A DNA stretch of 40,163 nt. It comes from a virus. Below are positions 1 through 40,163 of this stretch, piece by piece (within the stretch, counting starts at the first letter, position 1; the number at the start of each line of letters is the position of its first letter). The DNA lies in IMG/VR virus record IMGVR_UViG_3300000595_000002, positions 1 through 40,163 of that record, one strand, 5' to 3'. Both the position numbers and the translations under genes were made by a program. Below the pieces are notes generated by a model. It made no database searches, had not been told where the DNA came from, and was given only the letters and a program-made list of their open reading frames with translations.

Positions 1-70
1 GTGGTCGGCGCGGTCGGCGGAGTCGGCGGAGTCGGCGGAGTCGGCGGAGTCGGCGGCGTTGTCGGCGGCG
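1..70 (+). repeat. Ser-Ala coding repeat at left end of window
   Basis: GC-rich tandem repeat inside the 3' part of the gene that wraps round the window ends. The unit here is mostly 9 bases (tcggcggag, Ser-Ala-Glu, four consecutive copies), then returns to the 12-base unit (Ser-Ala-Ala-X) seen at the right end. Positions 1-8 are identical to 40156-40163. The switch from a 12-base to a 9-base period at the break could be real or an assembly collapse. Confidence 0.85.
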
Positions 71-112
71 TATAAAAAGATTTTAAAGTACGGTCTTAAA
101 TTATGCAAATAG
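2..112 (+). CDS. C-terminal part of Imm-5-like repeat protein (wraps from right end)
   Basis: Open frame with no start codon, entered from the left edge and ending at TAG 110-112. It encodes Ser-Ala-Arg/Glu/Leu repeats followed by a basic tail that ends GLKLCK. If the 8-base identity of the two window ends is collapsed, this frame joins exactly with the frame starting at 39818 to give 149 residues. The N-terminal part resembles the Imm-5-like putative immunity proteins of phages and bacteria, which often end in Ser/Ala-rich four-residue repeats (family resemblance from memory). The repeat number should not be trusted. Confidence 0.65.
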   Translation, partial: WSARSAESAESAESAESAALSAAYKKILKYGLKLCK

Positions 113-210
113 CTGAATTTCAGAAGTGTAGTAAATGGGAACAGGAAGTTGTTGTACTTCTTGAACGAATACTAAAGGAATTACGAAGTCTTAATGAGGT
201 AGGACAATGA
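103..210 (+). CDS. Small hypothetical protein, 35 aa
   Basis: ATG at 103 overlaps the end of the preceding repeat gene; the stop TGA 208-210 overlaps the next start in an ATGA junction. The product is charged and mostly helical, with no signal or membrane segment and a Leu/Val-rich amphipathic centre. No family is recognised. Support comes only from tight packing in a co-directional operon. Confidence 0.5.
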   Translation: MQIAEFQKCSKWEQEVVVLLERILKELRSLNEVGQ

Positions 211-350
211 CGATTGTGAACGCACTGGCCGTTATTGGATTTATGACATGCGCCGTAGTTGTGTTGGCTGGAATATTGTTGGCGAGTGACATTGCCAGAA
301 TTCAAAATGAAATGCGGAGGGAGCAGAAGAATGGAAACGATTGTCGTTAA
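207..350 (+). CDS. Small membrane protein, 47 aa
   Basis: Starts in an ATGA overlap with the previous gene and overlaps the OB-fold gene start at 331 by 20 bases. About 22 hydrophobic residues form one predicted membrane helix near the N-terminus (roughly residues 5-27), followed by a charged tail. No family recognised. GTG or internal ATG starts are possible, but the overlap favours 207. Confidence 0.5.
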   Translation: MTIVNALAVIGFMTCAVVVLAGILLASDIARIQNEMRREQKNGNDCR

Positions 351-822
351 AGAGTCAGTAAAAGGGAAGTTTGGGCCACAACTGAAAGACGAAAAGGGAT
401 ATCTGTCTTTTGGAAAGTTCTACAAGGGTGATACGGAGTTTTCTGCTGGAACGGTGTTAGAAGCTGACCTTTACATTACGCAAAAGGGCGCGCGTTATAT
501 CAATAGCGTCAATGTTGTGAAACCCACCGAAGCGAAGAAAGAAGTTGTTGAGGAGAAAGCCGTCGAAAAGCCTGTTGAAAAGGTCGCTAAGAAGGCAGCT
601 AAAGCCGTAGCATTCGGTCGTGATCTGTCCGACTATGAGCTTCAGAAGGACCGACGGATTGGAATTGCAGGCGTCGTTCAAGCGATTGTCGGGTCTGAGT
701 GGTACGCACAACAGGCAGCTCTTACGGACCTTTCAAATAAAGACTCCGTTCAGGCATTACGTGACTTTGCAAAGGAAGAAGCCGAGTACTGGCTTTCTGT
801 CATTCAGGAGAAATCTATCTAA
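331..822 (+). CDS. OB-fold ssDNA-binding-like protein
   Basis: 163 residues. The N-terminal part (about 1-62), with a Val-Lys-Gly-Lys-Phe-Gly-Pro motif and a Phe-Tyr-Lys-Gly-Asp segment, looks like the OB-fold ssDNA-binding-like proteins that phages place beside a RecB/Cas4-type exonuclease. A Lys/Glu/Ala/Val linker (about 68-95) separates it from a helical C-terminal domain containing DRRIG and EYWLSV segments. The start at 331 is preferred over a longer frame at 259 because gagcag lies just upstream and the conserved region begins right after it. The exonuclease two genes downstream supports a role in replication or recombination. Binding itself is inferred. Confidence 0.65.
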   Translation: METIVVKESVKGKFGPQLKDEKGYLSFGKFYKGDTEFSAGTVLEADLYITQKGARYINSVNVVKPTEAKKEVVEEKAVEKPVEKVAKKAAKAVAFGRDLSDYELQKDRRIGIAGVVQAIVGSEWYAQQAALTDLSNKDSVQALRDFAKEEAEYWLSVIQEKSI

Positions 823-992
823 TGAATCCGGTCCCCTGCACAAGCTGCTTTGGTTTAGGCTGGAAGTTTGTCGGATTTAACGGCCTATCAACGCAGATTG
901 TGTGGTGGGATGTTGAAGGTCAGCCGTATAAAGAACCATGTAAAAACTGTGCTGGTAGGGGAGTGCAGTACAAAGACGTTCAACAATACTGA
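822..992 (+). CDS. DnaJ-type zinc-finger miniprotein, 56 aa
   Basis: The ATG overlaps the upstream TAA by one base. Two CxxCxGxG-type motifs (CTSCFGLG near the N-terminus and CKNCAGRG near residue 47) match the cysteine-rich zinc-binding repeat of DnaJ. Only one pair is present instead of two, and there is no J domain. It is therefore a stand-alone zinc-binding mini-domain. Such proteins are common in phage genomes and have no known function. Confidence 0.65.
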   Translation: MNPVPCTSCFGLGWKFVGFNGLSTQIVWWDVEGQPYKEPCKNCAGRGVQYKDVQQY

Positions 993-999
993 GGGGCTA

Positions 1000-1752
1000 A
1001 TGCAAAAATCATTCTCATTCGATGGACAGCATGTACTGGAGTTTGACGACGCGACACATAGGTACACGCTGGACGGTAAACGTGTAGTTGGAGCCACAAC
1101 CATTGGCTCTGCCTATCCAAAGGGTGAAGGTCTCATTCGCTGGATGATAGAGCAGGGAATTGACGAATACGTCAATAAGACGAAATTAAAGGCAGCATCG
1201 AGTATTGGTGACGTTGTTCACGATTACGCCTACTGTATTGAAAAGAAAAAGCCGTTCGATATGACGAAGGTACAAGACCATCCAGACGCGGCCACTATCA
1301 AGGTGGCGATGGACAAAGTCGATAAATACATCTCACAAAACGGTGACGAGATTGTAATGGCGGAAGACGTTATTGCGTCTCCGAAACTTATGGTTGCGGG
1401 AAAGCTGGACACGCTTCGCCGTCGCAAGGGTAAGTTGATTGTTGGGGACTATAAAACATCGAAGTCAATATACATTTCAGCATTACATCAAACGGTGCTC
1501 TACAAACTCATGTTGAAAGAGTGGCACAACATTGACATTGACGCTGTTGAGATTGCGAAGTTTGGGAAGAGTAAGGCAGAGCCGTTATTTGAGACGTGTT
1601 ACGTTGACGCTGACTCCATGGTGATTAACGGGACCTACTACGAATACCCCGGCATTATGGCAGAGCTTGAGAAGCAGACAATACGCAATGTGCAGACATA
1701 TCGCCATCAAACAGGTCCAGATAACTTTCTTTATAGGAGATTAAAGAAATGA
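1000..1752 (+). CDS. PD-(D/E)XK exonuclease, Cas4/RecB-like
   Basis: 250 residues. The family motifs appear in order: a His motif in SSIGDVVH (His74), Asp137 in AGKLD, Asp150-x-Lys152 in GDYKTSK, and a QxxxY motif (Gln164-Tyr168). Together these mark a metal-dependent 5'-3' exonuclease of the RecB/Cas4 fold used in phage recombination or end processing. The start at 1000 is chosen because the preceding zinc-finger gene ends at 992 with aggggc before the ATG; a longer frame from 868 only reads that gene out of frame. No separate single-strand annealing protein was recognised, so the ssDNA partner may be the OB-fold protein at 331. Confidence 0.8.
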   Translation: MQKSFSFDGQHVLEFDDATHRYTLDGKRVVGATTIGSAYPKGEGLIRWMIEQGIDEYVNKTKLKAASSIGDVVHDYAYCIEKKKPFDMTKVQDHPDAATIKVAMDKVDKYISQNGDEIVMAEDVIASPKLMVAGKLDTLRRRKGKLIVGDYKTSKSIYISALHQTVLYKLMLKEWHNIDIDAVEIAKFGKSKAEPLFETCYVDADSMVINGTYYEYPGIMAELEKQTIRNVQTYRHQTGPDNFLYRRLKK

Positions 1753-1868
1753 AACCTTGTCCTAAATGTGACGGTGAGGGCGGATGGTGGATAGGTCACG
1801 GTGGAAACGAGCGGGAAAAAGACTGTGAGTATTGTAAAGGTACGGGACAGATTGAGGGGGACGAATGA
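1749..1868 (+). CDS. DnaJ-type zinc-finger miniprotein, 39 aa
   Basis: ATGA overlap with the exonuclease stop. It contains CPKCDGEG at the N-terminus and CEYCKGTG near residue 28, the same paired CxxCxGxG pattern as the gene at 822. The two are probably functional duplicates flanking the exonuclease. Zinc binding is inferred from the motif; nothing else is known. Confidence 0.6.
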   Translation: MKPCPKCDGEGGWWIGHGGNEREKDCEYCKGTGQIEGDE

Positions 1869-1939
1869 GCCGTATTGAGAAGGGCCTTAATTATGTTGCC
1901 TATCAAATCTATAGCCTTTTAATGTGGGTTACAAAGTGA
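1865..1939 (+). CDS. Tiny hypothetical peptide, 24 aa
   Basis: Starts in an ATGA overlap and stops directly before the primase-helicase ATG at 1940. The sequence is partly hydrophobic at the C-terminus (VAYQIYSLLMWV). It could be a translational-coupling leader for the helicase or a chance frame. The evidence is its exact fit between two genes. Confidence 0.35.
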   Translation: MSRIEKGLNYVAYQIYSLLMWVTK

Positions 1940-3865
1940 ATGAATCTCTTAATAGATCAAATCAGGGACCAATACCGTCTGCTGAACCACGGCAGCGATT
2001 ACACACGGGTGAGGTGCGGAAATGCTGACGATGGACGCACGATATCAGAATCGAGAATTAGAGGGATTAATGAACTCATCGACTGGGCAAAGGAATTTAG
2101 TCTTAAAGGAAACCTTTATATCGGAAGGAACCCTGTCGACGCCAAGGGCGAAGTGTGTAGGGCTACTAGTTGGTCCGTCGACATTGACCCTAAGCATCCT
2201 CCTCGAACTGCCTGTAGTACGGACGAGCTCTCTAAGGCATTACGAGTCGGAGAGCGAATTCGGGAAACCTACGGAGATGGTTGTATATGTACGAGCGGGA
2301 ATGGGGCACTACTTCTCTTTTCTATACCGGGGAATGAAGTATCAGATTTACAGCTTTTTCAAAGACAGTGTCAAATCGTTGAAAAACAAATTCGGGAACA
2401 ATTTCAAACTGAAGAGGTACGAATAGATGCAACCTACGACATTGCGCGACTGGTTAAGCTTATGGGTTCTGTCAGTGTCAAAGGGGATAAACGATACTGG
2501 AGACACGCGAGATTCATTACTAAGCCTGTATTTCATTCAGGACGACGTAGAGTTTTTAACGTCATTAAAGGAACTGCACTACCACAATCCGACAATCTTT
2601 CTGGATTGGACAGTCAAACAGTTTCAGAGTGTGACAAAGCCGTGGCCGTCTCTCCAGTGGACGCTAAAAGTACAGAGGTCCGACTTGGACCGGGAGCTCG
2701 TCTGGAACTCGCGGAGAAGTCCCTTAGAAGGTTGGCCCCAAGTAGAGCCGACGACTACGACTCTTGGTTACGAGTCGGTATCATTCTCAAGGAATTCGGA
2801 CCCGCTGGATTCAGAATGTGGAAAGAATGGAGTGACCGATGTCACACAAAAGAGCGAGAGCGATTTGAAGTTGGAGACATGGTCTCAAAATTCAACGGAT
2901 TCAGAGCTGACCAGACAATCACCGTCGGAACCCTCAAACACTGGGCTGACACCGACGACCCTGCACAACAGCGGACCGGAACACTATTGTCAGGAGTGCT
3001 GCGAAACGACGTCTTGCGAGATGTGTCAGGGTCAGGAACAGTGCTATGGTTCCCCGGTCAGCCAATTAGTTCAGGAAGTGGAGGACAAGATAATTCCATC
3101 GGAATGCGGAGCCTTTCTACAGGCTATAAGTGGCTCGACGGAAAATTACACGGAGGCTACCGAAGTGGTGTGGTCTACGGAATCGAAGCGGCTACAAATG
3201 TTGGAAAGAGCGCATTCCTTATTCAGGCTGCTAGATATTTGTGCGAAGCAGGCCACAAAGTTCTATTTGTCACTACAGAAAACTCAATTGAAGAAGTCTG
3301 TCAACGTTACTGGGCCGTCGCAACAGGACTTTCTACAGCTTCGATTTCTAATGGAAGCCTTACTGAAGACGGGCGTAGAGCATTGGAACGCTATCAAGAG
3401 CGATTCAGAGAACACAAACTCGGAGTCTGGTACACAACAAGTCCGAACACAGCGGAAATCGAAAGACAAATAAATGAGTTTAAACCAGACATCATTCTAT
3501 GGGACTACTTCCAGCATTTCGAGACCGGAACCGAGAGCCGACAAATTCAACTTGGATCATTGGCGAGATGGTACGAATCTACAGCCATTAAGTATTCACT
3601 CCCGGTCGTCGTTGCGGCACAGTTGCATGAACGTTATGACTTCAAAAACAACAAAAGGATGCCCTCACACAAGGGAGATGTCAAAGATTGCAAAACTTTT
3701 AACGACGTGTGTAAGACAGTCATCGTGCTCGATTGGACACAAACGGATCAAAAGACGGAAGACGGTCCAGTACTTGTCAGAGTTGCCCTTGACAAGAATA
3801 AAGGTGGTCAAGGCGAAACAAGGCTCTTATTACACCGTGCAATTCCGAGGTTTGACGAAATATGA
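1940..3865 (+). CDS. Primase-helicase: AEP-like primase, PriCT-2, DnaB-type helicase
   Basis: 641 residues with three parts. Residues 1-200 contain a WSVDID motif and a GNGALLLF segment that fit a RepB/archaeo-eukaryotic-type primase. Residues about 255-335 look like the PriCT-2 domain (an EKSLRRLAPSRADDYDSWL-type segment and a VGTLKHWA end). The C-terminus is a RecA-fold replicative helicase with Walker A AATNVGKS near residue 420, Walker B IILWDY near 520, and VVAAQLHE. It would unwind the fork and prime synthesis for the PolA at 6332. The ATG directly abuts the upstream stop. The +1 frame is almost fully open over the whole gene (see findings). Confidence 0.8.
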   Translation: MNLLIDQIRDQYRLLNHGSDYTRVRCGNADDGRTISESRIRGINELIDWAKEFSLKGNLYIGRNPVDAKGEVCRATSWSVDIDPKHPPRTACSTDELSKALRVGERIRETYGDGCICTSGNGALLLFSIPGNEVSDLQLFQRQCQIVEKQIREQFQTEEVRIDATYDIARLVKLMGSVSVKGDKRYWRHARFITKPVFHSGRRRVFNVIKGTALPQSDNLSGLDSQTVSECDKAVAVSPVDAKSTEVRLGPGARLELAEKSLRRLAPSRADDYDSWLRVGIILKEFGPAGFRMWKEWSDRCHTKERERFEVGDMVSKFNGFRADQTITVGTLKHWADTDDPAQQRTGTLLSGVLRNDVLRDVSGSGTVLWFPGQPISSGSGGQDNSIGMRSLSTGYKWLDGKLHGGYRSGVVYGIEAATNVGKSAFLIQAARYLCEAGHKVLFVTTENSIEEVCQRYWAVATGLSTASISNGSLTEDGRRALERYQERFREHKLGVWYTTSPNTAEIERQINEFKPDIILWDYFQHFETGTESRQIQLGSLARWYESTAIKYSLPVVVAAQLHERYDFKNNKRMPSHKGDVKDCKTFNDVCKTVIVLDWTQTDQKTEDGPVLVRVALDKNKGGQGETRLLLHRAIPRFDEI

Positions 3866-4308
3866 ATAACAACCCGTATCGTAGATTCTGCCGTGAGTGG
3901 TGGAGATACTATTTGCGCATCCCACAAAACACGTATGAATTCGTCAAACGAATTATTGACTATGCTCCGATTCTTTGGAATGACCGGGACTGGGACTATT
4001 CATTTCTACTTCGGCTACTGAAGTTCAAACTTAGTCGAATGGAGACCGTGTGCGGATCGCCAAAGAGTCATGCTGCTGATTGGGAACAGATAAAGGTGGA
4101 ACTGGCAACAGCACAGTTACTTATTTCAAAGATTGAAGATGATCCAGATGATGAGTGGTCCTTACATTGGGACCAGTACCATCTGTCACGCTGTAAAGAT
4201 AAGTGTGAATGTGATACAGCACGTTTATTGTCAGAACAACGTCGGATTCGTAATTGGCATGCATTATGGAAGTACTTAGATAAACACATGCCGAGATGGT
4301 GGGATTAG
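3862..4308 (+). CDS. Conserved phage hypothetical protein, 148 aa
   Basis: Overlaps the helicase stop by four bases (ATGA). It is rich in aromatic and charged residues, with DWDYSFLLRLLKFKLSRM followed by a second helix and a CKDKCECD cysteine cluster near residue 115. Proteins with the pattern 'YDYxxLLxLLxFKLxRM' are common in phage replication regions (recognised from memory), but their function is unknown. It may bind metal through the Cys cluster. Confidence 0.6.
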   Translation: MNNNPYRRFCREWWRYYLRIPQNTYEFVKRIIDYAPILWNDRDWDYSFLLRLLKFKLSRMETVCGSPKSHAADWEQIKVELATAQLLISKIEDDPDDEWSLHWDQYHLSRCKDKCECDTARLLSEQRRIRNWHALWKYLDKHMPRWWD

Positions 4309-4309
4309 T

Positions 4310-4477
4310 TTGTCTGAGGAATGCTGGAGTTGCGGACGTCCATTGTGGACTTGCGAACTACGCCATTTGGTGTTGCCCATGATTAAGGGTGTTATTCAGG
4401 GATTGTGTATAGGAGCTGTTATCGGGACGTGTGTAGCTCTTCTTCAGAATCTGATTACTTGGGGGATGTCCTCATGA
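4310..4477 (+). CDS. Small membrane protein with Cys motif, 55 aa
   Basis: TTG start at 4310, just after the upstream stop, gives CWSCGRPLWTC at the N-terminus followed by one hydrophobic helix (residues about 27-45). An ATG at 4379 would give only the 32-residue membrane segment. Neither start has a strong Shine-Dalgarno. The TTG start is preferred because it keeps the CxxC motif and fills the gap. The stop TGA lies in an ATGA overlap with the next gene. Confidence 0.4.
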   Translation: MSEECWSCGRPLWTCELRHLVLPMIKGVIQGLCIGAVIGTCVALLQNLITWGMSS

Positions 4478-4656
4478 TGAAACGGTGTTCATTCTGCGAA
4501 GAGCCGTTTGTTGATGGTGAGACCGTCAGCATCATTGCTGATTGTGCATTTCATCTTATTCCGTCTAAGGTGAACTTCGCTCTATCTAAAGACATGTCCA
4601 TTAACAACATGTATCACCAAGAATGTTTATTGATGGTGTTAAAAGAGGACTACTAA
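4474..4656 (+). CDS. Zinc-finger-like miniprotein, 60 aa
   Basis: ATGATG start overlapping the upstream stop. CSFCEEPF at the N-terminus and H-x-x-C (YHQEC) near the C-terminus form a C-x2-C...H-x2-C metal-site pattern. The frame remains open upstream to 4405, but that part is coded by the other gene. Function unknown. Confidence 0.5.
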   Translation: MMKRCSFCEEPFVDGETVSIIADCAFHLIPSKVNFALSKDMSINNMYHQECLLMVLKEDY

Positions 4657-4865
4657 TGGAAACCAACGATTACGGAACTGAAGAATCGCTTATTCCGCTT
4701 TTATTTGTCACGGCAATGATTATGGGGATGTTATTCGGTAGCTACAAACTTGGTCGTTCACTCGAACGACGGGCCTTGACGGCAGCCTTGGCAGACACAA
4801 TTCAGTCCGTATACATGGATGGTAAGACGGACGGAATGGCCGGATGTTTACAGAGGACGAAATGA
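4656..4865 (+). CDS. Small membrane protein, 69 aa
   Basis: The ATG shares one base with the upstream TAA. An acidic N-terminus is followed by one membrane helix (IPLLFVTAMIMGMLFGSY) and then an Arg-rich segment. It resembles the genes at 10069 and 10316, each with one helix followed by a 'YKLG' or charged segment. Topology and function are inferred only from hydrophobicity. Confidence 0.5.
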   Translation: METNDYGTEESLIPLLFVTAMIMGMLFGSYKLGRSLERRALTAALADTIQSVYMDGKTDGMAGCLQRTK

Positions 4866-5383
4866 AGACTGACGTTAGGGCGTACATAGCAACCAAGATG
4901 ACAGGATTAAACAAAGACGACATTGTTGCTAGAGCAAAGCGCGTCTGTGAAATTATGACAGAAGCCGGAATAACACCCATTAGTCCTGTTATTGAGGAGC
5001 ACGTTAAAGACGAGCCCGTAAAGCTTATTAATGACGACAAAGTACGTCTCCTTGGATTCTGGAAACGGGATAAAGAGATTTTGATTAAAGAAGCGCATGT
5101 GATGCTTTGGGATCACGCGGAACAGAAGAGTTTTGGAGCTGAGAGAGAAATGGCGTTAATGCGTTTCTGTCTTTGGAAGCCGTTAGTTATTTATGTTCCA
5201 CCGGGAACACCGACAAGTGTTGCTCCATTCGAGGACGATGCTGTATTTACGTCCGTTCACGCTGCTGCGAAGTACATAGTGGACAATTGGGGAACTGGAC
5301 ATAAACGACGCGTTTGGCGTTTAAGAATGCTTATGAGGACGTTTCCTCAGTGGGTGTGGCGTCAAATTTTAGGATGGCGTTAA
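4862..5383 (+). CDS. Nucleoside 2-deoxyribosyltransferase-like protein
   Basis: 173 residues. It begins with AYIATKMTG, a family-type first strand and loop, followed by ITPISPVIEEH, RDKEILIKEAHVML and a final SFGAEREMAL segment. In deoxyribosyltransferase-like proteins (including the DUF4406 group) the Asp in the middle strand and the Glu in the last helix form the active site. The start at 4862 is used because gaggac sits just upstream; an in-frame ATG at 4844 adds six residues. The C-terminus carries an unusual Arg/Trp-rich extension. It may act in nucleotide salvage together with the dNMP kinase at 5806. Confidence 0.6.
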   Translation: MKTDVRAYIATKMTGLNKDDIVARAKRVCEIMTEAGITPISPVIEEHVKDEPVKLINDDKVRLLGFWKRDKEILIKEAHVMLWDHAEQKSFGAEREMALMRFCLWKPLVIYVPPGTPTSVAPFEDDAVFTSVHAAAKYIVDNWGTGHKRRVWRLRMLMRTFPQWVWRQILGWR

Positions 5384-5392
5384 GGAGACTAT

Positions 5393-5809
5393 ATGCCTCA
5401 TATTTTAGCTGATCGACGGCAGTATTGTGACAATCTCATAGGCGTAAAGTCATGGGGAGAGTTGCATTACTTCTTTGGACAACAGATGCAATTGCAGTTT
5501 CTAGCTAACCCCTGTTACGACACGATACGTAATATTCGACGCTTCTTTGTTCAGACGGCCCATAGACAAGACTATTTTAAGAAGGTTAGACAGGCCTTGC
5601 GATGTCCTATGGACGACGTTCTTAATGAAGCGGACCTAGCATGGGAGATTTTCACGGCTGAGGTTGTCGTGCCTTACGAAGACGTCAAGGCTCTTGAGAA
5701 TGGTCACGCATACCAGAAGTCTCTAGAAGTTATTCGTAAGAAATTGGATGAAGTTATGGTGAAGAAACAGACAACAGGGCTCATTCTACCAAATGAGGTA
5801 AAGAAATGA
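5393..5809 (+). CDS. Hypothetical protein, 138 aa
   Basis: Strong Shine-Dalgarno (aaggag, 5382-5387) before the ATG. It is a helical, charged protein with no signal peptide, membrane segment or recognised motif. It sits between two nucleotide-metabolism genes and overlaps the dNMP kinase start by four bases, so it is probably translated with that kinase. Function not recognised. Confidence 0.55.
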   Translation: MPHILADRRQYCDNLIGVKSWGELHYFFGQQMQLQFLANPCYDTIRNIRRFFVQTAHRQDYFKKVRQALRCPMDDVLNEADLAWEIFTAEVVVPYEDVKALENGHAYQKSLEVIRKKLDEVMVKKQTTGLILPNEVKK

Positions 5810-6363
5810 TTTTAGTTGGGATTAGCGGCAAAAGACGCAGCGGAAAGGACTTACTGGCTTCCTTTCTTGTTAAGGAATATGGGTTTACACAGGTGTCATT
5901 AGCACTTCCGCTGAAGAATCTCTGTAAGACGATGTTTGGCCTTACGGAGGATCAAGTTAATGGGCCGGACAAAGAAAAGCCCACATGTCATATTGTCTCA
6001 CCACGTCACATTATGATTGAGACAGGGAAGTTCTTTAGGACTATCTATCCTGACGTGTGGGTTGACCAGCTATCAAACTACTTACTGAATGACTGTAAGC
6101 AACAGAAAAAGAAATATGTGATTAGCGATGTTCGGTTTTCTAATGAAGCCGACTGGGTTAAGGAAAACGGTGGATATTTAATCCGGCTTGAACGTGCTGT
6201 TGAGTTGACAGGTGAACCAATAGACGACCCTAGCGAGACACAGCTAGATCATTACGAGCATTTTGATTTGCGCGTTCCAGAATCTATGAATGTTGACGCT
6301 GCTGACATGGCTTATACAGCCGAAAGGGTTAATGAACTTATTCATGGACGAATCAGCGCTTAA
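5806..6363 (+). CDS. Deoxynucleoside monophosphate kinase
   Basis: 185 residues. P-loop GISGKRRSGKD at residues 5-15, then an ALPLK segment, PRHIMIETGKFFR and VISDVRFSNEA. This is the pattern of phage T4 gp1-like dNMP kinases, which phosphorylate dNMPs to dNDPs for replication. It lies just before the DNA polymerase and overlaps its start. The length is slightly below the T4 enzyme but complete at both ends. Confidence 0.8.
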   Translation: MILVGISGKRRSGKDLLASFLVKEYGFTQVSLALPLKNLCKTMFGLTEDQVNGPDKEKPTCHIVSPRHIMIETGKFFRTIYPDVWVDQLSNYLLNDCKQQKKKYVISDVRFSNEADWVKENGGYLIRLERAVELTGEPIDDPSETQLDHYEHFDLRVPESMNVDAADMAYTAERVNELIHGRISA

Positions 6364-8056
6364 CGAACAACCAGAAGACATTCTGGACTACTTAACGTGG
6401 GGAGTTAAAACGCGGGGGGCTACATTATTTATTAACCCCCGCGCCTACTTCCCTGCTGACGTAAAGACGGTTGTTATTGATGTTGAGACGGACGAGGCAG
6501 ATAACTTCGTCGGACTTGGTACAACGTGGAGCCACGACAGAGTTTATTACTACACGGAACTTAGCGAATACCTACTGAAGTCTCTGTCCGGTGTCAATCT
6601 TATTGGACATAACATTAAGTCTGATGCTCAATGGCTGCGTAAATGGGGCATTAATATAACACCGGAACAGCTTGTTTACGACACAATGCTGGCGTCGTAT
6701 GTGCAGGATAGCACAAGGAGAAGTCATGCTCTCAAGGACCTTAGCTCAGAATTATTTGGCATCAAAAGACCATCATATAAAGATATTGTCGGAAGAGGCA
6801 AGCAGAAAGTCACGCTTGATAAACATCCTATTGATCTTGTGGCTAACTACTGTGGCTGCGATGTCTTGGATACTTACAAATTATATGAATATTTTACCAA
6901 GGTTCTATCACTAGAGCAGAGGGCGTATTTGGAAGAAATAGAACTTCCAACAATGCGGGCATTGATGTTAATGGAAGAACGGGGAGTGAGTGTCAATGCT
7001 GAATACCTTAAAACTCTGGACAATAAGTTTACTTTGGAAGTTAAGCGATTGGTTGAAAGAGTCCGATCCATTTCTTGCACCATCGAAAATGTCAATTCTG
7101 ACAAACAGGTTGGCGACTTCTTGGTATCTAAAGGTTTTGCTCTCCAAAAAACAGCAACAGGAAAGAACAGCGTCAGCAATAAGTCTCTGGAGCCGTATCA
7201 AGGCGTTCCTTTCATCAAGACGTTAACGCGTTACTCGGAATTAGAAAAACTTCTCTCTACGTATACAGGGCCTTTATTGGAGGCGTCTCTTGGACAATCT
7301 GTTTATAGTTTACACGCGAGCTTCAATCAAGCTATTACTCACACTGGTCGCCTTAGTTCTAGTAATCCAAATCTTCAGAATATTCCTACGCGTACCGATA
7401 CCGGAGCTCTTGTTCGTCGGGCTTTCATTGCTCCTACTGGATGCATTCTTATAGACGCTGATTACAGTCAAATCGAACCCCGGCTATTTGCACACGAAAG
7501 CCAAGACCCTGAGCTTTTAAAAATCTTTAGAGAGGGGCATGACCTATATGACTATGTTGCTGCTGCTATCGGTTCTAGTCGATCTGTCGCTAAGACAGTC
7601 TGGCTCGCGCTAAGCTACAACGCCGGACCTTTCAAGATATCACAGACGGCAAAGATTCCCATAAGTCAGGCGTACACGTTTATTAACAAGATGAAACAGA
7701 AGTTTAGTACGGCTTTTAAATGGAAAGAAGCGACGATTCTAAAGGCCAGTTCCGATAAGTACGTTAACACATTGTACGGACGCAGAATTCCAATTCAGGA
7801 AGAAGGCCTAGCCCCGAATTACAAGATACAGGGGTCGGCTGCTGAAATCATGAAGAAAGCCATTATTGCAACGTCTGAGTTTAACCCCGTATTAACGGTG
7901 CACGATGAGCTTCTATTCCAAGTGAGACAGTCAGACAGGTTCCCATATGAGGTTGTGGATTCAATTAGAGGACGTATGGAAAACGCCGCAAAGCTGTCAG
8001 TCCCTCTTTTAGTAGAAGTTGGGACGGGGAGTAATTGGCAAGATGCAAAAAATTAA
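6332..8056 (+). CDS. DNA polymerase I family (PolA) with 3'-5' exonuclease
   Basis: About 574 residues, no 5' nuclease domain. The exonuclease motifs are VVIDVETDE (DxE), GHNIKSD and a CGCD segment, all retaining their acidic residues. Polymerase motif A is DADYSQIEPR, motif B begins RSVAKTVWLALSYNAG and motif C is TVHDE. In motif B the residue equivalent to E. coli Phe762 is Leu, and the following Gly is Ala. Motif A has Pro where Leu is usual. The start is uncertain: the frame opens at 6290, and ATG at 6332 (aaaggg four bases upstream) or 6344 are likelier because earlier codons lie deep in the kinase gene. Confidence 0.85.
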   Translation: MNLFMDESALNEQPEDILDYLTWGVKTRGATLFINPRAYFPADVKTVVIDVETDEADNFVGLGTTWSHDRVYYYTELSEYLLKSLSGVNLIGHNIKSDAQWLRKWGINITPEQLVYDTMLASYVQDSTRRSHALKDLSSELFGIKRPSYKDIVGRGKQKVTLDKHPIDLVANYCGCDVLDTYKLYEYFTKVLSLEQRAYLEEIELPTMRALMLMEERGVSVNAEYLKTLDNKFTLEVKRLVERVRSISCTIENVNSDKQVGDFLVSKGFALQKTATGKNSVSNKSLEPYQGVPFIKTLTRYSELEKLLSTYTGPLLEASLGQSVYSLHASFNQAITHTGRLSSSNPNLQNIPTRTDTGALVRRAFIAPTGCILIDADYSQIEPRLFAHESQDPELLKIFREGHDLYDYVAAAIGSSRSVAKTVWLALSYNAGPFKISQTAKIPISQAYTFINKMKQKFSTAFKWKEATILKASSDKYVNTLYGRRIPIQEEGLAPNYKIQGSAAEIMKKAIIATSEFNPVLTVHDELLFQVRQSDRFPYEVVDSIRGRMENAAKLSVPLLVEVGTGSNWQDAKN

Positions 8057-8207
8057 TGTCCTTGACGAGGCTGAATTAAGGCAGGAATTCCGTAGGCACT
8101 ATCAGGAAATCGGAATGGCGGGTTGTTTACAGATACTGTATGAGCTTCTGCGTTCTGGAGAGATTTTAGCTGACGTTATGTACGAGGAAATGAAGAATGA
8201 AAAATAA
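8043..8207 (+). CDS. Small helical hypothetical protein, 54 aa
   Basis: Starts inside the end of polA (ATG 8043) and overlaps the HNH-like gene start at 8197. It is acidic and helical, with an MAGCLQILYELLRSGEIL segment. The MAGCLQ motif also occurs near the end of the protein at 4656 (MAGCLQR), a small hint of shared origin. Function unknown. Confidence 0.5.
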   Translation: MQKINVLDEAELRQEFRRHYQEIGMAGCLQILYELLRSGEILADVMYEEMKNEK

Positions 8208-8508
8208 AAAGGAATTTAACCTGCTGGGGAAGATACGGTCTGCAATGCGTAATATTTGGCGCTATAGTCCTTCGCATAGAAACGCCATTAAGGCTGCTAA
8301 TCACGGCGGGGAATTCATGTGCCCTCATTGTGCTAAGAGCTGGCCTATTCAGCTCGCCACTCCAGACCACGAACCACCTTTAGGGTCGTTTACGCTGGAG
8401 ACGTTAGGGGACTGGACCAATAGGCTTTTTTACGGCCCTGTTACTGTGGTGTGTAAGCCTTGCCATTCTGCAATTACAAAGAAACAACGTAAGAGCAAAC
8501 TGATATGA
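8197..8508 (+). CDS. HNH-like nuclease-fold protein, 103 aa
   Basis: CPHC near residue 42, DHEPP near 57 and CKPCHSAITKKQ near 89 follow the order of an HNH nuclease: two zinc CxxC pairs, the Asp-His core and the final His. It lies in the replication operon directly after polA. It could be a homing-type nuclease or a structural zinc-finger relative. The catalytic His pair is present, so activity is possible but unproven. Confidence 0.6.
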   Translation: MKNKKEFNLLGKIRSAMRNIWRYSPSHRNAIKAANHGGEFMCPHCAKSWPIQLATPDHEPPLGSFTLETLGDWTNRLFYGPVTVVCKPCHSAITKKQRKSKLI

Positions 8509-8777
8509 AACTCCTGCTCTGCCCCGAATGTGCTGACGTCAGAAAGCTTGCTTACAACGCTGTGACTTATTGTGAATGCGGAAAGTCGTACGGAATGTAT
8601 AAGGACAATATTAATGCAGTTATTGGTGGTAAAGCAATACCGATTGCACTTGATAGTCATGAACTTGTTAAAGCCATTCAACATAAGCCGTGCAGAGCAT
8701 ACGATTCTAGAAATCAGTTCACAGGATGGGTTATTGCAATGCCTTGTCCATCCGTAAGGAAGATGAGACTAAAATGA
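8505..8777 (+). CDS. Conserved phage zinc-ribbon protein, 90 aa
   Basis: Begins MKLLLCPEC with a second pair CECG near residue 25, then GKSYGMYKDNINAVIGG and an AIPIAL segment. Short phage proteins starting MKLLLCPxC with a CxCG and a 'Y.DN..A...G.AIP' body are recurrent (recalled). Their role is unknown. ATGA overlaps at both ends place it firmly in the operon. Confidence 0.55.
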   Translation: MKLLLCPECADVRKLAYNAVTYCECGKSYGMYKDNINAVIGGKAIPIALDSHELVKAIQHKPCRAYDSRNQFTGWVIAMPCPSVRKMRLK

Positions 8778-9010
8778 ATCACTGTTTCTTAATGAACGCT
8801 GAAATGGCTGAGGAATTCTTTAAACGCTGTGTTGCTGCTAACGCAAACACGGAAGAGGAGAGAACAGCAATTCTCTTGGACGTGAAAAAGGAGAATAAGG
8901 CTGAATACATAGGAAGCACAGAATTGGGAAGGGCTACGCTGGCTAAGAAGCTAAATGCTGCTTACATTGGAAAGAAAGTGAAACCGTCTGTGAAGCCGGA
9001 GGGGAAATGA
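8774..9010 (+). CDS. Hypothetical protein, 78 aa
   Basis: The ATG overlaps the previous TGA. It is lysine- and alanine-rich and helical, with a basic C-terminus (KKVKPSVKPEGK) that could contact nucleic acid. The frame is open upstream to 8726, but those codons belong to the zinc-ribbon gene. No family recognised. Confidence 0.5.
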   Translation: MNHCFLMNAEMAEEFFKRCVAANANTEEERTAILLDVKKENKAEYIGSTELGRATLAKKLNAAYIGKKVKPSVKPEGK

Positions 9011-9768
9011 GCGTTCCTAAGTGTCTTGTTGTGGATATTGAAACTCTGCCTATGGAAGTGTGGGTGTGGGAGCTTGGTAAGCAGTACGTAGGGCTTGGAC
9101 AACTTAAAAAAGATTGGAGCATTGGGGCATGGTCGGCTAAATGGCTTGGGGATTCTCCAAGTAAGCAGGTGTATTACGACCAGCGTAATTCAAAAGACCC
9201 ATATAACGATAAAGCTATTTTAAAGCCTCTGTGGAAGCTGCTAGACGAAGCAAACATTGTCATTACGCAAAACGGGGAGAAGTTTGACGGACCTAAGCTT
9301 AACGCCAAGTTCATTCTACAGGGGACTAAACCCCCCAGCCCGTATACGCATTTGGACACATATAAAATTGCTCATAGGGTAGCTGCATTCACGTCTCATA
9401 GCCTTGAGTATTTAACGTCAAAGCTCTGTACGAAATACAGAAAGCTCAGTCACACGAACTATCTCGGTCTGTCTCTTTGGAAAGCCTGTTTACGTGGGGA
9501 TATGAAGGCGTGGGACGAGATGAAGAAATACAACATTCACGATGTTCTTTCAACGGAAGAACTTTACACGAAGCTTGAGGCTTGGGTGCCTACAACAATG
9601 CCTAGCCCATACGTCGACATTGTCGTAAAGCCTAAATGTACCTATTGTAGTTCCTACCGTATGAAGGCGAGTGGTGTAAGAGGAAAATACAGGCGCTACG
9701 TCTGTTGTGCCTGTGGAAGATGGCAGCAGCATTTAATCGAGAAACTTGATTTAAAGGAAGCGGCCTAA
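9007..9768 (+). CDS. RNase H-fold (DEDD-type) exonuclease with C-terminal zinc ribbon
   Basis: 253 residues. VVDIETLP (Asp10, Glu12), an NGEKFD segment near residue 96, HLDTYKIA and YNIHDV near residue 180 give the DEDD pattern of the YprB/RNase H-like exonuclease superfamily. A C-terminal zinc ribbon (CTYC near 214 and CCAC near 237) follows. Such proteins appear in phage replication regions, probably as 3'-5' nucleases. Because PolA has its own proofreading domain, this enzyme may have a separate substrate. Confidence 0.7.
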   Translation: MSVPKCLVVDIETLPMEVWVWELGKQYVGLGQLKKDWSIGAWSAKWLGDSPSKQVYYDQRNSKDPYNDKAILKPLWKLLDEANIVITQNGEKFDGPKLNAKFILQGTKPPSPYTHLDTYKIAHRVAAFTSHSLEYLTSKLCTKYRKLSHTNYLGLSLWKACLRGDMKAWDEMKKYNIHDVLSTEELYTKLEAWVPTTMPSPYVDIVVKPKCTYCSSYRMKASGVRGKYRRYVCCACGRWQQHLIEKLDLKEAA

Positions 9769-9887
9769 TGGAATGTAAACACTCATACGCTGACTTTGTT
9801 AGCTGCAAGGATGGAATTTCTACATGGCTCTGTAAAGCTTGCTCAGAGTTTTACGAGACCTATCATGACGTGGGGTGCGGGGGATAA
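9768..9887 (+). CDS. Cys-rich miniprotein, 39 aa
   Basis: The ATG shares a base with the upstream TAA. Cys3-x2-His5, Cys13, and CKAC at 22-25 could form a small zinc site. It ends in Gly-Cys-Gly-Gly. No family recognised. Confidence 0.45.
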   Translation: MECKHSYADFVSCKDGISTWLCKACSEFYETYHDVGCGG

Positions 9888-9892
9888 CGTCA

Positions 9893-10072
9893 ATGAACCC
9901 TCTGAATTGGACACCGGGGGAGTGGATGGATTTCTATATCTGTTTCATTCTGACGGTGGAATATTTCTTTGGACGTTCAGACATGGACATTAAGAATGAA
10001 GAAAAGAAGAAAGCCAAAATACGAAGAGAGAAATACAGGTTTGAATTCCTGACAATAGGGGAACATAAATGA
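9893..10072 (+). CDS. Small hypothetical protein, 59 aa
   Basis: ATG at 9893 with a gggggata stretch at the right distance; a GTG at 9875 is also in frame. A Trp/Phe-rich, partly hydrophobic N-terminal half (FYICFILTVEYFF) is followed by a Lys/Arg/Glu-rich helix. It may be membrane-associated. ATGA overlap with the next gene. Confidence 0.45.
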   Translation: MNPLNWTPGEWMDFYICFILTVEYFFGRSDMDIKNEEKKKAKIRREKYRFEFLTIGEHK

Positions 10073-10272
10073 CAATAAATATTATGTATGACAAAGAATT
10101 CGCTAAGAAGAGCCTTATTATTCTGGCTGTCTTAGCGTCTATCATTGGAGCCTATAAACTAGGGTTTAAACGCGGAATGACAGCTATGGCGAAGTATTTC
10201 ATTAGCCTACAGGAAGCTCCTAGAGGGAACAGCGACGGCGAAACGGGGAATGTAGGACATTTTGGGAATTAA
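10069..10272 (+). CDS. Small membrane protein, 67 aa
   Basis: The ATG overlaps the previous stop. One membrane helix (SLIILAVLASIIGAYKLGFK, residues about 15-34) is followed by a polar tail. The motif after the helix (YKLGFKRGM) is like that of the protein at 4656 (YKLGRSLE). It may be a holin-like or envelope protein, but no family is identified. Confidence 0.5.
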   Translation: MTINIMYDKEFAKKSLIILAVLASIIGAYKLGFKRGMTAMAKYFISLQEAPRGNSDGETGNVGHFGN

Positions 10273-10280
10273 AATAGGGC

Positions 10281-10309
10281 TTGACAAAGACCTGTATTAC
10301 GTGTATACT
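10281..10309 (+). promoter_or_regulatory. Near-consensus sigma70-type promoter
   Basis: TTGACA (10281-10286), a 17-base spacer, then TATACT (10304-10309). The predicted start site, about seven bases on, falls at or next to the ATG at 10316. The transcript for that gene would therefore be leaderless, or the promoter serves the genes further right. Confidence 0.65.
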
Positions 10310-10315
10310 GAGTCT

Positions 10316-10528
10316 ATGAACAAGCTGTTCCGACTACTAGAACTTTGTATCATTGTCGTTATTGTCAGCTATCTCGTCAAGGCAGAACGCAAAGCTGCTT
10401 TCCTAGAGGGACGAGAGATTGAGCGACAACAGTATTTAATGCCCGTAGAACAGTGTATGGACGAACAAGGGGCTTTCTACGGGAAAGATTTTGACAGTGT
10501 TAATAGACACGGTAAGTCGAATAAATAA
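10316..10528 (+). CDS. Small membrane protein, 70 aa
   Basis: ATG at 10316; a TTG at 10262 would add 18 residues and has a weak upstream agga. One membrane helix (LCIIVVIVSYLV) is followed by a charged region with AFLEGREIERQQ. A strong promoter lies immediately upstream of the ATG, so a leaderless start is possible. Function unknown. Confidence 0.5.
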   Translation: MNKLFRLLELCIIVVIVSYLVKAERKAAFLEGREIERQQYLMPVEQCMDEQGAFYGKDFDSVNRHGKSNK

Positions 10529-10652
10529 CGACACACTGTGACCCACACAAACATTATGGGCGGTCAGAGGCATACAAAATATGGAGGGTTGTTGCTTCCA
10601 TGACAAAAGTATCAACGTCTGATAGATTGTAATGAGAACGTAGGAGGGTTAA

Positions 10653-10937
10653 ACGAGTGCCAGCAATAGACCAACGAAAGCTAAAAGTCAGTTTACCGAC
10701 GACGATTTAGTGAAATTGAAGAAAGAACGTCTTTGGCACAACAACCTAGAAGTGCATGGGGATAAGATTGTGCAGTTAATCAAGAGGCTAGAGGCCGCAG
10801 AAACGATCATAGAAGAGTCCGGCGTGGCCGATGAAGAGTACCGCTTGGATTATAATGGAAACTGTCAAAACCATTTCGTTTCTGATCCTTGTCCTGTCCC
10901 TATTTGGAGAGAAATCTGTGGCAAAAAACTACGGTAG
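10653..10937 (+). CDS. Hypothetical protein, possible ACG start
   Basis: The frame is closed by TAA just before ACG at 10653. From there it reads an N-terminus like a normal protein (SASNRPTKAKSQFTDDDL), then a helical KKERLWHNNLEVHGDK segment and a Cys-containing end. The first ordinary start is GTG 10710, but that has no ribosome-binding site. An excellent AGGAGGG lies at 10642-10648, five to six bases before the ACG. GTG at 10657 fits the spacing but opens a different 17-codon frame. Either an ACG start, a changed ATG, or a sequencing slip explains this. Function unknown. Confidence 0.4.
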   Translation, partial: TSASNRPTKAKSQFTDDDLVKLKKERLWHNNLEVHGDKIVQLIKRLEAAETIIEESGVADEEYRLDYNGNCQNHFVSDPCPVPIWREICGKKLR

Positions 10938-10977
10938 CCTGAATGGCTACTTGCCCCGTTATACAGTCAAAACTTGA
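10855..10977 (+). CDS. Candidate small secreted or membrane peptide, 40 aa
   Basis: ATG at 10855 in the +1 frame over the end of the previous gene. The N-terminus has a short charged start and a hydrophobic run (ISFLILVLSLFG), then an Ala-Lys boundary and a Tyr-rich polar tail, like a small exported peptide. No good ribosome-binding site is visible. It is either a nested small gene or chance. Confidence 0.3.
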   Translation: METVKTISFLILVLSLFGEKSVAKNYGSLNGYLPRYTVKT

Positions 10978-11157
10978 CTTGTGTTGGCGTCGCTCTCGAC
11001 GGTGTATGGGCGATTCGTTGGCATTAGGCTGGAAGATTTTACTCGTGGGTGTTAGAAGGGAACCCGGTCCCGACGGTAAGGGCCTCTAGCTTACCCACGA
11101 GCTAATTTAGCCCTAGAAGCCGATCCAAGCAATTGAAGTCCTATTAGGAGACCGGAA
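10978..11157 (+). other. Gene-free stretch with hairpins
   Basis: About 180 bases without a convincing frame. It holds a perfect hairpin CGTCG-CTCT-CGACG (10988-11001) and the larger fold at 11042-11101 described separately. A good ribosome-binding site (taggag) for the next gene lies at its right end. Confidence 0.5.
11042..11101 (+). other. Candidate structured RNA or regulatory element
   Basis: A perfect 9-bp stem CTCGTGGGT / ACCCACGAG (11042-11050 and 11093-11101) closes a 42-base interior. The interior can form GGGA/TCCC (58-61 with 68-71) and TAAG/CTTA (77-80 with 90-93, alternatively GGTAAG/CTTACC, which competes with the outer stem). The element lies between genes, about 56 bases before the start at 11158. 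It is not a standard tRNA (too short, no T-arm). Function unknown. Confidence 0.4.
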
Positions 11158-11478
11158 ATGACTTTTAAAGTATCGATTTACAAAGAACCTTGGAATAATG
11201 GCCTGAGTATCCTGCTTTGGGAAGAACGCGATAGGCGCATCTTTGTGGCAAAGCCTATAGATTTGATGTTCTCCGAGGAAAAACGGGGGTATACAACTGA
11301 ACCCACGATACGCTTCGATCACTTCTCAGGTCCCGCTTGGCTAAAGGCTTTCGCAGAGGCTTTGGACCAAAATGGCGTGAAAACAGATAGCGACGCTAAG
11401 TTGCTAGGAACTATTTCGGCAAAAGATAAGCACCTTGAAGATTTGAGATATTTGTTGAAGTTGCCAAAAGTGATCTAG
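11158..11478 (+). CDS. Conserved phage hypothetical protein, 106 aa
   Basis: Good Shine-Dalgarno taggag upstream. A beta-rich N-terminal half is followed by AWLKAFAEALDQNGVKTDSD and HLEDLRYLL. Short phage proteins with 'LKAFAEALDxxGVKTDxDA...HLEDxR' are recurrent (recalled). Their function is not known to me. Confidence 0.55.
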   Translation: MTFKVSIYKEPWNNGLSILLWEERDRRIFVAKPIDLMFSEEKRGYTTEPTIRFDHFSGPAWLKAFAEALDQNGVKTDSDAKLLGTISAKDKHLEDLRYLLKLPKVI

Positions 11479-11528
11479 CTTGTCGGCGTGTTTTTCGACG
11501 GTGATCATTTAAGGCGGTTGGAGGACTG

Positions 11529-11633
11529 GTGGAAGATTCTAAAAGACCAAAAATATGGGGTCCAGGTAGGCGTTGCGAACAGTGCGGAAATCCAACGTGG
11601 GGATGTGATTGCCCTGAACAATTTGAGGAGTAG
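11529..11633 (+). CDS. Zinc-finger miniprotein, 34 aa
   Basis: GTG start with ggagga close upstream, stop TAG just before the next gene. It contains RRCEQCGNPTWGCDCPEQ, so C-x2-C...C-x-C. A longer overlapping frame (11488-11736) lacks family features and is taken as a shadow. Zinc binding is inferred. Confidence 0.4.
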   Translation: MEDSKRPKIWGPGRRCEQCGNPTWGCDCPEQFEE

Positions 11634-11638
11634 TTTGT

Positions 11639-12073
11639 ATGGCCCTAGAAGCTGCTCAGGAGGACCGTATGGATGCCGAGGCTGTAGCAGACAAGATGCT
11701 TGGAGGATTGTGCAACAGGGTTATCTCTCGGAATGAGTTAATAAAGGCCCTCCTCGCCGCTCGGGATGAGGGAGTAGATTTCGCAGCTCGTCAACACGCC
11801 AAACTTCGCCAAGAAACTTGGTTTATGGACGGATATAAAAAAGGTCAGATTGAGGGGTTGGAAGAATCTAAAAAACTCTGTGGAACATGTCTCTACGCTT
11901 GGACCGAGAAAGGGAATAAGCATAAGACTGACGGGCATTTATGCCCTCATTTACAGAGGGCTTTTGATAATGGGTTGGAAGAGGCGGCGAAGGTGTCGGA
12001 GTACAGTCAATACATAAACGAAGGATTAAGAATCGCCAATCTAATTCACGCCCTCAAGGGGAGGCAAGAATGA
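11639..12073 (+). CDS. Hypothetical protein, 144 aa
   Basis: ATG with gaggag 8-13 bases upstream. Helical and Glu/Lys/Ala-rich, with CGTC and CPH motifs near residues 83-104 that could bind a metal. It overlaps the next gene by four bases. No family recognised. Confidence 0.5.
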   Translation: MALEAAQEDRMDAEAVADKMLGGLCNRVISRNELIKALLAARDEGVDFAARQHAKLRQETWFMDGYKKGQIEGLEESKKLCGTCLYAWTEKGNKHKTDGHLCPHLQRAFDNGLEEAAKVSEYSQYINEGLRIANLIHALKGRQE

Positions 12074-12681
12074 GCGAATTTATGCACGACCAGAAATGCG
12101 AATGGAACGGCGAAGAACCCTCTGCCTGTGACTGTAAAGTTCGCATTCTCGAATACCGCCTAGCTGAGACAGAGCGTGTGCTGAACTTATACAAACAGGG
12201 CTTTAATGAGCACCTATGTACGTCCTGTGAAAACTGTTGTGGAGACATAAAGGAAAGACTGTCCAAGGAGAACGACGCCCTAAAAGCCAAGCTCACAAAG
12301 GTGGTGGAGGGGTTGGAAGATTTGCATCGCATAACGAAATGCTATTGCAAACGCGGTCTTGAGCCTATTGGCAGTGCTGGATATTGTACGTGGTGTGAAG
12401 CCAAACAAACCCTCGCCGCTCCTGAGCGGAGCGAAGACTTGGTGGAGGAGAAGATCAAAGAGTGTGTCTTGGCTTTCACTCAGAATAAATATAACTACGG
12501 TGTAGATATCAATCGAAGACTCCGCGAACTGGTGGAGCTCGTTAAAGCTAATTCAAAACACAACATCTATAATATAGCAACGGAGATTATGGCTGTGTGT
12601 GGTGTAGATAAGGGTGACAGTGCTAGAGAGGCAATAAGGAATGCTGTTGTATCACGGATTAAACTACTGGGGAACTTGTGA
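12070..12681 (+). CDS. Cys-rich coiled-coil hypothetical protein, 203 aa
   Basis: Starts in an ATGA overlap. CDCK near residue 21, CTSCENCC near 53, then a coiled-coil stretch with heptad-like KERLSKENDALKAKLTKV, and more Cys pairs (CYCK, CTWC near 98-115). The C-terminal third is helical. It lies directly upstream of the integrase and overlaps its GTG start. It might be an accessory factor for integration or a DNA-binding protein (inference from position only). Confidence 0.45.
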   Translation: MSEFMHDQKCEWNGEEPSACDCKVRILEYRLAETERVLNLYKQGFNEHLCTSCENCCGDIKERLSKENDALKAKLTKVVEGLEDLHRITKCYCKRGLEPIGSAGYCTWCEAKQTLAAPERSEDLVEEKIKECVLAFTQNKYNYGVDINRRLRELVELVKANSKHNIYNIATEIMAVCGVDKGDSAREAIRNAVVSRIKLLGNL

Positions 12682-13694
12682 GAAGGGTACAGGGACTTTA
12701 CAACAATCACGGCTATGTACAGATACGTATATGGCCACAAGGAAAGGCCGTAAACCCTGCTCCTTACGTAGAGAAGGGATTTGGTTGTTGGTGCGATAAT
12801 CACAAGGCCATAGCTGCCAAGCGCCTGCGCATTCTACGTGATGAAATAGATTCAGGTAAGTTCATTAAGAATCAGCAAATGCGTGTTATTACATTTGGCG
12901 AAGCTTGGGACATTTTCTTTAACAAGCAATATGTCAAGACCAATCGAAGTCCCGGCACTGTTAGGTGTGCTGTAACATTCGGGGCCATTTTTAAATCATT
13001 GTGGGGTAATGTGCCACTACATGAAATGACCCCTAAGCATATAAAGGAAGATTTGATAGATGACTCTACCGTAGGGACGGGGACCCTTCGTAATCGTCTA
13101 TTTTCATTAGGACAGATGTTTACGTGTCTGGATAATTGGGTAAAGACTAAGGAGATAGATTCTATTAAGCTTCCTGAATTTAATCCAGTGTCCCCAATCG
13201 AAAAACCATCTTATAAATTCGTAGGAAGAAAGCATTTAGAGCTAGGAGAACTTCAAAGACTGAAGGAATGGTGTCTTAAAAACGATCCTGACCTTTGGGT
13301 AGCAGCTTACGCGGCTATGACAACGCTTTTACGCCATGGTGACTTAAACAAGGCCGCTGACAATGAGAGTCTTTATGGAGTTGCCTCGAAAACAGGTAAG
13401 GTGTTTCTACTTCCCGGTTCCATTACGAAGGGTATACACATAAAGGGATTCAGTTATAGATGGAGTAAGGCGCGTAAGGCCTGTGGCATAGAGTGGTTCC
13501 ACTGGCACTGGCTGAGGGCTCAGGGCGGTAAGATTATGCGGCTCTTGGGTGTTCCTGAGACCACAGTACAAGAGATTTACCAGCATTCCACCGTGAGGCA
13601 GACCAGAGAGTACACGGGGGACGCTGAATGGGCTGCTCCAGCCATAGAAAAAGTACGTAATTATCTTGACAATATTATGAATGCAAAGTCGTGA
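12678..13694 (+). CDS. int: Tyrosine-type site-specific recombinase (phage integrase)
   Basis: 338 residues, GTG start overlapping the upstream stop. Catalytic set: Arg219 in LLRHGDL, a Lys near 238-241, His277-x-x-Arg280 in HWHWLR, His303 and Tyr312 in REYTG. An N-terminal arm-binding region and a core-binding region (about 70-165) precede the catalytic domain. It would integrate the genome through attP, which is expected in the repeat-rich gap immediately downstream. It marks the phage as temperate or recently so. Confidence 0.88.
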   Translation: MRRVQGLYNNHGYVQIRIWPQGKAVNPAPYVEKGFGCWCDNHKAIAAKRLRILRDEIDSGKFIKNQQMRVITFGEAWDIFFNKQYVKTNRSPGTVRCAVTFGAIFKSLWGNVPLHEMTPKHIKEDLIDDSTVGTGTLRNRLFSLGQMFTCLDNWVKTKEIDSIKLPEFNPVSPIEKPSYKFVGRKHLELGELQRLKEWCLKNDPDLWVAAYAAMTTLLRHGDLNKAADNESLYGVASKTGKVFLLPGSITKGIHIKGFSYRWSKARKACGIEWFHWHWLRAQGGKIMRLLGVPETTVQEIYQHSTVRQTREYTGDAEWAAPAIEKVRNYLDNIMNAKS

Positions 13695-13772
13695 TCCAGT
13701 GTGTAATTTGGTGTGTAATTTAGGGGTGTCTCGACGGTAGTTATGCATTTTACGTTAATCAGGATTAAAAAT

Positions 13773-13824
13773 AAAGGCCTTGACAACTATTCGTCAAATA
13801 TGCAGTTTCGAGGGAGCCTTTTTT
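13773..13824 (+). terminator. Possible intrinsic terminator after integrase
   Basis: AAAGGC (13773-13778) can pair with GCCTTT (13816-13821), enclosing a TTGAC/GTCAA hairpin and followed by a run of six T. The large loop makes it weak. It may instead be part of attP. Confidence 0.3.
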
Positions 13825-13912
13825 CGTTACATCGTGTAACGGAGTAAACCAGTCAGATTTCTCAGTTTTACCATTCTTGGTGTGTATTTTAGTGTGTGTA
13901 GATTTGGACAAT

Positions 13913-13935
13913 AAAAAAGGCCCCTTTCAAGGCCC
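13913..13935 (-). terminator. Intrinsic terminator of the leftward late operon
   Basis: On the minus strand, GGCCTT-GAAA-GGGGCC (six pairs including two G-U, GAAA loop) is followed by TTTTTT. It lies about 75 bases beyond the last late gene (stop at 14008), exactly where leftward transcription should stop before meeting the integrase transcript. Confidence 0.7.
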
Positions 13936-14007
13936 ATTACTTTACGTATTTCTTTACGTATACTTTACTATAAACCGTCAACTATAAACGTTACATTTAA
14001 TGTAACC

Positions 14008-14406
14008 TTATTGTATTGTTATTGTAATCCCTTCCTTACGCCTTCTCCACATTTGAATAATCAGCTTTGCTAAGGCCCGACGGCTTTTATATACTGCGTC
14101 AGGGCCTTTTTCTTGCCCTACCAGAATGCAGCCTAACGTGTCTTTGGAGGAATTACCAGCATGAATAAGCACACCGTCAAAGCCGGGAACATTGAGAAGG
14201 CGGGGACAGATACGGGGACCATGGGGCCTAGAAAAATGAGGAGACGTCGTAAGCACAACCTCATACGTTCCGGCAGGAATGGCGACGTGTGGCTTCTGAC
14301 CAACAAGGGGATTTTCCAAGCTGAACAGCTCGCTGACACCATCTATAGACAACTCCCCCAGCGTGGAAGAGCTAGTAAAAGTCTGTCGTTCAAGTAGTAG
14401 CTTCAT
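14008..14406 (-). CDS. DUF5675-like lysis or peptidoglycan enzyme candidate
   Basis: 132 residues. Starts MKLLLER, followed by GELSIDG, SLENP, IPAGTYEV, and VLIHAGNSSKDTLGCILVG, the signature of DUF5675. The His and Cys in the last motif resemble the L,D-transpeptidase/carboxypeptidase active-site pattern (HxGN...GCI), and members of this group have been annotated as cell-wall enzymes in some phages (recalled). It is the last gene of the late operon, next to a holin-like protein, which fits lysis. Confidence 0.65.
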   Translation of the reverse strand: MKLLLERQTFTSSSTLGELSIDGVSELFSLENPLVGQKPHVAIPAGTYEVVLTTSPHFSRPHGPRICPRLLNVPGFDGVLIHAGNSSKDTLGCILVGQEKGPDAVYKSRRALAKLIIQMWRRRKEGITITIQ

Positions 14407-14618
14407 TTAATCTTAGGTGGTATTTTCCCGTGTATTTCTTCATAGCAGGAATTGAAATGTGTCATTGAGCCTTGGTATTCCTGAATGTCGAAGTTATGAC
14501 GACAGGGAGCATAGGCACACCTATCTATAGTCCAACGCTTCCCGTTCTTTTGATCGTAAAATGTTTCGTGTGTATGTCTAAGACAATAAGGGCACTGAAC
14601 ACCGCTGTAAGTACGCAT
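14403..14618 (-). CDS. Zinc-finger protein, 71 aa
   Basis: CPYC at residues 9-12 and a CAYAPCRH cluster near 34-40 form a zinc-site pattern reminiscent of the Ogr/Delta-type late activators, though too diverged to assign. It overlaps the DUF5675 gene by four bases. Role in lysis or late regulation unknown. Confidence 0.45.
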   Translation of the reverse strand: MRTYSGVQCPYCLRHTHETFYDQKNGKRWTIDRCAYAPCRHNFDIQEYQGSMTHFNSCYEEIHGKIPPKIK

Positions 14619-14623
14619 TAGAG

Positions 14624-14842
14624 CTACTCCCCATCGTTCCCACCTTTTTGTACCAATAACGCTTTTATATCGTGGACGTCTTGAGCTAGGCTTATAAGAG
14701 CCGTCTCAAGGCGTGTAAGTCGTGTGTTTGTAGACCATGCGAAGCTTACGGTGGACGTAATTACAAGCAACACAATGGCAGACAAGAAATGTGTGCTGAA
14801 ATCGGAGATTAGCTTTGTTTTAATCTGTTTGATTTTTTTCAT
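14624..14842 (-). CDS. Holin-like membrane protein, 72 aa
   Basis: Start placed at the internal ATG (14842), which forms an ATGA overlap with the preceding small gene; the frame extends to 14866. A basic N-terminus is followed by a membrane helix (FLSAIVLLVITSTVSFAW) and a coiled-coil-like LTRLETALISLAQDVHDI. One helix plus an amphipathic coil resembles XhlA-like or spanin-like lysis proteins. Its position before the cell-wall enzyme supports holin or spanin function (inference). Confidence 0.5.
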   Translation of the reverse strand: MKKIKQIKTKLISDFSTHFLSAIVLLVITSTVSFAWSTNTRLTRLETALISLAQDVHDIKALLVQKGGNDGE

Positions 14843-14943
14843 TTGGTTAGAAAGGTACGCGAGCACTTTTTACACGCTAGGAGACGGTGTAGATAGTCGT
14901 TTACAATCACTGATAGAAGAACGTCACAACAAGGGCATCTCAT
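14839..14943 (-). CDS. Zinc-ribbon miniprotein, 34 aa
   Basis: ATG at 14943, stop overlapping the next start. MRCPCC at the N-terminus and CKKC near residue 24 give a compact two-pair zinc ribbon. It is too small for other domains. Function unknown. Confidence 0.45.
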   Translation of the reverse strand: MRCPCCDVLLSVIVNDYLHRLLACKKCSRTFLTK

Positions 14944-14975
14944 GAGGTGCACCACCTCGTACTACTGCGTTGAAA

Positions 14976-16310
14976 CTACTGCTGTTGATTCTGCTGAGGT
15001 AAGTTCTGTTGTACTGACTGAAGAGGGGAAGAAGCCAGAGCACCCAGCGTTAACGGATTCGTTAGAGCCCCACGACCAACATCGTACGCTCCTCTAGCAG
15101 CTAACGTCCCTACGCCTGTTGCTATCGGGGAGTGTGCAATGGCAGCAAGAGTGCCTAATGCAACGCCTTCAGCACTTCCATGACCCAATAATGCACCTAA
15201 TAGAGGACTGGCTAACATACTAGACCCGCGTAACGCATTGGCGGAAGTATTGGCATTCATAGGAAATAAGTTCATGAACGCTGAGAGGTTCTTTGCCTTT
15301 GACACTTCCTTTAGAGCAGCTAAAATCTTCGTTGTTCCTTCAGGGTCCAACGCATTCATATGATCTTCAAAAGTGTTTAAATCTTTAACAGTTTGGTATC
15401 CTTCCATTCCTTTGCGGATAGTTGAAAGCTTACTTGCGGCACGCCGCCCAGCAATTAAGTCACCCATCGTAGGCATATCAGCATTCTCAGGATCAGCGGC
15501 ATAGTCTTTTATCTTCTGGAGAACGTCATCGTATACGCTCTGCGACCCACCTGTACCTCTGTCACCTGCTTTAGCAATCTGACGCATCTCGTCTTCTGTC
15601 AGTCCTTGCCCATTATTCAGCGTCTTATAGACGTCTCCTAACAAGCCGCCTGCCTCTTTCGGTGACATGGCGGTTAACGTCCCCATAGGGTCGTTAAATA
15701 GGGCCTTGATAGTTCGTTGTTTAGTTCCGCTAAGAATCTCACCAGCGGGGGCAAGTATCTTATTCACTCCCATCTTAGCTGTGTCGTCTATCGCGCTACC
15801 AGCTAGTTTCCCAGCTTCAGAAGAACCACCAAGAAACGTCATAGGATCAGAAGCAACTTGTGTACCAAGCGCTTGTGCAGCAGTTAGTGCTGGGTTATGG
15901 GATAACGCCGTAGCTTGACCGATAGGAAGTCCAGACACCTTGGAAGCAAGTGAAGTGAATAAAGGAGCGGGACCAAATCCCTGCTCTGCTACAGTGTTGC
16001 CTAATTCATTGGCTCCAGCAGAAGTAGACGCAACAATTCTACCGGGACTTTGAAGCGTTTGCATGGCAGCTTGAAAGGCTGACAACGCCGGATTAGAAGA
16101 CGTAGGAGAGAGCGGCTGATTCGCCTGTGCCCCGCCTGTAGCTGCTTTAGCGGCCTGCTGTGCCACTTCCTGAGCCTTATCTAACAAACTCGCATGGGTC
16201 GTAAGGTCCTTAAACTGCGAGAATTCTTGAGGATCAAATCCAGTATTGTCGTTAAGGATTTCGTTAGATTTGAACCGCTTATAGTCTGCTGGATCAAATG
16301 AGTCAGACAT
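14976..16310 (-). CDS. Internal virion protein, 444 aa
   Basis: Helix-rich, Ala/Gly/Ser-rich protein with a Gln-rich C-terminus. Two short N-terminal repeats share the pattern FDPxxYKRFK / FDPQEFSQFK. Several hydrophobic Ala/Gly stretches occur near 370-430. It is the third of three consecutive large Gln/Ala-rich genes after the tail fibres, the usual place of podovirus ejection (internal core) proteins. No enzymatic motif is seen. The assignment rests on composition and synteny. Confidence 0.5.
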   Translation of the reverse strand: MSDSFDPADYKRFKSNEILNDNTGFDPQEFSQFKDLTTHASLLDKAQEVAQQAAKAATGGAQANQPLSPTSSNPALSAFQAAMQTLQSPGRIVASTSAGANELGNTVAEQGFGPAPLFTSLASKVSGLPIGQATALSHNPALTAAQALGTQVASDPMTFLGGSSEAGKLAGSAIDDTAKMGVNKILAPAGEILSGTKQRTIKALFNDPMGTLTAMSPKEAGGLLGDVYKTLNNGQGLTEDEMRQIAKAGDRGTGGSQSVYDDVLQKIKDYAADPENADMPTMGDLIAGRRAASKLSTIRKGMEGYQTVKDLNTFEDHMNALDPEGTTKILAALKEVSKAKNLSAFMNLFPMNANTSANALRGSSMLASPLLGALLGHGSAEGVALGTLAAIAHSPIATGVGTLAARGAYDVGRGALTNPLTLGALASSPLQSVQQNLPQQNQQQ

Positions 16311-17620
16311 TAGTAGCCCTCTTGGTGCATAATCGCATACACTTGTTTCTTACTAAGATTGCCGGGAGCCATGAGCTGATTGAAGCGTGTAGCAGGGTCT
16401 GGCTTTTGGCCGGGATTACTCATACCGGGATGCTGCATAGGAGCTCCACCTTGGGACTGTTGAGGAGCCATACCGGGAGCGGGGGCATTCATAACTTGCT
16501 GCACCGTGTTCCTACTAACACCGGGAAGCTGTTGTAACGCAGCCATTCCCATTTGACGGGACTGATTTAACACGCTTGAGTTAACATCCATCTCCCGCGT
16601 TAACATGTCTTGGAACTGCGGAAGGAAGCCAGAGAAATTAACGGGCTGTCTTTCGTTCGTTAACATTTCCATGAAATTGCCGAATTTGGATTTATAAGAA
16701 TCCGGCAGGAATTGATTCATGGCCTCATTCGTAAGAACACCGGAAGGATTAATACTCTTACCCAAGGCAACGGCTAAGTCGCTTCGCTGACGTTGATCTG
16801 CCATTCCACCACTGGAATTAATTTGGTCAATAATGGCCTGTGCACGTTGTAAGGACGAAGAACGCTGAACAGCGTCAGAAGCGGCCTTCTGTGCAGCACC
16901 GGGACCGCCATACTGCAATAGAGTCTTTAACGCGCTCTGTTGCACCATAGCCTGTCTAGCTTGAGCCAAGGCGTCCATAGAATCCAGACGCTGACCATTA
17001 AGATTCGTTCCTAACATCTTTGACGGGACACTTCCGCCAAATGCCTGTAGAAGCTGTTGAGCGTCATTATCGTTTAAACGTCCACCACTAGCTGTCTTAA
17101 TCTGGTCAACAGTAGTTAGAGAAGGATTAGAAGCTCCCATTTTAGCCATGGCAGCGGCCACCTGTCCTTCCTGACTCTGTTGTTTCTGCATAGCAGAATA
17201 GTCATATAAAGGCTTACCGTCAGCGTCCGTTCCAATAGGCTGTAACTGCATTCCGTTTGGAATATTAGACTGGTCAGGGATTTGCCCAGTAGCCAGAATC
17301 GGGGAACCAGAGTCGTGCATGATTGGGCTACCCGTAATGAGCTTACTCAAGAAGCTTCCCAATCCATGCCCCGGTGTCTGAGGCGTGACAGTCGTTAAAT
17401 TGGTAGAAGGACTTCCTAAATGCTTCTTCATAATGGCCTGTGCCACAACATGCATAGCGGGATGAACGTCAGGAGACCCGCTGTCGTCAGAACTTCCCGA
17501 AGGAGCTGGCTGTAAGGACTGACTAGCAAGCTGTGAAGCATCAATAGATTGCTGACTCTGTTGACCTAATAGCTGAGAAAGTTGTAATTGCTGATCTGGT
17601 GTAAGATTAGAAATGTCCAT
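16310..17620 (-). CDS. Internal virion protein, 436 aa, Gln-rich
   Basis: Starts with a short Gln/Leu-rich stretch, then Pro/Ser-rich and helical segments; Gln is frequent throughout and Met-rich repeats occur near the C-terminus (residues about 350-410). It abuts the next gene by one base. Composition and place between tail fibres and lysis genes suggest an ejection protein, as in P22 or T7-like internal core proteins, but no homology motif is visible. Confidence 0.5.
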   Translation of the reverse strand: MDISNLTPDQQLQLSQLLGQQSQQSIDASQLASQSLQPAPSGSSDDSGSPDVHPAMHVVAQAIMKKHLGSPSTNLTTVTPQTPGHGLGSFLSKLITGSPIMHDSGSPILATGQIPDQSNIPNGMQLQPIGTDADGKPLYDYSAMQKQQSQEGQVAAAMAKMGASNPSLTTVDQIKTASGGRLNDNDAQQLLQAFGGSVPSKMLGTNLNGQRLDSMDALAQARQAMVQQSALKTLLQYGGPGAAQKAASDAVQRSSSLQRAQAIIDQINSSGGMADQRQRSDLAVALGKSINPSGVLTNEAMNQFLPDSYKSKFGNFMEMLTNERQPVNFSGFLPQFQDMLTREMDVNSSVLNQSRQMGMAALQQLPGVSRNTVQQVMNAPAPGMAPQQSQGGAPMQHPGMSNPGQKPDPATRFNQLMAPGNLSKKQVYAIMHQEGY

Positions 17621-17625
17621 AATTA

Positions 17626-18588
17626 TTACCCTAACGCTCCTGCAAGACTGGCATAGTTTCCGGAAGACTGGTTGCTACCCGCACCAGGACTAAACCACTG
17701 TCCAAGTCCGCTACCCACACTATTACCAAATCCTCCTGCAAAACTCTGTCCTAGCGTCCGCATGAATGACGGCTGCATATCCTGCATGTTCTTAAAATAG
17801 TTGCTTTGTAACGCAAGCTGGTCTTGGAACTGAAGCTGATTCATAAATGTATTCTGAGCATTGTTCTGAGAAATTCCTGCCTGTTGCTGCATGTAAGGAA
17901 CTTGATTCAGAATATTAGCCTGTTGATATTGGTATGGCGCTGACGCTCCACCAAACTGAATCTGGTTAGCCTGATTCTGCATTTGTAGATTGGCGTCGGC
18001 TAAATACCCCTGAGCCTGCCCTGCCAAATCCTTCTGTGCCCCTGCTAACGCTTCGTTCAGTCCGCCTGTATTTAGAAGACCCTGCGACTGAAGAGACGTA
18101 AGAATCTGAGGCTGTAAGCGATTGAATAGTTGCTGGTCGTAGTTCTGAAGGTATTGAGACGTTGAATCCAATGCCTGCTGACCCATCGTACGGTACTGAT
18201 TGGCTAAATCAGTTGCTTGGGACTGCTGATTTTGTAACTGCTGAGTGGCGTAATCCTTCGCCTGCTGCTGGAAGGTATTTCCGACAAAGCTATTAATATA
18301 CGTGTTGGGGTCTTGACTCTTCGTAGAACCGGGATTGGCTAAGTCATTCGTATTCGGAATGACGTACTGCGTAACGAATTGACTAAGCTCGTCTTGAGTA
18401 GGGGCCCTTCCAACAAGATTCTGGAAACTATTCGAGAAGTCAGTTGTTAAGTTATTGACCTTATCGGTATACTGGTTGAACCAATTTTGGTCAGGACGCC
18501 ATGCCCAAGGAACCTGAACGTCAGACTGAGCGTGTTGAATAACTTGGTTATAAAGGTCGGAATTACTTTTTAAATCGAAGCTTGCCAT
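17626..18588 (-). CDS. Internal virion protein, 320 aa, Gln/Asn-rich
   Basis: Long Gln/Asn-rich helical region (residues about 100-270) with repeated QNQ and QQ patterns, and a Gly-rich C-terminus (GGFGNSVGSGLGQWF). This matches the composition of podovirus internal virion or ejection proteins. It is the first of three such genes. Confidence 0.5.
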   Translation of the reverse strand: MASFDLKSNSDLYNQVIQHAQSDVQVPWAWRPDQNWFNQYTDKVNNLTTDFSNSFQNLVGRAPTQDELSQFVTQYVIPNTNDLANPGSTKSQDPNTYINSFVGNTFQQQAKDYATQQLQNQQSQATDLANQYRTMGQQALDSTSQYLQNYDQQLFNRLQPQILTSLQSQGLLNTGGLNEALAGAQKDLAGQAQGYLADANLQMQNQANQIQFGGASAPYQYQQANILNQVPYMQQQAGISQNNAQNTFMNQLQFQDQLALQSNYFKNMQDMQPSFMRTLGQSFAGGFGNSVGSGLGQWFSPGAGSNQSSGNYASLAGALG

Positions 18589-18624
18589 AAAATGTGTTCC
18601 TTATTGCCGGGAGGCAATGAGCTA

Positions 18625-18765
18625 CTAAAGACCTATCTCTTCAGCGGTGGGTTTTGTCTGATTCGCGTCCAGCCATTCAAGACCTTCATACGTGTCGCCA
18701 CGTAAGTTCCATATTGCACCGGGGCGTATTTCCATGAGCTTGTTACAAATCTGTTCGACAGTCAT
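18625..18765 (-). CDS. Small tail-associated (XkdW-like) protein, 46 aa
   Basis: ATG at 18765 preceded by gagga. It contains RPGAIWNLRGDTYEGLEWL, a motif I associate with small phage tail-region proteins of the XkdW/DUF2977 type (recalled). Located right after the tail fibre genes, so a fibre-assembly or tail accessory role is plausible. Confidence 0.5.
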   Translation of the reverse strand: MTVEQICNKLMEIRPGAIWNLRGDTYEGLEWLDANQTKPTAEEIGL

Positions 18766-18773
18766 AAATCCTC

Positions 18774-19565
18774 TTACGCAATTTCTTCTAGAATAATTAC
18801 CTGCTTTCCTGAGACACCGAACGTTCCGGTAAGTGCAGCGTCGACACGAATACTCGCCGTGTAAGTAGTACTCGAAGTAGTTGCAGGGCTATCTATGTAG
18901 CTGTATGAAAGTGGAGCATGAACAGTCCCTGTTCCACTACCGACATCCATACGACCAAAACCGGTCGAGCTACCTCCACCTAAATCTGTTCCGCCACGAT
19001 CCAAACTCCAAAACACGTTGCCGGTTTGTACGGCACTGTTCGTAATCATGGAACTGATTGTGACGCGGATACGATGAGATGAAGACGTAGGAGTTATGGA
19101 AGCTGCGAGATTAGTTAACGCAAACGACGTGCTCGTAGTTGCAAAGCTCGTTGTAGAAACAACCTGCACCGGGGCTTGAAATCCGTTATAGATGGTAGGA
19201 ATCTGACCAAACGCAGCAGCATCAGAAGCCGCAGACCCGTTCGTAAGTCCAGTAATCTTATGGCTATTCATGCTCATGTTCGCTGTGTTTCCAGCACTGA
19301 GCATTATGTTCGCGTCTGCACCGGGGTCAGGAATTGTAAGCGTATGAGAGGATGAAGGGGCCGTAGAGGAAACCGTAATGGTGTTCGTAGTGCCTAGCAC
19401 GAGTTGACCAGACACTTTGGCTATTGCGAGAGGTCCTGTCCAGCTCGCCGTACCACCGTCCAGTTGGTTTAGAACTGTGACGATATTTCCAATCTCAGCT
19501 TCCACCTGAGAACCATATGCCACTGTACCGTCTACAAAATGATAAGTTCGATTAAATAAAGACAT
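18774..19565 (-). CDS. Tail fibre protein, 263 aa
   Basis: N-terminal anchor RTYHFVDGTVAYGSQVE followed by a Ser/Thr/Gly-rich beta-structured region. The anchor is nearly identical in the next gene upstream (19569) and more distantly present in 20298. The remainder (about 130-263) is a different beta-rich domain, probably the receptor-binding or trimerising part. It fits a podovirus tail fibre attached to the tail tube through the N-terminus. Confidence 0.6.
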   Translation of the reverse strand: MSLFNRTYHFVDGTVAYGSQVEAEIGNIVTVLNQLDGGTASWTGPLAIAKVSGQLVLGTTNTITVSSTAPSSSHTLTIPDPGADANIMLSAGNTANMSMNSHKITGLTNGSAASDAAAFGQIPTIYNGFQAPVQVVSTTSFATTSTSFALTNLAASITPTSSSHRIRVTISSMITNSAVQTGNVFWSLDRGGTDLGGGSSTGFGRMDVGSGTGTVHAPLSYSYIDSPATTSSTTYTASIRVDAALTGTFGVSGKQVIILEEIA

Positions 19566-19568
19566 AAG

Positions 19569-20297
19569 TTACCTTTTAAGCTCAAATACAACGAGGTTAT
19601 GGTATGGAGAAGAACTGAACGCACCACCAGAGTTAAACGAATAACCAGCTTTATATGTGTGACTTCCAGCGGCAGGAGAAGACACCGTAGCAATAGCAAA
19701 GGCAATAGTCGGATTGCCACCCAGCCCTGACCAGTCTGATTCTTGGTTTCCACCTGCAATAGCACTATTATCTTCTGAGACACCGTACCTTACATTGGCT
19801 GTTCCACCAGACGTGGTAACAGCGACGGAAGCTGTAGCCAAAATAATTACAGGACCGCCCGTAGTGGTGATAGTCACAGTATCTAGAGTTGTGCCTGAGC
19901 TCCAAGCTGGTACGCCACTATTAGCGTTATTGTACTGCGTCACAGCATTGGCAGCTAGAAGCGACGTTGTCACACCACCTGTCCCTAGATTGGCTGCTGC
20001 TACACCCGTAGCAAGTTGAGTATTCGTAATAGTTCCACTCGTTATTTGAGAGGCCGTTATTGGATAGACAGCAGCATTTCCTGAAACGCTGGGGGCTGCA
20101 AGACTTGTTAATTGATGACCCCCCATGTTGACGTCAGCTTGAGGGAGCAAACTTGTAACTTTTACGTTTGTCCACGTCGTAGAGGCAGCATCAAGACTGT
20201 TTATCGTATTAACGATATTTGCTATTTCGCTCTCTACTTGGGAACCATAGGCAACTGTGCCGTCGGTAAAGTGGTAAGTTCTTGTTATTAAACTCAT
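19569..20297 (-). CDS. Tail fibre protein, 242 aa
   Basis: Shares its first about 40 residues with the fibre at 18774 (RTYHFTDGTVAYGSQVE) and then diverges: Thr/Ala-rich repeats (SGTITNTQLATGVAAANLG) typical of fibre shafts, and a different C-terminal beta domain. Two fibres with one anchor suggest duplicated or alternative adhesins. Confidence 0.6.
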   Translation of the reverse strand: MSLITRTYHFTDGTVAYGSQVESEIANIVNTINSLDAASTTWTNVKVTSLLPQADVNMGGHQLTSLAAPSVSGNAAVYPITASQITSGTITNTQLATGVAAANLGTGGVTTSLLAANAVTQYNNANSGVPAWSSGTTLDTVTITTTGGPVIILATASVAVTTSGGTANVRYGVSEDNSAIAGGNQESDWSGLGGNPTIAFAIATVSSPAAGSHTYKAGYSFNSGGAFSSSPYHNLVVFELKR

Positions 20298-20723
20298 TTA
20301 AATTGTGCTCCATTCAGAGCCGTTGTAGACAACTCGTAGTACACCGTAGGCTGTGTTAATGACTTTACTTGCAGCACCATCTATCGTTCCAGAGGCGGGG
20401 GAAACTGTAATATTATTTGTGTTAGCATCTCCTTTCCCGTCCTTGACAATATAGACGAGGCCCGTTATCGGAGACGATGGAAGCGTAACTGCTGTAGCTG
20501 CGCCAGTACCTTTCTTAACAACCAGAACTGTTTCAAATCCAGCCGTAATACTTCCTGACGATGTAAATACGCGGTTCGTTAATGCAATCTTGTCCCACGT
20601 CGTAAGACCAGCGTTAGCATTATTAATCGTGTATATAATTGTGTTTAATACACTCTGAAGGTATACAGGATCAACACCTGTGCGGTCTGTAAATTGATAG
20701 GCAGGGGCTAATTGTACTGTCAT
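20298..20723 (-). CDS. Short tail fibre-like protein, 141 aa
   Basis: N-terminal AYQFTDRTGVDPVYLQSVLN is an eroded version of the anchor in the two following genes, and a 'TTWDK' segment corresponds to their 'TTWTN'. The C-terminal 80 residues are Gly/Thr/Val-rich beta structure (ITVSPASGTIDGA). It may be a short fibre or a connector between the tail tube and the longer fibres. Confidence 0.5.
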   Translation of the reverse strand: MTVQLAPAYQFTDRTGVDPVYLQSVLNTIIYTINNANAGLTTWDKIALTNRVFTSSGSITAGFETVLVVKKGTGAATAVTLPSSPITGLVYIVKDGKGDANTNNITVSPASGTIDGAASKVINTAYGVLRVVYNGSEWSTI

Positions 20724-20724
20724 A

Positions 20725-22371
20725 TTATATCTGAGAAATACCTTGAGGAATTGCGCTTACAGCAAACCCTTCAATAACTGCTGTATTATTTAAGGTCGAG
20801 TTAGATAATTTAAATCGAACAGTCTTTGCGTCAAAGCTGAGTTCTTTCTGAACGGTAGTAAGACCGGCTTTTGCCCACGAAGACGTTCCCCATGTCATTG
20901 TTCCACCGGGTCCAGTCGTACCCCAAGTTGTCTGCGTAGGAGCTAAAAACATCTGAATGGTCGGAACAGACGTGGTGTCAGAACCGTCTAGGTAGCAGTC
21001 AATATTAATGGCCTGCGTAAGGTCCCCGGTTGTTCCCTTTAATTCAATCCAAGGCCACTTAGACCGGATAGTGGGTTTTTCTGAAAACATATCTCCCCAA
21101 ATGGCGTAAGAACTAATTGCTGTTCCGTTATCATTTGTTCCGATGTCCTGCTGGTATGCCGTGCCTGCATAATCGGCTGTATAGGGTCTCCACGCGCCAT
21201 TCGTCTGTTCAAATAATGCTCCACAAGCAAAACGGCTTGCGAAACTATTACGCGCCCACACAAAGTCCGTGGTGTAGTCCAGAACCCAACAAGTGTCTCC
21301 AGAATTCGTCTGAGTCATGAACACCCATATTTGATTCCGATCTGGATAATTAATAGCCCACACATTGTTGAGCGTAGACTTATCCATAGAGCCAAGATTT
21401 GTAATTGCCGTGTCACGACTCTGACTGATTGGATACCCAACTTGAACTGTGGACTGTCCATCGAAGATACGGGGCATTCCGAACTGGTCAACAAAGAAGA
21501 CAAGTTCAACACCTGACTGCCGACGATTTGTAATAGGGGTAGTAAACTTAACAATGGACCTATGAGACTGAGTACCAACATTAGGGACAATTGGCGTAGG
21601 ATTCTGTGTGAAGGGGAATACAACGCCAGAGCTATTGACCTGCGTAGGCTGGAAGGCTATTTGATAAATAGCATTTCGTTTGAAGGCATAAAGAAAAGTG
21701 TTATAAGAAACGGCTCCACGTAAATCTCCCCCGGTCTTCGGGGAAATGTCCATGTAGTTATTAGAGCCCAACATCGTAAAAGAGTTAGGGTTATTGACAT
21801 CAGAAAAACGCATGCGGTCATATTGTCTTGTGGCACTTTCGACTGTTTGACCCCAAAACATGTAGCCTTGGAATTCAACGTTGAACAGAGCCGACGTAAA
21901 GGCAGGCGTTCCTTGAACCACCTGCGTAGCTCCAGAAGAATTGGTTTGCCAACAGGTGTTCGTGTCATCAGTCACACATACAATGTCATTAAGAATTGCG
22001 AAAGTGTTAAAGTGCGTGCTATCATTGGTAACCGTCGTGCTGTTGGTTATGTCTGTCCACGTCCCGTTAAGAGCTGACATGGAATACATCTTTCCGCCAC
22101 ACACTAACATGGCCTTATTCGTTCCACCAGAGAACCGAGCCATATAAAGGCCATTGCACGTATTAGCACTGACAGGAGAGGCATTCAGAGTTGTATAGCC
22201 ATTACGCCACTGAATACCGCCAATTGGAAAATAATTAACATTCTGAGCATCGCGGAGTTTCGAGGGCCCGAGAGAAACGGAAGAAGATATAGTGTCTATC
22301 CCACCAATCGTGTTATAGACGTCTATAATATTTCCACTGAAGTTCTGTATTTGGCCTGTAGTGGTTGACAT
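20725..22371 (-). CDS. Tail tube/nozzle protein (podovirus tubular B-like), 548 aa
   Basis: Beta-rich throughout. N-terminal KLRDAQNVNYFPIGGIQWRNG, repeated 'YMFWGQ / LYAFKRNAIY' strands, and a 'DYTTDFVWARNSFASRFACG' motif typical of the beta-propeller tail-tube or stabilisation proteins of podoviruses (T7 gp12 / P22 gp10 class). It lies directly after the adaptor-like protein at 22374, as in those phages. No enzymatic motif. Family level only. Confidence 0.65.
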   Translation of the reverse strand: MSTTTGQIQNFSGNIIDVYNTIGGIDTISSSVSLGPSKLRDAQNVNYFPIGGIQWRNGYTTLNASPVSANTCNGLYMARFSGGTNKAMLVCGGKMYSMSALNGTWTDITNSTTVTNDSTHFNTFAILNDIVCVTDDTNTCWQTNSSGATQVVQGTPAFTSALFNVEFQGYMFWGQTVESATRQYDRMRFSDVNNPNSFTMLGSNNYMDISPKTGGDLRGAVSYNTFLYAFKRNAIYQIAFQPTQVNSSGVVFPFTQNPTPIVPNVGTQSHRSIVKFTTPITNRRQSGVELVFFVDQFGMPRIFDGQSTVQVGYPISQSRDTAITNLGSMDKSTLNNVWAINYPDRNQIWVFMTQTNSGDTCWVLDYTTDFVWARNSFASRFACGALFEQTNGAWRPYTADYAGTAYQQDIGTNDNGTAISSYAIWGDMFSEKPTIRSKWPWIELKGTTGDLTQAINIDCYLDGSDTTSVPTIQMFLAPTQTTWGTTGPGGTMTWGTSSWAKAGLTTVQKELSFDAKTVRFKLSNSTLNNTAVIEGFAVSAIPQGISQI

Positions 22372-22373
22372 TA

Positions 22374-23501
22374 TTAAATCCTGAAACTAGGACCGCGATT
22401 TGACCACAACGGAGTGCCTACTTGGTGTTTCGTAATCGAGCGGTCTTCAGCTTTAGCAGAGTCCCAAGCAGCCTTTTGTATTTGGTACTGAGAGCCCTCC
22501 CGCATATCGGGACTAGCACCTTCTTCACGGTAAATGGCACCTTCAATGATTGCCGTAGGGTATCGATACGTCATCTCATTGACATCGTTTGAGTTAATAA
22601 GAATCGGGTACTTTCTCCAACCAGCAACAAGAACGCCCCAGCCTTGATTAGGGGAGGGGTCTAAACGAATATTCCGTCCAAACTGTCTCGTAGACGTGTA
22701 TGTAGCTCCAGCAGGAGCCACAAGAAGATTTTGATACAGAGTAATCGATGTGTCGCTCGTAACTTTATGCACGGTATACGGCGTAAGAACACCTGAAACT
22801 GCTCCCACAGTACTGGAGTCTCCCGTAATGGTAATGGTGTCCCCCGGTGTGACGTTGGCAAGCCAAGCTGTGCCGGACCCGGTTAGGACGTTTGAGTTAA
22901 TAGTGCCTGTAACTGTTCCAGTCGAATACGTCGTAGCCGAGAAATTGGAATTGAATATATAAGCAGCCGTGGGTATACCACGATTGACATTAGGTGGTTC
23001 AACATTCCAATAGATTGGCAAGGCCGACGTATAAATAGGAACTAAGACATGGCTGACGTCATATAGCTCAGATGGAAATAGCCAATCCATCTTCTTCAGC
23101 TCGAAGTTCTTTCCTGACGCTGACGTACCTTTGTAGGCTGGTTCTATCGTCATAGCCGACGTTGACGTACAGGCCACAACGCGATAGAACATATTAGGAG
23201 CGTCATCATAGAACCTAATGTACGCACCAACATACGTTGTGGTGTCTGGAAGAATAGCAGAAGCAAACGTAACCGTCTGCGAGCCGTTCGTAGCTGTCAC
23301 TGTCCCATTCGTCGTGCTGAATAAGTCCGTAACTTCAGGCAATAGATATTCACGTAGCCGGAACGACCACGGAAAACTGTCCCACTGTTCTTGGGCCGTT
23401 TCATTTATGAAGCGTTTAATACGTGTAGCGACAGTCGTATCATTTACGTTTTTATTTAAACGCGAGCAGACTGAAGTTACAAGATCGTTAAAAGTAGCCA
23501 T
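22374..23501 (-). CDS. Tail adaptor (tubular A-like) protein with Ig-like insert, 375 aa
   Basis: Begins with a helical segment (ATFNDLVTSVCSRLNKNVND) and INETAQEQWDSFPWSFR, like podovirus head-tail adaptor proteins (T7 gp11 / P22 gp4 class). A beta-rich Thr/Gly insert (residues about 175-280, GTVTGTINSNVLTGSGTAWL) looks like an Ig-like or BACON-type insertion. It ends with a helical segment (IIEGAIYREEGASPDMREG). It precedes the nozzle-like gene. Assignment is from synteny plus pattern. Confidence 0.6.
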   Translation of the reverse strand: MATFNDLVTSVCSRLNKNVNDTTVATRIKRFINETAQEQWDSFPWSFRLREYLLPEVTDLFSTTNGTVTATNGSQTVTFASAILPDTTTYVGAYIRFYDDAPNMFYRVVACTSTSAMTIEPAYKGTSASGKNFELKKMDWLFPSELYDVSHVLVPIYTSALPIYWNVEPPNVNRGIPTAAYIFNSNFSATTYSTGTVTGTINSNVLTGSGTAWLANVTPGDTITITGDSSTVGAVSGVLTPYTVHKVTSDTSITLYQNLLVAPAGATYTSTRQFGRNIRLDPSPNQGWGVLVAGWRKYPILINSNDVNEMTYRYPTAIIEGAIYREEGASPDMREGSQYQIQKAAWDSAKAEDRSITKHQVGTPLWSNRGPSFRI

Positions 23502-23519
23502 AAGGCACTCCGGTGTAAC

Positions 23520-23912
23520 TTAATTTACTTTGTAAAGAATCGTCACACCGCCGCTGTTTCCAGTGGTCGTATAAGACAGGCCGTTGTAAAGCCTAACGTT
23601 GTAATGAAACTCATTCGCGGAGTTCAACGTTACACTTGAAATCATTGTGTTAGGAAGACAGGAGAACGTGCTATCGTAGATTCCAATAATTCCACCTGTA
23701 GTCACGCTGGCAACTATAATTCCTCGGAAATCGCTATTGGCACCTGTGGACGAGACCTGAGCCGAAAATCCGTTTCCTGAAGTTTTATTAATCCACTTAC
23801 ATGTGTCATTTGTGGCAGTAAATGAAGACTGATTTATTTCCCTTGTTTCATCAAACGCAAAGGCCATCGAGGACATAGCCAACGACAACCCAAAGATAAG
23901 TAACTTTTTCAT
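23520..23912 (-). CDS. Sec-exported beta-rich protein, 130 aa
   Basis: Clear N-terminal signal peptide (MKKLLIFGLSLAMSSMAFAF, cleavage likely after the second AFA). The mature part is beta-rich with two cysteines, one in NDTCKWI and one in FSCLPN, able to form a disulfide in the periplasm. A fold-level match to the protein at 25384 is visible: a GIIV/GVIV strand, a 'F-x-V-x-L-x-NGL' strand and a C-terminal 'ILYK/R' strand. It overlaps the previous gene by four bases within the tail operon. No function recognised. Confidence 0.6.
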   Translation of the reverse strand: MKKLLIFGLSLAMSSMAFAFDETREINQSSFTATNDTCKWINKTSGNGFSAQVSSTGANSDFRGIIVASVTTGGIIGIYDSTFSCLPNTMISSVTLNSANEFHYNVRLYNGLSYTTTGNSGGVTILYKVN

Positions 23913-24124
23913 TTTGTTTTTTCCTTAAAGATTGGGAAATAATAAGGCTTTCCCTCGATTTTTTGTTCCGCAACCATCGCTAGAACGAACTTATGACCAT
24001 CTGCTTCAAACGCACCCTGTGACGTGACTTTTGTGTAAAGAATGTTAACTACGAACAACAATAATGAAACTGCAACGGCTAAGAACGGACGTTTACGGAA
24101 TTCGTCTTCAAGTTGTTTAATCAT
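23909..24124 (-). CDS. Small membrane protein, 71 aa
   Basis: A basic N-terminus, then a membrane helix (PFLAVAVSLLLFVVNILY, residues about 13-30), then a polar Lys/Glu-rich tail. It is flanked by four-base overlaps with the Cys-rich gene and the exported protein. It may be the membrane partner of the exported protein at 23520 (position only). Confidence 0.5.
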   Translation of the reverse strand: MIKQLEDEFRKRPFLAVAVSLLLFVVNILYTKVTSQGAFEADGHKFVLAMVAEQKIEGKPYYFPIFKEKTK

Positions 24125-24360
24125 ATGTAGAGGCGTCCCGTTTTACGTTTGACTTGACCGTCCGGTTGTGCTTCTCGGGAGAGAATGTCTTTGTAATGCG
24201 CTGAAGAAAGCTCCTGACCACCTTTAAGCCGTATCATGGCTTTGAATGTATTCGGTTTTAGATTATCGGGGCTATTTATGTAGGCCCTAAAGCAAGGCTC
24301 ACATCGCTTTAAGAAATCTAAATCGTCAGACTCATTCTGACACACATCACACTTTTCCAT
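24121..24360 (-). CDS. Cys-rich small protein, 79 aa
   Basis: Start at internal ATG 24360 with ggagaaag upstream; the frame extends to 24411, but that part crosses a GC hairpin. CDVCQNES and CEPC form two Cys pairs, then a Lys-rich C-terminus. Stop overlaps the next start. No family recognised. Confidence 0.45.
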   Translation of the reverse strand: MEKCDVCQNESDDLDFLKRCEPCFRAYINSPDNLKPNTFKAMIRLKGGQELSSAHYKDILSREAQPDGQVKRKTGRLYI

Positions 24361-24411
24361 TGCTTTCTCCGTTAAACTTTGTGTTCCCTTGCGGGGGAGC
24401 CCGTCCCGCAT

Positions 24412-24499
24412 CTCGATATACGTCCTGTGTTCTTTTAACGTCTATTCAGGCTTAAACTAAAGGGAGCAGCAAAGAACAGTTAGTTTTTAGATTTGCGAC
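24412..24499 (-). other. Hairpins after the capsid gene
   Basis: A short spacer containing an inverted repeat AAACTAA / TTAGTTT separated by 19 bases and the edge of a GCGGG/CCCGC hairpin (near 24390-24409). It could be a partial terminator or mRNA-stability element boosting capsid expression over the genes beyond. Weak evidence. Confidence 0.3.
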
Positions 24500-25366
24500 T
24501 TATTTGCCGTTGATGGCAACACCGAACGTAGTACGATAATTCAGCACACCATAGATACAGGTGGCAACGTACAGGTCTCCGGTGTAGTCCGGTCGGCGCA
24601 TCTTTTCAACACCAATCTGTTTCTGAATAGCAAGCAGGTAGGCATCTTTGTGGAACATCTGATTGACTTCGTGAGCTGAAGAAGTCGGGATGTTGTTGGT
24701 CCAATAGATCGTCACACCGAGACGTTCGCCAACGATACCCGTTTTAATGGGTTCATCAGGGACATACCGAGTGTTGATAAACTGTTCCGTCTTCAACCAC
24801 GCAGCTTTGGTCTTAGGACCAATGACAGCGTAGCGTTCAGTGTCGGGGGCATTCGCCTGATCGAGCGCGAGTGCAGCCGCAACCCAGTCATCCAACGTCG
24901 GGTCTTGACCGAGCGTACCAACGGCAGAGTTCGTATTGCCACTCTGCAACGCCAGAACGTCAGTGTCGATCTGCAACGCAAGACCGTAGACAGCCTTCTC
25001 TTTCATCAAATCCGCAAACATATACTTGCTCTGCACGGTCAACATGTCGTCAACCAAGAAAGCTTCGTAATACCGTTTGTTGAGATTCAGCGTCAGGGAA
25101 GTCTGAGTGATGGTATCAATCTGAATCTGTGACACAGTGGACACAGAGCGAGACTGAGCCGAAGACATATTCGCCAATTGAGGAATGTTAACGGTGTCTC
25201 CGCCATCTTTAACGAATTCATCCATGCGTTTAACCAAACGCGCAGCGACGAGTTGATTTTCAACCGCCAACTGTACTTCTTTGCTCCACAGAGTCGGGTT
25301 AAAGACTTCTGCTGTTTGACCACTACCGCCTGTATAGGCGGCGGAACCAATAGCTCCAAAGCTCAT
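24500..25366 (-). CDS. Major capsid protein, HK97-fold type
   Basis: 288 residues. It begins with a Gly/Ser-rich N-arm, then VFNPTLWSKEVQLAVENQLVA, a beta-rich body with DTVNIPQLANM, and YYEAFLVDDM / DLYVATCIYGVLNYR near the C-terminus, the pattern of short HK97-fold capsid proteins of podoviruses. It lies downstream of the portal and a scaffold-like gene. No capsid protease was found, consistent with scaffold-dependent assembly without a protease. Confidence 0.75.
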   Translation of the reverse strand: MSFGAIGSAAYTGGSGQTAEVFNPTLWSKEVQLAVENQLVAARLVKRMDEFVKDGGDTVNIPQLANMSSAQSRSVSTVSQIQIDTITQTSLTLNLNKRYYEAFLVDDMLTVQSKYMFADLMKEKAVYGLALQIDTDVLALQSGNTNSAVGTLGQDPTLDDWVAAALALDQANAPDTERYAVIGPKTKAAWLKTEQFINTRYVPDEPIKTGIVGERLGVTIYWTNNIPTSSAHEVNQMFHKDAYLLAIQKQIGVEKMRRPDYTGDLYVATCIYGVLNYRTTFGVAINGK

Positions 25367-25383
25367 GTTAGTTTACCGTCCTA

Positions 25384-25824
25384 TTAATTTTGATCGCTTT
25401 GCAGGCGATATAGAATCTCCCAGTGCTCGTTAGAGCCGGGAGCTGCACTCATAGTCGCGTTAAGCCCGTTTACAAACTTAATTGAAACAGGGAACGTGAG
25501 AAGTGTGCTTGCAACACTATTCGCCGCCGTGTGAACCGACAACACGGAAGACGAGTGATTCGCCGTAGCAGTGTCCCGAAGCGTCACAAAAAGACTGGAC
25601 GCACCGGCGCTGCTCGACACAATAACCCCAAAAATAACGCCCTTGCCTGTAGCGCAAAGAACATCTTGCGTACCGGAAGAGATACTCATATCACACACTG
25701 AGGCACCGGCCCAACGAGGGTCGATGACCTGAGCGTTCTGCTTATCAGTGGGTACTGGAATAGCCGAATAAGAGGCTGAAACCATACCCAAGACAAGCCC
25801 GAGAGAAAGGATAATCCTTCTCAT
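25384..25824 (-). CDS. Sec-exported beta-rich protein, paralogue of 23520
   Basis: 146 residues from ATG 25824, which has ggaggc eight bases upstream. The frame opens at 25881, but those codons belong to the scaffold gene. Signal peptide MRRIILSLGLVLGMVSASYS, then a beta-rich domain with two cysteines (SVCDMS, DVLCATG) and a strand order like the exported protein at 23520. It sits between scaffold and capsid genes, where a decoration or head-fibre protein is usual. Yet it carries an export signal, which a virion protein assembled in the cytoplasm should not need. Confidence 0.6.
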   Translation of the reverse strand: MRRIILSLGLVLGMVSASYSAIPVPTDKQNAQVIDPRWAGASVCDMSISSGTQDVLCATGKGVIFGVIVSSSAGASSLFVTLRDTATANHSSSVLSVHTAANSVASTLLTFPVSIKFVNGLNATMSAAPGSNEHWEILYRLQSDQN

Positions 25825-25840
25825 AGTAGCCTCCGAGAAA

Positions 25841-26500
25841 TTAGCCAACGATTTTGACTTCACCTTTGGCGATAAGTTCACGGACTTTTGCGTATTCTGC
25901 TAAAGACATTTTTTCAATCTCTTTGTTCGTCAACTGCTTTGCTGAACTGGCGGGAGCGGCAGAAGTGGAAGTAGAGATAGAAGCGTTAGAACCAATCGCC
26001 TTGAGCCTTTCAGCTTCAGTGGCGGCTTTGGCCTCTGCTTCTGCCTTCTTTTCCTGCTGTAGTAACTGCCATGCTAATTTTGCTGTCTTATCCGGCGTAG
26101 CACCTGAAATGCCCCGACGTTTGGCGAAGTCAACGACTTCTTTCCATCCGTCAGTATTCTCAACTTCGTCGGCGTCAACATTGAGCTTACTCGCCACGAA
26201 AGATTTAGCTTTTTCGTAGGAGACGGCTGCCATAATTAACGGTGTGGCGTGTTCCACAACTTTCTTCTGCAACAGAACATCAACAGGGTCGGCCACCTGA
26301 TTACCCGCAGGAGTCGGGGGATTTTGCCTAGCTGCTTCTAGTTGCTGTCTTTTTTCTCTCTCACTTAGGAGGTCTGCTTTAATGCCTTTAACTGCACGTT
26401 CAAGTTCCGCGATTTGCTGCCTTGAAGCTTCAAGCTCTTTATTCGCGTCAATCTGACCCGTTGACGATTGGGTTTGAGCCTGACTATTTACATCACTCAT
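25841..26500 (-). CDS. Scaffold-like protein, 219 aa
   Basis: Charged and helical with a coiled-coil near residues 24-58 (ASRQQIAELERAVKGIKADL), a Lys/Glu/Ala-rich helix near 145-165 and an Ala/Ser linker. No Cys. This composition, between the portal-side genes and the capsid gene, is the usual profile of a phage scaffold. A C-terminal basic segment (ELIAKGEVKIVG) may bind capsid subunits. Confidence 0.65.
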   Translation of the reverse strand: MSDVNSQAQTQSSTGQIDANKELEASRQQIAELERAVKGIKADLLSEREKRQQLEAARQNPPTPAGNQVADPVDVLLQKKVVEHATPLIMAAVSYEKAKSFVASKLNVDADEVENTDGWKEVVDFAKRRGISGATPDKTAKLAWQLLQQEKKAEAEAKAATEAERLKAIGSNASISTSTSAAPASSAKQLTNKEIEKMSLAEYAKVRELIAKGEVKIVG

Positions 26501-26515
26501 TGATAAGCATCCTTT

Positions 26516-26872
26516 TTAACGGGACGATGTTCCCGAATTCATCGCGTTTCGTTTCTGCATTTCTTCTTGCTTCTTGCGAGCTAGTTCGACCACGCGAAGC
26601 AGGTCTAACGTCGCTCTGAGTCCACCACGACTTTGATTAACTTCGTCGGTCGTAGCTTTCTCGTTTAAAATTGTCTGTAAGTAGTTGAAGGCCTGCGCCC
26701 ACGCTTCTTGCTCGTAAGATTTATACGCGGGGGTATTTGAGTACTCAATGACACGTAGGACGTCAGCTTTAACAGCGTCAGGGTGATTGGGTAGGGGCTT
26801 CATGCCAAACTTCAACATGTCCTTACCTTCGGTTGAACTGAATAACTTCTGTAAGCTAACTAGCCAATTCAT
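26516..26872 (-). CDS. Hypothetical protein, 118 aa
   Basis: Helical and basic at the C-terminus (KKQEEMQKRNAMN). The ATG overlaps the portal stop by one base. It lies between portal and scaffold, the place of small head-assembly factors. No motif recognised. Confidence 0.5.
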   Translation of the reverse strand: MNWLVSLQKLFSSTEGKDMLKFGMKPLPNHPDAVKADVLRVIEYSNTPAYKSYEQEAWAQAFNYLQTILNEKATTDEVNQSRGGLRATLDLLRVVELARKKQEEMQKRNAMNSGTSSR

Positions 26873-29082
26873 TAGTGTTGGCCTCCCAACATTGCGCCTT
26901 GAACAGCATTGTTAGGCTGAGCAGCCATAGATGGACCAGTTTCTCCAGCCCTCATTGTGTTCATTGTCTGAGCAGGATTACGAGACTGTGTGAGTCCGGG
27001 GAGTCCCGGCTGCTGCTGAAGATTAGGGCCGGGGTCAAACACTCCTGACTTATTAAGCTGGAACTTCTCTGTCGCAGCCTTCAAGTGCTTCATCTTCATA
27101 ATCATGAGCTGCATGGCCTTCTTCTGTTTGTCGTCCCAATCCTGATACTCTTCTGTTTCCATAAACTCGGCGTAACGTTCAAGGTGCTCATCGAAGTCAA
27201 CACCGGGCATAGGGAGATAGTCACGTCCGTTTTCCAGCATCTCAATAACTTCACTCGGGCTAAGGGCTTCAGCTTGAGGCGGCTTAGGAATGGTCAGGTT
27301 AATTCCCATACCACGCAAAGTGTTGGTGAAGAGCTCATATGTCGTGGCGGGATTCATGGCAATGATGGGGTCCTGTCGGAACATCTTGAAGGCCATAAGC
27401 CATGTCTGCTGCATCATCTGCTGATCGAAGATGTTCTGAATCTCAAGCTTGAACTTCGTTTGAACGGAGAAGTCTTCACGGGACATCTTCTTGAATAACG
27501 GAACGCCCTTACCAATACCGACAACATAAAACTCTTTCGTCTCAGGGGCGCACTGACAATTCAGGTCCCACATGTGATTCAGAAGTTTCTCAATGGACAG
27601 CACTAAGCGGTTCAACGGATTGGAGAGACGAATAGACGCTCTCTGATTCATCGAAATAGATTCAGTGGCAGTCTGCTCACCGGACGACGGAAGTCCCTGA
27701 ATGTTATCCGTGATTCCTAGAATGCGTTCGACATACTGAAGGAGTAGGCCTTCTTCCTGAAAGTAGGACTGACGAACGGCGGGCGTTGGTGCAAACTGCA
27801 CTTCGCGTGGATCATCAACGGGGTAGAAATGTCCCGGCGTGATCTGAACGGCTTCAGGATTGAAACGGCCTCCGGCACGGTAGAAGCCGAACACTGTATT
27901 TTCCCAAGCTCCGGCATTGACACGGGCGTTGTGAATAGCTTCCCATTCGTCACACAGAGGGCGAATGGCTTTGTGAATAGATTCTCCTAATCCACGGCTA
28001 TCAATAGGACGTGTTTTAATTTCAACAATGCGGCAGGGGGTCAGAGCAACACGAATAACAACACCTGTCTTAACTTCAAAGACAACCGTAATCTGCTCGA
28101 GCTTCTTGTCGTCATCAATGTCCTTCCAGAGATAAGCCTGAGCTAATTCAACAACCTGCTGGTCTAGATACCAGCCCAGCGTAAAACCGTCATACTGCTT
28201 GCGGGCTTGCTCAAGGGCACTCGTGTCGTCAATGAGCTTGTTAACCATGATTCCACGAAGCTCTTCAACTTGGGATGGAATATAGAAGGAGTCCCCGTCT
28301 TCACCTTCTTCAGCGAGACGTTTAACTTCAGACATTGGGGACTTCTTATATTTGAATACGACGTCAGTCTCTACGGCCTTATCAAAATCAGGGATAAACG
28401 GAGAGCGGTAAATATGCTCAGGGGAAATAGACTCAATCTTAATACCGTCAAATACAACTTTCTTTTCCTTCTTCGTCTTATTCCGTTTAACCTTCTTCGT
28501 CTGACCAGTCGGGTTCCCCTGATCGTCCAGAATCGGTTGTTCCTCTTCTTCTTGGTATTTAACGGTGTCATATTTAATTTGACGCTCGTAGCGCGGTTCA
28601 ATGTAGGCTGTACCGAACTTCTTGTCTTTTAGGTCGGCGTCATCCAGAACAGAATAGAAATCTGCTTCGTAAGCGAGTTGGTAGGACAAATAGTCGGCGG
28701 CTTTATCCGCCTTCGATTTAAAATCTTGCGTAAGATAGTGAGGCTTAACCTTCGCCATATTCCCTTGACCGAATATGGAGTACATGTGGTTAGCATGAAG
28801 AGAGTCGGCGGCAATACGAGTAAAGATACAACGGAGATTGGCTGCACCTGCGTACGGAACGGGCTTATCCGGTGGTTCGAGATAATACGCCTTTAACGCC
28901 TCTGCCTTCTCATCTTCCCACTGAGCGCGGTCAGTGTATCCACGCATCTTCGTGAATCTATCAGAGAGCTCCTTACCAATCTCCGTAAGTTTCTCTTTGG
29001 TTAGACTGAGGTTGTCGTCGTCATTAACTTCGGACGGCTCAATTTCTTGCTTCAGTAGTTCGTATTTGTTTAGGTCAGCCAT
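26872..29082 (-). CDS. Portal protein, 736 aa
   Basis: Large protein with an acidic N-terminus, a LKAYYLEPPDKPVPYAGAAN segment and a Gln/Pro/Gly-rich C-terminus, directly after the large terminase. 'NLRCIFTRIAADSLHANH' and 'IGVP...' type segments match podovirus portal proteins in general, although no single motif is diagnostic. The length is in the range of P22-like and related podovirus portals (about 700). Placement and size are the main support. Confidence 0.7.
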   Translation of the reverse strand: MADLNKYELLKQEIEPSEVNDDDNLSLTKEKLTEIGKELSDRFTKMRGYTDRAQWEDEKAEALKAYYLEPPDKPVPYAGAANLRCIFTRIAADSLHANHMYSIFGQGNMAKVKPHYLTQDFKSKADKAADYLSYQLAYEADFYSVLDDADLKDKKFGTAYIEPRYERQIKYDTVKYQEEEEQPILDDQGNPTGQTKKVKRNKTKKEKKVVFDGIKIESISPEHIYRSPFIPDFDKAVETDVVFKYKKSPMSEVKRLAEEGEDGDSFYIPSQVEELRGIMVNKLIDDTSALEQARKQYDGFTLGWYLDQQVVELAQAYLWKDIDDDKKLEQITVVFEVKTGVVIRVALTPCRIVEIKTRPIDSRGLGESIHKAIRPLCDEWEAIHNARVNAGAWENTVFGFYRAGGRFNPEAVQITPGHFYPVDDPREVQFAPTPAVRQSYFQEEGLLLQYVERILGITDNIQGLPSSGEQTATESISMNQRASIRLSNPLNRLVLSIEKLLNHMWDLNCQCAPETKEFYVVGIGKGVPLFKKMSREDFSVQTKFKLEIQNIFDQQMMQQTWLMAFKMFRQDPIIAMNPATTYELFTNTLRGMGINLTIPKPPQAEALSPSEVIEMLENGRDYLPMPGVDFDEHLERYAEFMETEEYQDWDDKQKKAMQLMIMKMKHLKAATEKFQLNKSGVFDPGPNLQQQPGLPGLTQSRNPAQTMNTMRAGETGPSMAAQPNNAVQGAMLGGQH

Positions 29083-29092
29083 AGGTTATCCG

Positions 29093-30595
29093 TTAACGAC
29101 AGATGTTTATATTGCGAATCGGCGGAAGAATTAAGCCAAGCTCTTCAATGCGGGAACGTTGTGGGGCTTCAGTCGGTTGATTAATTCGTACTGCGGAACT
29201 GTTGTTACTAAAACGGGGACGAATTGCTAAGGTGTATCGGACACAGTCGGGGAAGTCTTTAAGATAGTCGCGGGGTCTTTCTTTCTCATCCTTCAACGTA
29301 TTCCCGTGCGCCCACTCATCCCACATAAAATTATTCATTGCGTGCCACGTCTGCGGGACGTCTTTTGTGAAATAAGCTTGAGGGCGATTAAAAGAATCTA
29401 ACGGCTTACTCTTGTCGTAGCGAAGATATTCATGAACAACGTTGTATCCACCTTCAGAATTATCAGCAATCGTAAATGACATACCAGCATCTGAGAATTC
29501 CCGAAGGGTTGTTCGTGAAGAGCCGTACCCACTAATCTGTTTGTCGGCAGCGGGATCAATTAGACGTAAGAGCGTTCGTGCTCCGTGAAGCTTCTCACGC
29601 TCAGTAATGTATTCAACGGCCTGCTGTGCCGTGCCTTTAATTAAAGCCTCATCAAAGAAAACAACGGACTCGTGCTCATCAACATACGCCCACGTAACGT
29701 AGGTTCCTTTTCTTTGGTGAGGGTCAACTGTGCAAATGACGGGGTAGTGCGCAAACGGCTTTCGTGACTCCGGAATGTAATGTACTTGGTTGTCTAGTTC
29801 CACATATACCAAACCATCAAACTCCATAAACTGGCCCTCTTCACGGGCTTTGCGTTCGTGTTCAGGCCAGTTTGCGATAATAGCTTGCTTTTCTTTTTCA
29901 GGAAGATTCGGATTATCATGAATAGACACCTTGAAAACATCAACGTTTGGGTCGTCTGTCTTATTCCAATACTGCATCGCCCATGTCATTGAATACATCG
30001 GTGTAACGGTTAAGGCCATCTTTCCGCGACGAGAAATAAGACGTGTCATCGTTTCAGAGAAAAGGCGTTGCGGCATTTCTTCATCAGCCCAAACGAAATC
30101 CAACTCTACCGAAGCTGCTCCAGCAACGTCTTGGTCATAGGTCATGATCGATATGATTGATCCCTTTGCCCCATACAGTAAGTGGTTTCTAGAATCATAG
30201 GCGGTCTGCCACGACTTGCCACGTAACCACTTTTTAGGGACATACGTCTTTAAGAGCGGGATAATAAACGTTTCAACTAACTGGTACTTTTCGGTGAATA
30301 TGCGAAAATATCCCGGTCGTGGATTTGGCTCACCTGTAAGAGGGTGTGTATAGAAACAAGCACGATAGATTAATTCCATCACTCCTGCTGTGCTTTTTCC
30401 GCTGCGGTTGCCGCCGAAGAAAATTCTTATGGGTTTTTGTGATTTATGAAACGCAATGTGTTTATTACTACACGGCTTATAGAAGCGACACCGCTCTTCT
30501 TCGTACCTACGTCTAAGCTCTTCAGTTGCCATGGCCCGCTGAATCAACTCTTCACGGGGTAGCTTCATCAATTCGTCTAGTATCGGATCATCCAT
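29093..30595 (-). CDS. terL: Terminase large subunit
   Basis: 500 residues. Walker A GGNRSGKS at 61-68, Walker B ELDFVWADEE at 164-173, and nuclease-type aspartates D291 (VICTVDPHQ), D347 and D351 (LRLIDPAADK). This is the ATPase-nuclease motor that packages DNA through the portal encoded next. It overlaps the HNH gene by eight bases. Confidence 0.85.
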   Translation of the reverse strand: MDDPILDELMKLPREELIQRAMATEELRRRYEEERCRFYKPCSNKHIAFHKSQKPIRIFFGGNRSGKSTAGVMELIYRACFYTHPLTGEPNPRPGYFRIFTEKYQLVETFIIPLLKTYVPKKWLRGKSWQTAYDSRNHLLYGAKGSIISIMTYDQDVAGAASVELDFVWADEEMPQRLFSETMTRLISRRGKMALTVTPMYSMTWAMQYWNKTDDPNVDVFKVSIHDNPNLPEKEKQAIIANWPEHERKAREEGQFMEFDGLVYVELDNQVHYIPESRKPFAHYPVICTVDPHQRKGTYVTWAYVDEHESVVFFDEALIKGTAQQAVEYITEREKLHGARTLLRLIDPAADKQISGYGSSRTTLREFSDAGMSFTIADNSEGGYNVVHEYLRYDKSKPLDSFNRPQAYFTKDVPQTWHAMNNFMWDEWAHGNTLKDEKERPRDYLKDFPDCVRYTLAIRPRFSNNSSAVRINQPTEAPQRSRIEELGLILPPIRNINICR

Positions 30596-31115
30596 TTGTT
30601 TGCTGGAGGTAGCTAATTGCTGAATTAATCGTTACTAAATCGTCTTTAAAATATCCGATACCAGAATTACACGCTCCACATAACAACCCTCGAACCTTTC
30701 CAGATACATGATTATGGTCAATAGATAGTCGTTGAGTGCGCCCGTTCTTCATACGAGTCTCTGGCTTATGACAGATTGCGCAAAGGCCCTTTTGGGTAAT
30801 CACCAATTCTTTATACTGTTCGACGGTCAAGCCAAACTTCTTATACGCGTACGCGTTTTGATATGTACGAACTTTATTGCGATACTTTCGATATTGCGTC
30901 TTACCATTCACGTGACGCCAGTTACGAGTTATTTCGTTAGCGCGGATTCGGTTGGCGGCAACACATGATCGTTTCTTGTGGTACTCTTTCATACACGAAC
31001 GGCAGGCTGTTCCAAATCCGTCCTTGCGGTTTTTATGTTTAGGGAATTCCGCGTAGGACTTGATAACGTGACAGTAACAGCAACTCTTTAAGTTATTTGT
31101 TTCCGGCGTTTCCAA
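30588..31115 (-). CDS. HNH endonuclease (endonuclease VII-like)
   Basis: 175 residues, TTG start at 31115 (no ATG fits; aagga is about 15 bases upstream). N-terminal zinc motif CCYCHVIKSYAEF with CRSC, then the HNH core: CAICHKPE, IDHNHVSGKVRG, LLCGACNSGIGYF. This resembles the recombination endonuclease VII family, common beside terminase genes in podoviruses and siphoviruses, where it can aid packaging. TTG is required to keep the first Cys motif. Confidence 0.75.
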   Translation of the reverse strand: METPETNNLKSCCYCHVIKSYAEFPKHKNRKDGFGTACRSCMKEYHKKRSCVAANRIRANEITRNWRHVNGKTQYRKYRNKVRTYQNAYAYKKFGLTVEQYKELVITQKGLCAICHKPETRMKNGRTQRLSIDHNHVSGKVRGLLCGACNSGIGYFKDDLVTINSAISYLQQTNG

Positions 31116-31248
31116 CTGGAGCGGGTCCTTGAGGCTTTAACCTCTGTGCTGTGGCTTTGCAGATGTTACACTGGTAAACGGCAGGGTTAGCTATTCCGTC
31201 TGTAATCTCAATCATCAGTCCAGAACAAAGGCCTTTCCAGCACTTCAT
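31093..31248 (-). CDS. Small Cys-containing hypothetical protein, 51 aa
   Basis: ATG at 31248 overlaps the stop of the upstream gene by one base (TAATG). Contains MKCWKGLCSG at the N-terminus and CNIC near residue 27, so a possible metal site. The C-terminus overlaps the TTG start of the HNH gene. Not recognised. Confidence 0.45.
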   Translation of the reverse strand: MKCWKGLCSGLMIEITDGIANPAVYQCNICKATAQRLKPQGPAPVGNAGNK

Positions 31249-31499
31249 TATTCGCCTTTGTATTCCGGCTTCACTTTCTCAAGCGTCGTACGGCCTTGTC
31301 CAAATGAATTAGAATCGGCGGGGAACGTCTCTTCCTCGTGGCCGGGGTTAACGTCTTTCTTCAGGGAGTTGCTGTCGTCTCCGTTGTTACGATAAATAGA
31401 GACGGCGTCCTTGTCTGTAAGCTCTTCTCCGCTATTCTTCTTCTGGTTGCCCAGCTCAATCTTATTTTCAGCTTTAGACGGCTGCGTATAATTGTCCAT
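31248..31499 (-). CDS. Disordered acidic small protein, 83 aa
   Basis: Asn/Glu/Lys-rich, no hydrophobic core. It contains 'EETFPADSNSFGQGR', which resembles 'EQFHPEDFNRFGTN' in the adjacent gene at 31499, so the two may be tandem relatives. Short single-base overlaps link it in the late operon between small and large terminase. Function unknown. Confidence 0.45.
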   Translation of the reverse strand: MDNYTQPSKAENKIELGNQKKNSGEELTDKDAVSIYRNNGDDSNSLKKDVNPGHEEETFPADSNSFGQGRTTLEKVKPEYKGE

Positions 31500-31738
31500 T
31501 AAAGACCCTTCTTTACGTGCTTTGTGGAAACGAAATTAGTTCCAAAGCGATTAAAGTCTTCGGGGTGGAACTGCTCTCCGTGTCCCATAGGAGCCTGAGA
31601 ACCATGTCCTTTCGACTTCTCGGCTTTACGCGGCTGTGTCTCTAAATGCTTCGTCACTTCAGCCTTCGGCTTCTTTCCGCCATTCGTATACGCCTTAGCG
31701 GTTACGGCTTTCTTCGGTTGTAACGGCTCTTTCTTCAT
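31499..31738 (-). CDS. Basic disordered small protein, 79 aa
   Basis: Lys-rich N-terminal half (KKEPLQPKKAVTAKAY), then a Gly/His segment and 'HPEDFNRFGTN' near the C-terminus. Likely disordered and possibly nucleic-acid binding. It overlaps the following gene by one base. No family recognised. Confidence 0.45.
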   Translation of the reverse strand: MKKEPLQPKKAVTAKAYTNGGKKPKAEVTKHLETQPRKAEKSKGHGSQAPMGHGEQFHPEDFNRFGTNFVSTKHVKKGL

Positions 31739-31749
31739 GTTATTCCTCG

Positions 31750-31992
31750 TTATTTAGCCAGCCGTTTAATGGCAAGCTTAGGGGCCTTAGCGAATAGCTG
31801 TGCGGCCTTTTGTGCTGCCTGCTTCACGTCAACACCTGTCGGCATGGCCGTTGTCTTTCCAAATTGGGTTTTACGTATTCTCGCTACAACAGGGCTTTGA
31901 GCCAATGGAACCTTTGTTGGCTTAATAGAGGCTGGCTTATTAAGCTTGGGGTCTATTTCATGTCTTCCAAAACTGCCTAACATATTCTTCAT
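31750..31992 (-). CDS. Basic hypothetical protein, 80 aa
   Basis: Lys/Ala/Pro-rich, no acidic cluster, with an amphipathic C-terminal helix (DVKQAAQKAAQLFAKAPKLA). This composition suggests a DNA-binding or disordered protein. Four-base overlap with the gene at 31989. Not recognised. Confidence 0.45.
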   Translation of the reverse strand: MKNMLGSFGRHEIDPKLNKPASIKPTKVPLAQSPVVARIRKTQFGKTTAMPTGVDVKQAAQKAAQLFAKAPKLAIKRLAK

Positions 31993-32180
31993 ACAAGCCT
32001 CGTTTCTACGTGTTTGCCTTGCATATTAAGCTGTCTTTGCTTCCAAACAATAGCTGCTGCCATTTCAACGTCTTTACGCTCTATAGCGTGTTTGTATGCT
32101 TCTTCCAAATGAAATACGCATATACGCTTGTTTATGTCGAATCCTGAGCCGTAGCAATGTAGACAGGTGGAGTCAGCCAT
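31989..32180 (-). CDS. DnaJ-like Cys miniprotein, 63 aa
   Basis: CLHCYGSGFD near the N-terminus is a CxxCxGxG-like motif. The rest is helical (VEMAAAIVWKQRQLNM). The start overlaps the stop of the tiny gene 32180-32254. Probably a single zinc-knuckle protein of unknown role. Confidence 0.45.
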   Translation of the reverse strand: MADSTCLHCYGSGFDINKRICVFHLEEAYKHAIERKDVEMAAAIVWKQRQLNMQGKHVETRLV

Positions 32181-32254
32181 TAGAATGTTCTCAACTCAAT
32201 TTTGACGTCCGTAGAAGTTGATTTATAGATACGATTAGGATACGAGTTTGTCAT
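32180..32254 (-). CDS. Tiny hypothetical peptide, 24 aa
   Basis: ATG at 32254, stop TAA sharing a base with the next ATG. Sequence is Ser/Thr-rich and basic (NSYPNRIYKSTSTDVKIE). No ribosome-binding site is obvious. It may be a coupling leader or a chance frame. Confidence 0.3.
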   Translation of the reverse strand: MTNSYPNRIYKSTSTDVKIELRTF

Positions 32255-32270
32255 TTAGGCTATGTTGGTA

Positions 32271-32558
32271 TTACCCACGACGACTTACGTTTAAACCAAT
32301 CAATTGCATGGCCCTATATTTATCGCTAAAATTCAAATCAAATGCGTATTCACCATCTTCACAAAGAGTAAATTTAGAGTCGTTTAGTATCTTTTCAACT
32401 ATGTGCTGGTTACGCCTATTCTTAATATCCACGAATACCCACAGATTAATTGGCTCACCGAGTTTGTTATAACGAAACTGAATATATCCACGTGGCCCGT
32501 TAAGCGTCTCGTCCTTCACTTTGCGTCTTGGGAATACTTCCTGAAGTTTCATATCCAT
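32271..32558 (-). CDS. Hypothetical protein, 95 aa
   Basis: Mixed alpha/beta pattern with VFVDIKNRRNQHIVEKIL and no membrane segment. Start chosen as the first ATG (MDMK), preceded by aaagga. It lies downstream of the small terminase, separated from it by about 200 bases with a hairpin (32719-32734). Function unknown. Confidence 0.45.
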   Translation of the reverse strand: MDMKLQEVFPRRKVKDETLNGPRGYIQFRYNKLGEPINLWVFVDIKNRRNQHIVEKILNDSKFTLCEDGEYAFDLNFSDKYRAMQLIGLNVSRRG

Positions 32559-32718
32559 CCTTTCACGCTGATTTCTAGGCTTTTACGGCTATTCTTGTGC
32601 AAGGGCAAAGGTACTTTTTAATATATATGGGGAGAGCTATAGGGGCCTAGCCGGGGTCCACCACGCCGGGCGCGTCTTTTCAATCTGAATTCATGAACAA
32701 CATTTCTATAAAATTCAG

Positions 32719-32734
32719 CTCTTCCGTCGGAGAG
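32719..32734 (-). terminator. Hairpin after small terminase gene
   Basis: CTCTTC-CGTC-GGAGAG-type inverted repeat (six pairs, one G-U), followed on the minus strand by CTGAATTTT. It may be a weak attenuator within the late operon. The T-run is interrupted, so this is uncertain. Confidence 0.3.
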
Positions 32735-32761
32735 ACACGCCAATACACACTGGTATACACA

Positions 32762-33217
32762 CTAACCGGCGGTTTCTTCGTCATTACCAACAATTTCAGC
32801 GTCGAGAACGTCTTTTACTGGAATTTTTAGACCGTCGCGTACACTCGCTGCAACCTTATCCGTACTCAATTCAGCGTACACATTTATATTAATCTTCGTT
32901 TCAGGTTCAAGGACGCGATTGGTATTCAGTATCTCAACGGCAGCTTTCCTTGCCACTTCTAAATTCTCTCTTTGCTTAACTAAATCAACCATCGTATGAG
33001 CAGCATTCGGCAACGCATTCTTTAAGTACTCTTTTGAAGCTGGTACAAAAGCATCTCTTATACGTTTATGATTGAGAATGTAAGTTACTCTTGATCTAGA
33101 TATGCCTAGCGCCTTGCCTATTGCGTCATGCGTATCATTGGGATGATCCAGCTTGAACTGGACAACCTCTTGCATTCTCTTTGTTAAAGGCCGTTGTTTA
33201 GCTGCAATACGTTTCAT
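32762..33217 (-). CDS. terS: Terminase small subunit candidate
   Basis: 151 residues. The N-terminal helix-turn-helix (residues about 30-52: DAIGKALGISRSRVTYILNH) is typical of small-terminase DNA-recognition domains, followed by a helical segment (NALPNAAHTMVDLVKQRE) for oligomerisation. It is the first sizeable late gene, upstream of the large subunit. It could alternatively be a transcriptional regulator. Confidence 0.6.
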   Translation of the reverse strand: MKRIAAKQRPLTKRMQEVVQFKLDHPNDTHDAIGKALGISRSRVTYILNHKRIRDAFVPASKEYLKNALPNAAHTMVDLVKQRENLEVARKAAVEILNTNRVLEPETKININVYAELSTDKVAASVRDGLKIPVKDVLDAEIVGNDEETAG

Positions 33218-33290
33218 TCTGTATTGATTTCAAATGCTCTTTGGCTATTTCGTCGAGTGATTTAGTGTCCATGTTATTTCGTTTAGACAT
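33198..33290 (-). CDS. Candidate small peptide, 30 aa
   Basis: ATG at 33290 (or 33272) reads MDTKSLDEIAKEHLKSIQNE and stops 20 bases inside the small terminase gene. Amphipathic helix, no Shine-Dalgarno. Low support. Confidence 0.3.
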   Translation of the reverse strand: MSKRNNMDTKSLDEIAKEHLKSIQNETYCS

Positions 33291-33951
33291 TTAAATAGTG
33301 GTGTTAGTAATCTTTTTAAGACGTATTTACGCTGTTGACGTACTTACTGCCTTTATATACTGTCGTTTCTAGAGCTGTTTTTGACGTACCAAAAAAGAAA
33401 TAAGGCTTTTGTTTGTCGTTGGCCTTTCAACGCTTCCTGAGAGTCATTAACTCCCCGTTGTTTTATTTATTCTCTAAACTTGGAAAAGAGATATTGTCGT
33501 CTTGAACTTGTGAGGATTACTCACGCTTCGATCTAAGTCGATCCATCTCTGAAGCTGAACTTGATACTCGGAGCCGTCAAGTCATGCGGCCAGTGAGTTG
33601 CGCTATCTTATTAAACAGTCGGTAGATGAACGTCCGGCTGACAGTTTTGCGGGAGAAAGAGAAACGTTGTTAGCACTACTGCCTTTATTAAGCTTGTGTA
33701 GCCTTCCTAACTCCATGCCCCTTCCTCTTTAGGCATAGAAAATTGCCCTTTTGTATTCTGTAAAACGAATATAACGTATTTAATTACTGCCTCTAATTCT
33801 CTATTCCTGCCATTCCGTATCTATTTATAGACGTTTATCACTTGTTACAAATAATTTACATACTAACAGCTAGAAAAGACCTGAGAAGGGACAAGAAAGG
33901 ACTTGACATAGACTGAAACTGGACGTATACTAGACTTGAGGAGGGACCAAT
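33291..33951. other. Long intergenic control region between the two transcription units
   Basis: About 660 bases without a supported gene. It holds TTGACG-N15-TATACT (33335-33361), three copies of TACTGCCTYTA (33345-33355, 33677-33687, 33785-33795), hairpins GTGAG-GATTA-CTCAC (near 33510-33525) and a CAGTCGG/CCGGCTG stem (33617-33641), and a promoter (33903-33931). It is the natural place for regulatory switching between leftward and rightward transcription, or for a replication origin. No tRNA was found. Confidence 0.5.
33903..33931 (+). promoter_or_regulatory. Near-consensus sigma70-type promoter
   Basis: TTGACA (33903-33908), 17-base spacer, TATACT (33926-33931). It is followed by gaggaggga and the ATG at 33952. 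This matches the element at 10281 in both hexamers and spacing, suggesting a shared early-promoter class recognised by host RNA polymerase. Confidence 0.75.
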
Positions 33952-34164
33952 ATGAAAACACTGAATCTCAGAATGCCGTCTACAGGATTCAAGCTTGGAG
34001 AGCTCGCTGCTAATTCGTTTGCTCTCAGCGTAAACACAAGGACAGCTGTTGGAATTGCCGGACTCCACGCCATTAAAGGCATTGCTAACACGGAAGGGCT
34101 CTTAGCTGAAGTACATGGGTTTGCCGTCAACGGACGTTATTATACTGCCTTGGGAGGGAGATAA
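33952..34164 (+). CDS. Small hypothetical protein, 70 aa
   Basis: Strong Shine-Dalgarno gaggaggga before the ATG and a promoter 21 bases upstream, so probably highly expressed early. Ala/Gly/Leu-rich with no signal peptide. No family recognised. Confidence 0.5.
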   Translation: MKTLNLRMPSTGFKLGELAANSFALSVNTRTAVGIAGLHAIKGIANTEGLLAEVHGFAVNGRYYTALGGR

Positions 34165-34165
34165 T

Positions 34166-34333
34166 ATGACCCCTAAATATTGTGTTCAATGCGGCTATGA
34201 AATTATTGAAGACAGACAACCGGCGGGATTCTGTTCAGAAGGGTGCGCTGATGTGCATTTCAAACTACATGACGTGGAATTTGAGAGAGCAGAAAGAGAA
34301 TTAAGGGGACATGCTAATGACAAAATTATATGA
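34166..34333 (+). CDS. Zinc-finger miniprotein, 55 aa
   Basis: Start ATG 34166 just after the upstream stop. CVQCGYE near residue 6, then CSEGC and H, with a helical acidic C-terminus. Resembles short zinc-ribbon phage proteins. Function unknown. Confidence 0.5.
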   Translation: MTPKYCVQCGYEIIEDRQPAGFCSEGCADVHFKLHDVEFERAERELRGHANDKII

Positions 34334-34487
34334 AGTGTATGTCAACGGGTCGTTAGCGACACGGACGTTGACGTTGCATAAGGCATCAAAGCTCATGGAG
34401 AAGTTCCCCAAAGCCCTTGTTGAAGTTTATAAAATACAGGACGTTCCGCAGACGGTGTTAGTGACAAGACGCGAGCCAATACAATAA
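34317..34487 (+). CDS. Small hypothetical protein, 56 aa
   Basis: Two starts six bases apart; the second (34317) has aagggg at the right distance and is preferred. It contains LYEVYVNGSLATRTLTLHKAS, a short beta-strand-rich sequence. It overlaps the previous gene. Confidence 0.45.
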   Translation: MTKLYEVYVNGSLATRTLTLHKASKLMEKFPKALVEVYKIQDVPQTVLVTRREPIQ

Positions 34488-34529
34488 TGAAAAGACTTGA
34501 AATAGTATCACTTTAGACTAAGAAAAGAC

Positions 34530-34558
34530 TTGACATAAGTCTGTTAGCGTGGTAGACT
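34530..34558 (+). promoter_or_regulatory. Sigma70-type promoter
   Basis: TTGACA (34530-34535), 17-base spacer, TAGACT (34553-34558). Differs from the strong ones by one base in the -10. It precedes the gene at 34606. A degenerate upstream copy (gacttgaaat, near 34493) suggests the element was duplicated. Confidence 0.6.
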
Positions 34559-34605
34559 GTATCAGAGAGAAGTAAGACAATGATTACGAAAAGGAGGCCA
34601 CGACC

Positions 34606-34767
34606 ATGAAAATAAATAATATGAATTTCTCAGATGAACAACTCCAGATGATTCGAGTAGCGTCACAGCTTCGACGTGAAGCGGCCATGGAAAATGATGA
34701 AGTCGTCGAACAACGGAAATGGGAAGCGATCATTGTCAAGTTCAATCTCATAACGAAGATTGTTTAA
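34606..34767 (+). CDS. Small hypothetical protein, 53 aa
   Basis: ATG 34606 with aaggagg at a suitable distance upstream. Asn-rich N-terminus, then a helical segment (VASQLRREAAMENDEVVEQR). A 9-codon leader frame (ATG 34579) precedes it. Function unknown. Confidence 0.45.
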   Translation: MKINNMNFSDEQLQMIRVASQLRREAAMENDEVVEQRKWEAIIVKFNLITKIV

Positions 34768-34791
34768 TGACCACGAAAAGGAGAAATTAAA

Positions 34792-35082
34792 ATGAGAACT
34801 ACACGATCCGAAGTAGAAGCGGTTTTTAAGTTGTGGGTGTCCGCCGTTGGCGGAAGAGTCGCTAAGTCTTATAAAGATGTGGGCGCCTATCGCTTAGATC
34901 ATAATTCTATTTATGGTGGATATGGAATAGAGCGGATTCGTAATGAACAAGGTGGCGTTTCCGCTGTAACGGGAGTACGTTTATCCGCCTATCCGTTTGT
35001 GTGTTCCCTACGTGCAGGGATGAGAACTATTGAAGAATTGCTGATGAATACAAAGTCTCCTAGCGCGGCGGAAAGAGGATGA
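34792..35082 (+). CDS. Conserved phage hypothetical protein, 96 aa
   Basis: Strong aaaggag upstream. It reads as mixed alpha/beta with an AYRLDHNSIYGGYGIERI segment typical of small phage proteins seen in early operons. No diagnostic motif. Function unknown. Confidence 0.5.
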   Translation: MRTTRSEVEAVFKLWVSAVGGRVAKSYKDVGAYRLDHNSIYGGYGIERIRNEQGGVSAVTGVRLSAYPFVCSLRAGMRTIEELLMNTKSPSAAERG

Positions 35083-35083
35083 T

Positions 35084-35281
35084 ATGAAAAAGATTAAATT
35101 GAATAAAAGCCTTAAAAAAGAATTATCAGCGATTGGAATTAATTTATTGAATGTGATTCATTGTACCTATTACGTTTGGGATGGTACTCCGACGCATATA
35201 GATAGAGGTATGTATGTACATTGGTTTGAATTAGATAACGATTATGTGAAAGACTTTCAATATATAACGGAGGTTAAATAG
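35084..35281 (+). CDS. Small hypothetical protein, 65 aa
   Basis: ATG after a gaggatg element. Lys/Asn/Ile-rich and AT-rich compared with its neighbours, so it may be a later acquisition. Aromatic-rich middle (TYYVWDGTPTHIDRGMYVHW). No family recognised. Confidence 0.45.
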   Translation: MKKIKLNKSLKKELSAIGINLLNVIHCTYYVWDGTPTHIDRGMYVHWFELDNDYVKDFQYITEVK

Positions 35282-35283
35282 CC

Positions 35284-35652
35284 ATGAAATCAAAACGAGC
35301 GAGAATGTCTGTGACGAGCGAAGCTACAAAATTAATACAGGAGGGCTATAGCATGTCCAAACCTGAGGTGAGGCCTATGCGGAATGAAATGAAGCATACC
35401 CCGACGCCGTGGACATTGCAAAAGTTCTCTAGCGGATATGAGATTGATGGAGCGAATGGTCGCGAAGTGTTGACCATGTGGAGCAATACGGAAGATGCTG
35501 ACTCAGACGCCGCCTTTATCGTCCGCGCCGTAAATGCACATGAGGAATTGCTAAGCCTAGTTCAAGCCATAACTGAAGGTGTGGAGATGAATTCAGAGTT
35601 TATCAGAGCTTGCGAGCAAGCCATCGCCCGCGCGGAAGGGAGAATGAAATGA
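35284..35652 (+). CDS. Conserved phage hypothetical protein, 122 aa
   Basis: Contains HTPTPWTLQK and DAAFIVRAVNAHEELL, a pair of motifs recurrent in small phage early proteins (recalled). The ATG at 35284 has ggagg ten bases upstream. An in-frame ATG at 35353 has a nearly ideal ggaggg and would give a 99-residue product. ATGA overlap with the next gene. Function unknown. Confidence 0.55.
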   Translation: MKSKRARMSVTSEATKLIQEGYSMSKPEVRPMRNEMKHTPTPWTLQKFSSGYEIDGANGREVLTMWSNTEDADSDAAFIVRAVNAHEELLSLVQAITEGVEMNSEFIRACEQAIARAEGRMK

Positions 35653-35936
35653 AAACCTTCATTACTAGTGATGGTAAGAAAGTTAAAGGCAAACAATTAA
35701 AAACCGCTTTAGGAAAAGTGGCTGATTTTTGGGTCTCAAATGCAAAAGCTGTAAGAGTCGAAGATGCTTATGCCGATCACATTACAGAGGAAACAAAAGA
35801 AACTTGCTTACAACAACAATTAGAACAAGCTGAAAGAATTAGACAAGGTATTGAGCCTATGGGCTTTTGGTTATGGCAACGAGTTAATCAAGAGCTAACT
35901 GGTAAGTGTGTAGCCTTTTTTGCGGAGGGGAAATAA
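35649..35936 (+). CDS. Hypothetical protein, 95 aa
   Basis: Start at ATG 35649, overlapping the previous TGA; the frame opens earlier at 35610. Helical, Lys/Glu/Gln-rich with SDGKKVKGKQLKTAL at the N-terminus. No motif recognised. Confidence 0.5.
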   Translation: MKTFITSDGKKVKGKQLKTALGKVADFWVSNAKAVRVEDAYADHITEETKETCLQQQLEQAERIRQGIEPMGFWLWQRVNQELTGKCVAFFAEGK

Positions 35937-35937
35937 T

Positions 35938-36015
35938 ATGGGATTTATTGAACTGTCACCGATGGTAGACTTTTGGTTTACGGTTGGATTATGTATTTGG
36001 GTGGCGATGCTATGA
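35938..36015 (+). CDS. Tiny membrane peptide, 25 aa
   Basis: ATG 35938 with ggaggggaaat just upstream. The sequence is one hydrophobic helix (FWFTVGLCIWVAML). Stop in an ATGA overlap with the next gene. A typical tiny phage membrane peptide. Confidence 0.45.
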   Translation: MGFIELSPMVDFWFTVGLCIWVAML

Positions 36016-36119
36016 CTGACCAAGAATTACTAGAGAAAGAGTTTATAGACCTATGTGTTGCTATTAAGCGATTCAAGAAGTTAGCTCGTAAAATATTAGG
36101 TGAATCGGAGGGTATATGA
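36012..36119 (+). CDS. Small hypothetical peptide, 35 aa
   Basis: ATGA overlaps at both ends. Acidic N-terminal half and basic Lys/Arg-rich C-terminal half (AIKRFKKLARKILG). It lies immediately before the lipoprotein gene and may help couple its translation. Confidence 0.4.
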   Translation: MTDQELLEKEFIDLCVAIKRFKKLARKILGESEGI

Positions 36120-36730
36120 AACGTCTCTATGTCCTAGCCTTACTGCCTTTACTCTCAGGATGTAATGAATGGCGGAAGCTTACAGGCAGCAACGACACCA
36201 TCATTAATCAGCCTGTGACTGTCACGCCGGGCGCAGGGGACTTACAGCACAAGACATTTGTTACTCATGATGGACTCACTATCTATTCTGATGACAGAGA
36301 CTACCACGAGACACCTGTTAAAATTCAATTTACGCCGCTGAGTAGTACCTCGAATATAACGGTACGCGCAAGCGGAACCGTCACAATCCATGCCTTTGAA
36401 CCCGAGAGCCCAGCAGACATTACGCTGTACCGAGACGGATTAGACTTGTTGGACGACAACACCACCACAAGACCTTATCGCCTATTGTCGGGAGCCTCAG
36501 ACTGTAGCTTTGAGCCCACAAGATGCGTTGTTGAGACTCAAGCGCCTGTGTCCCTAGAGTTTACCGAGAAGTCGCCCGGAGCTGGTAGGACTGTGACCTA
36601 TGCCGTGAGAGTACGTACCGGAGACGCGCCGCCTTTACCTAACCTTCCGCCGCGCTATTCTGTCCGGTGGGGAGTGTCAGGGGATACGGGTCTCTACTCA
36701 GAGATTAGTATTGAAGAATGGACGGAGTAA
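36116..36730 (+). CDS. Phage-encoded lipoprotein, 204 aa
   Basis: N-terminus MKRLYVLALLPLLSGCNEW has a lipobox (LLSGC, Cys16), so it should be lipidated. Residue +2 is Asn, which in Gram-negatives allows outer-membrane sorting (Asp there would hold it in the inner membrane). The mature part is beta-rich with Cys pairs (ASDCSFEPTRC) and Thr/Gly-rich strands, like a small Ig-like domain. It is expressed from the early side. Phage lipoproteins can block superinfection or alter the lysogen surface (family-level knowledge); here this is inference. Confidence 0.65.
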   Translation: MKRLYVLALLPLLSGCNEWRKLTGSNDTIINQPVTVTPGAGDLQHKTFVTHDGLTIYSDDRDYHETPVKIQFTPLSSTSNITVRASGTVTIHAFEPESPADITLYRDGLDLLDDNTTTRPYRLLSGASDCSFEPTRCVVETQAPVSLEFTEKSPGAGRTVTYAVRVRTGDAPPLPNLPPRYSVRWGVSGDTGLYSEISIEEWTE

Positions 36731-36733
36731 GCC

Positions 36734-36859
36734 ATGGGGATTATTGTTTCATTCGAGAAGCGTTACTGCGGCACCTGTCAGAAACAGCGTGTACATGAAA
36801 GGCTGGAAGACGTCGCCGTCTGTGTAGCCTGCTATGCCCTGCCGAGTGTCATTGAATAG
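36734..36859 (+). CDS. Zinc-ribbon miniprotein, 41 aa
   Basis: ATG just after the lipoprotein stop. It contains CGTCQK near residue 12 and CVACYA near 31, two CxxC pairs. It ends the plus-strand run before the converging minus-strand regulator gene. Function unknown. Confidence 0.45.
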   Translation: MGIIVSFEKRYCGTCQKQRVHERLEDVAVCVACYALPSVIE

Positions 36860-36903
36860 TTACGTATGCCGAAGCGATATAAAGAGGCGGACACCCCTAG
36901 GCC

Positions 36904-37098
36904 CTATTGAGGGACAGGAAGTTTGTCTGTTTTTACCGAATATTCCACCAGCCATCTGATTGCCGTAGCCCTATCAATACCGTAGCGACTACAGAGGTTA
37001 TCAAAAGTTGTTAGGGATTGTTTTTCAATTCTAATGGACGTAGGACGTAAATCGCGTTTCTTTTTGTCTCTCAAAACCGATTCGCTTTCCCTTAACAA
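36904..37098 (-). CDS. Ribbon-helix-helix-like regulator, 64 aa
   Basis: Basic N-terminus and PTSIRIEKQSLTTFDNLCSRYGIDRATAIR, a short beta strand followed by two helices, the pattern of CopG/RHH DNA-binding proteins. The start is uncertain: TTG 37098 gives a basic lead-in, while an ATG at 37114 in another frame has a more natural start (MSSERIVKGKRIG) and would need a frameshift. No canonical repressor is present, so this and 37279 are the best lysogeny-control candidates. Confidence 0.55.
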   Translation of the reverse strand: MLRESESVLRDKKKRDLRPTSIRIEKQSLTTFDNLCSRYGIDRATAIRWLVEYSVKTDKLPVPQ

Positions 37099-37190
37099 TT
37101 CTTTCGCTTGACATAGCTTTTAGTTGTGTTAACCGTAAGTGATTCGGGGATGTAGAACGATCCCCTATTGCCCGAGGGAGGTTACAATAA

Positions 37191-37364
37191 ATGAAAGCAT
37201 CAATCAAGTTTTTTCCATGCAACGACAGGACGCTCATGATTGTATTCGTAGCAAAAACTCCTATATGTAGGGTACGTCTTAGTGAGACGGGTTTAATGGT
37301 AATTTACGACCGTCTCCAGACCCTTTTACAGGCTCCTCTGTCTCAGCGTCGTATACCGGAGTAG
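37191..37364 (+). CDS. Possible small gene overlapping the opposite-strand regulator, 57 aa
   Basis: ATG at 37191 with GAGGGAGG at 37174-37181, a nine-base spacing. The frame runs to TAG 37362-37364 and overlaps the 3' end of the minus-strand gene at 37279. Sequence has LMIVFVAKT and LSETGLMVIYDRLQTLL. The strong Shine-Dalgarno is the only reason to list it. Confidence 0.35.
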   Translation: MKASIKFFPCNDRTLMIVFVAKTPICRVRLSETGLMVIYDRLQTLLQAPLSQRRIPE

Positions 37365-37572
37365 CAGCTCCCCACTTCTTATTTTCTCTGGTTTCGTCGG
37401 ATGAAGGCCACGGTATACGTCCTGAGTTAATAACCTCGATTAAAGCCCGCCTAATGATGAAGTTAGCGCTAACGTCTGACTCCTGAGCCATCGACGTAAT
37501 CTTAGCCCATAGCGTCGCTTCAATCACTAAACTTACATGCACTGTCTTTCCTTGCTTTTGTTTTGGTTTCAT
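37279..37572 (-). CDS. Ribbon-helix-helix-like regulator, 97 aa
   Basis: Start at internal ATG 37572 (gggggtt upstream). It begins MKPKQKQGKTVHVSLVIEA and continues ATLWAKITSMAQESDVSANFIIRRAL, a strand plus two helices as in RHH regulators, with an Arg pair in the second helix. The C-terminal 40 residues are charged and disordered. It is divergent from the gene at 37789 and may autoregulate through the repeats between them. Confidence 0.55.
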   Translation of the reverse strand: MKPKQKQGKTVHVSLVIEATLWAKITSMAQESDVSANFIIRRALIEVINSGRIPWPSSDETRENKKWGAATPVYDAETEEPVKGSGDGRKLPLNPSH

Positions 37573-37599
37573 ATTTAACCCCCAGTAGAAGTATATCAA

Positions 37600-37788
37600 T
37601 CTTATCTCAGACTTGTAAATAGTTTGTAAAGGGTCTACTTTAGCCCTTGCATTTTCTACAGACTCATGATAAGTCTATCTTGAGTGTGTTACGGGAGTGT
37701 TTCGGCTGTGTTAAAAGTATGTAAATAATTCGTAGCGAAAAATTGAGCCGAAAACACGGCAACTTTCTATACCTAAGAAGGAGGGAAG
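37600..37788. promoter_or_regulatory. Divergent promoter/operator region
   Basis: About 190 bases between divergent genes. Two copies of TGTAAATARTTYGTA (near 37614-37628 and 37720-37735) lie in the same direction and could bind the RHH protein at 37279. The minus strand carries TTTACA, 18 bases, TATACT toward 37572. The plus strand has TTGAGC, 19 bases, TATACC, then ggaggg before 37789. Confidence 0.45.
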
Positions 37789-37986
37789 ATGACGAAAAGA
37801 TCGCTACTTAAACTTCTAGGACGTCTTGACCTAAATGAGGGTATACAGCTTTGCAAGTTATGGGAAAGCGGTAATTTTAACGGTCTTTATTGTAAGCGGT
37901 GCAAAACCGTAAAGGATAAAGAGCAGTTTCCGCAACGAAGAATTGGGTGGTTTCCATGTAGCGAATGTGTAGCGAAAGGAAACTAG
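37789..37986 (+). CDS. Zinc-ribbon protein, 65 aa
   Basis: ATG with aaggaggg upstream. It contains CKRCKTVK and CSEC near the C-terminus, after a helical LLKLLGRLDLNEG. Stop is directly before the sigma-like gene. Could be a small transcription cofactor (position only). Confidence 0.5.
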   Translation: MTKRSLLKLLGRLDLNEGIQLCKLWESGNFNGLYCKRCKTVKDKEQFPQRRIGWFPCSECVAKGN

Positions 37987-38541
37987 ATGAATAACCAATG
38001 GCGCGACAATGCAAATTTGATGGTCATATGGGCAGATGGATCATATGACTCGTCACGTAAATGCGATATGTGTCGAGGAATTAACTGCCCTACACCACTA
38101 CATGAGGACCACTATAAAGAAGTCGGTCAGGCACAGTTTGAAATCGAAGACGCAAATGCAAGTACGAGCGATTTAGAAATGACAAGGGGTTATTGGGATT
38201 GGATGCATACCAACCAGCCGCACGGAAGTTTCCATGATCACGACGGCGATCTAGTTACACCCGAGTCAGCATTTGCAAATCCAGATAGTTTAGCGGAAAC
38301 ACCTGCCCGATCTTCAGGAATTACTGAACAACAGACGCAATGGCTCGAAGAAGCTCGACAATTATTAACAGATAAGCAACGCGAAGTGTGGGACTTAGTA
38401 ATGCGTGAGCAAATGCCCCAAGTGATTGTGGCGGCGCAATTAAAAATTGATGCCTCACAGGTCGTTCGTCGTTTAGACCGCGCAAAAGAACGGATTGAAG
38501 AGTATTTAAGGAGTAAGACAGACAATGACAATCCCGCTTAA
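37987..38541 (+). CDS. Sigma-region-4-like protein with N-terminal Cys cluster, 184 aa
   Basis: C-terminal 60 residues (about 118-177) read LLTDKQREVWDLVMREQMPQ followed by VVRRLDRAKERI, the helix-turn-helix pattern of sigma70 region 4 and of ArpU-like phage late activators. The N-terminal part has a Cys cluster (CDMCRGINC) and a long acidic linker. No sigma region 2 is present, so it is not a full sigma factor. Probably a transcription activator for the late region (inference). Confidence 0.6.
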   Translation: MNNQWRDNANLMVIWADGSYDSSRKCDMCRGINCPTPLHEDHYKEVGQAQFEIEDANASTSDLEMTRGYWDWMHTNQPHGSFHDHDGDLVTPESAFANPDSLAETPARSSGITEQQTQWLEEARQLLTDKQREVWDLVMREQMPQVIVAAQLKIDASQVVRRLDRAKERIEEYLRSKTDNDNPA

Positions 38542-38665
38542 AGAATGTCCCGGATGTGAAAAGAAGTACCGGCCATTCTACCGTGAGCAGATTTACTGTG
38601 ACAAATGTCGAGACGGTGGAAATGAGTATGACCGTGACTGTGAAGACCTTAACTTTAGAGGCTGA
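38525..38665 (+). CDS. Zinc-ribbon miniprotein, 46 aa
   Basis: ATG inside the end of the sigma-like gene. It contains CPGC near residue 8 and CDKC near residue 25, with short acidic C-terminus. Function unknown. Confidence 0.45.
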   Translation: MTIPLKECPGCEKKYRPFYREQIYCDKCRDGGNEYDRDCEDLNFRG

Positions 38666-38674
38666 GAGGAAAAT

Positions 38675-38935
38675 ATGACTACTTACAACGTTCATCCAGA
38701 AGTGCGACAAGAATTTGTACGTCAGTTATTTGAAGTCTCTAAGAAGAAAACGTCATACGACATTGCACAGGATGAGGCATACGTTAAGACATGGAACAAA
38801 TGCTTGAAGGAAACTAATGATTTCCTTTCGACGTACTGTCCCGCACCTTCTCCAGATGCGTTTGAACTTATCGAACGCGAATGTCAGCTACAGGAAGTTA
38901 TAGAAGAGGAGTATGAGGACGAAGAGGACTATTAA
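38675..38935 (+). CDS. Hypothetical protein, 86 aa, very acidic end
   Basis: ATG with agagga upstream. Helical, ending in a strongly acidic tail (EEEYEDEEDY). Such tails occur in DNA-mimic and anti-restriction proteins, but also in many unrelated proteins. No function inferred. Confidence 0.45.
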   Translation: MTTYNVHPEVRQEFVRQLFEVSKKKTSYDIAQDEAYVKTWNKCLKETNDFLSTYCPAPSPDAFELIERECQLQEVIEEEYEDEEDY

Positions 38936-39178
38936 ATGAATCTTGACACTATTAAACGTTACTTAACTGTCTTTGACTTGCCGTCAGGATGTGTTTTGGG
39001 AATCGCGACACTCACAATGATTGGTCTTATGATTGCGGCATTTATCTGTAAGCGTCCGATTGATTCTAGTATTCAAACCGTGTACGCCGTAATTTTGGGC
39101 GCGTTCGCACTACATAAAACGTCGACGGCTATCGCATCTATTACGACAAAAACTACAGAAAGTACGGACCCAAGCTAA
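38936..39178 (+). CDS. Two-helix membrane protein, 80 aa, holin-like
   Basis: Starts right after the previous stop. Two membrane helices (CVLGIATLTMIGLMIAAFIC and IQTVYAVILGAFALHKT) with a short loop, and a Thr/Ser-rich tail. This size and topology match class II holins. It is, however, on the early strand, far from the lysis cassette, so another membrane role is possible. Confidence 0.45.
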   Translation: MNLDTIKRYLTVFDLPSGCVLGIATLTMIGLMIAAFICKRPIDSSIQTVYAVILGAFALHKTSTAIASITTKTTESTDPS

Positions 39179-39291
39179 TGGCAATGGTAAACGCGAAACA
39201 GATAAAGCGACTGATCGCAGAGTTGCGTAAACAATTAGGACGTGAACCGACGTTTGAAGAATTTCGGAAGGCATTACATGGAAAACAATAA
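39178..39291 (+). CDS. Small hypothetical peptide, 37 aa
   Basis: The ATG shares a base with the previous TAA. Basic and helical (AKQIKRLIAELRKQLGREP). It overlaps the next gene start by 14 bases. No family recognised. Confidence 0.4.
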   Translation: MAMVNAKQIKRLIAELRKQLGREPTFEEFRKALHGKQ

Positions 39292-39805
39292 AAAGTACTA
39301 CATGGGTGTGCTAGTTGTGGTGTTTGTGTTGGGTCTTTGCTTACGGGCTTGCTTTCAACGGACTCCGCCGACAAATCATCCAACAATGTCAACGGACTTT
39401 CCATCTACTGACACCGTAAGAGTCGCTGTCAAAGATAACGTGCTAGAAGTACAAACGCCAAACTCAACGGAATATAAATACGTTCCCGAAGAGGGTCAGG
39501 CTGTCATTGATATTAAACATGATCCAGCGCGTCCTGTCATTACAGTCACGAATAAGGGATTTACAAGGCAGTTTGGTGGAAGTGTGTTATTTGCTGACAA
39601 GCTACGTATTGGTATCGATTGCGAAGGATTCTACTGGAATCGGTTTGGAGTACTCGGCGGCCTTGGACTTGCTTCTAATCCGATTGTGGTTGGGTACGTG
39701 GGTATTTCCTATCAACTGGATCAATTGAAGCTGAACAATACAAGTCTTTGGCTAGGTATGACGACAAAGAAGGATATTGCTGTTGGCCTTCGTGTGGCCT
39801 TCTAA
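39278..39805 (+). CDS. Membrane-anchored beta-rich protein, 175 aa
   Basis: Start at ATG 39278 (a longer frame from 39242 lies in the previous gene). One N-terminal membrane helix (GVLVVVFVLGLCLRAC) follows a short polar start. The rest is beta-rich, ending IAVGLRVAF with a terminal Phe, as in outer-membrane beta-barrels, though too short for a full barrel. It may span the periplasm. It is the gene before the repeat gene that crosses the contig ends. Confidence 0.5.
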   Translation: MENNKKYYMGVLVVVFVLGLCLRACFQRTPPTNHPTMSTDFPSTDTVRVAVKDNVLEVQTPNSTEYKYVPEEGQAVIDIKHDPARPVITVTNKGFTRQFGGSVLFADKLRIGIDCEGFYWNRFGVLGGLGLASNPIVVGYVGISYQLDQLKLNNTSLWLGMTTKKDIAVGLRVAF

Positions 39806-39817
39806 GAAAGGGACGAT

Positions 39818-40163
39818 ATGAATATAACAAAAAAGTGGCTTTTAAAAAATAATGCCTGTGATGGTGGTACTAATTGGTTTCTTTCTCAGAAAGAGTCTGA
39901 GCACGGGAAGGTTATCAAAGCACTAATCAAAGAAGGTAAGTACGAGTGGGCTAACTGGACAATCACAAAACTAATGACTCATACACAGAATGTTCAATAT
40001 GCCTGTTACGCAGCAAAACAGAGTCTTCATTATTTTGAAAAGCGATTTCCTAAAGATAGACGACCTAGAGAGGCTATCTTAGCAGCCTTGAAGTGGGCGA
40101 AGAATCCCACGGAAATTAATCGGTCGGCGGCGTGGTCGGCGGCGCGGTCGGCGGCGTGGTCGG
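39818..40163 (+). CDS. Imm-5-like protein, N-terminal part (continues at 2-112)
   Basis: ATG 39818 with aaaggga upstream. Residues 1-20 contain NNACDGGTNWF, then VIKALIKEGKYEWANW, QYACYAAKQSLHYFEKRFP, and KDRRPREAILAALKWA, which match the Imm-5-like putative immunity family as I remember it (a 'NACxxGLxWF' start and a 'DxRPRxAI' helix). A Ser-Ala-Ala-X repeat begins at residue about 99 and runs off the end. Possible roles are toxin or phage immunity, but the family is annotated by similarity only. Confidence 0.65.
   Translation, partial: MNITKKWLLKNNACDGGTNWFLSQKESEHGKVIKALIKEGKYEWANWTITKLMTHTQNVQYACYAAKQSLHYFEKRFPKDRRPREAILAALKWAKNPTEINRSAAWSAARSAAWS
40111..40163 (+). repeat. Ser-Ala-Ala-X coding repeat at right end of window
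   Basis: 12-base repeat unit cgg/tgg-tcg-gcg-gcg (Arg/Trp-Ser-Ala-Ala) in the frame of the gene at 39818. The last eight bases repeat the first eight of the window. The assembly breaks inside this element. Confidence 0.85.

Follow-up and report, generated by a model that had tools for sequence, protein, structure and literature searches.

Exported proteins of phages usually serve lysis or the exclusion of other phages and are not encoded in the core of the capsid block. As a rule, superinfection-exclusion genes are either neighbours of receptor-binding genes or prophage-expressed, rather than being placed beside the gene for the major capsid protein (MCP). In lambda, a small decoration protein is encoded next to the MCP.

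The present analysis concerns two small genes, A and B, which have predicted signal peptides (SPs) and are located around the MCP gene of an uncultured phage. The closest described proteins are Llp of phage T5 and Cor of T1 and phi80, which are small phage proteins exported to the periplasm, as is predicted for A and B (PMC9586334). Llp, a lipoprotein of the periplasm, contains a disulfide and blocks the FhuA receptor; it is encoded beside a structural gene (pb5), again like A and B (PMC9586334). Llp and Cor carry an intramolecular disulfide (PMC9586334); A and B proteins have either no or two cysteines, which are not conserved. The likeness has limits. Llp and Cor are lipobox lipoproteins encoded near a receptor-binding gene, while A and B have a predicted type I SP without a lipobox and are encoded near the MCP. 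Unlike Llp and Cor, A and B have no detectable sequence likeness to any library family.

Decoration proteins such as lambda gpD and the Ig-like protein of N4 (PMC11768535) are similar to A and B in size, but they are made and used in the cytoplasm, have no SP and do not match A or B in sequence. According to a survey, SPs are absent from phage DGR target proteins (PMC6199706), and no report of an SP-bearing decoration protein was found in the literature searched, which did not extend to most subscription journals. In the T1 u-spanin family, the periplasmic part is predicted to be beta-rich (PMC11447400). Spanins differ from A and B, which have no lipobox, coiled coil or C-terminal membrane span; the phage studied here also has a separate lysis candidate. 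In Mesorhizobium phage Lo5R7ANS, the MCP of which is related to the one studied here, apparently envelope-directed proteins are encoded just upstream of the MCP.

Organization of the capsid operon

The sequence analysed, referred to as the window, is the whole IMG/VR virus record IMGVR_UViG_3300000595_000002 (40,163 bases). The presence of a terminase gene, an SU10-type portal and adaptor, a phrog_267 capsid protein and an integrase-like gene (12678–13694, plus strand; phrog_1, E = 5.7e-22) indicates a phage that is probably short-tailed and, in view of the integrase-like gene, may be temperate. A candidate lysis cassette on the minus strand (14008–14842) pairs a weakly holin-like membrane protein with a DUF5675 protein (E = 4.9e-28).

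The capsid block is encoded on the minus strand in the order portal, a small gene, probable scaffold, B, MCP, CxxC protein, membrane protein, A and adaptor. The portal protein (26872–29082; Pfam SU10_portal, E = 1.5e-18) was the query for locating related phages. The probable scaffolding protein (219 residues, 25841–26500) has a charged, coiled-coil-like sequence and gave no family match in the library search; it is located immediately upstream of gene B (146 residues, 25384–25824, ATG at 25824). The MCP (288 residues, 24500–25366; phrog_267, E = 3.3e-39) follows, the gaps between scaffold and B and between B and MCP being 16–17 bases. Its relatives in the phage collection, as found by tblastn, include T7-like and P22-type coat proteins, all below 60% identity. 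Downstream are a small CxxC...CxxC protein (24121–24411), a single-span membrane protein (71 residues, 23909–24124), recognized from its sequence and its orthologues, and gene A (130 residues, 23520–23912). The head–tail adaptor (22374–23501; Pfam SU10_adaptor, E = 1.3e-7) forms the downstream limit of the cassette. Both open reading frames are thus present where the original prediction had placed them and, as it had claimed, they flank the capsid gene, which could be identified by its phrog_267 match: B adjoins it directly upstream, while two small genes separate it from A. A promoter scan yielded only candidates below shuffle level. Terminator-like sites were more frequent than in shuffled sequences (9 versus 4.2), but those on the minus strand are inside genes and were left unused.

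Comparison of A and B with PHROGs, Pfam, NCBIfam and PDB sequences revealed nothing beyond noise, known decoration families included, and PADLOC had no model matching A, B, the membrane protein or the CxxC protein. At the sequence level, A and B represent two orphan families.

Related phages

Two related phages, both uncultured, were identified. In L001 (IMGVR_UViG_3300006052_000027), portal and MCP are 83% and 89% identical to those of the window. In L013 (IMGVR_UViG_3300020057_000076), which was located with a trimmed portal-core profile (A4), the values are 41% and 29–30%. The comparison set therefore consists of three independent genomes with six A/B proteins. Orthologues of A are encoded at 7385–7738 in L001 and 13839–14174 in L013, those of B at 5545–5982 and 12267–12695, respectively, and the SP is kept in both phages for both genes. 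The gene order scaffold–B–MCP–membrane protein–A–adaptor is conserved even at an MCP identity of 29–30%. The scaffold candidate has a 32% identical counterpart in L013, and the CxxC protein is 77% identical in L001 and absent from L013. Residues ~64–158 and ~191–268 of the window's adaptor match tail-fibre-type PHROGs such as phrog_1980, as does the adaptor of L013.

The mature domains of A and B show 33–36% identity to those of L013. Between the window and L001, dN is 0.45 for mature A and 0.28 for mature B, but 0.09 for the MCP, so that A and B evolve much faster than the MCP.

Scans of IMG/VR with A, B and a joint A/B profile revealed only the contig of L001, and neither of two species-genome scans, run with profiles of the portal and of B, gave a match. 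Those more distant matches to the portal profile that were read (L014, L016, L018, L019) have other capsid modules. A tblastn search of the phage collection with queries from all three phages found nothing beyond a weak match in Acetobacter phage phiAP1 (E = 0.2), which is located in the tail region, has no SP and was judged to be due to chance.

The MCP neighbourhoods of 13 other phages, found via MCP, portal or terminase, were also scored, 68 genes in total. Only four genes are SP- or TM-like. Two of these, in Lo5R7ANS, resemble lysis genes and have an annotated amidase as neighbour; of the two in LUZ100, one is lipoprotein-like and the other unclear. These assignments are our reading, the records giving hypothetical proteins. 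Small SP proteins similar to A or B are absent from the 68. In four phages related by capsid, portal or terminase (L007, L038, L040, L004), the MCP gene is followed by a small, beta-looking protein which has no SP and no detectable similarity to A or B. The stretch of Lo5R7ANS immediately preceding its MCP gene (L031, 352–1537) contains a short Rz1-like ORF and two TM/SP-like genes in addition to the amidase gene. The orphan families A and B, whose export signals are strongly kept, thus occupy an unusual position for exported proteins, and no counterpart is known.

Signal peptides and cysteines

SPs were called by a home-made rule based on three features: charge, a hydrophobic core of 10 residues, and small amino acids at positions −1 and −3. 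As this rule is also positive on spurious ORFs, and does not separate a cleaved SP from a signal anchor, weight was put on conservation in the relatives. Both A and B pass the rule with a predicted type I SP at the N-terminus. In A, it comprises residues 1–19 (MKKLLIFGLSLAMSSMAFA; encoded at 23856–23912, minus strand), with the predicted cleavage motif A-F-A before F, leaving a mature domain of 111 residues. In B, it comprises residues 1–20 or 21 (MRRIILSLGLVLGMVSASYS, then A; encoded at 25762–25824, minus strand), followed by a mature domain of about 125 residues. Ribosome-binding sites are good for both genes, and the Shine–Dalgarno sequence GGAGG just upstream of the B start is kept in all three phages.

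Each of the six orthologues begins with a charged n-region and a hydrophobic core, followed by a cleavage motif like [AS]-[FY]-[ASC]. The motifs for A are AFA|F in the window, STA|Y or AYC|Y in L001 and SYA|L in L013; those for B are SYS|A, SYA|A and AFA|A, respectively. The hydrophobic cores are short (~10–14 residues). The SP of B retains its character even though it is only 21% identical between the window and L013. Between the window and L001, dN of the SP is 0.22 in A, versus 0.45 for the mature part, and 0.32 in B, versus 0.28; these values are from small counts (19–21 codons). A lipobox was sought in all six sequences, and a coiled coil and a C-terminal membrane span by inspection of A and B, and none was found.

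The SP is kept in six of six orthologues while the mature domains diverge, which indicates selection, and we conclude from this comparison that the predicted SPs of A and B are selected for and are not vestigial. The original prediction had recognized a clear SP on both genes and considered export. Both points gain support from the features conserved in L001 and L013, across deep divergence. The same conservation, and the SP of A being more conserved than the mature part, speak against its suggestion that the signal may be vestigial.

Two cysteines had also been listed as a trait shared by A and B. In the window, they are at positions 38 and 85 of A and 44 and 57 of B, which are unrelated between the two proteins. 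The pair in B of L013 (45/58) aligns with that of the window; A of L001 has cysteines at 19 and 95, while B of L001 and A of L013 have none, both having been lost together. A disulfide as a feature common to the A/B family was therefore rejected, as was the trait itself. Every one of the six proteins has either zero or two cysteines. Such even counts, and the paired gain or loss in B, fit a disulfide formed in an oxidising compartment, six sequences being too few for proof.

Relationship between A and B

The original prediction had described A and B as beta-rich paralogues with matching strands. The short motifs on which this was based (GIIV/GVIV, NGL and ILYK/R) are indeed present in the sequences. 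Profile–profile comparison of A with B (hhalign, SPs removed) gave E values of 8.6e-4 and 4.7e-3 for the two directions. Of two sets of 500 column shuffles, two and one shuffles, respectively, reached the A/B score (about 3 in 1000); shuffle maxima near 133, implausible for shuffled columns and probably a program artefact, were kept and counted against paralogy. Twelve controls, all of them small structural or tail proteins, scored below the A/B match. Among single-sequence pairs, however, just two of nine are above chance, namely A of the window with B of L001 (6.0 SD) and A with B of L001 (3.9 SD), the remaining seven being at or near chance. Paralogy of A and B is thus likely but weakly supported. 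AlphaFold models computed from the three-sequence alignments (pLDDT 40 for A and 38 for B) were too poor to judge whether the folds are beta-rich, shared by A and B or like those of a known decoration family. A Foldseek search with the low-confidence B model gave no match at E <= 0.001, a result which the model quality makes uninformative.

Possible functions of A and B

The gene for the small membrane protein, which the original prediction had passed over, is closely coupled to A. Its stop codon overlaps the A start in the window (ATGA) and likewise in L001 (7188–7385); in L013 (13634–13837), it ends one base before A. The protein has a single hydrophobic span after positive residues, so that its topology is probably N-in/C-out, although ambiguous in the L013 orthologue. 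It is 19–45% identical across the three phages and has no convincing family match. The overlapping or abutting arrangement in three of three phages suggests that A may work with the small membrane protein at the inner membrane.

We favour an envelope role: A and B would be exported and become active there in late infection, A with a membrane partner. We consider the chances of this to be about even. On this view, late expression of the capsid operon would yield both proteins, Sec would export them and signal peptidase I would remove their SPs. Their site of action would then be the periplasm or the outer envelope, and A may bind the small inner-membrane protein. Most likely, they would serve to alter the envelope of the host cell ahead of lysis. 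The phage might benefit by denying a second phage its receptor or the entry of its DNA or, alternatively, by keeping its progeny off debris, in analogy to the periplasmic Llp of T5. The interpretation is based on the SP in six of six orthologues, the slower evolution of the SP in A, the conserved gene order, the coupled membrane-protein gene, the pattern of zero or two cysteines, and the rarity of SP- or TM-like genes near the MCP elsewhere (4 of 68). Action at the cell surface late in infection, through superinfection exclusion, release or a decoy, had been proposed in the original prediction. The conserved and closely coupled membrane-protein gene fits such late action at the envelope, while release is least favoured given the separate lysis cassette. 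Several points count against the envelope: deep conservation within the capsid block, where relatives carry SP-less beta-looking proteins, fits a virion protein too, exclusion genes are normally located elsewhere than beside the MCP, the topology of the membrane protein is ambiguous in L013, and the independent genomes number only three. The arrangement points to one of two things: a core function in the envelope late in infection, or a virion component maturing outside the cytoplasm.

The latter is the main alternative. A and B may be decoration or head-fibre proteins which are exported, fold in the periplasm, some with a disulfide, and coat the released virions at lysis. The position of A and B on both sides of the MCP in three of three phages agrees with this, as do the SP-less proteins after the MCP in the four relatives and an expression level that would equal that of the MCP. 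We nevertheless regard it as possible but unlikely, since those SP-less proteins have no detectable homology to A and B, A and B outpace the MCP in evolution between the window and L001, A is tied to a membrane-protein gene, and the literature searched provided no precedent. That a tailed phage exports decoration proteins via Sec for periplasmic folding, and dresses its virions only at cell lysis, appears slightly more doubtful still. Position beside the MCP is insufficient for annotating a gene as decoration.

Alternatively, the N-termini could remain uncleaved, so that A and B would be anchored in the inner membrane with the small membrane protein, tethering head assembly or serving another anchored role. 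Three hydrophobic N-termini within one capsid block, and an SP rule that is blind to the difference, agree with such anchors. A good signal-peptidase motif in all six proteins and cores shorter than a typical membrane span make them improbable.

A role as accessory lysis proteins, spanin-like and placed by the MCP as in Lo5R7ANS, would be in line with the placement, in that phage, of an annotated amidase gene and TM/Rz-like genes directly before the MCP, with the similarly placed lipoprotein-like ORF of LUZ100, and with the predicted beta-rich T1 u-spanin family. It is quite improbable, as A and B have neither lipobox nor C-terminal membrane span and the candidate lysis cassette is located elsewhere. 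Finally, A and B could be ordinary structural proteins whose SP-like starts are vestigial or due to chance, weak hydrophobic N-termini being frequent in spurious ORFs. This is a very improbable explanation for SPs kept in six of six orthologues despite 21% SP identity in B, at start sites conserved with their Shine–Dalgarno sequences.

Two plus-strand proteins without a family match are encoded elsewhere in the window: one of 204 residues with a lipobox-like start (LLSGC; 36116–36730), and one of 187 residues with an N-terminal membrane segment (39242–39805).
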